From Acidiferrobacter sp. (lineage in GTDB: Bacteria; Pseudomonadota; Gammaproteobacteria; Acidiferrobacterales; Acidiferrobacteraceae), in NCBI GenBank assembly GCA_027449165.1, contig DAIDMD010000119.1, positions 1 through 36,952 on the forward strand: a DNA stretch of 36,952 bases, given 5' to 3'. A model generated the notes under the pieces. The model was not told the origin of the DNA, made no database searches, and worked only from the letters and a program-made list of their open reading frames with translations. Made by a program: the position numbers and the translations under genes. Shown one piece after another: positions 1 through 36,952 of this stretch; the first letter of the stretch is position 1, and every line of letters begins with the position of its first letter.

Positions 1-333
1 CGGCGACGATGGGTGCTCGCCGCGCAACGGCGGCAATGTGCGCCATGTGTCCCAAACGCGCCTTGCCTCGCGGTGCAAGGCCGCACGCAGGCTCGGGCCG
101 GCCGCGGGCCGCGCGGCCGCCATGCGCATAGCCAGCGCGGCCGCGCGCTGAAGGCGCATACGCTCCAACCCGGCATGATTGATCGAGCGCGCGTCCGAAC
201 GGACGGCGGCGATGCGGTCGGCGAGCGTGACGTGGGTCGCGAACGCCAGCACGCCCAGGATTGCGATCGCAGCCCCATGCGCGCGATTCATGCGCCGTAG
301 CGCGCGCTCCGATGCCCGTCGCGTGCTCTCCAT
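1..333 (-). CDS. Sensor protein with PilJ/NarX-type N-terminal domain (partial, runs off left edge)
   Basis: An open frame on the minus strand starts at ATG 331-333 and reads to the window edge without a stop, giving about 111 residues. A short basic N-terminus is followed by a hydrophobic helix (AAIAILGVLAFATHVTLA) and then INHAGLERMRLQRAAALAMR. That segment matches the conserved first helix of the type IV pili/NarX sensor domain, whose usual form is INxAGxQRMxSQR. Such domains sit in the periplasm of NarX-like histidine kinases, chemoreceptors and some cyclic-di-GMP enzymes, so the output domain cannot be told from this piece. The start at 333 has an AGGGG about 8 bases upstream; a second in-frame ATG at 291 has no ribosome site. 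The neighbour on the same strand is a GGDEF/EAL protein, which makes a signalling role plausible. Confidence 0.6.
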   Translation of the reverse strand, partial: MESTRRASERALRRMNRAHGAAIAILGVLAFATHVTLADRIAAVRSDARSINHAGLERMRLQRAAALAMRMAAARPAAGPSLRAALHREARRVWDTWRTLPPLRGEHPSSP

Positions 334-586
334 GTGGCCCCTGTTCCACCCCCGTCTGCCGAGACGCACCCACCCTTGATATCAAGCATAGACTGCGGTT
401 CTCTGCCGTGAAAGGGCGGGTCGAGACCCCGTAGGGCGGCCGGCACCGACCCGCTGTCCCGGACTCGCACCATTTTTGTGCACGGCGCCCCGCCGCGACC
501 CTACCGTCAAACTCGGGGGCCCGGCGTGATAGGGGTGGGGAGGCGCCGCCTCGAGATCCCCGTCAGCTAAGGGACTCCCGCACTCT

Positions 587-3500
587 TCAAGGCGCCGGTC
601 TGCGGGCGTCTAGCCACTCCTCGAACGCCGGGGCCGGCAGCGGTTTGCTGTAGTAGTAGCCTTGGACCTCGTCGCATCCGGCATCGCGCAGGATTTTCAG
701 CTGTTCCAAATCCTCGACGCCCTCGGCGATGACCGTAAGGCCTAGGCTATGACCGAGGGAAATGATGACCGAGGTAATCGCCGCGTCTTCGGGGCTTTGG
801 GCGATACCGCGGACAAAACATTGATCGATCTTGAGCGTATCCATCTGAAAGCGTTTGAGGTAGTTGAGGCTTGAGTAACCGGTCCCGAAGTCGTCCAGGG
901 CGAGCCGCAGCCCCATCTCGCGGAATGCCGCGAGGGTTTCTGCAACCACTTCCGTGTCGTCCATAAGCGTGCTTTCTGTCACTTCGAGTTCGATGGAGCT
1001 TGTGGCGGCATCGAGCCCCGTTTCCCCGAGTATCCCGGCTACCGTGGTCGCTAGGTTCCGGTCCTTGAACTGCCGGCCGGACAGGTTGATGGATATTTTG
1101 AGGTCACCGAGACCCCGGGCCCTCCAGAGCCGGTTTTGAACGCAGGCGCTTCTCAGGACCCATTCGCCCAGCGGGACGATGAGCCGGCTTTCTTCGGCGA
1201 TCGATATGAACGCGCCCGGCGGGATCAACCCGCGCTCCGGGTGTTGCCAGCGGACCAGGGCCTCGACGCCCACGACCCGCCCTGTGGCGATATGGATTTG
1301 CGGCTGATAGTGGAGAACCAGCTGGTCCTCATCGATGGCCCGGCGAAGGCCCTCCTCGATCTCGCGGCGCTCGTGGATCCGAGCGCTCATGGCGGCGTCG
1401 TAGAAGGCGAAGGTGTTCCCGCCGCCGTCCTTGGCCTTATACATGGCGACGTCGGCATTCCGCAAAAGCTCTTCGATAGCGGCATCGTCGAACGGGAACA
1501 CCGTTATGCCGATGCTCGCGGTCACGTGCACGGTGCTGTTCCCGACCGTCAAAGGCTGGGCGATTTCGGAAAGCAGTCGTTCGGCAATGCGTATGATGTC
1601 CTCAACCGTTGTCAGTCCCTGCAGGAGGATCGTGAATTCGTCGCCGCCTTGCCGCGCGACCAGGTTGGGCTCGCGCGCGATCCAGTCCTCCCGGCGCAGT
1701 GCCGACATCAGGCGCTTGGCGATCGCCTGCAAGAGCCGGTCGCCATATTCGTGCCCGAGCGCGTCGTTGATGTTCTTGAAGGCGTCAAGGTCGACGAACA
1801 GCACCGCCATGAGCGTGTTTTGGCGCCGCGCGTAGGCCATGGCCTTTTCCACGACCTCATAGAAAAAGGCGCGGTTGGCAAGCCCCGTGAGGGCGTCATG
1901 CGTCGCCTGGTGCCGTAGTTGCGCCTCGAACCGGCGACGCTCCGTCGTGTCCTGGATGATGGCGACGATCGCCGGGGCCTCTTCGTTCTCCGAAAAATGG
2001 AGGCACGCCTCTATCGGGTAGACCGTCCCGTCCTTGCGCCGGTGCTCGCTCTCGAGCCTCACGCAATCGCCGCCCGGGCTCTTCAGCGGGGCGATGAGCC
2101 GGGCGAAGTCGTCGGGCGAAAGGTGTGGTTTGATGTCGAGAGGGGTAAGGTCGCGAAGCTCCGCGATCGAATACCCGAGATTGCGCTGGGCCCCGGTGTT
2201 CGCGAACAGAAACCGGTACGTCCGCGCGTCGAACATGTAGATCTCGTCCGAGGATTCGTCGAGGATCCTTGCGAGCCGCCCCAGCATATCCTCATGATGC
2301 CGATTGGCGGTTATGTCTTCGACGAGAAGGACGACATAATCGAGGGCGCCATCGGGACCGCGCACCGCCCGTAGGGCGATGTGGACGTGGACAACGTGAC
2401 CGTCCTTGTGAATATAGCGCTTATCGCATGTGGTGGCGTCCAGTCGACCGGACAGCAGTCGGTCCAATAGCCCGAGGCTGCTGGCGCGGTCTCCCGGGTG
2501 GGTGATGTCGAGCCATGTCCTGGCGAGCAGTTCGGCCCGTGTGTAGCCGAGCATGGCGCACAGGGCGTCGTTGACCTCGAGCCAGCTCTTGTCGCGACTG
2601 GTGGCGGCCATACCGACGGCGGCCTGCTCGAAGTAGGCCCGAAAATGCCTTTCGCGTCCGGCAAGCGCCTGCTGTGCGCTGCAGCGTTGCCGTTCCCGAT
2701 CCTGCGCGTCGAGCGCAAACGACACGGCGGCCGCCATGTCATGCAGAACGCCCACCGTATCCTTGTCGAACGCGTCTTTCTGGCCATGGTAGACCGTCAA
2801 GACCGCGTACGGCGCGCCGCGGCGCAAGATCGGAAATGCGCCGGCCGATCGAAAGCCGCACGCTATGGCGCGCTCGCGCCAAGGGCCCGTCGACTCGTCT
2901 TCACCGTAGTCGCCGACCGTGACCGCACGGCCCTCGCGGTAGGCGACGCCGGTCGGTCCCTGCCCCTCGGCTACATCGGCCCGTGACGATATGCGGATGC
3001 CGTCCAGGTAGGCAAGGCGCGATCCGTATCGGGCCACGGGCCGGATCATGCCGTTCCCGGCCCCCGGTATGCCGATCCATGCCATGGCGACGTCGCCCAA
3101 GTCCACTGCCAGCCGGCACGTCAAGGCCAGCAGGGCGGCCTCGTCCTCGGTGTGACGTATGGCCGCGTTCAACGCGCTCAAGGCCTGGTATACGCGTGCT
3201 AGGCGGGCTGCCTTGGCCGCGGCCTCTTGCTCATGGCTTACGTCGCGTAGCGTAAGGGCGTAACGGATGTCCCCGGGCCCTATCCAGGGGCTTGCGCGTA
3301 TCTCGATCGGGAGTACGGTGCCGTCGCGGCCCCTGACCTGGAGGACGGGATAGGGGTTGGTCGACCGCAGCATGCCCCGGTCATAGCCCGGGAGAACGTC
3401 CGCGACGGGCGCCCCGATCACTGTTTCGGCGTCCCGGCCGATGAGCCTTTCGAGCCCGGCATTGGCGCCGATCACAAGGAGCGTCTCGGTGAGATACAGG

Positions 3501-3691
3501 ATGGGGATGTCGATCTGTTGGAGCGCGATCGCGGGCGGCCCAAGCCCGGAAGACGGTCCGGCGCGGCCCCGCAGACGTCGCGCGAGGCGCGCGAGCAGCC
3601 GATCGGGCACGTTGGCGGTCGTCATAAAGCTGCGAGAGGAGTCGGCGGGTAACAGACCGCTGCGCGGTCGCCGGCGGCCGCGCATGAACAC
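587..3691 (-). CDS. PAS/GAF-GGDEF-EAL cyclic-di-GMP turnover protein
   Basis: A soluble 1034-residue multidomain protein. From sequence I see a PAS-like region (about 55-150), a GAF-like domain (about 165-330, ending in DKDTVGVLHDMAAAVSFAL), two further PAS domains (about 345-590), GGDEF (about 600-765) and EAL (about 775-1025). The diguanylate cyclase signature is intact (GGDEF at 682-686). The phosphodiesterase also looks intact: VEALVRW with E810, SINLSGRQF, ELEVTEST, LDDFGTGYSSL, LKIDQ, AEGVED and QGYYYSKPL. Both activities are therefore possible, and which dominates cannot be read from sequence. The first start is GTG 3691 with ATG two codons later; GGAGGG lies about 13 bases before the GTG. 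ATG 3625 (MTTANVPDR) is an alternative without a clear ribosome site. No membrane helix is visible, so it probably senses a cytoplasmic signal. Confidence 0.93.
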   Translation of the reverse strand: MFMRGRRRPRSGLLPADSSRSFMTTANVPDRLLARLARRLRGRAGPSSGLGPPAIALQQIDIPILYLTETLLVIGANAGLERLIGRDAETVIGAPVADVLPGYDRGMLRSTNPYPVLQVRGRDGTVLPIEIRASPWIGPGDIRYALTLRDVSHEQEAAAKAARLARVYQALSALNAAIRHTEDEAALLALTCRLAVDLGDVAMAWIGIPGAGNGMIRPVARYGSRLAYLDGIRISSRADVAEGQGPTGVAYREGRAVTVGDYGEDESTGPWRERAIACGFRSAGAFPILRRGAPYAVLTVYHGQKDAFDKDTVGVLHDMAAAVSFALDAQDRERQRCSAQQALAGRERHFRAYFEQAAVGMAATSRDKSWLEVNDALCAMLGYTRAELLARTWLDITHPGDRASSLGLLDRLLSGRLDATTCDKRYIHKDGHVVHVHIALRAVRGPDGALDYVVLLVEDITANRHHEDMLGRLARILDESSDEIYMFDARTYRFLFANTGAQRNLGYSIAELRDLTPLDIKPHLSPDDFARLIAPLKSPGGDCVRLESEHRRKDGTVYPIEACLHFSENEEAPAIVAIIQDTTERRRFEAQLRHQATHDALTGLANRAFFYEVVEKAMAYARRQNTLMAVLFVDLDAFKNINDALGHEYGDRLLQAIAKRLMSALRREDWIAREPNLVARQGGDEFTILLQGLTTVEDIIRIAERLLSEIAQPLTVGNSTVHVTASIGITVFPFDDAAIEELLRNADVAMYKAKDGGGNTFAFYDAAMSARIHERREIEEGLRRAIDEDQLVLHYQPQIHIATGRVVGVEALVRWQHPERGLIPPGAFISIAEESRLIVPLGEWVLRSACVQNRLWRARGLGDLKISINLSGRQFKDRNLATTVAGILGETGLDAATSSIELEVTESTLMDDTEVVAETLAAFREMGLRLALDDFGTGYSSLNYLKRFQMDTLKIDQCFVRGIAQSPEDAAITSVIISLGHSLGLTVIAEGVEDLEQLKILRDAGCDEVQGYYYSKPLPAPAFEEWLDARRPAP

Positions 3692-3999
3692 AAAGGGTCA
3701 CTTCCCTCCAGGGTTCGCGGCATGACGGGGTTACCGTTTTCCATGGGCGCCGACATCCGTCCCATATCCATCACATCAGTACGGTCGTCGCCATCGTTCC
3801 ACAAATTTCGCGCGAGAGCCCAATCTAACGCCAGTCTGGCAGAGCTTGTGCAGTTGTCAAGGCAAAGCCGGCGGCCTCCGGCCCGACTGCCCCGGGAATC
3901 GGCCTGAACCCGGCGGCCGATCGGGCAGGGGAGCGGGCAAGACCGCGTGCGAGGGCTTGCCGTGGCGCCTTCGCGCGAACGATTGGCGGGCCAGTACCG
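3692..3999. other. Intergenic region between GGDEF/EAL gene and yajR
   Basis: This 308-base gap holds the upstream region of the GGDEF/EAL gene, including its GGAGGG ribosome site near 3705, and the downstream region of yajR. I see no convincing gene: the short open frames have no recognisable protein features. A two-part stem-loop lies at 3887-3928. Confidence 0.5.
3887..3928 (-). terminator. Candidate stem-loop downstream of yajR
   Basis: An outer stem, CTGCCC (3887-3892) with GGGCAG (3923-3928), encloses an inner stem, ATCGGCC (3898-3904) with GGCCGAT (3915-3921). It lies about 70 bases past the yajR stop. There is no T-run, so termination is only a guess. Confidence 0.3.
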
Positions 4000-5418
4000 C
4001 TAGGAGTCGCTCGTCAGAGGTTCGGAGACGGGTCGCGCGAAGGCGCGCAGATCGGCCTCGTCGATCGCGGCGCGGTCGATTTTGAGGTAGGCGACGCCCT
4101 CGTCTTCGGCGACCGCGACATCGGCCACGCCGCGAATGGCGGCGAGCGATGCCTGGAGAGTGCGGGCCGCCTGCGGGTCGGATGCCGCGATGGGCAGGAC
4201 ATAGCTCGACAGGTACCGGGGTTCGGCCATCCTGGAGGCGACCAACAGCCAGAGCAGCGCGAGGCCCGCGCTCGCCAGGATGGCGCCGTCGACACCCCAG
4301 GTCCCGTAGATCATGCCGCCCACCGTCCCGCCCGCGAATACCCCCAGGAACTGGGAGGTCGAATAGGCGCCCATGGCGGTGCCCTTCTGGTCGGCCGGCG
4401 CCACCTTCGCCACGAGCGAGGGGAGGGTCGCCTCAAGGACGCTGAACGCCGTGAAGAAGACCAGGAGACCCGCCGCCATGGCGAACAAGGAGCGGTCGGC
4501 GTAGATATACGCAAGATTCGCAAGCCCCAGTACGGCGATCGCCCCGAGGAGGATCTGGCGCATCTTGCGTCGTTGCTCGGCTACGATGATGAAGGGGATC
4601 ATGAACAGAAACGCGAACACCATGATCGGGAGATAGAGTTCCCAGCTGCGGTTCACGGGCACATGCGTCACATGCGCGAGCACCACCGGCAAGACCACGA
4701 AGTTCGCGGTGAGTACGAACTGCATGATGAATATGCCGAGATCGAGCCGCAAAAGCTCCGGATTCCTGAGCACCTTGCCTAGGGATGCCGCCACCACGCC
4801 GGTGTCGCGGTGGCGGAAATGGGACCGTGGATTCGGGACCACGCCGATGACGACGCCCATGGCCAGCAGCCCCAGCGCCGCGGTTGACCAGAATATGCCC
4901 GAGACGCCGATCCAGGCGTTCAGGACGGGACCCAGGACCATCCCCAGGGTGAAGGCTACGCCGATGCTGACGCCGATGGTCGCCATGATCTTCGTGCGAT
5001 GTTGCTCGCGGGTCAAATCCGCGGCGAGCGCAAGCACGGTGGACGACATCGCGCCGGCTCCTTGGAGGGCGCGGCCCACGATGACGCCGACGATGGTGTG
5101 GGACAGGGCGGCTACGACGCTTCCGGTGATGAAAAGCGTAAGGGCCGTCAGGATCACGGGTTTGCGGCCAATGCGATCGGATAGCCGCCCCAGGGGGATC
5201 TGGAAGGTCGCCTGGGACAACCCGTAGATGCCGAGCGCAAGCCCGATCAAGAGCGGGGTATGGCCTTTGAGCTCCGCTCCGTAGACTGTGAAGACCGGCA
5301 GGATCATGAAAAGACCCAGCATCCGTACCATGTAAACTGCGGCAAGCGAGTAGGCCGTGCGCCGCTCATGCGGCGACATTTTGTCGTCGAATCCTGATAT
5401 CTGACTTGGCATTGACAA
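4000..5418 (-). CDS. yajR: YajR-type MFS transporter with C-terminal cytoplasmic domain
   Basis: A 472-residue major facilitator with about 12 membrane helices. Motif A is intact in the loop after helix 2 (GRLSDRIGRKPV), and VGRALQGAGAMSS lies at helix 4. After the last helix (about residue 395) comes a soluble tail of about 70 residues (LQASLAAIRGVADVAVAEDE, then YLKIDR). This matches the ferredoxin-like YAM domain that distinguishes YajR from other drug:H+ antiporters, and E. coli YajR has a similar length (454). The substrate of YajR is not established, so export of a small molecule in exchange for protons is the family expectation. The start is TTG 5418 or ATG 5412; GAGGGG lies 5 bases before the TTG. 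It is monocistronic, with gaps of 300-500 bases on either side. Confidence 0.9.
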   Translation of the reverse strand: MSMPSQISGFDDKMSPHERRTAYSLAAVYMVRMLGLFMILPVFTVYGAELKGHTPLLIGLALGIYGLSQATFQIPLGRLSDRIGRKPVILTALTLFITGSVVAALSHTIVGVIVGRALQGAGAMSSTVLALAADLTREQHRTKIMATIGVSIGVAFTLGMVLGPVLNAWIGVSGIFWSTAALGLLAMGVVIGVVPNPRSHFRHRDTGVVAASLGKVLRNPELLRLDLGIFIMQFVLTANFVVLPVVLAHVTHVPVNRSWELYLPIMVFAFLFMIPFIIVAEQRRKMRQILLGAIAVLGLANLAYIYADRSLFAMAAGLLVFFTAFSVLEATLPSLVAKVAPADQKGTAMGAYSTSQFLGVFAGGTVGGMIYGTWGVDGAILASAGLALLWLLVASRMAEPRYLSSYVLPIAASDPQAARTLQASLAAIRGVADVAVAEDEGVAYLKIDRAAIDEADLRAFARPVSEPLTSDS

Positions 5419-5918
5419 CGATTCCCCTCAAGACTGCGGCCGCGCGAGGTCGTGGGCGCGGACCCTTTTTGGCGCGGGAAGTATAACCCGGAATGGCCAT
5501 GGGCCGAAGCCGATCCCTCTGGGGTCGTGCGCGCAGGCCGGGGGCGCTTGCCGCTTGGTTGCCGCAGTCGGCGCAAGACGCTTGCGCGCGGCGCTTGTGT
5601 TGGTGGGAAGGCCCCGCCCGGCGTGGCCGTGCGGGGGGGCTGCCGCCAGCGCCTGCACGAATTCATCGAGGCAGACGCCATGGTCTACGCGGCGGGTTGC
5701 CGGGCGGACCCGGTGGGCGTCCCTTTCGCGCGGCTCCTGCATTGGTCTTTGGTGCCCGCGACCTCGCGCCGGATCCGAGTTGAGTCGTTGCCGCTGGGAC
5801 CGCGCCCAGTCCCAGCGCGGTCTCTCGCTTGCCGCCCCTCCGGGGCGCGTCGGCCCGGGCGCTGAGGCTCGAGGGCTGTCTTGCGGCCCGGGTGCCGCCA
5901 ACGTCGGCTGATCCCCCC
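5419..5918. other. 500-base intergenic region without a supported gene
   Basis: It lies between the phosphoesterase gene and yajR, both on the minus strand. Overlapping open frames exist on both strands but are rich in Arg, Pro and Ala, as expected of GC-rich noncoding DNA, and none shows a motif. It contains a hairpin at 5798-5822 and should contain the yajR promoter. Confidence 0.5.
5798..5822. repeat. Perfect 8-bp inverted repeat (hairpin)
   Basis: GACCGCGC (5798-5805) pairs with GCGCGGTC (5815-5822) across a 9-base loop. A competing pairing, CTGGGAC with GTCCCAG, overlaps it. It lies about 100 bases past the phosphoesterase stop, so it may mark the 3' end of that transcript, but no T-run follows. 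Confidence 0.35.
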
Positions 5919-8699
5919 TTAGCGCGTCGCGCCGGCCTCGTAGGCGGCGAGCGGCGCCCCGTGTCGGTGCGCGTAGCGGGCGAGGTAGCTCTGTTCGGCG
6001 CTATAGGCGGCCCGACCCCTGGAGGCGATCCATTCCTGGCGCATCTGTACAGGTCCCGGGACCTTGAGCAAGGTCGTAGGGGCGTAGATGCGACGCGGGG
6101 GCGCGGCGCCCGCGTCGTGCGGGTCGATGTGCGCCTTGTACCAGCGCGGGGACAGTACATGGCCGGTTGCGCCGGCCTCCCGGCGCAAGAGCGTGTAGTG
6201 CGTGCAGACGCCGGCGTTGAACGTGACCGGGACCTGTGCGGGGTAGACGCGGGTTGGGGCGAAGTCCGGGCGGTTCGTCCAGATGCCCGACAATACGGCC
6301 GCGTTCTGGTCCCATTGGGAGAGCGGCGGGAGCCCGACGACCGCCTCGGTGGTCTTCAGAATGTTCACCTGGGAATAGGGATGGGTGTCGAGCAGGCCGC
6401 GCTTGACCCACGGCCCTAGGGCGAGCGCGAATGTCCGGTGGGCGTTGATGTGGTCGGCCCCCGATTGGGCGTCGTCCTCGGTCAAAAACACCACCATGTG
6501 GCGCCATTCCGGGGTCGTCGACAGGTAATGAATGAAGCGCGCGGTCGCAAGGTCGTTGTTCGCGACATAGTAGTCCGGGCTATAGTAGCAGGGCTGGCGG
6601 CCGGCGGTGTGGTCGTCCGGGAGCCAGATGTAGATGAAGTGCGGGAACGCCCGTCCCGGGTGTGCCTTGAGCCAGCGGATGGCAAGCCGCGCGCGCATAG
6701 TGTCGAGAATCATGCGATCCCATCCCGGAAAGCTTGTCGCGAGATGCGCCTTCATGGCGTACGAGATCGCGCCGGCGCGGGCCCGGGACACGAATTCCCC
6801 GAAGTCCTCGAATGAGATGCCGTGGTTCAAAAGATCGTTGAAGAGAAAGAGGCGTCCAGGGTAACTGATCCACGGGTTGGACCATTTGCCCAAGGCCGAT
6901 AGGTTTTCGTAGATCGCGTAGGGGTTGTCGACGCCGAGCGGGATGCCGCCGGTCCCGGTCGCGCCGCCCGGGATCAGGGATTGCGTCCATCCGGGATTCG
7001 CCACAAACCCGCGGTGCGAATAGTATTCGGGCCAGGTGCGCTGGACGAAGTCGGAATCGGAGGCGGCGGTCGTCCACTGATGCCCCTGCGCGGTCACCTC
7101 GCCGTCGGCCAGAAAGTTCGCAAAGAGTGTATAGCGATGCGCGAGGCCGTAGAGATTGGGCAGCTCGCGCGGGCCGTAGAGGTCGAGGCGCGGATCGGCA
7201 TAACGGCCGGCCGCCTTGTATTTGCCGAGGTCCTCGTCGAAGGTCTTGTTCTCGCGAAGAATGAACACAACGTAGTGAATGTGCCGGTGGAGGAAGGCCG
7301 CAGCGGCTCTATCGCCGCGCACCCGCGCCGCGCGCTCGCGGCCCGTGAAGCCATCGTGGCGCAGGGCAAGCCGCGTCCAGTGCGGGAGTCTCGTCGCCAG
7401 GGCGGAGAGCGGGATTCGCTGGACGAGCCCGTCCATCATGTCGCCCACCCATTGGTGGCGGATGTTGGGCCCGGAGCCCAGCCCTTTGGCCGCCACTGCA
7501 TAGAGGGCGCGGGTGCCGGCCGCGAGCGCCGTCGGGTACCAGCCGGTGGGGATCAGGCCCTCGCGCCGGCCCGAGCGCGGATCGAAGACCGCCACGTCGG
7601 TGTTGCCGGCGTTGGCGACGAACAGCCGACCGTCGGCGATGACCAGCGCGTCCGGGTAGCTCCCGGGTGGGGCATCGGGATAGGGGCTGTCGTTGATCCA
7701 GCGTACGACCTTGCCCGTCGCAGTGTTTATCTGGGCGATGCGGTCGACATTGGCCAGCGTAACGAAGACGTCCGGGCCCTGGCCCAGCGCGGTCATGGCC
7801 GTCGGGTGGACCCCGGCGGCCGCATCCGCGGCCGAAGCCGGCGGTCCGACCTCAACTTGACCGAGGCGTGCGAAGCGGCGCGGGTCCACGATGGCGACCG
7901 CGTTGGCCCCCCATAGGCTTACCGCCAGTCGCCGGCCGTGGTCGGCGAGCGCCAGCGCGTAGGGGTAGGCGCCGACATTCAGATAGCGGACGTGTCCGGT
8001 CTTCCGGTTGATGCGGGCGACGCTATTGGCGAGCAGTCCCGCGGCGAAGAGGTGCTGGCCGCGCGGTCCGAGGGCGACCGCGTCCGGATAGAACAGTCGC
8101 GGCGCGCCGATGTGGTGACCCTGGTAATGGTAAGGGTATTGGGTTTTGGGAAAGGGTTGCCAGGTCAGGGGATAGCGGCGCACGAGCGCAAGGTGCCCCG
8201 CCTCCCGGCGCAACACCAGTACGTCGTTGCTGGCGCCGCCCGCCGCATAAATGAGCCCGCCGGGGCCGGTGGCGAGTCCTTGGAACAGGTTCTGGTGCCC
8301 GATCGCCAAGGTCCCTCGGCCATTGGCGGCCGCGCCCTTATGTGCGCCCCGGTAGGCAGCCATCTGCCCGACCCGCGCAAGAGTATGCTTATCGTAGAGG
8401 GTGATTGTCTGGGTACGCGTCGCGCCGTTGGCGAGCACGGCGAGGTCGTTGCCGGATATCGCGGCGGCCGTCGCGAAGTTCGGCGTGCCGTTTATCCTGC
8501 CGACCGGGCTCGTTACGCGCCCGGTCGGCAGGACATGGGTATAGGTTGGGCGGTTTGCGGCATCAATGGTGACCGCCTGTAAAACGTTGCGGTCGTTTGC
8601 GATCGGCCGCGCGTGTGCCGCCAAAAACCCGCTGCCCAAAACGAAGCCCACGCCGCACGCCGTCCGTATTCCCACCACAAGCCCTCTTTGGATGACCAT
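5919..8699 (-). CDS. Exported YncE-like beta-propeller / phosphoesterase-family protein
   Basis: From ATG 8697-8699 the protein has 926 residues. It begins with a signal peptide (MVIQRGLVVGIRTACG, then a hydrophobic core ending AAHA), so it acts outside the cytoplasm. The first half repeats propeller-blade signatures of the YVTN/YncE kind (VGAYPYALALADHGRRLAVS, YPDALVIADGRLFVANAGNT, PTGWYPTALAAG). The second half begins HYVVFILRENKTFDEDLG, typical of the phosphoesterase family that includes phospholipase C and acid phosphatases (PF04185), and contains the metal-site-like LTEDDAQSGADHINAHR. This matches proteins annotated as bifunctional YncE/alkaline phosphatase family. The substrate is unknown; a phosphate ester is expected. 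The frame stays open upstream to 8804, but I chose 8699 because it follows a G-rich ribosome site and gives the signal peptide directly. It stands alone on the minus strand. Confidence 0.85.
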   Translation of the reverse strand: MVIQRGLVVGIRTACGVGFVLGSGFLAAHARPIANDRNVLQAVTIDAANRPTYTHVLPTGRVTSPVGRINGTPNFATAAAISGNDLAVLANGATRTQTITLYDKHTLARVGQMAAYRGAHKGAAANGRGTLAIGHQNLFQGLATGPGGLIYAAGGASNDVLVLRREAGHLALVRRYPLTWQPFPKTQYPYHYQGHHIGAPRLFYPDAVALGPRGQHLFAAGLLANSVARINRKTGHVRYLNVGAYPYALALADHGRRLAVSLWGANAVAIVDPRRFARLGQVEVGPPASAADAAAGVHPTAMTALGQGPDVFVTLANVDRIAQINTATGKVVRWINDSPYPDAPPGSYPDALVIADGRLFVANAGNTDVAVFDPRSGRREGLIPTGWYPTALAAGTRALYAVAAKGLGSGPNIRHQWVGDMMDGLVQRIPLSALATRLPHWTRLALRHDGFTGRERAARVRGDRAAAAFLHRHIHYVVFILRENKTFDEDLGKYKAAGRYADPRLDLYGPRELPNLYGLAHRYTLFANFLADGEVTAQGHQWTTAASDSDFVQRTWPEYYSHRGFVANPGWTQSLIPGGATGTGGIPLGVDNPYAIYENLSALGKWSNPWISYPGRLFLFNDLLNHGISFEDFGEFVSRARAGAISYAMKAHLATSFPGWDRMILDTMRARLAIRWLKAHPGRAFPHFIYIWLPDDHTAGRQPCYYSPDYYVANNDLATARFIHYLSTTPEWRHMVVFLTEDDAQSGADHINAHRTFALALGPWVKRGLLDTHPYSQVNILKTTEAVVGLPPLSQWDQNAAVLSGIWTNRPDFAPTRVYPAQVPVTFNAGVCTHYTLLRREAGATGHVLSPRWYKAHIDPHDAGAAPPRRIYAPTTLLKVPGPVQMRQEWIASRGRAAYSAEQSYLARYAHRHGAPLAAYEAGATR

Positions 8700-8802
8700 G
8701 ATGCCCCCCAGTCCATGTCGCACCAGCCCGCCTGCGCCTCGCAGCTTAGCGCCTTTCCGTGTCGGTTGTGTGGCAGCTTCCCATCGCGCAGCCGCGCGCC
8801 GC

Positions 8803-8840
8803 AAACCGCACGCCCGCCGAACGCCGGCAGACTGCGGTTT
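8803..8840. repeat. 8-bp inverted repeat upstream of the phosphoesterase gene
   Basis: AAACCGCA (8803-8810) is the exact reverse complement of TGCGGTTT (8833-8840), with a 22-base spacer. It lies about 100 bases upstream of the phosphoesterase start and just before the transposon remnant. It could be an operator or a leader hairpin; nothing else supports either. Confidence 0.35.
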
Positions 8841-8857
8841 CCATAAGCGTCCAGTAG

Positions 8858-9154
8858 GTCTTTCGCGCCTTCGACGCCGCCGTGGATTTGGCGTGGGAGA
8901 ACCGCCGCAATGGCCGCAAGGCGATCCGCCATCCCTACGAGGGCAAGGCCCTCTATCCCTTGGTGTGGCCGGCCCAGGCGATAGGCCTGGAGGAAAAACA
9001 CATGGTGCTGCCCATGGGGCGGGGACGCCCCTCGCTGGTGTTCTATCGTCCAGAATGGCTGATCGGGGCCATCGCCACAGGTCAAGGGGCCAAACTGGCG
9101 GCGCCCGGTGTGCGGCTTCGCCGGTCCCGGGGATATCGGAGGCGCGCTGAATAG
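8858..9154 (+). pseudogene. TnpB/OrfB-type transposase fragment (IS200/IS605-like)
   Basis: An in-frame stop lies at 8855-8857, then an open frame begins abruptly (VFRAFDAAVDLAWENRR) and continues KAIRHPYEGKALYPLVW, PAQAIGLEEKHMVLPMGRGR and PSLVFYRPEW. This resembles the beta-rich N-terminal part of TnpB-like transposase accessory proteins, where a P-W-Q-A-I segment precedes a G-R-G-R-P loop. The family N-terminus and the whole RuvC-like nuclease half are missing, and the last 30 residues look out of register. I read it as a decayed remnant. The recognition is from memory of the family and is moderate. Confidence 0.5.
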
Positions 9155-9376
9155 GCGCCCCATCGCCGACGGTCAGGCGGTGCCGTTTCCGGACCGTATC
9201 ACATGTCTACGCCCAGGACCTTTGCGGTCTGGGCGTAGCAATAGCCCGGGGACGGGCCACCGGTCGGATCCGTCCATTCGTCGTTGCTTTGCCGAAGCAC
9301 GGGATCAAGCGCCGCAGGATGCTTGTGCGGGCTCCTTGGAGCAGGCCCATAAACCGCGTCGTTCAGTAAGAAGCTC

Positions 9377-9392
9377 ACCCGCTTTAGCGGGT
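9377..9392. repeat. Hairpin resembling an IS605-type right end; possible terminator
   Basis: ACCCGC and GCGGGT pair across a 4-base loop (TTTA), flanked by AAGCTC and TGAGGGTG. A GC hairpin followed by GAGG-type sequence is usual at the right end of IS200/IS605 elements, and it lies downstream of the tnpB fragment. It also lies just past the stop of the minus-strand membrane gene at 9405, so it may serve as that gene's terminator. Confidence 0.4.
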
Positions 9393-9404
9393 TGAGGGTG
9401 TCGC

Positions 9405-10019
9405 TTACGGCACAAGGTCCCACCAGACGGCGGCTGCCGCCAGCATGGCCGCAATCGTAACCAGGCTCCAGCCGACGATCCGCGATGTGGCCGGTTTCAG
9501 GAAACGTCCCTCGCGGTCGCGTTCGACGATCATTATGGCCCCCAGTAGCCCGTATGTAAGGCTGACCACGAGGGCCACAAGGGCCCATACATAGACATGC
9601 GGCATGATGACGATATTCATGTCGCGGGTCGGCAGCATCGTTGCGAGGACCATCCCGCAGGCTACGGCGATCATCGCTGCCCAGCCCAAGGGGCTCAGGC
9701 GGCGCTGAGCGGCCGGTATGTCGCGGCGGCGCAACAGGAGCGCCGTGGCCACTGCCGAGCCGGTCAATACGCCCACCATGTCGGCGATGATGCCTGCGAT
9801 GGTGTGGCTGGGCCGGGTACGGGCCGACGCCGAAGTATGCCCGAGGTTTGCGATGACGGGCCCCATCCATATAAGGGTTATTGCTAAGCCGCGTACCCAC
9901 CAGCGGCTGCGCCATTGGGCGACCAATGATCGGCTGAAGCGTGCTCCGAGCGCGATGCCGACACCAAGCGGGATCAGGCCTATCCCGACCGCCATGCCTA
10001 TCGCTTCCACCTTGGTCAT
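9405..10019 (-). CDS. Six-helix integral membrane protein of unknown function
   Basis: From ATG 10017-10019 the product has 204 residues with about six hydrophobic helices, roughly at residues 5-25, 35-55, 70-95, 110-130, 140-165 and 180-200. Loops are basic (RFSRSLVAQWRSR, RRRDIPAAQRR, ERDREGR). I do not recognise a family. The open frame extends upstream to 10226, but the region before 10019 reads as noncoding DNA, and 10019 has a strong GGAGAGGAG site 2-5 bases upstream, which decides the start. It has no close same-strand partner: the next genes are more than 490 bases away upstream, and transposon debris lies downstream. A transport or stress role cannot be inferred. Confidence 0.75.
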   Translation of the reverse strand: MTKVEAIGMAVGIGLIPLGVGIALGARFSRSLVAQWRSRWWVRGLAITLIWMGPVIANLGHTSASARTRPSHTIAGIIADMVGVLTGSAVATALLLRRRDIPAAQRRLSPLGWAAMIAVACGMVLATMLPTRDMNIVIMPHVYVWALVALVVSLTYGLLGAIMIVERDREGRFLKPATSRIVGWSLVTIAAMLAAAAVWWDLVP

Positions 10020-10518
10020 TGCTCCTCTCCCGCCATGTGCGATCGCGGTGTTTGTTTTGTTGCGTTCTTCGAATTCCAGGCCCGTATACGACCGGATTTG
10101 ACGCGCCCGCGGCGATCTTACAAAGGCCGCGCGTCGTTTGGCGTGTTGTACATGACACAAATCCCGCAACTCATTAACGTAGCCCAGCAACCCCTTATAA
10201 GCCAGGTACGAGCGCGAATGGGTCACCGGACTCGCCGCGATCGGTCGTTCCGGAATCGGAACGCGATGGTGGCGGGATTATCGAAATTGTTAACCCCATG
10301 TGTCCCGAAAGTCCGATCGGGCGCCAGGGGACGCGAACCGGGGATGTGGGTCCTCGGCCGCCAGGGTTCTGGAGGGCATGCAGACACCCGCAACTACTAA
10401 AAATGCTACGGCATGGCGTGGGTGCGCTATTTGTCCTCGTGAATCGTCAAATGCGTCACGCGTCGGGCGTTTCCGATCGGGAGAGTTTCTGGCATCCGTT
10501 CAAAAACTGATGTTGTGG
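10020..10518. other. 499-base intergenic region, nothing recognised
   Basis: It separates the MFS exporter gene from the six-helix protein. It contains the GGAGAGGAG ribosome site for the latter and a partial palindrome around TGTACA near 10150. I see no credible gene, tRNA or repeat. Its base composition is somewhat less GC-rich than the flanks. Confidence 0.45.
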
Positions 10519-11694
10519 TCAAGCCGTTACCCGTAAATAGAGAAGCGCTAGTGCCGCCAAACACGCACCGATTCCGTATACCATGGGGATGCCCGCGGCC
10601 AGGGCCGCGCCTCCGAGCGCCGTACCCGATCCGATCCCCAAATAGATTGCCGAGGCATTGAGAGATATAGCCAAGGCGGCACCCTGCGGTGCTGTGCCGA
10701 CAAGCCTATGCTGTTGGGGTGGTGTCTGTGACCATGTGCTGGCACCCCACAACCCCACCAGAACCTCTATAACGGCCTCGGGCCTGGCGGCGTCTTGTCG
10801 CGCAAGCCAAGCGAGCGTCCCGAGGGCCACCGTCATAACGCTATATGTAATCCCCAACGATCGCGTAGCGCCCCAGCGGTCGGTCACATAACCGCAACCG
10901 ATGCTGCCGAGTGCCGCGCCCAGCCCATATAAAAATAACGCCGTCCCCGTTGCGGCCGCCGACATGCCGGCGCCGCGCAGCACCGGGATCGAATAGGCGT
11001 AAGGGGTGTAGCCTGCGGCCATGCCCAGGACGGTCAAAGGCAGCACCTTCATGACACCTGCTTGCCGTAACACGGCCAAACGGGTACGCAATGGCACCGA
11101 TGCGCCGCTAGCCGTGATCGGCAGGGTTCGGAATAGCGTAAAACCGATCGTAAAACAAAGCGCGGCTACGAGGCCCAGGGTGGGCCGCCAGCCAGCCCAG
11201 ATATTGATGTAATGCCCCAGGGGAACGCTCAGAATTGTGGCGGCGGTCAAACCGCCGACCACGATAGCCAAGGCGCGAGCGCGCACGGACGGGCGCACAA
11301 TGAGGGCTGCCGTTGCGCCCGCAGTCGGCGTATACAGCGCCGCACCAGTGGCGGCAATCACGCGGAAAATCAACAGAACCGCAAACGTTGGCGCCAATGC
11401 TGCGCCAAGATTCGCGATGCCGATAACCGATAACGCGCCTATCAACAATGTCCGGCGCGATGTTTTGGCGGCGATCGTGGCAAGGATCGGCGCTAGCACG
11501 GCGTAGGTAATGGCGAATGTGGTGACGCTCTGCCCGGCTGCGGCCACGGAGACGCGCAGCGCGGCGGCCATGGACGGCAAAAGTCCGGCCACGATGAATG
11601 CGTCCGTTGCCACGGCAAATGTGCCCAACGCAAGGATCGCAACAGGCGCTAATCCCGACCACCACGGGAGTTCGTCCGTGTATGCGTTTGCCAT
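10519..11694 (-). CDS. MFS exporter (DHA1/AraJ-like)
   Basis: A 391-residue major facilitator with about 12 predicted helices. The N-terminus (MANAYTDELPWWSG, then ALGTFAVATDAFIVAGLLPSM) and the segment RVIAATGAALYTPTAGATAA are typical of the AraJ/YdhP/purine-efflux type of drug and metabolite exporters. The usual acidic residue in helix 1 is present (ATDAFIVAG). Export of a small organic molecule or drug is the family expectation; the substrate is unknown. It is the last gene of a minus-strand cluster: hydrolase, Rrf2 regulator, exporter. A 25-bp palindrome at 11711-11735, just upstream of the GGAG ribosome site, also occurs before the hydrolase gene. Regulation by the neighbouring Rrf2 protein is therefore likely. 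Confidence 0.87.
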   Translation of the reverse strand: MANAYTDELPWWSGLAPVAILALGTFAVATDAFIVAGLLPSMAAALRVSVAAAGQSVTTFAITYAVLAPILATIAAKTSRRTLLIGALSVIGIANLGAALAPTFAVLLIFRVIAATGAALYTPTAGATAALIVRPSVRARALAIVVGGLTAATILSVPLGHYINIWAGWRPTLGLVAALCFTIGFTLFRTLPITASGASVPLRTRLAVLRQAGVMKVLPLTVLGMAAGYTPYAYSIPVLRGAGMSAAATGTALFLYGLGAALGSIGCGYVTDRWGATRSLGITYSVMTVALGTLAWLARQDAARPEAVIEVLVGLWGASTWSQTPPQQHRLVGTAPQGAALAISLNASAIYLGIGSGTALGGAALAAGIPMVYGIGACLAALALLYLRVTA

Positions 11695-11710
11695 GTCGCG
11701 CCTCTCCGAT

Positions 11711-11735
11711 ATTCGAGATATAATGTATCCAGATT
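11711..11735. promoter_or_regulatory. Candidate Rrf2-family operator upstream of the MFS gene
   Basis: An imperfect 25-bp palindrome with half-sites of the form AATCNRGATA separated by 5 bases. Its two halves read (towards the centre) ATTCGAGATA and AATCTGGATA. It begins 17 bases before the exporter start. The same arrangement occurs at 13192-13216. Its position suggests repression by overlap with the promoter. Assignment to the adjacent Rrf2 regulator is inference. Confidence 0.6.
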
Positions 11736-11776
11736 AAACAACGCAGTAGATCTTGCGGCTCGTACCCACAATAGGA

Positions 11777-12247
11777 TCATCGGCGGATAAGCGCGTACCA
11801 GCGACGGGTTCGCTCCGCTGCGGCAGGCGGCGCCGCTGTCATGATGTTCGCCAATGTATGGGCGCTGAGCGCCGCGCGCCACGCCGCTTCGGCCTGATGC
11901 ATCGCTGCGGCAATTGCGCAAGGCCGCCGGTTTTCGTCTCGAGTACATCCCTCGCTGCGCCTGATCTCGGTACAGCGAAAGGCCTCATCTGGCCCCTCAA
12001 TGGCGGTTACGACGTCCAATAGCGTCAATTCCGCGGGCGCTTTCGCCAACTGGAATCCGCCGTGGGCTCCCGCAACGGACAAGAGTATGCCTGCCCGCGC
12101 CAAGGCCTGAAGGCACTTGTTAAGGTATGCTGGCGGGACATCAAAATGGGCCGCAAGCTTCGCTGTGGGCACCGGTTCCTTGTTGCCGATCCAGGCCAGC
12201 GTTAAACAACAGTGCAGTCCCCACTCCACTCCCTCGCTTAGGCGCAT
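11777..12247 (-). CDS. Rrf2-family transcriptional regulator with three-cysteine motif
   Basis: A 156-residue protein. The winged helix lies in residues 1-65 (MRLSEGVEWGLHCCLTLAWI, VPPAYLNKCLQALARAGIL, VAGAHGGFQLAKAP), which is the Rrf2 pattern shared with IscR, NsrR and CymR. Three cysteines follow in the C-terminal half at 92, 101 and 110 (C-X8-C-X8-C). IscR and NsrR carry three cysteines there with tighter spacing, and these bind an Fe-S cluster. A redox- or NO-sensing cluster is therefore possible but unproven. ATG 12247 is the only sensible start. The gene sits between the hydrolase (118-base gap) and the MFS exporter (82-base gap), all on the minus strand. Both neighbours carry the same palindrome in their promoters; I see no full copy before this gene, so autoregulation is not evident. 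Confidence 0.9.
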   Translation of the reverse strand: MRLSEGVEWGLHCCLTLAWIGNKEPVPTAKLAAHFDVPPAYLNKCLQALARAGILLSVAGAHGGFQLAKAPAELTLLDVVTAIEGPDEAFRCTEIRRSEGCTRDENRRPCAIAAAMHQAEAAWRAALSAHTLANIMTAAPPAAAERTRRWYALIRR

Positions 12248-12365
12248 GATTCCCCCTTTTCCAGTCTGAAGCCTCGCGGTCAGGCCCCTATCTGGGACTT
12301 CTTATGATGAGCGCGGTCGAATCTCCATACAGCGTCGGTCCGCACCATATCGTCTCTTGCCGCCA

Positions 12366-13160
12366 TTATGGGGCCTTATCCGCCGTGAAGAACTGGATGA
12401 TCTCTCGCGCAAGGACATCCGGTGCCGTGCGCACCGCCGCATGTCCTTGGCCTGCCATCACCGCGACGCGGCAGGACCGTAACAGTCCCTGGAGATGCGA
12501 GATCTCGGTTTTGAGCGCCGGGAGCGTGTCGCCACCTAGGAGCAGGAGCGTCGGGATCCGCAGGGCGCGCAGCGATTCGCGGTCAACTGTGTAGGCATCC
12601 AGACCCTGAAGTTCGCGAGGGATCGTCTGGGCGGCCGCTATTTGCGTCGGCCAGTTCGGCGAGGCCCGCGCGGCCACGAGATCTGCGGCGGGAATCGAGA
12701 GAAACTCCCGCAGGAAGAGCACGAGGGCCTCTTCCGGCATCCCGGCATCCAATGAGGCCTGCATACGGTCCCCAAAGGCGGTCGGCCAAAATTGCCGGCC
12801 AAAGGGCATGGGGGGTTCGTAGAGGACCAATCGCCGGATATTGGTAGTCAGCCGCGCCGCTTCGAGTGCGCACGTCGCGCCGAAGCTATGCCCGACCACG
12901 TCCACTGGTCCGCCGATCGCGTCTACAAGCGTCGCGATGTCGCTCCATTCATGCTCAAATCGATACGTCGACCCGTCGGTGCTTGCGCCATGCCCGCGCC
13001 GATCCATGGCGTACACCCGGAAACGGCGTTCAAGCGACGACCATACCAGTTGCCAGGATCGGTGGTCTCCAAGGCTTCCGTGCACCAACAGCACCGGCGA
13101 GCCCTGGCCGCCGCATCGATAAGCGATGCCCGTGTTGTCTCGTACATATATCGTTTTCAT
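12366..13160 (-). CDS. Alpha/beta-fold hydrolase
   Basis: A 264-residue soluble protein with the hallmarks of the family: an oxyanion-loop motif VHGSLGDHRSW (from about residue 27), RRGHGAS, the nucleophile elbow GHSFG (about residue 91), an acid candidate in LLLLGGDT and the histidine in GQGHAAV near the C-terminus. The whole catalytic triad is thus plausible. The substrate cannot be deduced: the family includes esterases, lactonases, haloperoxidase-like and C-C hydrolases. The start ATG 13160 has only a weak ribosome site. A palindrome at 13192-13216 lies 32 bases upstream and matches one before the MFS exporter at 10519-11694. Enzyme, Rrf2 regulator and exporter may thus form a small detoxification or signal-modification regulon. 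Confidence 0.88.
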   Translation of the reverse strand: MKTIYVRDNTGIAYRCGGQGSPVLLVHGSLGDHRSWQLVWSSLERRFRVYAMDRRGHGASTDGSTYRFEHEWSDIATLVDAIGGPVDVVGHSFGATCALEAARLTTNIRRLVLYEPPMPFGRQFWPTAFGDRMQASLDAGMPEEALVLFLREFLSIPAADLVAARASPNWPTQIAAAQTIPRELQGLDAYTVDRESLRALRIPTLLLLGGDTLPALKTEISHLQGLLRSCRVAVMAGQGHAAVRTAPDVLAREIIQFFTADKAP

Positions 13161-13191
13161 GGCCGTACGATATGCTCACACGAGAGTTCAT

Positions 13192-13216
13192 AATCTAGAT
13201 ACACAATATCCCGATT
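13192..13216. promoter_or_regulatory. Candidate Rrf2-family operator upstream of the hydrolase gene
   Basis: A 25-bp imperfect palindrome with half-sites AATCTAGATA and (reverse strand) AATCGGGATA and a 5-base spacer. It is the second copy of the site at 11711-11735; aligned in gene orientation the two agree at 18 of 25 positions, and nearly all differences fall in the spacer or the variable half-site position. It begins 32 bases before the hydrolase start. Confidence 0.6.
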
Positions 13217-13749
13217 AATGGCGGAGGTCAACCTGGACGTCTATGGAGGCGGGACGTAGGGAAACAGCCGGTAGTGGGATCGCCGGCTGGAGGCGCCAGG
13301 TCGGCCTGCGGGTTTTGCCGAAAAGAGGCGAGCCGGAGATTGGGGAGGTGTCGCGGCGTGCCAGCCGGTTCCGCCGATGCCAATAGTTCCGGCCATATCG
13401 GCTGGTATTCCCATACGGGATAGCGGTGAAGACCTTGGAGCGAGGGAGCCGATGCCCTGCCGATCCATGTACGTCGGAGGATGTCGGCCAGGGCCTGGCG
13501 CATGCGCCACGAGCGGCATGCCGGTTCCCCATTCGACGCCCGCGACCCTTCCGGCGAGGGATAGGCGGCCAAGCGATCTCGGAACAAGCGCCCAGCGGGT
13601 ACCAGTCATTTAACGACCGGTCGGGTCTGGACGCGATGGGGGGGCTTGCTGGCATTGTGGGCCGCCCGGCGCCGGCGCGCGCTATCTGTGCGGGGATCGC
13701 TGCACGAGCGGGGCGGTTAGCCGATTCTGTCGCCGCGAGCGGTCGGCGG
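13217..13749. other. 533-base region without a confidently assigned gene
   Basis: Several overlapping open frames occur on both strands. The most protein-like is a minus-strand frame, 13228-13587 (119 residues), containing RMRQALADILRRTW and HRYPVWEYQPIWPELLASAE. It has aromatic and acidic residues unlike the Arg/Pro-rich shadows nearby, but no clear ribosome site or recognisable family. It may be a decayed or unknown gene. Confidence 0.35.
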
Positions 13750-14019
13750 CTAGTCGCCGAGACGGCCCCGCTTGTTGACGGCCTGCCGGCTGCCCCAGTC
13801 GCCAAGAGATTCGACGCAGACGCCCACCCACCAATATTCATCGACACTATCGTGACCGTGTCCGCCGACCAATCGGTGGCCAGGATTCAGGTGAACGTGT
13901 TCGGCATGGCGTTCGGCATCTGCCCGCCTGCGGAAGATGGACCAGTTCACGGCATTGGGGAGGGGGACGAGGCTTGGGGCCTCGCGTTCTTGATTCAGGA
14001 TATCGTAGGATGCGGCCAT
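13750..14019 (-). CDS. Small hypothetical protein (89 aa)
   Basis: From ATG 14017-14019 the frame encodes 89 residues starting MAASYDILNQEREAPSLVPL, with later segments RRADAERHAEHVH and YWWVGVCVESLGD. A GAGGG lies 7 bases upstream, which supports this start within a much longer open frame that is otherwise antisense to the aldolase gene. It is soluble, with no signal peptide. The pattern of an amphipathic segment with a D-A-E-R-H helix followed by a W-W-V strand faintly recalls RraB-like alpha/beta proteins, but I would not assign it. It follows the class II aldolase gene by 110 bases on the same strand, probably in the same transcript. Confidence 0.6.
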   Translation of the reverse strand: MAASYDILNQEREAPSLVPLPNAVNWSIFRRRADAERHAEHVHLNPGHRLVGGHGHDSVDEYWWVGVCVESLGDWGSRQAVNKRGRLGD

Positions 14020-14129
14020 TGGACGACCCTCATCGTGAGCCGGTCCAGTATAGCCGAAAGGGGTTGGCGCAAGCCAGTACGGTACCAGGGGGTCCGCCGG
14101 CGCGCGCCGCTCGCGGGGTCGAATCGGAT

Positions 14130-14825
14130 CTACGGCCGGGGGGCGGGCGTTGGCCCGCGGGCGTGCGCCAGCGCCCGGACAAGGCGATCGCCCGCCGCAT
14201 CGGCGGTGGCGGCGAAACTTATGACCCCGTTCCTGTGGCCGCCCATGACCAGAAGCCCGGCGGCGCGACAGTCCGGGAGGGCGAGGAGGGTCTGGACCTC
14301 GCGAGCGATCTCGGGTGTCCCATAGGCCGCATGGGGGTCGGTCGCCGGCAGCCCCAGGGCGTCGGCCCGCGACCAGATCTCCGGCGAGTGGCCGTGGAAT
14401 ACATACCGCACGTCGGCGAGCGAATCGTAGAAGATGGCGTGCGTCAGGGATTCCGAGGAGGGCGGCGCCGGTCCCTCGGCGTTGATGCGGTTGGCGGCGA
14501 GGTCCCAATCCGTCACGACACTGTAGTCTTCGGGGGTAAGCGACGGTTTGTGGCCGGTTTGGGTCGCCGTGATCACAAAGCGGCCCCGGCCGTCTTGGGT
14601 GGCGGTGAGGCGCTCGCTTACGTTCCCGAAACCCACGGGCCCCGCCTCGGTGATCTCCTGCCCTATGAGTCCGAGGTCGAACAGGACCCGCCGCCACCCC
14701 TGCAGGGCGGCAAGCCGCGCCGCCTCGAGCGGTGCGGCTCTGGTGTAGTGGAGCCGGAACTTCGTGACCCCTTCCCGTTGGTGCGCCGAAGGCGCGTCCG
14801 CGCCGCCGTTCCCTAGAATTCCCAT
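14130..14825 (-). CDS. Class II aldolase/adducin family protein
   Basis: A 231-residue protein with the family's landmarks in order: GFGNVSERL (phosphate/substrate loop), PSSESLTHAIFYDSL (the SSE glutamate that acts as acid/base in fuculose-phosphate aldolase), VFHGHSPEIW (the H-x-H zinc ligands) and LLVMGGHRNGVISF (third histidine). The metal site therefore looks complete. Relatives cleave or epimerise sugar phosphates (FucA, AraD) or act in methionine salvage (MtnB); the exact substrate cannot be told. Its ATG 14825 overlaps the last 13 bases of the upstream outer-membrane protein gene, suggesting translational coupling. The small gene at 13750-14019 follows. Confidence 0.85.
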   Translation of the reverse strand: MGILGNGGADAPSAHQREGVTKFRLHYTRAAPLEAARLAALQGWRRVLFDLGLIGQEITEAGPVGFGNVSERLTATQDGRGRFVITATQTGHKPSLTPEDYSVVTDWDLAANRINAEGPAPPSSESLTHAIFYDSLADVRYVFHGHSPEIWSRADALGLPATDPHAAYGTPEIAREVQTLLALPDCRAAGLLVMGGHRNGVISFAATADAAGDRLVRALAHARGPTPAPRP

Positions 14826-15619
14826 CCCGCGCCCAACCCCCAGTAGTGGCGATACCCGCCCAAGGCCCCGGACAAGCGCTGCCCGATCTCCGCATCCACC
14901 TCGATGCGGCGTGTCACGAGGTATTGCACCCCCCCGTCGGTGTCCCAGCCGCTGCCGACCCCTTGGGCCGTGTGGCTTTGCCCGTAGACCTCGGCGTACA
15001 GTTGCCAGCGCGGGTCTATGAGCCAGGTGGCGGTGAAATCCGGGTTCAGGCTCGTGTAGCGGCGGCCCTGTTGGTCGTAAAGGCTCGTGACCCCGAGCAT
15101 GAGCCCCAGCGCGATGCTATGCGTCAGGCTGTAGCCCACGATCCCGTTCACTGCCGTTCCCCAGCCGTCCGTGGTCCCGGCGGCGTTGCGCGTCCCGGGT
15201 GCCGTGAACAGCACCTCGCCGGTATAGATCCACCGGCGGTTGTAGCCCCATTCGTGCTTGAGCCCCATCACCACGGCGCTGTAATCGGTCTCGCCGCCAT
15301 TCTCGTTCCCGGCATAGGTCGCGTTCGGAGGCAGGAGGACGAATTCGTTGTGGTGCGGTAGACCGAATCGGAGCTCCGCCTGCGGGACCGTTTGTCGCGT
15401 GCCGGCGTTCGTGTTCAGGTGGGCATAGCCCATCTCCACGATGGCGCGTCCCGGCCGCGCCACGCAGGCGCTGTCGGCGACAGTCGGCCGGTCGAGCTCC
15501 GCGAGCAGCCCCGAGGGGCCGGCGCAGGGATTCGGGGCGATAGGCGCGGTCATGGCGTAGGCCGATCCCACGAGGAACAGGAGACAGGGAATCATGATCA
15601 GAGTCGATATCAGGCGCAT
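14813..15619 (-). CDS. Outer-membrane beta-barrel protein, phenol-MetA-like family
   Basis: From ATG 15617-15619 the product has 268 residues: a signal peptide (MRLISTLIMIPCLLFLVGSAYA) and then alternating strands typical of a beta-barrel, ending in the canonical outer-membrane C-terminus GLGAGWEF with terminal Phe. Segments such as AIVEMGYAHLNTNAG, ELRFGLPHHNEFVLLPP and VVMGLKHEWGYNRRW match the family linked to MetA of phenol degradation (PF13557), a presumed channel or porin. The open frame extends to 15862, but the signal peptide decides the start. The stop overlaps the aldolase start, so the two are probably co-expressed. The substrate is unknown. Confidence 0.85.
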   Translation of the reverse strand: MRLISTLIMIPCLLFLVGSAYAMTAPIAPNPCAGPSGLLAELDRPTVADSACVARPGRAIVEMGYAHLNTNAGTRQTVPQAELRFGLPHHNEFVLLPPNATYAGNENGGETDYSAVVMGLKHEWGYNRRWIYTGEVLFTAPGTRNAAGTTDGWGTAVNGIVGYSLTHSIALGLMLGVTSLYDQQGRRYTSLNPDFTATWLIDPRWQLYAEVYGQSHTAQGVGSGWDTDGGVQYLVTRRIEVDAEIGQRLSGALGGYRHYWGLGAGWEF

Positions 15620-15868
15620 GGCGTCTTGTGTCCGGCCGGATCTTGTGTGGGGCCCAGGGTTTCTGATGATAGAATAACGCCGAGCTTGATTCATCAAGGC
15701 GGCGCTTGGGTGGTTTCCTCGGGGACCGGCCGGTCCCCGAGGCGCCGTCCTGGCACTTCCGGGTCCGGGCGGCCGGCCGGTACCGGCGGTGCGCCCCGGC
15801 CTCCTTCGATAGCGCGAAGCCGGCCTTTCCCGACACACAAATGTCCAAAAATTAAGGATCAATCAGCC

Positions 15869-16636
15869 TTAATCCCAGAGCTTGGCCGCCATCAGCAGTA
15901 CGGTGATCGCCATCATCACCTTCACCCACAGCTCTCCACGCCGACTCATCGTAAGCCCCGTAGCCAACCGTGCTCCTATCATACCGCCTATGGCGATGAC
16001 CAAGCCGAGTTCCCAGTGGATTTGCCCCATCCAGGCGAAGATAAGGGTAGTAGGCAACGTGTACAACGCGATAATAAGAGTTTTGTAAGCATTTACTCGC
16101 GCTAGATTCTTGGTGAGCAAATGGCGCAGGGCGAAGATGAAGAGGAAGCCGATACCGAGCTGCATGAAGCCGCCGTAAAAGCCCAGCCCCAGCATGGTGG
16201 GATACAGCCATGGCGACGCCACGCCATCGGAACGTGCGGATTTTTCTGCGGCCCTTTTCGGGAAAAACAGGCTGGCCGTGCTCAACGCCAATACGATCAC
16301 CAGAATGCGCTGAAACCAGAAATTGCCGATATGAACACTTGCAATAGCCCCAAGTATGGCTCCTGGCAGGGTCCACAGGGCCAGTTTCACCCCCGTTTTC
16401 AAATCCACCAAGTTATGGTGGTAGAAGGTGCGAGCGGCCGTGAAGTTTTCCAAAAAAATGCTGATGCGGTTGGTGCCGTTTGCGGTGATGGGGTCGAGGC
16501 CCACGAAGATCAGTACCGGCAGGGTCAACATGGATCCAGCACCGGCCAGCACGTTGATAAACCCGGCTCCTACCCCGACAGAAAACAATACAGGGAGAAG
16601 CCACCATTCCGTGGTTAGTGATGGCAGCGTAAGCAA
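15869..16636 (-). CDS. Sulfite exporter TauE/SafE family permease
   Basis: A 255-residue membrane protein with about eight helices. The N-terminal repeat FSVGVGAGFINVLAGAGSMLTLPVLIFVGLDP, with ITANGTNRISIF, is the TauE/SafE signature, and the C-terminal repeat includes GGMIGARLATGLTMSRRG. Members export sulfite, sulfonates or organic acids, or import sulfate or sulfur compounds. In a sulfur oxidiser a sulfur oxyanion is an attractive guess but is not shown. The only start at the N-terminus is TTG 16634-16636: an in-frame stop lies two codons upstream, and AAGG lies 7 bases before the TTG. A transposon-derived segment lies directly upstream (16819-16988). Codon use here is a little less GC-rich than in the neighbours. 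Confidence 0.87.
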   Translation of the reverse strand: MLTLPSLTTEWWLLPVLFSVGVGAGFINVLAGAGSMLTLPVLIFVGLDPITANGTNRISIFLENFTAARTFYHHNLVDLKTGVKLALWTLPGAILGAIASVHIGNFWFQRILVIVLALSTASLFFPKRAAEKSARSDGVASPWLYPTMLGLGFYGGFMQLGIGFLFIFALRHLLTKNLARVNAYKTLIIALYTLPTTLIFAWMGQIHWELGLVIAIGGMIGARLATGLTMSRRGELWVKVMMAITVLLMAAKLWD

Positions 16637-16818
16637 ACGTCAGCCTTAGATATGAGTTGACACGAAGGCCATGATACAGGCTCTGTTTAAACAGAACAGA
16701 GAGCCCTTGAATTCGTTGGCTCCTCAGTAAAATTCGTAAGTGAGCTTCGGCAAACCGGGTCTTGCCGTACAGGAAGCCCTTGAAGCGACGACGGCGATTC
16801 ATCCGGTTGCGCGGTAAT

Positions 16819-16838
16819 CCCCGCCGTTCAGGGCGGGG
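16819..16838. repeat. GC-rich hairpin resembling an IS200/IS605-type end
   Basis: CCCCGCC (16819-16825) pairs with GGCGGGG (16832-16838) across a 6-base loop and is followed by AGGGATCC. Hairpins of this form mark the ends of IS200/IS605 elements and related REP sequences. It lies 78 bases before the truncated tnpB start at 16917, as expected for a left end. The rest of 16637-16916 holds only the upstream region of the TauE/SafE gene and a short inverted repeat (CTCTGTT / AACAGAG, near 16680-16702). Confidence 0.5.
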
Positions 16839-16916
16839 AGGGATCCCGCAGGGACTTCCTTCGGTCGTAGCGCCGCCGCGCAGTGGCGATGGTTCACGAT
16901 CATAAGTGAGATTGCT

Positions 16917-16988
16917 ATGATTGTGAACGTGAATGAATTGCCAACCACGCAGGCGCTGACCTGCAAGCTGAAGCTTCTGTTGACCTAA
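16917..16988 (+). pseudogene. Truncated tnpB: N-terminal 23 codons only
   Basis: ATG 16917 reads MIVNVNELPTTQALTCKLKL then LLT and stops at TAA 16986-16988. The segment LTCKLKLLLT is the typical first strand of IS605-type TnpB/OrfB proteins, which normally continues with PEQ and several hundred residues. The frame is lost exactly where the conserved TPEQ would follow. A weak GTGAG precedes the ATG. With the hairpin at 16819-16838 it looks like the left end of an IS1341-type element whose remainder was deleted. It is a different copy from the fragment at 8858-9154. Confidence 0.5.
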
Positions 16989-17025
16989 TACACCCACGAA
17001 TTCTGCGGAGGACCCAAGTAAATCG

Positions 17026-17418
17026 ATGAGAGGCGATCTTGTTCAGAGAGTGTCGTCTTACGGCTGCGATGAGACCGTGGAGCGCCTGAAGGCGGCGGCC
17101 GCCGAGGTGCCCATGGGGATAGTGGCCCACATCAATGGACAGGCCAACGCAGCCAAGCGGGGACTTGTCGTCGACTGCGACCAGATATTGGAGATCTTTC
17201 GGCCGGATTTCGCCGTGCGCGTATGGGCGGCGTGCAAGGAGGCGGGGCTCGACATCCCGCTACGGCTCCATGTCTACGTCTCGGGTGGGCGCACGGTGGT
17301 GGCGTACCGCCGGCCTTCCGAAGTCTTCGCGCCTTATGATCATCCGGATCTTGGCGTTTTAGGGACCGAACTCGATGCCGTTTTTGCCGGGATCGTCGAG
17401 CGCGCGCTGATTGCCTAG
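17026..17418 (+). CDS. DUF302 domain protein
   Basis: A 130-residue soluble protein. The DUF302 pattern is clear: an N-terminal alpha/beta unit (SYGCDETVERLKAAAAEVPM, GIVAHINGQANAAKRGL), a central strand (IPLRLHVYVSGGRTVVAYRR) and the family's C-terminal SEVFAPYDHPDL followed by LGTELDAVFAGIVERAL. The biochemical role of DUF302 is not established; members often occur near redox and metal-stress genes. The start ATG 17026 has GGAGG about 14 bases upstream, rather far, so the exact start is uncertain. It lies directly after the transposon remnant and 130 bases before the metallophosphoesterase, with a hairpin in that gap. Confidence 0.88.
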   Translation: MRGDLVQRVSSYGCDETVERLKAAAAEVPMGIVAHINGQANAAKRGLVVDCDQILEIFRPDFAVRVWAACKEAGLDIPLRLHVYVSGGRTVVAYRRPSEVFAPYDHPDLGVLGTELDAVFAGIVERALIA

Positions 17419-17438
17419 GATCGTCGCGGGGGAGGCCG

Positions 17439-17469
17439 CGCCCGGCGGTCGCGGTCCGTCCGCCGGGCG
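17439..17469. repeat. Perfect 10-bp stem-loop after the DUF302 gene
   Basis: CGCCCGGCGG (17439-17448) pairs with CCGCCGGGCG (17460-17469) across 11 bases, 20 bases past the stop of the DUF302 gene. It lacks a T-run, so it is a weak terminator candidate or an RNA-stabilising hairpin. Confidence 0.4.
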
Positions 17470-17550
17470 GCATGGCGCGAGCGTCTTAAAAAGCCTGGGG
17501 GGACCGGTGCCCATGCGCCATAATGCGGTTCGGTCCCTGAGGTATCCGTG

Positions 17551-18732
17551 ATGATTTTTCGTGTGCTTGTGGCGCTCTACGTCTTGGCCCATGTGTTCAT
17601 CTGGCATGCCCTGGTAGCGGGTCTCGCGCCCCCGTTGTCTGGGCGCATCGGGCTCGGCATCGCGCTTTCGGGCCTCGGGCTCACTCCGTTTCTGGCCCGA
17701 TGGCTGGATCGGCGGGGATTCGGGCACGTCGGCCCTGTTTTTTCCTGGATCGGCTATACCTGGGCCGGTCTTGTCCTATTGTTCGTTATCGCGCGGCTTG
17801 CGATCGATCTCTTGCTGGGGGTTGCGTTTATCCTGGTCGGGGCACCGCCCGAGGAGGCGGTGCGGTCTTTATCGCTTATGCTGACCCTGGTCCTGACCGG
17901 GGCGCTGGCAGTTTACGCGTTTGTCGAGAGGTCGCGCGTTCGCGTCGAGACGATCGACATACCGACGACAAAGGATGTGGGCGCCCCGGGGGTATTGCGT
18001 ATCGCCCAGATATCGGACGTGCACATAGGCCCCATGAACGGCCGCCGGCGTGTCCGGACGCTCTTGAAGAGATTGCAGGAACATGACCCCGACGTCGTGG
18101 TGTCCACAGGCGACCTGATCGACTCGCGGGCCGGGCTTAAGGTGCCCGTGACCGAGGCGCTGTCGGCCTTGAAGCCGCGTCTCGGGAAGTTCGCGGTCGT
18201 CGGCAATCACGAGTACTACACAGGCCTTGCGCCGGCGCTCGCCTTCATGGAGCGCAGCGGTTTCGTGGTGCTGCGCAATGCCGCGGTCACCGTTCCGGGT
18301 TTGCAGCTTGCGGGTATGGACGATCCCGTGGCCGGCAGGCCGGGCGAATTGGCGCGGTCCGAGGCGCGGGTCCTCGCCGGGCTGTCCGAGGAGGTTTTCA
18401 CGGTCTTGCTGAAACATCGCCCCGATGTATTGCCCGGTTCGGAGACCCGTTTCGATCTGCAGCTGTCGGGCCATACCCACAAGGGTCAGATTTTCCCCTT
18501 CGGTTTCCTGATCCGTCTCTACTACCCGGCCCACGCCGGACTCTTTCGTCTGGCGCGCGCCTCCTACCTCTATGTGAGTCGCGGGACCGGGGCCTGGGGG
18601 CCGCCTTTCCGGCTTCTGGCGCCACCCGAGATCACGCTCTTTCGGGTCGGTCCAGGCCGCCCCGCTCCCGGGGGCCGGGTCACGTCGGCGCTGTCTCCGG
18701 TCGTCGCGACGGCCTTTGGCGGCCGGGACTAG
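17551..18732 (+). CDS. Membrane-anchored metallophosphoesterase
   Basis: A 393-residue protein. About four hydrophobic helices fill residues 1-130; then comes a calcineurin-like phosphoesterase domain with all dinuclear-metal motifs in order: AQISDVHIG, STGDLID, VVGNHEYY and LSGHTHKGQ. This is the YaeI/YkoQ type. Some relatives act on UDP-diacylglucosamine or other phosphoesters at the membrane; the substrate here is unknown. I prefer ATG 17551 over the GTG directly before it because GAGG lies 8 bases upstream of the ATG. The stop codon shares the tetranucleotide CTAG (18729-18732) with the stop of the converging kinase gene, so no terminator fits between them. Confidence 0.9.
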   Translation: MIFRVLVALYVLAHVFIWHALVAGLAPPLSGRIGLGIALSGLGLTPFLARWLDRRGFGHVGPVFSWIGYTWAGLVLLFVIARLAIDLLLGVAFILVGAPPEEAVRSLSLMLTLVLTGALAVYAFVERSRVRVETIDIPTTKDVGAPGVLRIAQISDVHIGPMNGRRRVRTLLKRLQEHDPDVVVSTGDLIDSRAGLKVPVTEALSALKPRLGKFAVVGNHEYYTGLAPALAFMERSGFVVLRNAAVTVPGLQLAGMDDPVAGRPGELARSEARVLAGLSEEVFTVLLKHRPDVLPGSETRFDLQLSGHTHKGQIFPFGFLIRLYYPAHAGLFRLARASYLYVSRGTGAWGPPFRLLAPPEITLFRVGPGRPAPGGRVTSALSPVVATAFGGRD

Positions 18733-19904
18733 GTCGTCCGGCTTGCCACCCTGTCCGGCTCGTCGGATGCGGCGGGGAGGCCGGGCAGGGGCTTTATCGG
18801 GACATGGATCCAGAACGTGGCGCCGCGGCCCGGGTTGTTGCGCACCCCGATCTCGCCCTGGTGGAGCGCGATCAATTCTTTGCAGATGGCAAGGCCAAGC
18901 CCGGTGCTTTGTTCGTTCCCCGTCGGCTTGTTGCTGAGCGTCTGGTAGGGCTGGAAGAGGCGGGCCTGATCCTGGGCCGACAGCCCCGGGCCTTCGTCTG
19001 CGACCTCGCAGACGATCTGGTTGCCGTCCGCCGATGTGGAGATCGTGACCCGGGTCTCTGCGGGGCTGAATTTGATGGCGTTGCCGATCAGGTTGTCCAG
19101 TACCTGCAGGAGCCGCAACTCGTCGGCGAGGATATGCGGTATGCCCGGCGAGAACTTGAGTCCAAGGTCGATTCCCTTGCTGTGGGCGTACCCTAAGTTG
19201 TGGGCGACCGCTTGGCGCACGATCGCGCCGAAGTCGGTGGGCTGCTTTTGCAGATGGATGCGGCCGGCCCGGATGGCCCCCATGTCCAGAAGCTCGCCTA
19301 TGATCTGCTGCATGTATTTCCCGGTGTCGATCAAGAGGTCCAGGGCCGATTGATCATCCGCCGACATGGGCTCCCCGTTGGTGGCCGACAGCCGGATCTG
19401 GCTCGCCACGTCGAGCATGAGCATGATCGGCTTTTTGAGGTCATGACTCGCGGTGCGCAGGAAGTGGTCGTTCACGTCTTTCAGGGCCTTCAGGGTGATC
19501 TGGGTGCGCACGCGGGCGCGCACCGTGCTCGCGTCGAAGGGCTTTACGACATAATCGTTGGCGCCGTCGCGCAAGGCGGTCACGATCTTCGTCGTGTCGG
19601 ACGACCCGGAGATGATGATGACGGGGAGGTTCAACGGCGAGCGCTCGGCGCGGATGGTGTTCAGCAGACTTAAGCCGTCGACGGCGCCCGGCAAGTGGAG
19701 ATCGAGCAGAATGAGGTCGAAATCCATCTGCGAGAGCTTCGCTTTCGCCTCGCGAGCGTCGCCCGCGAGCTGGACGGCGTAGCCGTCGCGCTTCAAGCCG
19801 ATGGCAAGCCCGGCGCGCAGCCCGTCGTCGTCGTCGACCACGAGCACCCGGCGTCGCGGCGGCTCGCCGCGGTCGCTGTTGTCCTCGGACACGGTATGGC
19901 TCAT
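18729..19904 (-). CDS. Receiver-histidine kinase hybrid (response regulator fused N-terminally to a kinase)
   Basis: From ATG 19902-19904 the protein has 391 residues. A receiver domain comes first (VLVVDDDDGLRAGL, phospho-acceptor Asp in LILLDLHLPG, Lys in VVKPF), followed by a short helix and a kinase core: H-box LRTASHDLKKPIML, N-box LDNLIGNAIKFSP, G1 DEGPGLS and G2 STGLGLAI. It has no membrane segment. This order (receiver before HisKA/HATPase) is typical of soluble kinases that take phosphate or signals from a partner; no output domain is present. The open frame extends to 20177, but the earlier part looks noncoding; the ribosome site at 19904 is weak, so the start is uncertain. It diverges from the kdp operon across about 600 bases and converges on the phosphoesterase gene. 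Confidence 0.87.
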   Translation of the reverse strand: MSHTVSEDNSDRGEPPRRRVLVVDDDDGLRAGLAIGLKRDGYAVQLAGDAREAKAKLSQMDFDLILLDLHLPGAVDGLSLLNTIRAERSPLNLPVIIISGSSDTTKIVTALRDGANDYVVKPFDASTVRARVRTQITLKALKDVNDHFLRTASHDLKKPIMLMLDVASQIRLSATNGEPMSADDQSALDLLIDTGKYMQQIIGELLDMGAIRAGRIHLQKQPTDFGAIVRQAVAHNLGYAHSKGIDLGLKFSPGIPHILADELRLLQVLDNLIGNAIKFSPAETRVTISTSADGNQIVCEVADEGPGLSAQDQARLFQPYQTLSNKPTGNEQSTGLGLAICKELIALHQGEIGVRNNPGRGATFWIHVPIKPLPGLPAASDEPDRVASRTT

Positions 19905-20504
19905 GGCTGGCGCTCGGACACGGTGGCGTACCCCTCCTGTTGAAGAATAGTCGAGGACGGATGTCTGGCAAGGCGCGTCACGTGCCAGGGCCGGGGCGGG
20001 TGCGTCCCCGTGCCCCGTCCCGGCGCGGTGCGTTTCGGCCGCTGCTCGGCAGCCAGATAATATAACGCCATGAAAACAATACATTAGGGTATCAGCGGGG
20101 GCGGCATGAAGGCCGTCGCCCGGACGGGGGTTTGCCCCGGGGGTCGGTGTGTTCGTGTGCGCCCCGGCGTTTTGCAAAATTCGGGCGCCTTAATTCCGGC
20201 CGCGAACGTCATGGGCGACGTGCCGGCGGCCGCCGGCCTTTGCGGATGCCGCGCGGGGCCTATGCGCCCTGCGTGGAGGCCGATAGATCTCTTGGGCGGC
20301 GGCGCGGGTCGGGGCGGGTCGCATGTCTCGTCTGCCAGAGGGATCGGCCGGAAGAGATCTAGGATGGCCGGCGCGTTCGTGATAGATTTTGCCGTTCGTC
20401 GCGTCCGAAGTGCCGTCTCTCACGGTAACGCGAGATCGGTGTCCGGCGGGTTGCGGTCCTTGGCCGCGCCCAGGGCGGGAATCGGGAATGAGAGGGGTGC
20501 TGCA
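19905..20504. other. 600-base divergent intergenic region upstream of the kdp operon
   Basis: It lies between the receiver-kinase (-) and the kdp block (+). An unusually AT-rich tract at 20055-20094 stands out in this GC-rich sequence and probably marks a promoter, but I cannot place a convincing -35/-10 pair on either strand. A 10-bp perfect inverted repeat spans 20284-20361. Open frames here look like noncoding DNA. The Kdp promoter should be in this stretch. Confidence 0.45.
20284..20361 (+). repeat. 10-bp perfect inverted repeat in the presumed kdp leader
   Basis: TAGATCTCTT (20284-20293) is the exact reverse complement of AAGAGATCTA (20352-20361); 58 GC-rich bases lie between. If transcribed with the kdp genes it could close a long stem around a structured loop; on DNA it could be a paired binding site. 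No known riboswitch class is recognised. Confidence 0.4.
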
Positions 20505-20612
20505 TTGTTTTGGATCATGGGAGCGTCGTTCGTTGCGGTCTACGGGCTCCTTGCGGGTCTTATCCGCTTTTCGGAATCCATCATCCGGACTCGCGAAGGG
20601 GGGAACGCATGA
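20505..20612 (+). CDS. Small membrane protein overlapping kdpF (35 aa)
   Basis: A short frame, starting at TTG 20505 (AGAGGGG 7 bases upstream) or ATG 20517, encodes about 31-35 residues: one hydrophobic helix (MGASFVAVYGLLAGLIRFSE) followed by a basic tail (SIIRTREGGNA). Its TGA (20610-20612) overlaps the kdpF ATG in an ATGA junction, the arrangement of translationally coupled genes. The good ribosome site, the single-helix architecture and the coupling suggest it is real and belongs to the Kdp complex or its assembly. I do not recognise a named family. Confidence 0.55.
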   Translation: MFWIMGASFVAVYGLLAGLIRFSESIIRTREGGNA

Positions 20613-20689
20613 TGGATGTGTTGCTTGGGTTGGTCGTCGCGGTGGCGGCCTACCTGGTTTACGCGATCTTGTACCCGGAGCGGTTCTGA
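20609..20689 (+). CDS. kdpF: KdpF, small subunit of the K+-transporting ATPase
   Basis: This 26-residue frame is too short for most gene finders: MMDVLLGLVVAVAAYLVYAI then LYPERF. One hydrophobic helix ending in L-x-P-E-R/K-F is the KdpF signature. KdpF is a single-pass peptide that stabilises the KdpABC complex in the cytoplasmic membrane. AAGGGGGGAA lies 5-7 bases before the ATG. It overlaps the preceding small ORF by four bases and ends three bases before kdpA, so the genes are translated together. Confidence 0.9.
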   Translation: MMDVLLGLVVAVAAYLVYAILYPERF

Positions 20690-20692
20690 GGG

Positions 20693-22441
20693 ATGAGTCC
20701 GGGCGCCTTTTGGCAGATCGTCCTTGAGCTCCTGGTGGCGGGCGCCATCAGCGTGCCTTTCGGCCATTACCTGGCTCGTGTCTTTCAGGACCAGAAGACG
20801 ATACTCGACCCGGTCCTGGATCCGGTCGATCGCCTGATCTATCGCCTCATAGGGCGGGACGTCGTGGACCAGGCGATGGATTGGAAGGGTTATGCGGCCA
20901 ATATGCTGCTTACCAATCTCCTGATGGGGCTTTTGATCTACACCATCCTCTCCTGGCAAGGGCATTTGCCGTGGAATCCGCTGCATTTTCCCGACGTCGG
21001 CCCGTTCCTGGCCTTCAACACGGCGGCAAGCTTCATCACCAATACCAATTGGCAGAACTACGGCGGCGAGTCCACGCTTTCGCTCTTTAGCCAGATGGCG
21101 GCCATCACCTTCCCGATGTTCACCTCGGCGGCCACCGGCTTTGTCGTGGCCATCGCGTTTTTCCGGGCGCTCGGGCCGGCCCGCGACAAGGGCCGCAATC
21201 TCGGCAATTTTTACCGGGACTTCGTGCGCGTGCTCACGCGCGTCTTTCTCGTGCCGTGTCTGTTCATCACCCCGATCCTGGTCTGGCAGGGGTCGCCGGA
21301 GACGCTCACGGGCATGGTCACGGCGCACCTCGTCCAGGGCGGCTTGCAGCACATACCGATGGGGCCGGTTGCCGACCTTGAGGTCATCAAGCATTTGGGC
21401 ACGAACGGCGGCGGTTTCTTCAACGCCAATTCGGCGCACCCTTTCGAGAATCCGACGCCCTTATCGAACATCATCGAGACCCTCCTCATGATGGTGACGC
21501 CGATGGCGCTTGTCGTCGCCTTCGGGCGCATGGTAGGGAACCCGAAGCTTGCGCGCGTCATGTACGGCGTCATGGGGTCTATGCTGGTGGCGGCGTTGTT
21601 CATCGCGGTGGCGGCCGAACAGCGCGGCACGCCGCTTCTGGCCCATGCCGGTATCATGCAGCACGCCGGTGCGGGGCAGATGGGCGGCAATATGGTCGGC
21701 AAGGAGGTCCGTTTCGGCATTACCCAAAGCGCCATCTTCGATACCGTCAGCACCGCGTTTACCACCGGATCCGTGAATTCCATGCTCGACAGCTATACGC
21801 CGATAGGCGGTATGGTCTCGCTCGTGCAAATGATGCTGAACTGCGTGTTCGGCGGCAAAGGCGTCGGGATTCTCAATTTTTTGATGTATGGTCTATTCGC
21901 GGTATTCATCGCTGGCCTCATGGTCGGCAGGACGCCGGAATTCCTCGGGAAGAAGATCGAGAAACGCGAGATCGTTCTGGCGTCGCTCGCGCTTTTGGTT
22001 CATCCCCTCATCATTTTGGTCCCGGCCGCATGGTCCTTGACGGTTCCTTACGGGGTGAGTTCGCTGGGCAACACCGGACCGCATGGCCTATCCGAGGTCC
22101 TCTACGCCTTTACCTCGGCGGCCGCGAATAACGGCTCGGCCTTCGCCGGCCTGAACGGCAATACCCCCTGGTATAACGTCTCTTTGGGTCTCGTGATCCT
22201 GTTTGGGCGCTATGCCTCGATCATATTCATGCTTGCGCTTGGCGGATCCCTGGCCGCGAAGCCTCCCGTGCAGGAGACCGTCGGAACCCTGAAGACCGAC
22301 ACCGTGCTCTTTGGGGGCTTTTGGTTCGCCACGGTCGTTGTAGTGGGCGCGCTCACCTTCTTTCCGGGCCTCGTGCTCGGACCGATCGCCGAGTTTTTCG
22401 CGCTCTATGCTCACCACGGGGCCCTTGGAGGGGTGCGATGA
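20693..22441 (+). CDS. kdpA: KdpA, potassium-translocating subunit
   Basis: A 582-residue integral membrane protein (usual length 555-600) with about ten helices. The four selectivity-filter regions characteristic of KdpA's K+-channel-like fold are visible: ITNTNWQNYGGE, GTNGGGFFNANSAHPFENPT, TTGSVNSMLDSYTP and AANNGSAFAGLNG. KdpA binds K+ from the periplasm with high affinity and passes it to the KdpB pump. The ATG at 20693 follows kdpF directly. The 3' end overlaps kdpB by four bases (ATGA at 22438-22441), ensuring coupled translation. It is very well conserved and complete. Confidence 0.98.
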   Translation: MSPGAFWQIVLELLVAGAISVPFGHYLARVFQDQKTILDPVLDPVDRLIYRLIGRDVVDQAMDWKGYAANMLLTNLLMGLLIYTILSWQGHLPWNPLHFPDVGPFLAFNTAASFITNTNWQNYGGESTLSLFSQMAAITFPMFTSAATGFVVAIAFFRALGPARDKGRNLGNFYRDFVRVLTRVFLVPCLFITPILVWQGSPETLTGMVTAHLVQGGLQHIPMGPVADLEVIKHLGTNGGGFFNANSAHPFENPTPLSNIIETLLMMVTPMALVVAFGRMVGNPKLARVMYGVMGSMLVAALFIAVAAEQRGTPLLAHAGIMQHAGAGQMGGNMVGKEVRFGITQSAIFDTVSTAFTTGSVNSMLDSYTPIGGMVSLVQMMLNCVFGGKGVGILNFLMYGLFAVFIAGLMVGRTPEFLGKKIEKREIVLASLALLVHPLIILVPAAWSLTVPYGVSSLGNTGPHGLSEVLYAFTSAAANNGSAFAGLNGNTPWYNVSLGLVILFGRYASIIFMLALGGSLAAKPPVQETVGTLKTDTVLFGGFWFATVVVVGALTFFPGLVLGPIAEFFALYAHHGALGGVR

Positions 22442-24507
22442 GCGAGGTTGCGGCGGGCGCGCATGGGCATGCCGAGGTGCGCCGCAAGGGCACGCGCGAA
22501 CTCATGGCGCAGGCCGTCATCGGCGCGTTTCGCAAGTTCAGCCCGCGGGTACAGATCCGCAATCCGGTCATGTTCATCGTCTGGCTCTCGATGTTCGTGA
22601 CCCTGGCGCTGACCTTCGACCCCGCGCTCTTTGGCAGCACGCAGGTCAGCGCCGCCTATAACGGTTTTGTGACGGCCATCTTGTTTTTTACGGTATGGTT
22701 CGCCAACTTTGCGGAGGCCTTGGCGGAAGGCCGGGGCAAGGCGCAGGCCGATGCCTTGCGTCACACGAAGACCGACGTGACCGCGCGGCGCATCGCCGAT
22801 GACGGAACCTTTCAGGTGGTTCCGGCGGGTGCGCTGCGCAAGGGCGATCGGGTACGGGTCGAGCGCGGGGAGATCATTCCGACCGACGGCGAGATCCTGG
22901 AGGGTATCGCATCAGTCGACGAGTCGGCCATCACCGGCGAGTCCGCGCCGGTTCTGAAGGAGCCGGGGACCGACATGTTCTCGACGGTAACCGGCGGCAC
23001 GCGTATCTTGTCCGACTGGCTGGTCTTCAAGGTCTCGGCCGATCCCGGACATACCTTCCTCGACCGTATGATCCACCTCGTGGAAGGGGCCCGCCGCCAG
23101 AAGACGCCCAACGAGATCGCGCTTACGGTGCTGCTCGCGGTACTGAGCCTCATTTTCGTGGTGGTCGTGGCCACCCTGAAGCCGCTTGCCGCCTTTCTCC
23201 ATATCGACCTCGACATCGCCACCCTGATCGCGCTTTTGGTCGCCCTCATGCCGACTACGATCGGGGCATTGTTATCGGCGATCGGGATCGCCGGCATCGA
23301 CCGGGCGACGCGATTCAACGTGCTGGCCATGTCCGGCCGGGCGGTGGAGGCGGCGGGCGACGTGCAGACGCTCATCCTGGACAAGACCGGCACCATTACG
23401 ATGGGCAATCGGCAGGCCACCGAGTTCGTGCCGTTGTCCGGCCGCACCGAGGGCGAGGTGGCGGCGATCGCGCTCGCGGCTTCCTGGTACGACACGACCC
23501 CGGAAGGGCGATCCATAGTGGCGCTCGCGGTGGCGCGCGGCGCCAAGCGCGACCTCGACTGGGAGCAGGGGCAGGGGGTCGAGTTCACTGCCGAGACGCG
23601 CATGAGCGGCACCAACTTGGCGGATGGCCGCAAGGCGCGCAAAGGCGCGGTCGCGGCGGTCGCGCGTTATGTGCAGGAGTGCTTCAAGGCGACTGTGCCC
23701 CCGGAGCTGAAGGACGCGGCCGAGCTTGTGGCGCGCAAGGGGGCGACGCCCCTGGCGCTTGCCATGGACGGCGATCTCGTCGGCGTAATCGGTCTCTCGG
23801 ACGTCTTGAAGCCGGGGATGCGCGAACGTTTCGCCCACATGCGCAGCCTCGGCATAAAGACGATCATGGTGACCGGCGACAATCCGATTACGGCACGCGT
23901 GATCGCCGAGCAGGCCGGGGTCGACGATTTCGTGGCCGAGGCCAAGCCCGAGGACAAGATCCGGGTCATCCGCGCCGAGCAGGCCCGCGGACGGCTCGTG
24001 GCGATGACCGGCGACGGCACGAACGATGCGCCGGCGCTTGCCCAGGCGGACGTGGGCCTGGCCATGCATTCGGGGACGGTGCCCGCGAAGGAAGCCGCCA
24101 ATATGATCGATCTCGATTCCGACCCCACGAAGCTGATAGACGTCGTGGCGATCGGAAAGCAGCTTCTGATCACGCGCGGCGCGCTGACGACGTTCTCGAT
24201 CGCCAACGATGTCGCGAAGTACTTCGCGATGTTGCCGGCCATGTTCATGCTCGCGCTCCCGGGGGTCTCCGAGCTCAATGTCATGCATCTCGCAACCCCG
24301 GAAAGCGCGGTCTTGTCGGCGCTCATATTCAACGCCGTCATCATCCCGATTTTGATTCCGTTGGCGCTGCGCGGCGTACGATTTCAGCCCGCCACCGCCA
24401 ACCACATGCTGGCACGCAACGTGTTGCTCTACGGCCTCGGGGGCCTTGTCGTGCCGTTCATCGGCATCAAGGCCATCGATCTCGTCTTGAGCCCATTCCT
24501 GCGTTAG
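22438..24507 (+). CDS. kdpB: KdpB, P-type ATPase catalytic subunit
   Basis: A 689-residue P-type ATPase (family about 680). The actuator motif is ITGESAPV; its serine (169) corresponds to E. coli Ser162, whose phosphorylation inhibits the pump when K+ is plentiful. The phosphorylation motif is DKTGT with Asp315. Further motifs are KGAVAAV (nucleotide domain), VTGDNPITA and TGDGTNDAPAL (hinge). The membrane helices and the polar residues of helix 5 (IANDVAKYFAMLP) are present. ATP hydrolysis here drives K+ through KdpA. The start ATG 22438 lies in the overlap with kdpA, although the frame is open further upstream. Confidence 0.98.
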   Translation: MSEVAAGAHGHAEVRRKGTRELMAQAVIGAFRKFSPRVQIRNPVMFIVWLSMFVTLALTFDPALFGSTQVSAAYNGFVTAILFFTVWFANFAEALAEGRGKAQADALRHTKTDVTARRIADDGTFQVVPAGALRKGDRVRVERGEIIPTDGEILEGIASVDESAITGESAPVLKEPGTDMFSTVTGGTRILSDWLVFKVSADPGHTFLDRMIHLVEGARRQKTPNEIALTVLLAVLSLIFVVVVATLKPLAAFLHIDLDIATLIALLVALMPTTIGALLSAIGIAGIDRATRFNVLAMSGRAVEAAGDVQTLILDKTGTITMGNRQATEFVPLSGRTEGEVAAIALAASWYDTTPEGRSIVALAVARGAKRDLDWEQGQGVEFTAETRMSGTNLADGRKARKGAVAAVARYVQECFKATVPPELKDAAELVARKGATPLALAMDGDLVGVIGLSDVLKPGMRERFAHMRSLGIKTIMVTGDNPITARVIAEQAGVDDFVAEAKPEDKIRVIRAEQARGRLVAMTGDGTNDAPALAQADVGLAMHSGTVPAKEAANMIDLDSDPTKLIDVVAIGKQLLITRGALTTFSIANDVAKYFAMLPAMFMLALPGVSELNVMHLATPESAVLSALIFNAVIIPILIPLALRGVRFQPATANHMLARNVLLYGLGGLVVPFIGIKAIDLVLSPFLR

Positions 24508-24523
24508 CCCGCAAGGAGGCGAT

Positions 24524-25120
24524 GTGTCGCGTATTTTCGGGGCCGCTCTACGCCTGACCGTGGTGAGTTGGGTGGTTTTCGGGCTCGGCTATCCGCTGCT
24601 CGAGGTGGGAGTCAACCAGCTCGCCTTTCCGGCGGCCGCCAACGGCAGCCTTGCGCGGTTCGGCGGCCGCGTCGTGGGGTCGCGCCTCATAGAGCAGCGC
24701 TTTACCGGGGCGGGGTGGTTCCACGGCCGGCCCTCGGCCGTGCACATGAATGCCCGGTCGTCCGGCGGGTCCAACATCGGCCCGTCGAGCGCCCTACTCG
24801 CACGCCATCTGGCCGCCCGCCGCGCGCGGCTTTTGGCCAGGCACCCGGGCCTGGCCGGCCGCCGCCTGCCGGCAGACATGATCACGAGCTCGGGCTCCGG
24901 GCTCGATCCCGACATTACGCCCGCCAACGCCTATCTGCAGGCGCGGTGGGTCGCCCGGGCCCGGGGCCTGCCGCTTGCGGCGGTTCGCCGGCTTGTGGCG
25001 CGCCACGAGCGCCGGCCATGGCTCGGTCTTTTTGGGCAGGCGCGCGTGGACGTCCTGTCCCTGAACCTGGGGCTTGCCCGCATCATGGCCAAGGCCCGCT
25101 ATGCTAGGATGGTGCGCTAA
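24524..25120 (+). CDS. kdpC: KdpC subunit
   Basis: A 198-residue protein with one N-terminal membrane helix (LTVVSWVVFGLGYPLLEVGV) and a periplasmic domain. Family landmarks are SRLIEQRF, FHGRPSAV, ASSGGSNIGPSS-like SSGGSNIGPSSALLA, ITSSGSGLDPDITPANAYLQ and RLVARHERRPWLGLFGQARV. KdpC binds KdpA and KdpB and raises the affinity for ATP. The start is GTG 24524, set by AAGGAGG just upstream; the overlapping ATG two bases earlier is in the wrong frame. It lies 16 bases after kdpB. Confidence 0.95.
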   Translation: MSRIFGAALRLTVVSWVVFGLGYPLLEVGVNQLAFPAAANGSLARFGGRVVGSRLIEQRFTGAGWFHGRPSAVHMNARSSGGSNIGPSSALLARHLAARRARLLARHPGLAGRRLPADMITSSGSGLDPDITPANAYLQARWVARARGLPLAAVRRLVARHERRPWLGLFGQARVDVLSLNLGLARIMAKARYARMVR

Positions 25121-25173
25121 GGGCCCGCGCGGGCGAGAACAGGCTGCGACCGCGGTGGCCCCGGCGGGACACG

Positions 25174-26343
25174 ATGAGCGAACCACAGAACACACCCTCC
25201 TCCGCGGGGGAGGACATCCTAAGCACCCTGAAGGAGCGCGCGGCGGGCCGTCTCAAGATCTACATCGGCTCGGCGGCCGGCGTCGGGAAGACCTATCAGA
25301 TGCTGCTCGAGGCGCAGAGGCTGCGAGGCGAAGGCGTGGACGTCGTCTTGGGTTATATCGAGACGCACGGTCGGGCCGAGACCGCAGCGCTCGTGGGCGA
25401 CCTCGAAATGGTCCCTTTGCGCCGGATCCGCTATCAGGACCGGTTTTTTGACGAGATGAATCTGCCCGCGATCCTCGAGCGCCGCCCGCAGATCGTCGTC
25501 ATCGACGAGCTGGCGCATTCGAACATCCCCGGAACGGAGCACCCAAAGCGCTATCAGGACGTCGAGGACATCCTGAAGGCCGGGATCAACGTCATCTCGG
25601 CCGTCAACATTCAGCACATCGAAAGCCTGAATCCCTATGTCGAGCGGCTGACCGGGGTCAAGGTACGCGAGACCGTGCCGGACCGGGTGCTCGCCATTGC
25701 CAGCGAGATCATCAATATCGACCTTTCCGTCGAGGACCACAGGGAGCGGCTGCGGCGCGGGAAGATCTATCCCGCGGAGAAGGTCGAGAGCGCGCTCCGC
25801 GGGTTTTTCACGCCCGAGAATCTCGCGGCCATGCGCGAGATGGCGCTGCGCGAAGTGGCGAGCAAGGTCGAGTATCAGACCGAGGAACAACGGCTGCTGC
25901 GCGAGGCCGGGCCTTTGCGCCGTCCGGATCGCGTGGTCGTCTGTCTTGGGCCGGATCATGGCGCGAACGTCGCCCTGTTGCGCCGGGGGGCGCGGATCGC
26001 CGGCCGATTGAACGCCGACTGGTTCGCGGTCACTGTGGTGAGGCCTGAGCTCGCGCCTGGCAAGGCCTTAAGTCCGGTCCGCAAGGAGTTTTTGAAGCTC
26101 GAACGCCTAGCCGAGGAGCTCGGGGCGCGATTCGAGGTCCTCGAGGCGCACAGCGTCCTCGACGCCCTCGTGAGCTTCGTCGAGGCGCACGGCATCACGA
26201 TGGCGATCTTCGGCAAAAATCGGCATGTGGGCTGGCGCCTGCGAATGTTCAAGTGGCTGACGCTCGAGTTCCTGAACCACACGGACGGCGTCGACGTGCA
26301 AATCGTCGACACCGCCGAACGGGAAGCGCCGACCCGCAACTAG
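25174..26343 (+). CDS. Truncated KdpD: cytoplasmic KdpD sensor domain plus Usp domain only
   Basis: A 389-residue protein matching only the N-terminal half of KdpD. Residues 25-235 are the KdpD domain with Walker A (GSAAGVGKT, 32-40), GYIETHGRAET, Walker B-like IVVIDELAHSNIPGTEHPKRYQD and NIQHIESLN. Residues about 255-375 are a universal-stress-like domain (RVVVCLGPDHGANVALLRRG, ARFEVLEAHS, IFGKNRHVGWRLRMFKWL). The membrane helices, GAF and histidine-kinase core of E. coli KdpD (894 residues) are absent, and the gene ends in a normal stop, not a frameshift. Such stand-alone halves are known in other bacteria. It probably senses ATP, K+ or c-di-AMP-like signals and passes them to the adjacent kinase. 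The gap after kdpC is 53 bases; the kinase begins 8 bases later. Confidence 0.9.
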   Translation: MSEPQNTPSSAGEDILSTLKERAAGRLKIYIGSAAGVGKTYQMLLEAQRLRGEGVDVVLGYIETHGRAETAALVGDLEMVPLRRIRYQDRFFDEMNLPAILERRPQIVVIDELAHSNIPGTEHPKRYQDVEDILKAGINVISAVNIQHIESLNPYVERLTGVKVRETVPDRVLAIASEIINIDLSVEDHRERLRRGKIYPAEKVESALRGFFTPENLAAMREMALREVASKVEYQTEEQRLLREAGPLRRPDRVVVCLGPDHGANVALLRRGARIAGRLNADWFAVTVVRPELAPGKALSPVRKEFLKLERLAEELGARFEVLEAHSVLDALVSFVEAHGITMAIFGKNRHVGWRLRMFKWLTLEFLNHTDGVDVQIVDTAEREAPTRN

Positions 26344-26351
26344 GAAAAGCC

Positions 26352-28157
26352 ATGCTGCGATCATTAAGTAATCGCCTTATCATAGCCATTTCAGCCGTCG
26401 TTCTGCTTCTGAGCGTGCTGGGCGCCCTGCTGGTCGCGCGCATCAGCAATCTGGGCGGCACGACCGAGGCGATCCTTCGCACCAACGCCCAGTCGGCCGC
26501 CATGATGGGCAAAATGCGCAGCGCCGCGCAGGCTTACGGTCTTGCCGTAAACGGCCGGACCCGCGCGCGCATCGCGACGCGCTTCGCCACCGCCTGGCAG
26601 GGGTTCAAGGACGAGAGCGCGGGGTTGCACGTCGGCCCCGAGCGGGAATGGGTCGAAGCCGCCTGGAAGGCCTATCGGCGCGCGCCCAGCGCGGCGCGCC
26701 TCCAGGCACTTGATGGCGCCCTGCAAGACCTCAAGACCGTGAGCCGGGTGGCCATAAAGGCGCGCGAGCACCGCGCGATCGCCGCCATAAAGAACCTCAC
26801 GATTTTCGCGTCCCTCGGCCTAGGCGCCTCTCTGCTCGTGATCCTGGTGCTGTCGGTGTGGATGGTGCGACTCATCCTGCGGCCCATGCGCCAGCTGGCC
26901 CGCAGTATCCATGACCTGAGCCCTTCCGGCGCCCATCGCGAGCTCGAGCGCTACGGCCTGTCGGAGTTTGACGATCTGACGAGGGAATTCAACGGGCTGC
27001 TGCGCCGCCTCGAGAAGCATGAGCGCGGGAACACCGACAAGCTGGTCTATGAAAACGCCAAGATCGACGCCCTCATCAACTCGATAGACGACGGTCTCGT
27101 CCTCCTCGATAGGCAGGGCAAGATCCTCCACGTGAACTTCATGGCAGGGATGCTGCTCCAGACCGAGCCGGGGGAGCTGCTCGGACGGAACGTGAACGAT
27201 TTGAACATAGCAACGCGCTTTTACATGAATCTGCGCAACGCGCTCGTGTCGTTGCGTCGCGAGGACCAGGATGAGCCCCAGTACAGCCGCAACGAATTCT
27301 CCCTGACGATCCGGGGACGCCTCCATTCGTATATCCTGAAGACCGTTCCGTTCCGCGACAAGGGCCGCAGCGTAATCGGACTAATCGTGGTGTTGCAGGA
27401 CGTGACCGAGTTGCGGCACGCGGAACATCAGAGGACGCAGCTTTTGGCGACGCTGTCGCACGAGCTGAAGACCCCCCTTACAAGCTTGAGCCTCAGTATC
27501 GGAACCCTCTACGAGACGGCACAGCAAGAGAACTACCCCCACCAGGTCCGCCAGCTTTTGGAGGTCGGCAAGGAGGAGGTCGGCCGATTGACGATGCTGG
27601 TGGAAGATCTGTTGGACGTCTCGCGTCCTGACGCCATCCGCACCAGCATCGAATTAAAGCCCCTGGAGTTGTGTGAGTTCCTGCGGCGCCAGGCCCACTC
27701 CTTCCATCTGCAGGCGGACCTCCAGGACGTGGACCTGGTCGTCAAATGCCGTCCGGAGGTGGCCGTCAACGCCGACCCCGTAAAGCTCGGCTGGGTGTTC
27801 AATAATCTGCTGTCGAACGCGCTGCGCCACACCCCCGTGCACGGGCAGATCACCATATCGGCCGCGACGCCGACCGAGGAGGAGGTTGTGGTGGAGGTTG
27901 CCGACACCGGGCGCGGCATTCCCGCCGAAGAGTTGCCGCGTATATTCGAGTGGTTCACTCAAGGTGCCGCCGACCGGCAGGGGTCAGCCGGCATGGGGCT
28001 CGCGATCGTTCGCGAGATGGTGGAGGCGCACGGCGGGCGCATCACCGTCACGTCCAAGGTGAACGAGGGCACGCAGTTTCGCATCACGCTTCCGCGGCAT
28101 ATGACCGCGGCGGACCTGCCGCTCCAGCCGATCGTGCCGCTGCCGACGCGTCCTTGA
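26352..28157 (+). CDS. Membrane histidine kinase (HAMP-PAS-HisKA-HATPase)
   Basis: A 601-residue sensor kinase. Helix 1 (LIIAISAVVLLLSVLGALLV) and helix 2 (about residues 153-180, IFASLGLGASLLVILVLSVWMV) flank a roughly 120-residue helical periplasmic region. HAMP follows (RPMRQLARSIHDL), then a PAS domain (about 235-350, LINSIDDGLVLLDRQGKILH), the H-box LLATLSHELKTPLTSL, N-box FNNLLSNALRHTP and G boxes DTGRGIP and GMGLAIV. All catalytic motifs are intact. The layout resembles KinB-like or NtrB/NtrY-like kinases rather than KdpD. The ATG at 26352 follows the KdpD-half gene by 8 bases, and the receiver gene starts 4 bases after its stop. Together these imply one pathway, with this kinase supplying the output missing from the truncated KdpD. 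Confidence 0.93.
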   Translation: MLRSLSNRLIIAISAVVLLLSVLGALLVARISNLGGTTEAILRTNAQSAAMMGKMRSAAQAYGLAVNGRTRARIATRFATAWQGFKDESAGLHVGPEREWVEAAWKAYRRAPSAARLQALDGALQDLKTVSRVAIKAREHRAIAAIKNLTIFASLGLGASLLVILVLSVWMVRLILRPMRQLARSIHDLSPSGAHRELERYGLSEFDDLTREFNGLLRRLEKHERGNTDKLVYENAKIDALINSIDDGLVLLDRQGKILHVNFMAGMLLQTEPGELLGRNVNDLNIATRFYMNLRNALVSLRREDQDEPQYSRNEFSLTIRGRLHSYILKTVPFRDKGRSVIGLIVVLQDVTELRHAEHQRTQLLATLSHELKTPLTSLSLSIGTLYETAQQENYPHQVRQLLEVGKEEVGRLTMLVEDLLDVSRPDAIRTSIELKPLELCEFLRRQAHSFHLQADLQDVDLVVKCRPEVAVNADPVKLGWVFNNLLSNALRHTPVHGQITISAATPTEEEVVVEVADTGRGIPAEELPRIFEWFTQGAADRQGSAGMGLAIVREMVEAHGGRITVTSKVNEGTQFRITLPRHMTAADLPLQPIVPLPTRP

Positions 28158-28161
28158 TCCC

Positions 28162-29335
28162 ATGCCCGCGGTACTCATTGTCGACGACGATCGCAAAATC
28201 CGGCTGACGCTCAGCATATTCCTCGAGCGGCGCGGATATCGCGTGCGGGACGTGGCATCCGTCAAGGCCGCCCTGACGGCCCTGAGGGAGTTTCGCGCGG
28301 ACATCGTTCTGTCGGACCTGAAGATGGAGGGCGAGGGCGGCATCGAGCTTCTGGCCGCCGTCAAGACCGAGCACCCGGCGCTGCCGGTCATCATCATGAC
28401 CGCCTTCGCGACCGTGGAGAAGGCGGTGGGGGCCATAAAGCTCGGGGCCGCCGACTTCATCGTAAAGCCGTTCGCGCCCGCCGAGATCGAGCAGGTATTG
28501 AGCCGCAATATCCATATTCAGGGTCTCGAGGCGGACAGCCGGAACCTGCGCGCGGCACTGGGCAGGGAGGACCTGCTGACCCGATCAGAGGCCCTGCAGG
28601 GGACATTATCCCTGGCCGAGCGCTCCGCGCGAAGCGAGGCGACCGTGCTGGTTGTTGGGCGAGAGCGGCATGGGCAAGAGCATGATCGCCCGGCGTATCC
28701 ACGCGGCAAGCGCACGCCACCAGGGGCCCTTCGTCGAGGTGAACTGCGCGAGTTTTTCGCCGACGCTTCTTGAAAGCGAACTCTTCGGCCACTGTAAGGG
28801 GGCCTTCACGGGGGCGGTCAAGGACAAGGTGGGGCGGCTCGAGTCGACACACGGCGGGACGCTGTTTTTGGACGAAGTCAGCGAATTGTCGGCCGAAGGA
28901 CAGGCCAGGCTCCTGCGGTTCTTGCAGGGTAAGGTGGTCGAGCGGGTGGGGGAGCTGAAGACCCGCGCCGTCGACACCCGCATCATCGCGGCCACTAACA
29001 GGGACCTGCGTCATTCGGTTGCCGGAGAGGGGTTTCGGGAAGACCTTTACTACCGGCTTAACGTGGCGGAGATCCTTATGCCGCCGTTACGGTCGCGTCC
29101 GGAGGGCATTCCGTTTCTAGCGGAACGCTTCCTGGCGCAGGCGGCGGCCCAAAACGGGCTTTCGCCGATTCCGGTCATGGAGGACGAGGTAAGGTCGCGG
29201 ATTGTCCGGTACAGTTGGCCCGGAAACGTTCGGGAACTTCAGAACGTCATAGAAAGATGTGTTATTTTGGCGGGCTGTGGACGCATAACCGCGGAGCATC
29301 TTCCCGAGCGCTTGTCGGCGGACTTCGTGCCCTGA
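28162..29335 (+). pseudogene. NtrC-like receiver-AAA+ sigma-54 activator, frameshifted, without DNA-binding domain
   Basis: Two frames together make one protein. The first (from ATG 28162) has a receiver: VLIVDDDRKIR, phospho-Asp in IVLSDLKMEG, TAFATVEKAV and IVKPFAP. It runs into nonsense after [10 protein letters not shown]. The second frame, from about 28652, continues as [20 protein letters not shown] (Walker A), then [17 protein letters not shown] (intact GAFTGA sigma-54 contact loop), [12 protein letters not shown] (Walker B), ATNRDL (sensor I), [11 protein letters not shown] (arginine fingers) and [17 protein letters not shown]. One extra base at or near 28651 restores [13 protein letters not shown], so this is a +1 shift. 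The protein ends at [11 protein letters not shown], with none of the roughly 60 residues of a Fis-type helix-turn-helix in any frame. It may be a sequencing error, a decaying gene or programmed shifting. Fused length would be about 390 residues. Confidence 0.85.
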
Positions 29336-29405
29336 CCGGGAGCGTGCGGCAGGCGGGCAGTCTTGTTATCGTGGGGGCCTCCAAACGATACGGCCATCGG
29401 CGACC

Positions 29406-29936
29406 ATGAGGGTGGAGTACGGTGATTCTTGCGAGCACGAGCGACTCTTTTTCGCCCTATGGCCCGACGATGGGGTGCGGGCGCAGCTGGCCGTCTGGGC
29501 GAGCGGGGGCGGCGGGAGACCGGTTCCGGCCGATGGTTACCACATGACGCTGGCATTCGCGGGTGACGTCGGGGCGGGTACCCGCCGGGCGCTCGAGGCG
29601 GGGGCTGCGCGGGTGTCGGAAGAGGCGTTCGTGTGCGTCTTGGACGCCGCGATGGGGTTCGGGACGGGCGACATCGAGGCCCTCACGCCCTCGCGCCCGC
29701 CGCCGGCGCTGTTGCGCCTCGCGGGGCGTTTGCAGCGGCTCGTGGACGATGCCACCGGCGCCACCGGGCAGCGTCCCTATCGCCCCCATGTCACACTTGC
29801 GCGCGGTACGCCCCGTCCGCACGCGGGGGCCCGGGGCGCGCCAGTGGTGTGGGCGGTTCGGGACTACGTCCTGTGCCGCTCGCGACGGGACAGGCCCGGG
29901 TTCTACGATATCGTGGCGCGGTGGCCGCTGGCATGA
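29406..29936 (+). CDS. thpR: RNA 2',3'-cyclic phosphodiesterase
   Basis: A 176-residue 2H phosphoesterase. The two catalytic H-x-T/S-x motifs are YHMTLAF (about residue 46) and YRPHVTLAR (about residue 125), and the N-terminus has the usual RLFFALWPDD. ThpR (formerly LigT) hydrolyses 2',3'-cyclic phosphates at RNA ends and can ligate tRNA halves in vitro. The stop overlaps the start of marC (ATGA at 29933-29936), showing translational coupling. The gene follows the sigma-54 activator by 70 bases on the same strand and may share its transcript. ATG 29406 is the first plausible start. Confidence 0.92.
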   Translation: MRVEYGDSCEHERLFFALWPDDGVRAQLAVWASGGGGRPVPADGYHMTLAFAGDVGAGTRRALEAGAARVSEEAFVCVLDAAMGFGTGDIEALTPSRPPPALLRLAGRLQRLVDDATGATGQRPYRPHVTLARGTPRPHAGARGAPVVWAVRDYVLCRSRRDRPGFYDIVARWPLA

Positions 29937-30559
29937 AGGCCTATGACGTTTTCATCACGTTTCTGGTCGTCATCGACCCGATCGGTCTCGTGCCACTCTT
30001 TGGCGCGCTGACCGTCGGCGCGAGCGAGGAGTACCGGCGGCGGATGGCCATGAAGGGCGTCCTGATCGCGGCCCTGGTCCTGCTGTTTTTCGCCGTCGGC
30101 GGATTTGCCGTATTGCGTGTGCTGGGCATAGGCCTCGCGGCCTTCCGTATCGCGGGGGGCATCCTCCTGTTTCTGCTCGCGATCGACATGGTGTTTGCCC
30201 GCCATTCCGGCCTGCGATCGACGACCAGGCGGGAAACCGAAGAGGCTCGCGGCCGTAACGATATCTCGGTGTTCCCGCTCGCGATCCCGCTGCTGGCCGG
30301 CCCCGGGGCCTTGACGAGCCTCCTGCTCATGCTCTCGGCCGCGCATGGCAGCCTTGCCGCGATCGGGGCGCTCCTTGGTATACTGGCACTGGTGTTGGCC
30401 ATCACGCTGGTGGTGCTTTTGTTCTCGGTGCGGATATTGGCGTTCATGGGCGAGACCGGGGCCAATGTGGTTACTCGTTTGCTCGGCGTGCTGTTGACGG
30501 CACTCGCGGTTCAGTATGTCCTGACCGGCATTCGCATGGGGCTCCTGCATAGCCCCTGA
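29933..30559 (+). CDS. MarC family integral membrane protein
   Basis: A 208-residue protein with six hydrophobic helices. The N-terminal motif FITFLVVIDPIGLVPLFGAL, the central FPLAIPLLAGPGALTSLLLM and the C-terminal RLLGVLLTALAVQYVLTGI are the MarC/NAAT signature. A role in multiple antibiotic resistance was once proposed for MarC but not upheld; some relatives transport amino acids. The function here is unknown. The open frame begins upstream at 29633, but the real start is ATG 29933, overlapping the thpR stop. The next gene begins 11 bases after its stop. Confidence 0.92.
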   Translation: MKAYDVFITFLVVIDPIGLVPLFGALTVGASEEYRRRMAMKGVLIAALVLLFFAVGGFAVLRVLGIGLAAFRIAGGILLFLLAIDMVFARHSGLRSTTRRETEEARGRNDISVFPLAIPLLAGPGALTSLLLMLSAAHGSLAAIGALLGILALVLAITLVVLLFSVRILAFMGETGANVVTRLLGVLLTALAVQYVLTGIRMGLLHSP

Positions 30560-30570
30560 GGGAGGAGGTT

Positions 30571-30939
30571 TTGGTGGATGTCCGGCCATTCGACGAGAAT
30601 CGCGAGCGCGAATTGGTCGTGGTCGCCTACGCCCTGTATGTCGTGGGCTTTTTTGGTATGTTGGCCCCGAGCGTCCTGGCCCTGGGCCTCAATTACTGGC
30701 GGCGCGATCGGAGCGGGAGCTGCTACGGCAGCCACCATCGGTGGATGATACGGACCGTCTGGTGGGGGCTTCTCTGGATGAGCGCCGGGCTGTTCCTGTT
30801 TTTTGCGCTGCTTGGCTATGTCGTGCTGGTCGTCGTGAGCGTGTGGTGGGTGTACCGTGTCATCCGCGGGGCCCTGGCCCTGGCCGATGAACAGCCCATG
30901 CCGCTCAGCGCGCTGCAGATCACGGGCCGTTCCGTCTAG
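30571..30939 (+). CDS. Small membrane protein, DUF4870-like
   Basis: A 122-residue protein with three helices (ELVVVAYALYVVGFFGMLAP, MIRTVWWGLLWMSAGLFLFF, YVVLVVVSVWWVYRVIRGAL). The conserved loop after helix 1 (LNYWRRDRSGSCYGSHHRWMIRT) matches the DUF4870-type pattern of a charged loop followed by R-W-x-I-R-T-x-W-W-G-L-L-W. No activity is known. The start is TTG 30571 or GTG 30574, both directly after GGAGGAGG. It lies 11 bases after marC and is the last gene of the long plus-strand run. Confidence 0.8.
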   Translation: MVDVRPFDENRERELVVVAYALYVVGFFGMLAPSVLALGLNYWRRDRSGSCYGSHHRWMIRTVWWGLLWMSAGLFLFFALLGYVVLVVVSVWWVYRVIRGALALADEQPMPLSALQITGRSV

Positions 30940-31032
30940 GCTCGACCGCGGCGGCGGGGCCGGCCCCTAAGGGGGGTGGCCGCCCGTGCCGGTTTTCTTG
31001 TCATGCCTGGGGGAAATCCGTAAACTCCGTGG

Positions 31033-33855
31033 GTGTTTGGCGTCTGGCGGCCCCGCCGGCGGGGCGCGGGCCGCATGCCTCGAGCGGATGCGCAGCCGGA
31101 CAGGAAGAACCCGAGCGAGCCTGTCTCTCAAGCGACCTTGAACATTCCCATATTCCCAGAAATCACTTGGTCTGCGTCCCTGAGCACGGGCATGGATGCG
31201 CTCGACGACCACCATAGGCGGCTCTTCTCGCTCTTCAATGCCTTGACCAGGGCGGCATCCCGTGGGGTTTCGGGCGACGATTTGCTGCGGGTTCTCGGCA
31301 GCCTCGAGGACTGCGCCCGAAGCCAGTTTCCGCAAGAGGCGGAACTGATGCGCGGCTGGTCCATCGACCCGGGCCACCGCGCCATGCATGACGCCGCCCA
31401 TGAGGGTTTTGTGGCATTTCTCGGGCGGGCCCGTGTCCTGGCCGCAAGCGACCCCGGGGATACGGCGATAGACATCCTGTTTTTTCTGGGGCAATGGTTG
31501 TTGCACCATAGCCTCGGCGTCGACCGGCACATGGCAAGGCGGGTCCGCGCGGTGCAGGCCGGGTGCGAGGCCGACGGGGACGCCGCGGCGCAAAAGACCC
31601 ACGACGCGTTGGTCGGGATGGTCACGCAGTTGGCGGATGCGCTCGGAGAGCGGACCTATGACCTTGCGCGCCAGCGCCGGCGTCTCACCGATCTTCAAAA
31701 CCTCTATCGGGCGCTCGTCGTCTCCGCGGACGTCCTCATCCACGGCGACCGGGAACACGATATGCTGCAGAGTCTCTGCGATCAGCTCTCGCGCACCGTG
31801 TTCCACACGGCGTGGATAGGGCGGCCCGGCGCCGACGGAGTCTTCGACGTGCTGGCGATCTCCGGATCGGGGGCCGCGCAGGTCCGGGAGGCGCGGCCGC
31901 GGCTGACGCGTGGGCGGACTGCCTCGCTCGTGGTCCAAGCATGGCGCAGTGGCGCGCCGGTCGCATGCAACGACACGCTTGCCGAAGGGAGTCTCGCGCC
32001 GTGGCACGCGACGTTCGCCAAGAACGGGTGGCGTAGCCTCATCGCCCTCCCGGTTATGCGCGCGGCCGAGATCTGGGCGGTACTGGCATTGGCGGCGCCG
32101 CGCCGCGACACCTTCGATGAACAGACCATAGACTTATGTCATCACATCGTCTCCTTGCTGAGCTACGGCCTGGATGAACTCGACGTGAAGAGGCGCATCC
32201 AGATCATGCAGGCCGAGGAGTCGCGGTCGGCGCGCACCGATCCCTTGACGGGCCTCCCTAACCGCCGCGCCTTCAACGAGAGGATGGAAAAGGCCGTGGT
32301 CGAGGCCTGCGATAAGGGACGCAGGCTTGCGGTCGTGATGATCGATCTGGACGGCTTCAAGCTCATCAACGACGCCTATGGGCACGAGGCCGGGGATAGC
32401 GTTCTGAGGATCCTGGCGGAGCGCCTGCGCAAAGGCCTGCGGCATGTCGATTTCGTGGCGCGCTGGGGCGGAGACGAATTCGTCGTGCTTCTCGACGACT
32501 GCGGTTGCGCCGATGATGTGGCCGTGGTCCTGGAGAAGCTCGGCGCCATCGTCCGCGAGCCTGTGGAGGTCTCCGGGATGCCGCCAACCCGCCTCGACCT
32601 GAGCGCCGGAGCCTGCATCGAATCCTTGGAGGAGATCAGGAATCCGGATATGCTCGTCCGCCGCGCTGACCGCGCCCTGTACGAGAGCAAGGAACGCCGC
32701 GACGACCGCCTCCGATTTTGGGTCTATTACGGGGAACCCGTGCCCAGGCGCCTCAATCGGGCGCAGATGCTCGTACGCCAGGACGCCTTCGACATCCTGT
32801 ACCAGCCGATCTTCGATCGTCGTCTGGGGGCGGTGGCGCGCGTAGAGGCGCTCCCGCACCTTCGCAGCGGCGATGGCGGCGGGCTTGCGCCCGGGGAATT
32901 CCTGAGGGACCTGAATGCTGACGATCTCGGCCATTTGACGCAGCGGGTCCTCTGCCGGTGCCTGGCGGACATGGGGCGCCTTGAGGCATCGGGTCTGTCG
33001 GTTGCCATGTCCGTCAATGTGGACGCGGCGACCATCGACGGCCGGCTGGCGGCATTTTTCCGCGAGACCTGGGCCGACCGGCCGTCATGCGCAGCCCGCC
33101 TGACCCTGGAGATTCAGCGCGGCGGCGATCTGCTGGAGCGCCGCGACATCCTCGACATATTGCGCGATTTTCGGGCCGCGGGCGCACGGCTGGCCTTAGA
33201 CGACGTAGGCAGCCTCTATTCGTCGCTGCTGTGTCTGAAGGATCTTCCGATCGACGAGATCAAGCTGGATCAGGGGTTTGTCCGGACCCTGGAGGAGCAG
33301 CCGGAGGGGATCGCGTTCACCGGCGCCATGTGCGATCTGGCCCGCAGCCTGGGTGTCGACATCGTGGCCGAGGGCGTGGAGACCGAAGATATCCGGGATG
33401 CCGTTTCGGTCCTGGATGTGCCGCTCCTGCAGGGTTACGCCCTGGCGATGCCCATGGCGTTTGCGAAACTCGCGGGTTTTTTGGACCGCCCCCGGAGACC
33501 CGAAGGTCTGCGTCCGGCGAGCCTCCTCGGCGTCTATGCGCGCCATATGGAATACGATCAAGGAATGCGGCGTTATGCCCAAGCGGGGCGGTTTTTGATC
33601 GCGCCCCCCGAGGTCTTGAGGCCCGATGCGTGCCCTGTGGAGGCGGACCTGGATCGTCTGGGCTTCGGGCCGCGCCACGACCTTCGGATCCTGCACGCGC
33701 GTTATCATGAGGTTCTGCGGCGGGCCGTGCAAGGCCCCGCGGGGGCGGCCGCCGATGCCGGCTGGCGGCACGTCGAGGAGGCGCATCGGGCATTTCTGGC
33801 GATGATCGCGGATGTCTATGGGGCGGGCCGCGCGGCCGCCACGATACCGGCATAG
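31033..33855 (+). CDS. Hemerythrin-GAF-GGDEF-EAL cyclic-di-GMP protein
   Basis: A 940-residue soluble protein. Residues 44-170 are a bacteriohemerythrin domain (ITWSASLSTGMDALDDHHRRLF, AMHDAAHEGF, WLLHHSLGVD): ligand positions H61, E102, H119, H123, H159 and D164 are present, but the histidine of the usual HFxxEE motif is glutamine (Q98). A GAF domain follows (about 215-375), then GGDEF (intact, 479-483) and EAL (E605-A-L; SVNVD, LALDDVG, IKLDQ, VAEGVE and LQGY present, though the second acid of the E-x-T-E pair is arginine in LEIQRG). The last 120 residues carry an extra helical domain with DACPVEADL and RILHARYHEVL, like terminal domains of some EAL proteins. O2 or redox control of c-di-GMP is inferred. 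Start: GTG 31033, or ATG 31075. Confidence 0.9.
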   Translation: MFGVWRPRRRGAGRMPRADAQPDRKNPSEPVSQATLNIPIFPEITWSASLSTGMDALDDHHRRLFSLFNALTRAASRGVSGDDLLRVLGSLEDCARSQFPQEAELMRGWSIDPGHRAMHDAAHEGFVAFLGRARVLAASDPGDTAIDILFFLGQWLLHHSLGVDRHMARRVRAVQAGCEADGDAAAQKTHDALVGMVTQLADALGERTYDLARQRRRLTDLQNLYRALVVSADVLIHGDREHDMLQSLCDQLSRTVFHTAWIGRPGADGVFDVLAISGSGAAQVREARPRLTRGRTASLVVQAWRSGAPVACNDTLAEGSLAPWHATFAKNGWRSLIALPVMRAAEIWAVLALAAPRRDTFDEQTIDLCHHIVSLLSYGLDELDVKRRIQIMQAEESRSARTDPLTGLPNRRAFNERMEKAVVEACDKGRRLAVVMIDLDGFKLINDAYGHEAGDSVLRILAERLRKGLRHVDFVARWGGDEFVVLLDDCGCADDVAVVLEKLGAIVREPVEVSGMPPTRLDLSAGACIESLEEIRNPDMLVRRADRALYESKERRDDRLRFWVYYGEPVPRRLNRAQMLVRQDAFDILYQPIFDRRLGAVARVEALPHLRSGDGGGLAPGEFLRDLNADDLGHLTQRVLCRCLADMGRLEASGLSVAMSVNVDAATIDGRLAAFFRETWADRPSCAARLTLEIQRGGDLLERRDILDILRDFRAAGARLALDDVGSLYSSLLCLKDLPIDEIKLDQGFVRTLEEQPEGIAFTGAMCDLARSLGVDIVAEGVETEDIRDAVSVLDVPLLQGYALAMPMAFAKLAGFLDRPRRPEGLRPASLLGVYARHMEYDQGMRRYAQAGRFLIAPPEVLRPDACPVEADLDRLGFGPRHDLRILHARYHEVLRRAVQGPAGAAADAGWRHVEEAHRAFLAMIADVYGAGRAAATIPA

Positions 33856-33920
33856 GGGCGCTGTAACCGGGCGGCGGTCCCGCGAGGCGGGCCGGCCTTC
33901 GGGATCGGCAGAGGTTCGGC

Positions 33921-33964
33921 AAAAAGAAAGAGCCAAGAAAGAAGGACCGCTCGCGCGGTCCTTC
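33921..33964 (-). terminator. Intrinsic terminator of the sox operon
   Basis: A perfect 10-bp stem, GAAGGACCGC with GCGGTCCTTC (33941-33964) around a 4-base loop, is followed on the minus strand by a T-rich run (complement of 33921-33940). It lies about 20 bases past the soxB stop. The converging gene ends at 33855, on the side without T's for its strand. Confidence 0.85.
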
Positions 33965-33982
33965 CGGGGTTGGGACGCCCTT

Positions 33983-35764
33983 TTAGGTTCCCGTCAACGT
34001 CTTCTTGGGGGCCGGCCACGGCGCGTACCCGGGATTGCCCGCGATGCCGAGGAGGCGCGGCGTGTAGGCCGTTTCCACACGTACCGTCTTCTGGTCGCGC
34101 AGGTATTCCGTAACCACGTCCCAGATCTTCGGGCCCGGATGCTTGGGGCGGTAGACGTCGGCCCAACCCGATACCGTGTAGCGCTTGTTGGCCTCTATGG
34201 GTTTGCCGTTCAGCAGCCGCAGATCGGAGATCCTATGCCCGATGTTGCGCATCGGGGCCATTGTGTAGGTAAAGCCGCCTACGCGCACCATGTCGCCGCC
34301 CTGCTGGTAGTAGGGGTCCTTGTTGAAGAGGTTGTCGGCGATCTGTTCCAGGACGACTTTCAGTTCCTTGCCGGTGTAGGTGTCCAAGGTTGTCGCCGGG
34401 TAGGTGATGGCCGTCTGGTTCATGACGTCTTCCATCGTGATCGGTTCGCCCGGCAGCAGACTGGTGCCCCAGCGGAATCCGGGCGAGAGCGCCAGTTGCG
34501 CGCCCGACACGGCAAGCTGCGCATCGACGATCAATTGGTCGAAGGTGCCGTTGAAGTTTCCGCGGCGAAAGAGCAGACCCTCGTTTATCGCGAGTTTCTC
34601 CGCGAGCTTCTCTTTGTAGGGCGCACGCACTTTCTCGATATAGGCGGCCATTTCCGGGTCGGCCGGCAGCAGGTCGGCGAACACCGGCATGAGGCGCGAC
34701 CGGTAACCCTGCACGCGGCCGCCGCGTACATCGAGGTCCAGGACGAGCAGGAACTTGGTGTTCGACCCCGAGTTGAAGACCAGCGTGGTGCCGCCACTGT
34801 TGCGTACCGGCACAGGCTCGGCCTCGGCGTCGTGGGTGTGGCCGCCCAGGATGACGTCGATCCCGTGGACCTGGCGCGCCATCTTGAGATCCACGTCCAT
34901 GCCGTTGTGCGAAAGCACCGCGACGACCTGCGCCCCCTTGGCGCGCACCTCGTTTACGGTTTTTTGCATATGCGCCTGATCGATGCCGAATTCCCAGTCC
35001 GGCACCATGTACGCGGGATTGGCGATCGGCGTATACGGGAAGGCCTGTCCGATGACCGCGACCGGAACGCCATTGACCTCGCGCATCATGTAGGGGGGGA
35101 AGACCAGCGTACCCCAAGTGGAGTTGTTGACATTCTGCGCCAGGAATTCGATGTGGCCCTTTAGTTCCGTATCGACCGCCTCTTTGACGCGTTTTGCCCC
35201 GTACGTGAACTCCCAGTGGGCGGTCATGGCGTCGACACCCAGAAGCTTTTGCGCTCCGATCATGTCGCGCCCCTCGGTCCATAGCGAGGTCGCGGATCCT
35301 TGCCATGTGTCGCCGCCGTCCAGGAACAGGCTACGGCCGGCGCGCTCTGCGCGCACTTTCTTCAGCAGGGTTGCGAGATGGGCAAAGCCGCCGATCTTGC
35401 CGAAGCGGCGCGAGGCCTCGGTGAAGTCCAGGTAGGTAAACGCGTTCGCGCGGCGACCCCCGAACGGGATCTTGAAGTACCGGAGGTAGTATTCGCCGAC
35501 GAGGTGGGGCGGGCGGCCCCAGGCGTGGCCGACGCCGATGTTGATGTTCGGTTCGCGGAAGTAGACCGGCAGCAGCTGCGCATGGCAATCGGTCATGTGC
35601 AGGAGGCTCACGTTGCCGTAGACCGGCATGTCGTAGAGGTGGTTCGCCGCCGCGGTCGTACTTTCGCCACGGTGCATGCGGTTTAGGCTGCAGCCCGTAA
35701 GGCCGGTCCCGGCCGCGCCTGCGACCGCCAACATCTGCAAGAATTCTCGTCGTGACAAGCTCAT
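33983..35764 (-). CDS. soxB: SoxB, thiosulfohydrolase of the Sox system
   Basis: A 593-residue periplasmic enzyme that hydrolyses the terminal sulfone of SoxY-bound thiosulfate conjugate, releasing sulfate. The N-terminus has a twin-arginine signal (SRREFLQMLAVAGAAGT) with a cysteine (LTGC, residue 25), so it may be lipid-anchored. Dimanganese-site motifs of the 5'-nucleotidase-like family are present: HMTDCHAQ (D59, H61), DGGDTWQGS (D152), AHWEFTYG, LSHNGMD (H286) and GGHTHD (H309, H311). The C-terminal 5'-nucleotidase-like domain is complete. The start ATG 35764 has GAGGAG upstream. It lies 187 bases after soxA, with a strong hairpin between, and a terminator follows. Confidence 0.97.
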   Translation of the reverse strand: MSLSRREFLQMLAVAGAAGTGLTGCSLNRMHRGESTTAAANHLYDMPVYGNVSLLHMTDCHAQLLPVYFREPNINIGVGHAWGRPPHLVGEYYLRYFKIPFGGRRANAFTYLDFTEASRRFGKIGGFAHLATLLKKVRAERAGRSLFLDGGDTWQGSATSLWTEGRDMIGAQKLLGVDAMTAHWEFTYGAKRVKEAVDTELKGHIEFLAQNVNNSTWGTLVFPPYMMREVNGVPVAVIGQAFPYTPIANPAYMVPDWEFGIDQAHMQKTVNEVRAKGAQVVAVLSHNGMDVDLKMARQVHGIDVILGGHTHDAEAEPVPVRNSGGTTLVFNSGSNTKFLLVLDLDVRGGRVQGYRSRLMPVFADLLPADPEMAAYIEKVRAPYKEKLAEKLAINEGLLFRRGNFNGTFDQLIVDAQLAVSGAQLALSPGFRWGTSLLPGEPITMEDVMNQTAITYPATTLDTYTGKELKVVLEQIADNLFNKDPYYQQGGDMVRVGGFTYTMAPMRNIGHRISDLRLLNGKPIEANKRYTVSGWADVYRPKHPGPKIWDVVTEYLRDQKTVRVETAYTPRLLGIAGNPGYAPWPAPKKTLTGT

Positions 35765-35907
35765 AGCCGTGTGCTCCTCGCGCTTGTTTCTTTAAGTCGG
35801 GTGGTGGGCAGCGCCTTGTGGGAAACTACCGCAACGGACCAAAGCCGCCTGTGCGGGCCCGCCTGGTCTGCTGTGAGACGCCGGCCGGGGCGATTCTATT
35901 CCCGGCA

Positions 35908-35937
35908 CGGCAAGGCCGCCCGCAGGCGGCCTTGCCG
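35908..35937. repeat. Strong 13-bp hairpin between soxA and soxB
   Basis: GCAAGGCCGCC pairs with GGCGGCCTTGC within a perfect 13-bp stem (35908-35920 with 35925-35937) around a CGCA loop, 15 bases past the soxA stop. No T-run follows on either strand. It could protect the 3' end of soxA mRNA, attenuate read-through into soxB, or be a repeated extragenic element. Confidence 0.6.
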
Positions 35938-35951
35938 GGGTACCGGAGCCC

Positions 35952-36788
35952 CTACGGACGCTGGCTGGGCGCGCTCTCGGGGAGTCCGGTGTTCATGTAC
36001 ATCTGGTAGAACTCGAGGTCCCGATACTGGACGCTCTCCGGCTTGAACGGGGCCGCACCGACCTTCTTGTTGCAGCCCTGATAGCGCTTGGCCAGCGTCC
36101 CGAGCGTACCCCACGCCGACCGGTAAGCCGGGAAGTCGACGCCCTGGCCCAAGGCCGCGCTGATCACGTTGCCCCGAAGCCGCTTGCCCGCGTTCCAGAC
36201 ATGGCAGGTCGCGCACGAGAAGTTGAGCTGGCCGCGGCGCGCCCAGAAGAACCGCTCGCCGGCGTAGAAGGCCTTGGCGGCGCCGGGCGAATTGATCTCG
36301 ATATGCACCGGCATGCCGTAGGAGAGGTGCTTGACGTAGGCGTCGATGTCGGCCATCGGGCCTGTCGTCACGTTCTTGTAGGGCGCAGCGCCGTTGCGCA
36401 CCCGGCAGGTATTGATGTCCATGACGAGGGTCCGGACCTCTTTGGTCGCGGGATCCCAATACGGATAATGCGTGGCGATACCGACGCCGCCGTTCTTAAA
36501 ACAGCTCGCGTAGGTGTTGCCGTCCTTGAACGGCGTGTTCCAGAGCCGCTTGCCGCGATCCAGGGCGAACGTGTAGGACGGAAACTCCATGATCTGTTTC
36601 CATTGGGCGCGCAGGTTCTTGGCCGCCGGCATCGCATAGACCGCGTTCGCGTAGTCCTTGAAGGGCACGTTCGGAAAGCGTTTGTGGAAGTAGGCCTGGA
36701 ACTGCTGCATGTCCGATTGCGGCGAGGCCTGCGCCACGAGGGGCGTGCACAGGACCGCGGCCAATACCAAAGTGGCGGATGTCTTCAT
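35952..36788 (-). CDS. soxA: SoxA, c-type cytochrome subunit of SoxAX
   Basis: A 278-residue secreted cytochrome. The signal peptide (MKTSATLVLAAVLCTPLVAQ) is cut near residue 21. There is a single CxxCH heme motif, CATCH at 192-196. Cysteine 239 (RYQGCNKKVG) matches the active-site cysteine of SoxA that carries the persulfide and ligates the heme. Cysteines 96 and 128 are unpaired with histidine and probably form the disulfide that replaces the second heme in monoheme SoxA. With SoxX it oxidatively links thiosulfate to SoxY. The ATG 36788 has GAGGAG upstream. It follows soxZ by 24 bases; soxX and soxY presumably lie beyond the right edge. Confidence 0.95.
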   Translation of the reverse strand: MKTSATLVLAAVLCTPLVAQASPQSDMQQFQAYFHKRFPNVPFKDYANAVYAMPAAKNLRAQWKQIMEFPSYTFALDRGKRLWNTPFKDGNTYASCFKNGGVGIATHYPYWDPATKEVRTLVMDINTCRVRNGAAPYKNVTTGPMADIDAYVKHLSYGMPVHIEINSPGAAKAFYAGERFFWARRGQLNFSCATCHVWNAGKRLRGNVISAALGQGVDFPAYRSAWGTLGTLAKRYQGCNKKVGAAPFKPESVQYRDLEFYQMYMNTGLPESAPSQRP

Positions 36789-36812
36789 TGGTTTCTCCTC
36801 ACGGGGCGCGCC

Positions 36813-36952
36813 CTAACTCACATGGGTCTGGGCGTGCCCGGTCATGCCCTCGTTGTCGATCCAGTCGACGGTGACGAGGTCGCCGGACTTCGCGTGCACG
36901 AGCTTTACGGCGATGAGCGGATCCTTGGAGATCGCGATGCTCATGTCGGTGA
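36813..36952 (-). CDS. soxZ: SoxZ (partial, C-terminal end only)
   Basis: The last 45 codons of a gene cut by the right edge read SIAISKDPLIAVKLVHAKSG then DLVTVDWIDNEG and end GHAQTHVS. The S-K-D-P and G-D-x-V-T-V-x-W-x-D-N-x-G motifs are those of the SoxZ beta-sandwich. SoxZ pairs with SoxY, which carries the thiosulfate-derived sulfur on a C-terminal cysteine arm. The stop (TAG, 36813-36815) lies 24 bases before soxA, so the genes form one operon. Confidence 0.88.
   Translation of the reverse strand, partial: TDMSIAISKDPLIAVKLVHAKSGDLVTVDWIDNEGMTGHAQTHVS

Follow-up and report, generated by a model that had tools for sequence, protein, structure and literature searches.

Short KdpD, membrane kinase and NtrC-type regulator conserved beside the Kdp pump of Acidiferrobacteraceae suggest a two-layer control of potassium uptake that may be damaged in one genome

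In Escherichia coli the Kdp pump is regulated by KdpD/KdpE: a fused KdpD, carrying both a K+-sensing transmembrane/GAF part and a kinase, and a winged-helix KdpE. The N-terminal domain of KdpD has been shown to act as an atypical serine kinase with S162 of KdpB as its target, an activity abolished in the E. coli protein when the Walker B glutamate is changed to alanine; short KdpD/Usp forms exist, one of them driven by c-di-AMP (PMC11018627). In Deinococcus radiodurans the pump operon includes a split KdpD (kdpD-N), and close to it a divergently oriented two-component pair supplies a separate kinase and a regulator that binds kdp promoter DNA (PMC5716572). A split KdpD accompanied by a two-component pair is thereby already on record from Deinococcus. 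Among bEBPs, group 5 (FlgR, CtcC) is described as comprising a receiver and an AAA+ domain with GAFTGA but no helix-turn-helix (HTH), and as acting on sigma-54 promoters that need no enhancer (PMC7175178; PMC3162934). In KinB/AlgB of Pseudomonas, as presented in PMC6932827, AlgB has the HTH and no KdpD half lies beside the pair. We found neither a sigma-54 promoter at kdp nor an NtrC-type Kdp regulator described in the open-licence papers searched; the texts of PMC2725144 and PMC12316311 contain neither 'kdp' nor 'potassium'.

The locus considered here lies in a stretch of 36,952 nucleotides (the window) from a draft genome of 2.08 Mb in 171 contigs, 77% complete, and belongs to a family known mainly from metagenome assemblies. 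All on the plus strand, kdpF, kdpA, kdpB and kdpC are followed by a short KdpD, a histidine kinase and a receiver/AAA+ regulator. The features of the region are as follows (relatives are referred to by our own handles, L for loci and G for genomes).

18729-19904, minus strand: receiver and histidine kinase hybrid, 391 aa, divergent (Pfam, tblastn)
19905-20504, no strand: intergenic stretch, where relatives have a -24/-12 site and the window has none
20505-20612, plus strand: 35-aa ORF with a single membrane span, overlapping kdpF, present in 16/16 loci having upstream sequence
20609-20689, plus strand: kdpF, 26 aa (PF09604 25.4 bits, cut-off 21.2; TIGR02115 25.0, under its cut-off of 26.85)
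20693-22441, plus strand: kdpA (TIGR00680, 649.6 bits)
22438-24507, plus strand: kdpB, with a TGES motif equivalent to E161/S162 of E. coli KdpB (TIGR01497, 1030.7 bits)
24524-25120, plus strand: kdpC (PF02669, TIGR00681)
25174-26343, plus strand: short KdpD, a KdpD domain and a Usp-like domain (PF02702, 297.3 bits), proposed serine kinase for KdpB
26352-28157, plus strand: membrane histidine kinase, HAMP-PAS-HisKA-HATPase, 601 aa (Pfam)
28162-28773, plus strand: regulator, receiver part, first frame (PF00072), ending early
28652-29335, plus strand: regulator, AAA+ part, second frame (PF00158, PF25601), stopping after AAA_lid_14, with no HTH
28799-28816, plus strand: GAFTGA motif, inside the AAA+ part of the regulator

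Coordinates and domain matches agree on kdpFABC, on a short KdpD of 389 aa that ends at a normal stop and on the HAMP-PAS kinase, and the spacings of 53, 8 and 4 bases first given for the genes after kdpC proved exact on re-measurement. The observation from which this work began thus stands in part: gene order, spacings and lack of KdpE hold, but the regulator had been announced as a receiver-AAA+ protein, and its receiver, AAA+ domain and GAFTGA motif, though all present, are divided between two frames.

Rfam gave no match in the window, and the 35-aa ORF matches nothing in Pfam or NCBIfam; another small ORF occupies the same position before kdpF in L057-L059 and before the kdpF of a second pump, kdp1, to which we return. 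The receiver-kinase hybrid neighbours kdp in 14 of the 18 family genomes at 67-88% identity (tblastn), divergently in 13 of these and co-directionally in G013 (L134); none was seen in G010, G015 has only a 30% match, and the contigs of G004 and G011 end too early to be counted. We regard it as a candidate extra regulator of kdp.

The gene order is conserved beyond chance. Among 60 genomes searched, PF02702 occurs in 17 of the 18 from the family (G008 has none), and comparison of the window with 16 relative loci – 17 in all – showed kdpC, a short KdpD of 388-389 aa and the kinase in the same order in every one. An NtrC-type regulator comes next in all 16 loci long enough to reach it, L050 ending inside the kinase; L046 begins inside kdpB and has its kdpA on another contig. 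Conservation of the order had been named beforehand as a check, and it held. The gap between short KdpD and kinase is 7-8 bases (16/16 measured) and that between kinase and regulator -1 to 4 bases in 15/16 (182 in L049); kdpC is separated from the short KdpD by -20 to 90 bases in 14/17, with outliers of 256 (L054), 526 (L047) and 1268 bases (L043). The last of these gaps holds ORFs, and its counterpart in the window measures 53 bases. In the single-contig genome G005 (L045), kdpA matches in two frames near residues 518-535. A wider contig scan returned 14 loci with no case outside the family, and viral contigs yielded no such locus; plasmid searches with the regulator and the kinase gave generic matches, at least in the thousands, and were discarded.

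That no OmpR-type kdpE is present was part of the original prediction, and the evidence agrees. In the draft genome of the window, 77% complete, neither a KdpE-like gene nor a full-length KdpD was found: E. coli KdpE matches there with 35% identity and 108.9 bits at best, and the short KdpD is the one PF02702 protein. The best match across the 18 family genomes is 129.7 bits (37%), far below the 297-305 bits (62-63%) of the order-level controls G021, G026 and G034, which have full-length KdpD. A kdpD/kdpE pair elsewhere, the finding named in advance as contrary, did not come to light in this incomplete draft. Nor is a kinase fused to the KdpD domain in the window, which sets the locus apart from the KdpD/KdpE type. 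Replacement of KdpD/KdpE by a conserved short KdpD, a membrane kinase and an NtrC-type regulator is supported by these data. Besides its short form, G015 has a second KdpD of the full-length type (L006, G015:C136), on a short contig that ends early.

A central issue is what the short KdpD does. The original prediction held that this half would have to signal through the separate kinase; such signalling is not a necessity, because the residues for direct phosphorylation of KdpB are mostly kept. Equivalents of G36, K37, D109, E110 and R190 (E. coli numbering) occur in 17/17 short KdpDs and that of T38 in 15/17, with S in the other two, while KdpB has TGES (E161/S162) in 16/16, the partial L046 being dropped. 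With catalytic residues and target serine both retained, the short KdpD need not act via a partner kinase, and serine kinase would seem, from its residues, the most economical role for it. Y stands in place of tryptophan W39, one of the adenine pair, in all 17 family proteins – as also in the short KdpDs of A. silvanus, D. radiodurans and Trichormus, the three others aligned – so that our claim is that the protein works like the ASK serine kinase, not that it is a member of that group. Likewise, the window's protein scores 369.1 bits with NF038185 (KdpD_non_kinase), under the curated cut-off of 550, and falls outside that family.

Control of the short KdpD by c-di-AMP was considered and rejected, there being neither cyclase nor motif. 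The c-di-AMP motif of Usp domains, given as (A/G/C)XSXSX2N(Y/F) in PMC8214093, is absent, the window having C-L-G-P-D at that place; diadenylate cyclase was found in 0/60 genomes, the window's own being incomplete, whereas the search did recover it in 11 of 14 controls. The short KdpD of D. geothermalis, as described in PMC11018627, is alike in its domain composition, in the two Walker motifs and R190, in E161/S162 of KdpB, in its adjacency to the pump and in that no KdpE was found; our locus differs from it in that no diadenylate cyclase was found, in lacking the c-di-AMP serine motif, in having Y in place of W39 and in scoring under the NF038185 cut-off.

Alternatively, the short KdpD could be a soluble sensor that binds and steers the membrane kinase, the whole being a split KdpD with a new output. 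The near-invariant junction of short KdpD and kinase in 16/16 loci would fit such a relay, as would two loci from another class of the same phylum, L074 (4534-8882) and L075 (4529-8961), in each of which a KdpD-domain protein (369-377 aa) is united with a HAMP kinase and an NtrC-type regulator that has HTH_8. No kdp genes occur in the 10.8 and 12.6 kb around these triads, and N or D replaces the Walker B glutamate of their KdpD domains, which makes kinase activity improbable there. The triads favour a functional link between KdpD domain, kinase and regulator. Yet the family keeps catalytic residues and a KdpB target for which a pure relay has no need, and the kinase tree, although its branches are long and unresolved, does not bring the triad kinases together with those of the family. 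We consider the relay unlikely.

The triad short form was found in 2 of 48 genomes of its class, and PF02702 in 46 of 369 genomes in a class sample and 153 of 398 in a phylum sample. Among the KdpDs of odd length that were fetched, L074 and L075 were the only stand-alone short forms: L076, L077, L078, L083 and L085 are split or end-of-contig KdpDE systems, and L079, L080, L081, L082 and L084 are KdpDs with the TM/GAF part but no matching kinase part.

The regulator is a single ORF of 388-392 aa in 15/15 relatives, stopping just after the AAA lid. Walker A reads GESGTGKS in all of them and GAFTGA is exact in 14 (L048, from G009, has EAFTGA), so that receiver and AAA+ with GAFTGA share one protein in 14/15 relatives, and not in the window. 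Pfam finds a receiver, Sigma54_activat and AAA_lid_14 in the regulators of L042 and L055 and no HTH_8, which is equally absent from the AAA+ half of the window; HTH_8 is present in all five further bEBPs given to Pfam from this genome (a set without L035, L038 and L039), a draft with nine PF00158 matches, two of them weak, and one sigma-54 factor (rpoN). The earlier reading overlooked this missing C-terminal HTH. The regulators of the relatives – receiver plus AAA+ with GAFTGA, no HTH – are alike in architecture to FlgR and CtcC of group 5 (PMC7175178; PMC3162934), but here the regulator adjoins kdp, at least five further bEBPs of the genome have the HTH, and the window's copy is broken. The comparison with D. 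radiodurans is also one of contrast: against its divergent pair with a promoter-binding regulator (PMC5716572), the pair here is co-directional and its regulator an AAA+ activator without a DNA-binding domain. Regulators lacking the HTH may act in other ways. A single-sequence structure model of the regulator reached a pLDDT of 39.5 and was set aside.

Evidence that the target could be the pump comes from the sequence upstream of it. With a hand-written sigma-54 matrix, a -24/-12 site of 13.5-17.8 bits, oriented like the pump genes, was found ahead of a kdp pump in every one of the 15 testable relatives, G004 and G011 being left out where contigs end. Random sequences scored as well in 0-4 of 200 cases per relative, and the four KdpDE-type controls (4/4) reached 4.6, 8.3, 11.3 and 7.7 bits. 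Across 401,408 strand-bases of 12 family loci, there are six sites of at least 13.4 bits, five of which stand before kdp. Alignments of 5 and of 9 loci show no invariant run of five bases upstream of the site, in keeping with activation that needs no enhancer. In the window itself, the 950 bases that precede kdpA contain no -24/-12 site (top score 5.1 bits, with 142 of 200 nulls as good); a pattern scan of the whole window, with 34 matches against 37.2 expected, was uninformative. For the family the data support sigma-54 control of kdp, which the window's genome appears to have lost. The proposal that control of kdp had moved to sigma-54 is accordingly plausible for the relatives and not supported for the window, which has no site and a broken regulator, so the earlier interpretation as a whole is supported in part.

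In the window's regulator the change from one frame to the other occurs at Walker A. This break could be an assembly or sequencing error, the system being intact in the living cell: the sequence comes from a draft, metagenome-type assembly, the gene is unbroken in 15/15 relatives, and dN/dS of both halves is 0.05-0.11 against six relatives, like that of other genes. Both halves look, on these ratios, to be under purifying selection, which makes the break either recent or an artefact. An error in the regulator would not, however, explain why the sigma-54 site is also missing, and only in this genome. We regard such an error as quite possible, if short of probable.

A complication is the existence of a second kdpABC of divergent sequence (kdp1; KdpA about 47% identical) in 10 of the 18 family genomes, mostly just upstream of the first pump (kdp2), for example in L086, L088 and L132-L138; the second KdpB match of G006 is a piece of kdp2, and the window's draft genome has one KdpB. 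Nine of the sigma-54 sites stand before kdp1, 232-255 bases upstream of kdpA1, in stretches where the GGCA and TTGCT columns are invariant (9/9) and the rest aligns poorly; six stand before kdp2, at 275-923 bases. In genomes with kdp1 no site was found before kdp2 (best 2.1-10.0 bits in about eight upstream stretches, the scan covering L042, L044, L045, L048, L049, L051, L052, L055 and L056), so the pump beside the regulator would there rely on read-through or on another promoter. Upstream of the small ORF, most members of the genus and the window share a block around TTCGTGRTAGATTTTGCCG that is not a -24/-12 site, and this block is a possible other promoter. It might even be the real kdp2 promoter, served by a different site-specific factor, with sigma-54 driving kdp1 alone; that the block aligns in most of the genus, window included, and that tandem genomes have no -24/-12 site directly before kdp2 would both agree with this. 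We find it doubtful, for 6/6 testable relatives without a linked kdp1 do have the site upstream of kdp2.

The pair next to the short KdpD might also serve other genes, as KinB/AlgB does in Pseudomonas, its position being incidental and the short KdpD a serine kinase and nothing more. In a tree of 17 regulators the six family sequences join L130 and the two triad regulators (98/94). L130, a protein of 448 aa that adjoins a 595-aa kinase, we take by resemblance to be AlgB-like, so that regulators of the KinB/AlgB type are, together with those of the triads, the closest to the family's. The best non-family kinase matches likewise adjoin a KinB/AlgB-type regulator, in a profile of 398 genomes with three candidates scored in each, which is not exhaustive. 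The family regulator differs from AlgB as described in PMC6932827, which has the HTH and no KdpD half beside it, in lacking the one and adjoining the other. Sigma-54-like sites are numerous elsewhere in G005 (37 against 14 in the control) and G009 (28 against 7), which poses a specificity problem for a regulator without DNA binding and is what a pair with other targets would lead one to expect. Against an incidental position stand the place of the pair in 16/16 loci and the sigma-54 site before kdp in every testable relative, and we judge this reading improbable.

The reading towards which we lean, by a small balance, is a two-layer control of the high-affinity K+ pump that would be intact across the family but impaired in this genome; the gene arrangement suggests that pump activity and pump production come under separate routes. 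In the first, post-translational layer, the short KdpD would phosphorylate the serine of KdpB TGES when K+ is sufficient, and the pump would stop. In the second, transcriptional layer, the HAMP-PAS kinase would phosphorylate an NtrC/AlgB-type regulator whose DNA-binding domain has been lost and whose AAA+ ring would activate sigma-54 RNA polymerase from solution, with no enhancer, at the -24/-12 promoter that precedes kdp, or kdp1 in 10 of the 18 genomes. Gene order, domains, conserved residues, promoter sites, the missing HTH of the regulator and the failure to find a diadenylate cyclase are read from sequence; the kinase activity, the direction of control, the link from regulator to promoter (judged by position and conservation) and the loss in this genome we infer. 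In the window's genome, with the promoter missing and the frame broken, this second layer looks lost or bypassed.

Several observations weaken the two-layer model: the broken regulator frame and absent sigma-54 site of the window, the want of a site of its own before kdp2 in genomes with kdp1, Y at W39, the lack of a c-di-AMP input, EAFTGA in L048 and the use of a hand-written sigma-54 matrix. A broader, joint reading is offered tentatively, as possible rather than probable: the pump would be governed by a stand-alone KdpB serine kinase independent of c-di-AMP and, separately, by an enhancer-independent sigma-54 activator that stayed locked beside its target operon while losing its DNA-binding domain. 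Together with the pump-less triads L074 and L075, this would point to an old partnership of KdpD domain, KinB-like kinase and AlgB-like regulator, whose KdpD domain may serve as a kinase or, once the catalytic glutamate is lost, as a pure sensor.

Three features are new relative to Deinococcus and did not turn up in the open-licence papers searched: an activator that has no DNA-binding domain, a sigma-54 site ahead of kdp and the apparent absence of c-di-AMP. If the two-layer model is true, two jobs of KdpD – pump shut-off by serine phosphorylation and gene switch-on – sit in different proteins, and a lineage in which no c-di-AMP cyclase was found raises the question of which signal drives the serine kinase. 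The family would also offer a bEBP that lacks a DNA-binding domain and has its likely target promoter conserved alongside, in genomes holding several ordinary bEBPs, so that its specificity must come from something else; and in the genome of the window promoter and regulator may both have been lost naturally.
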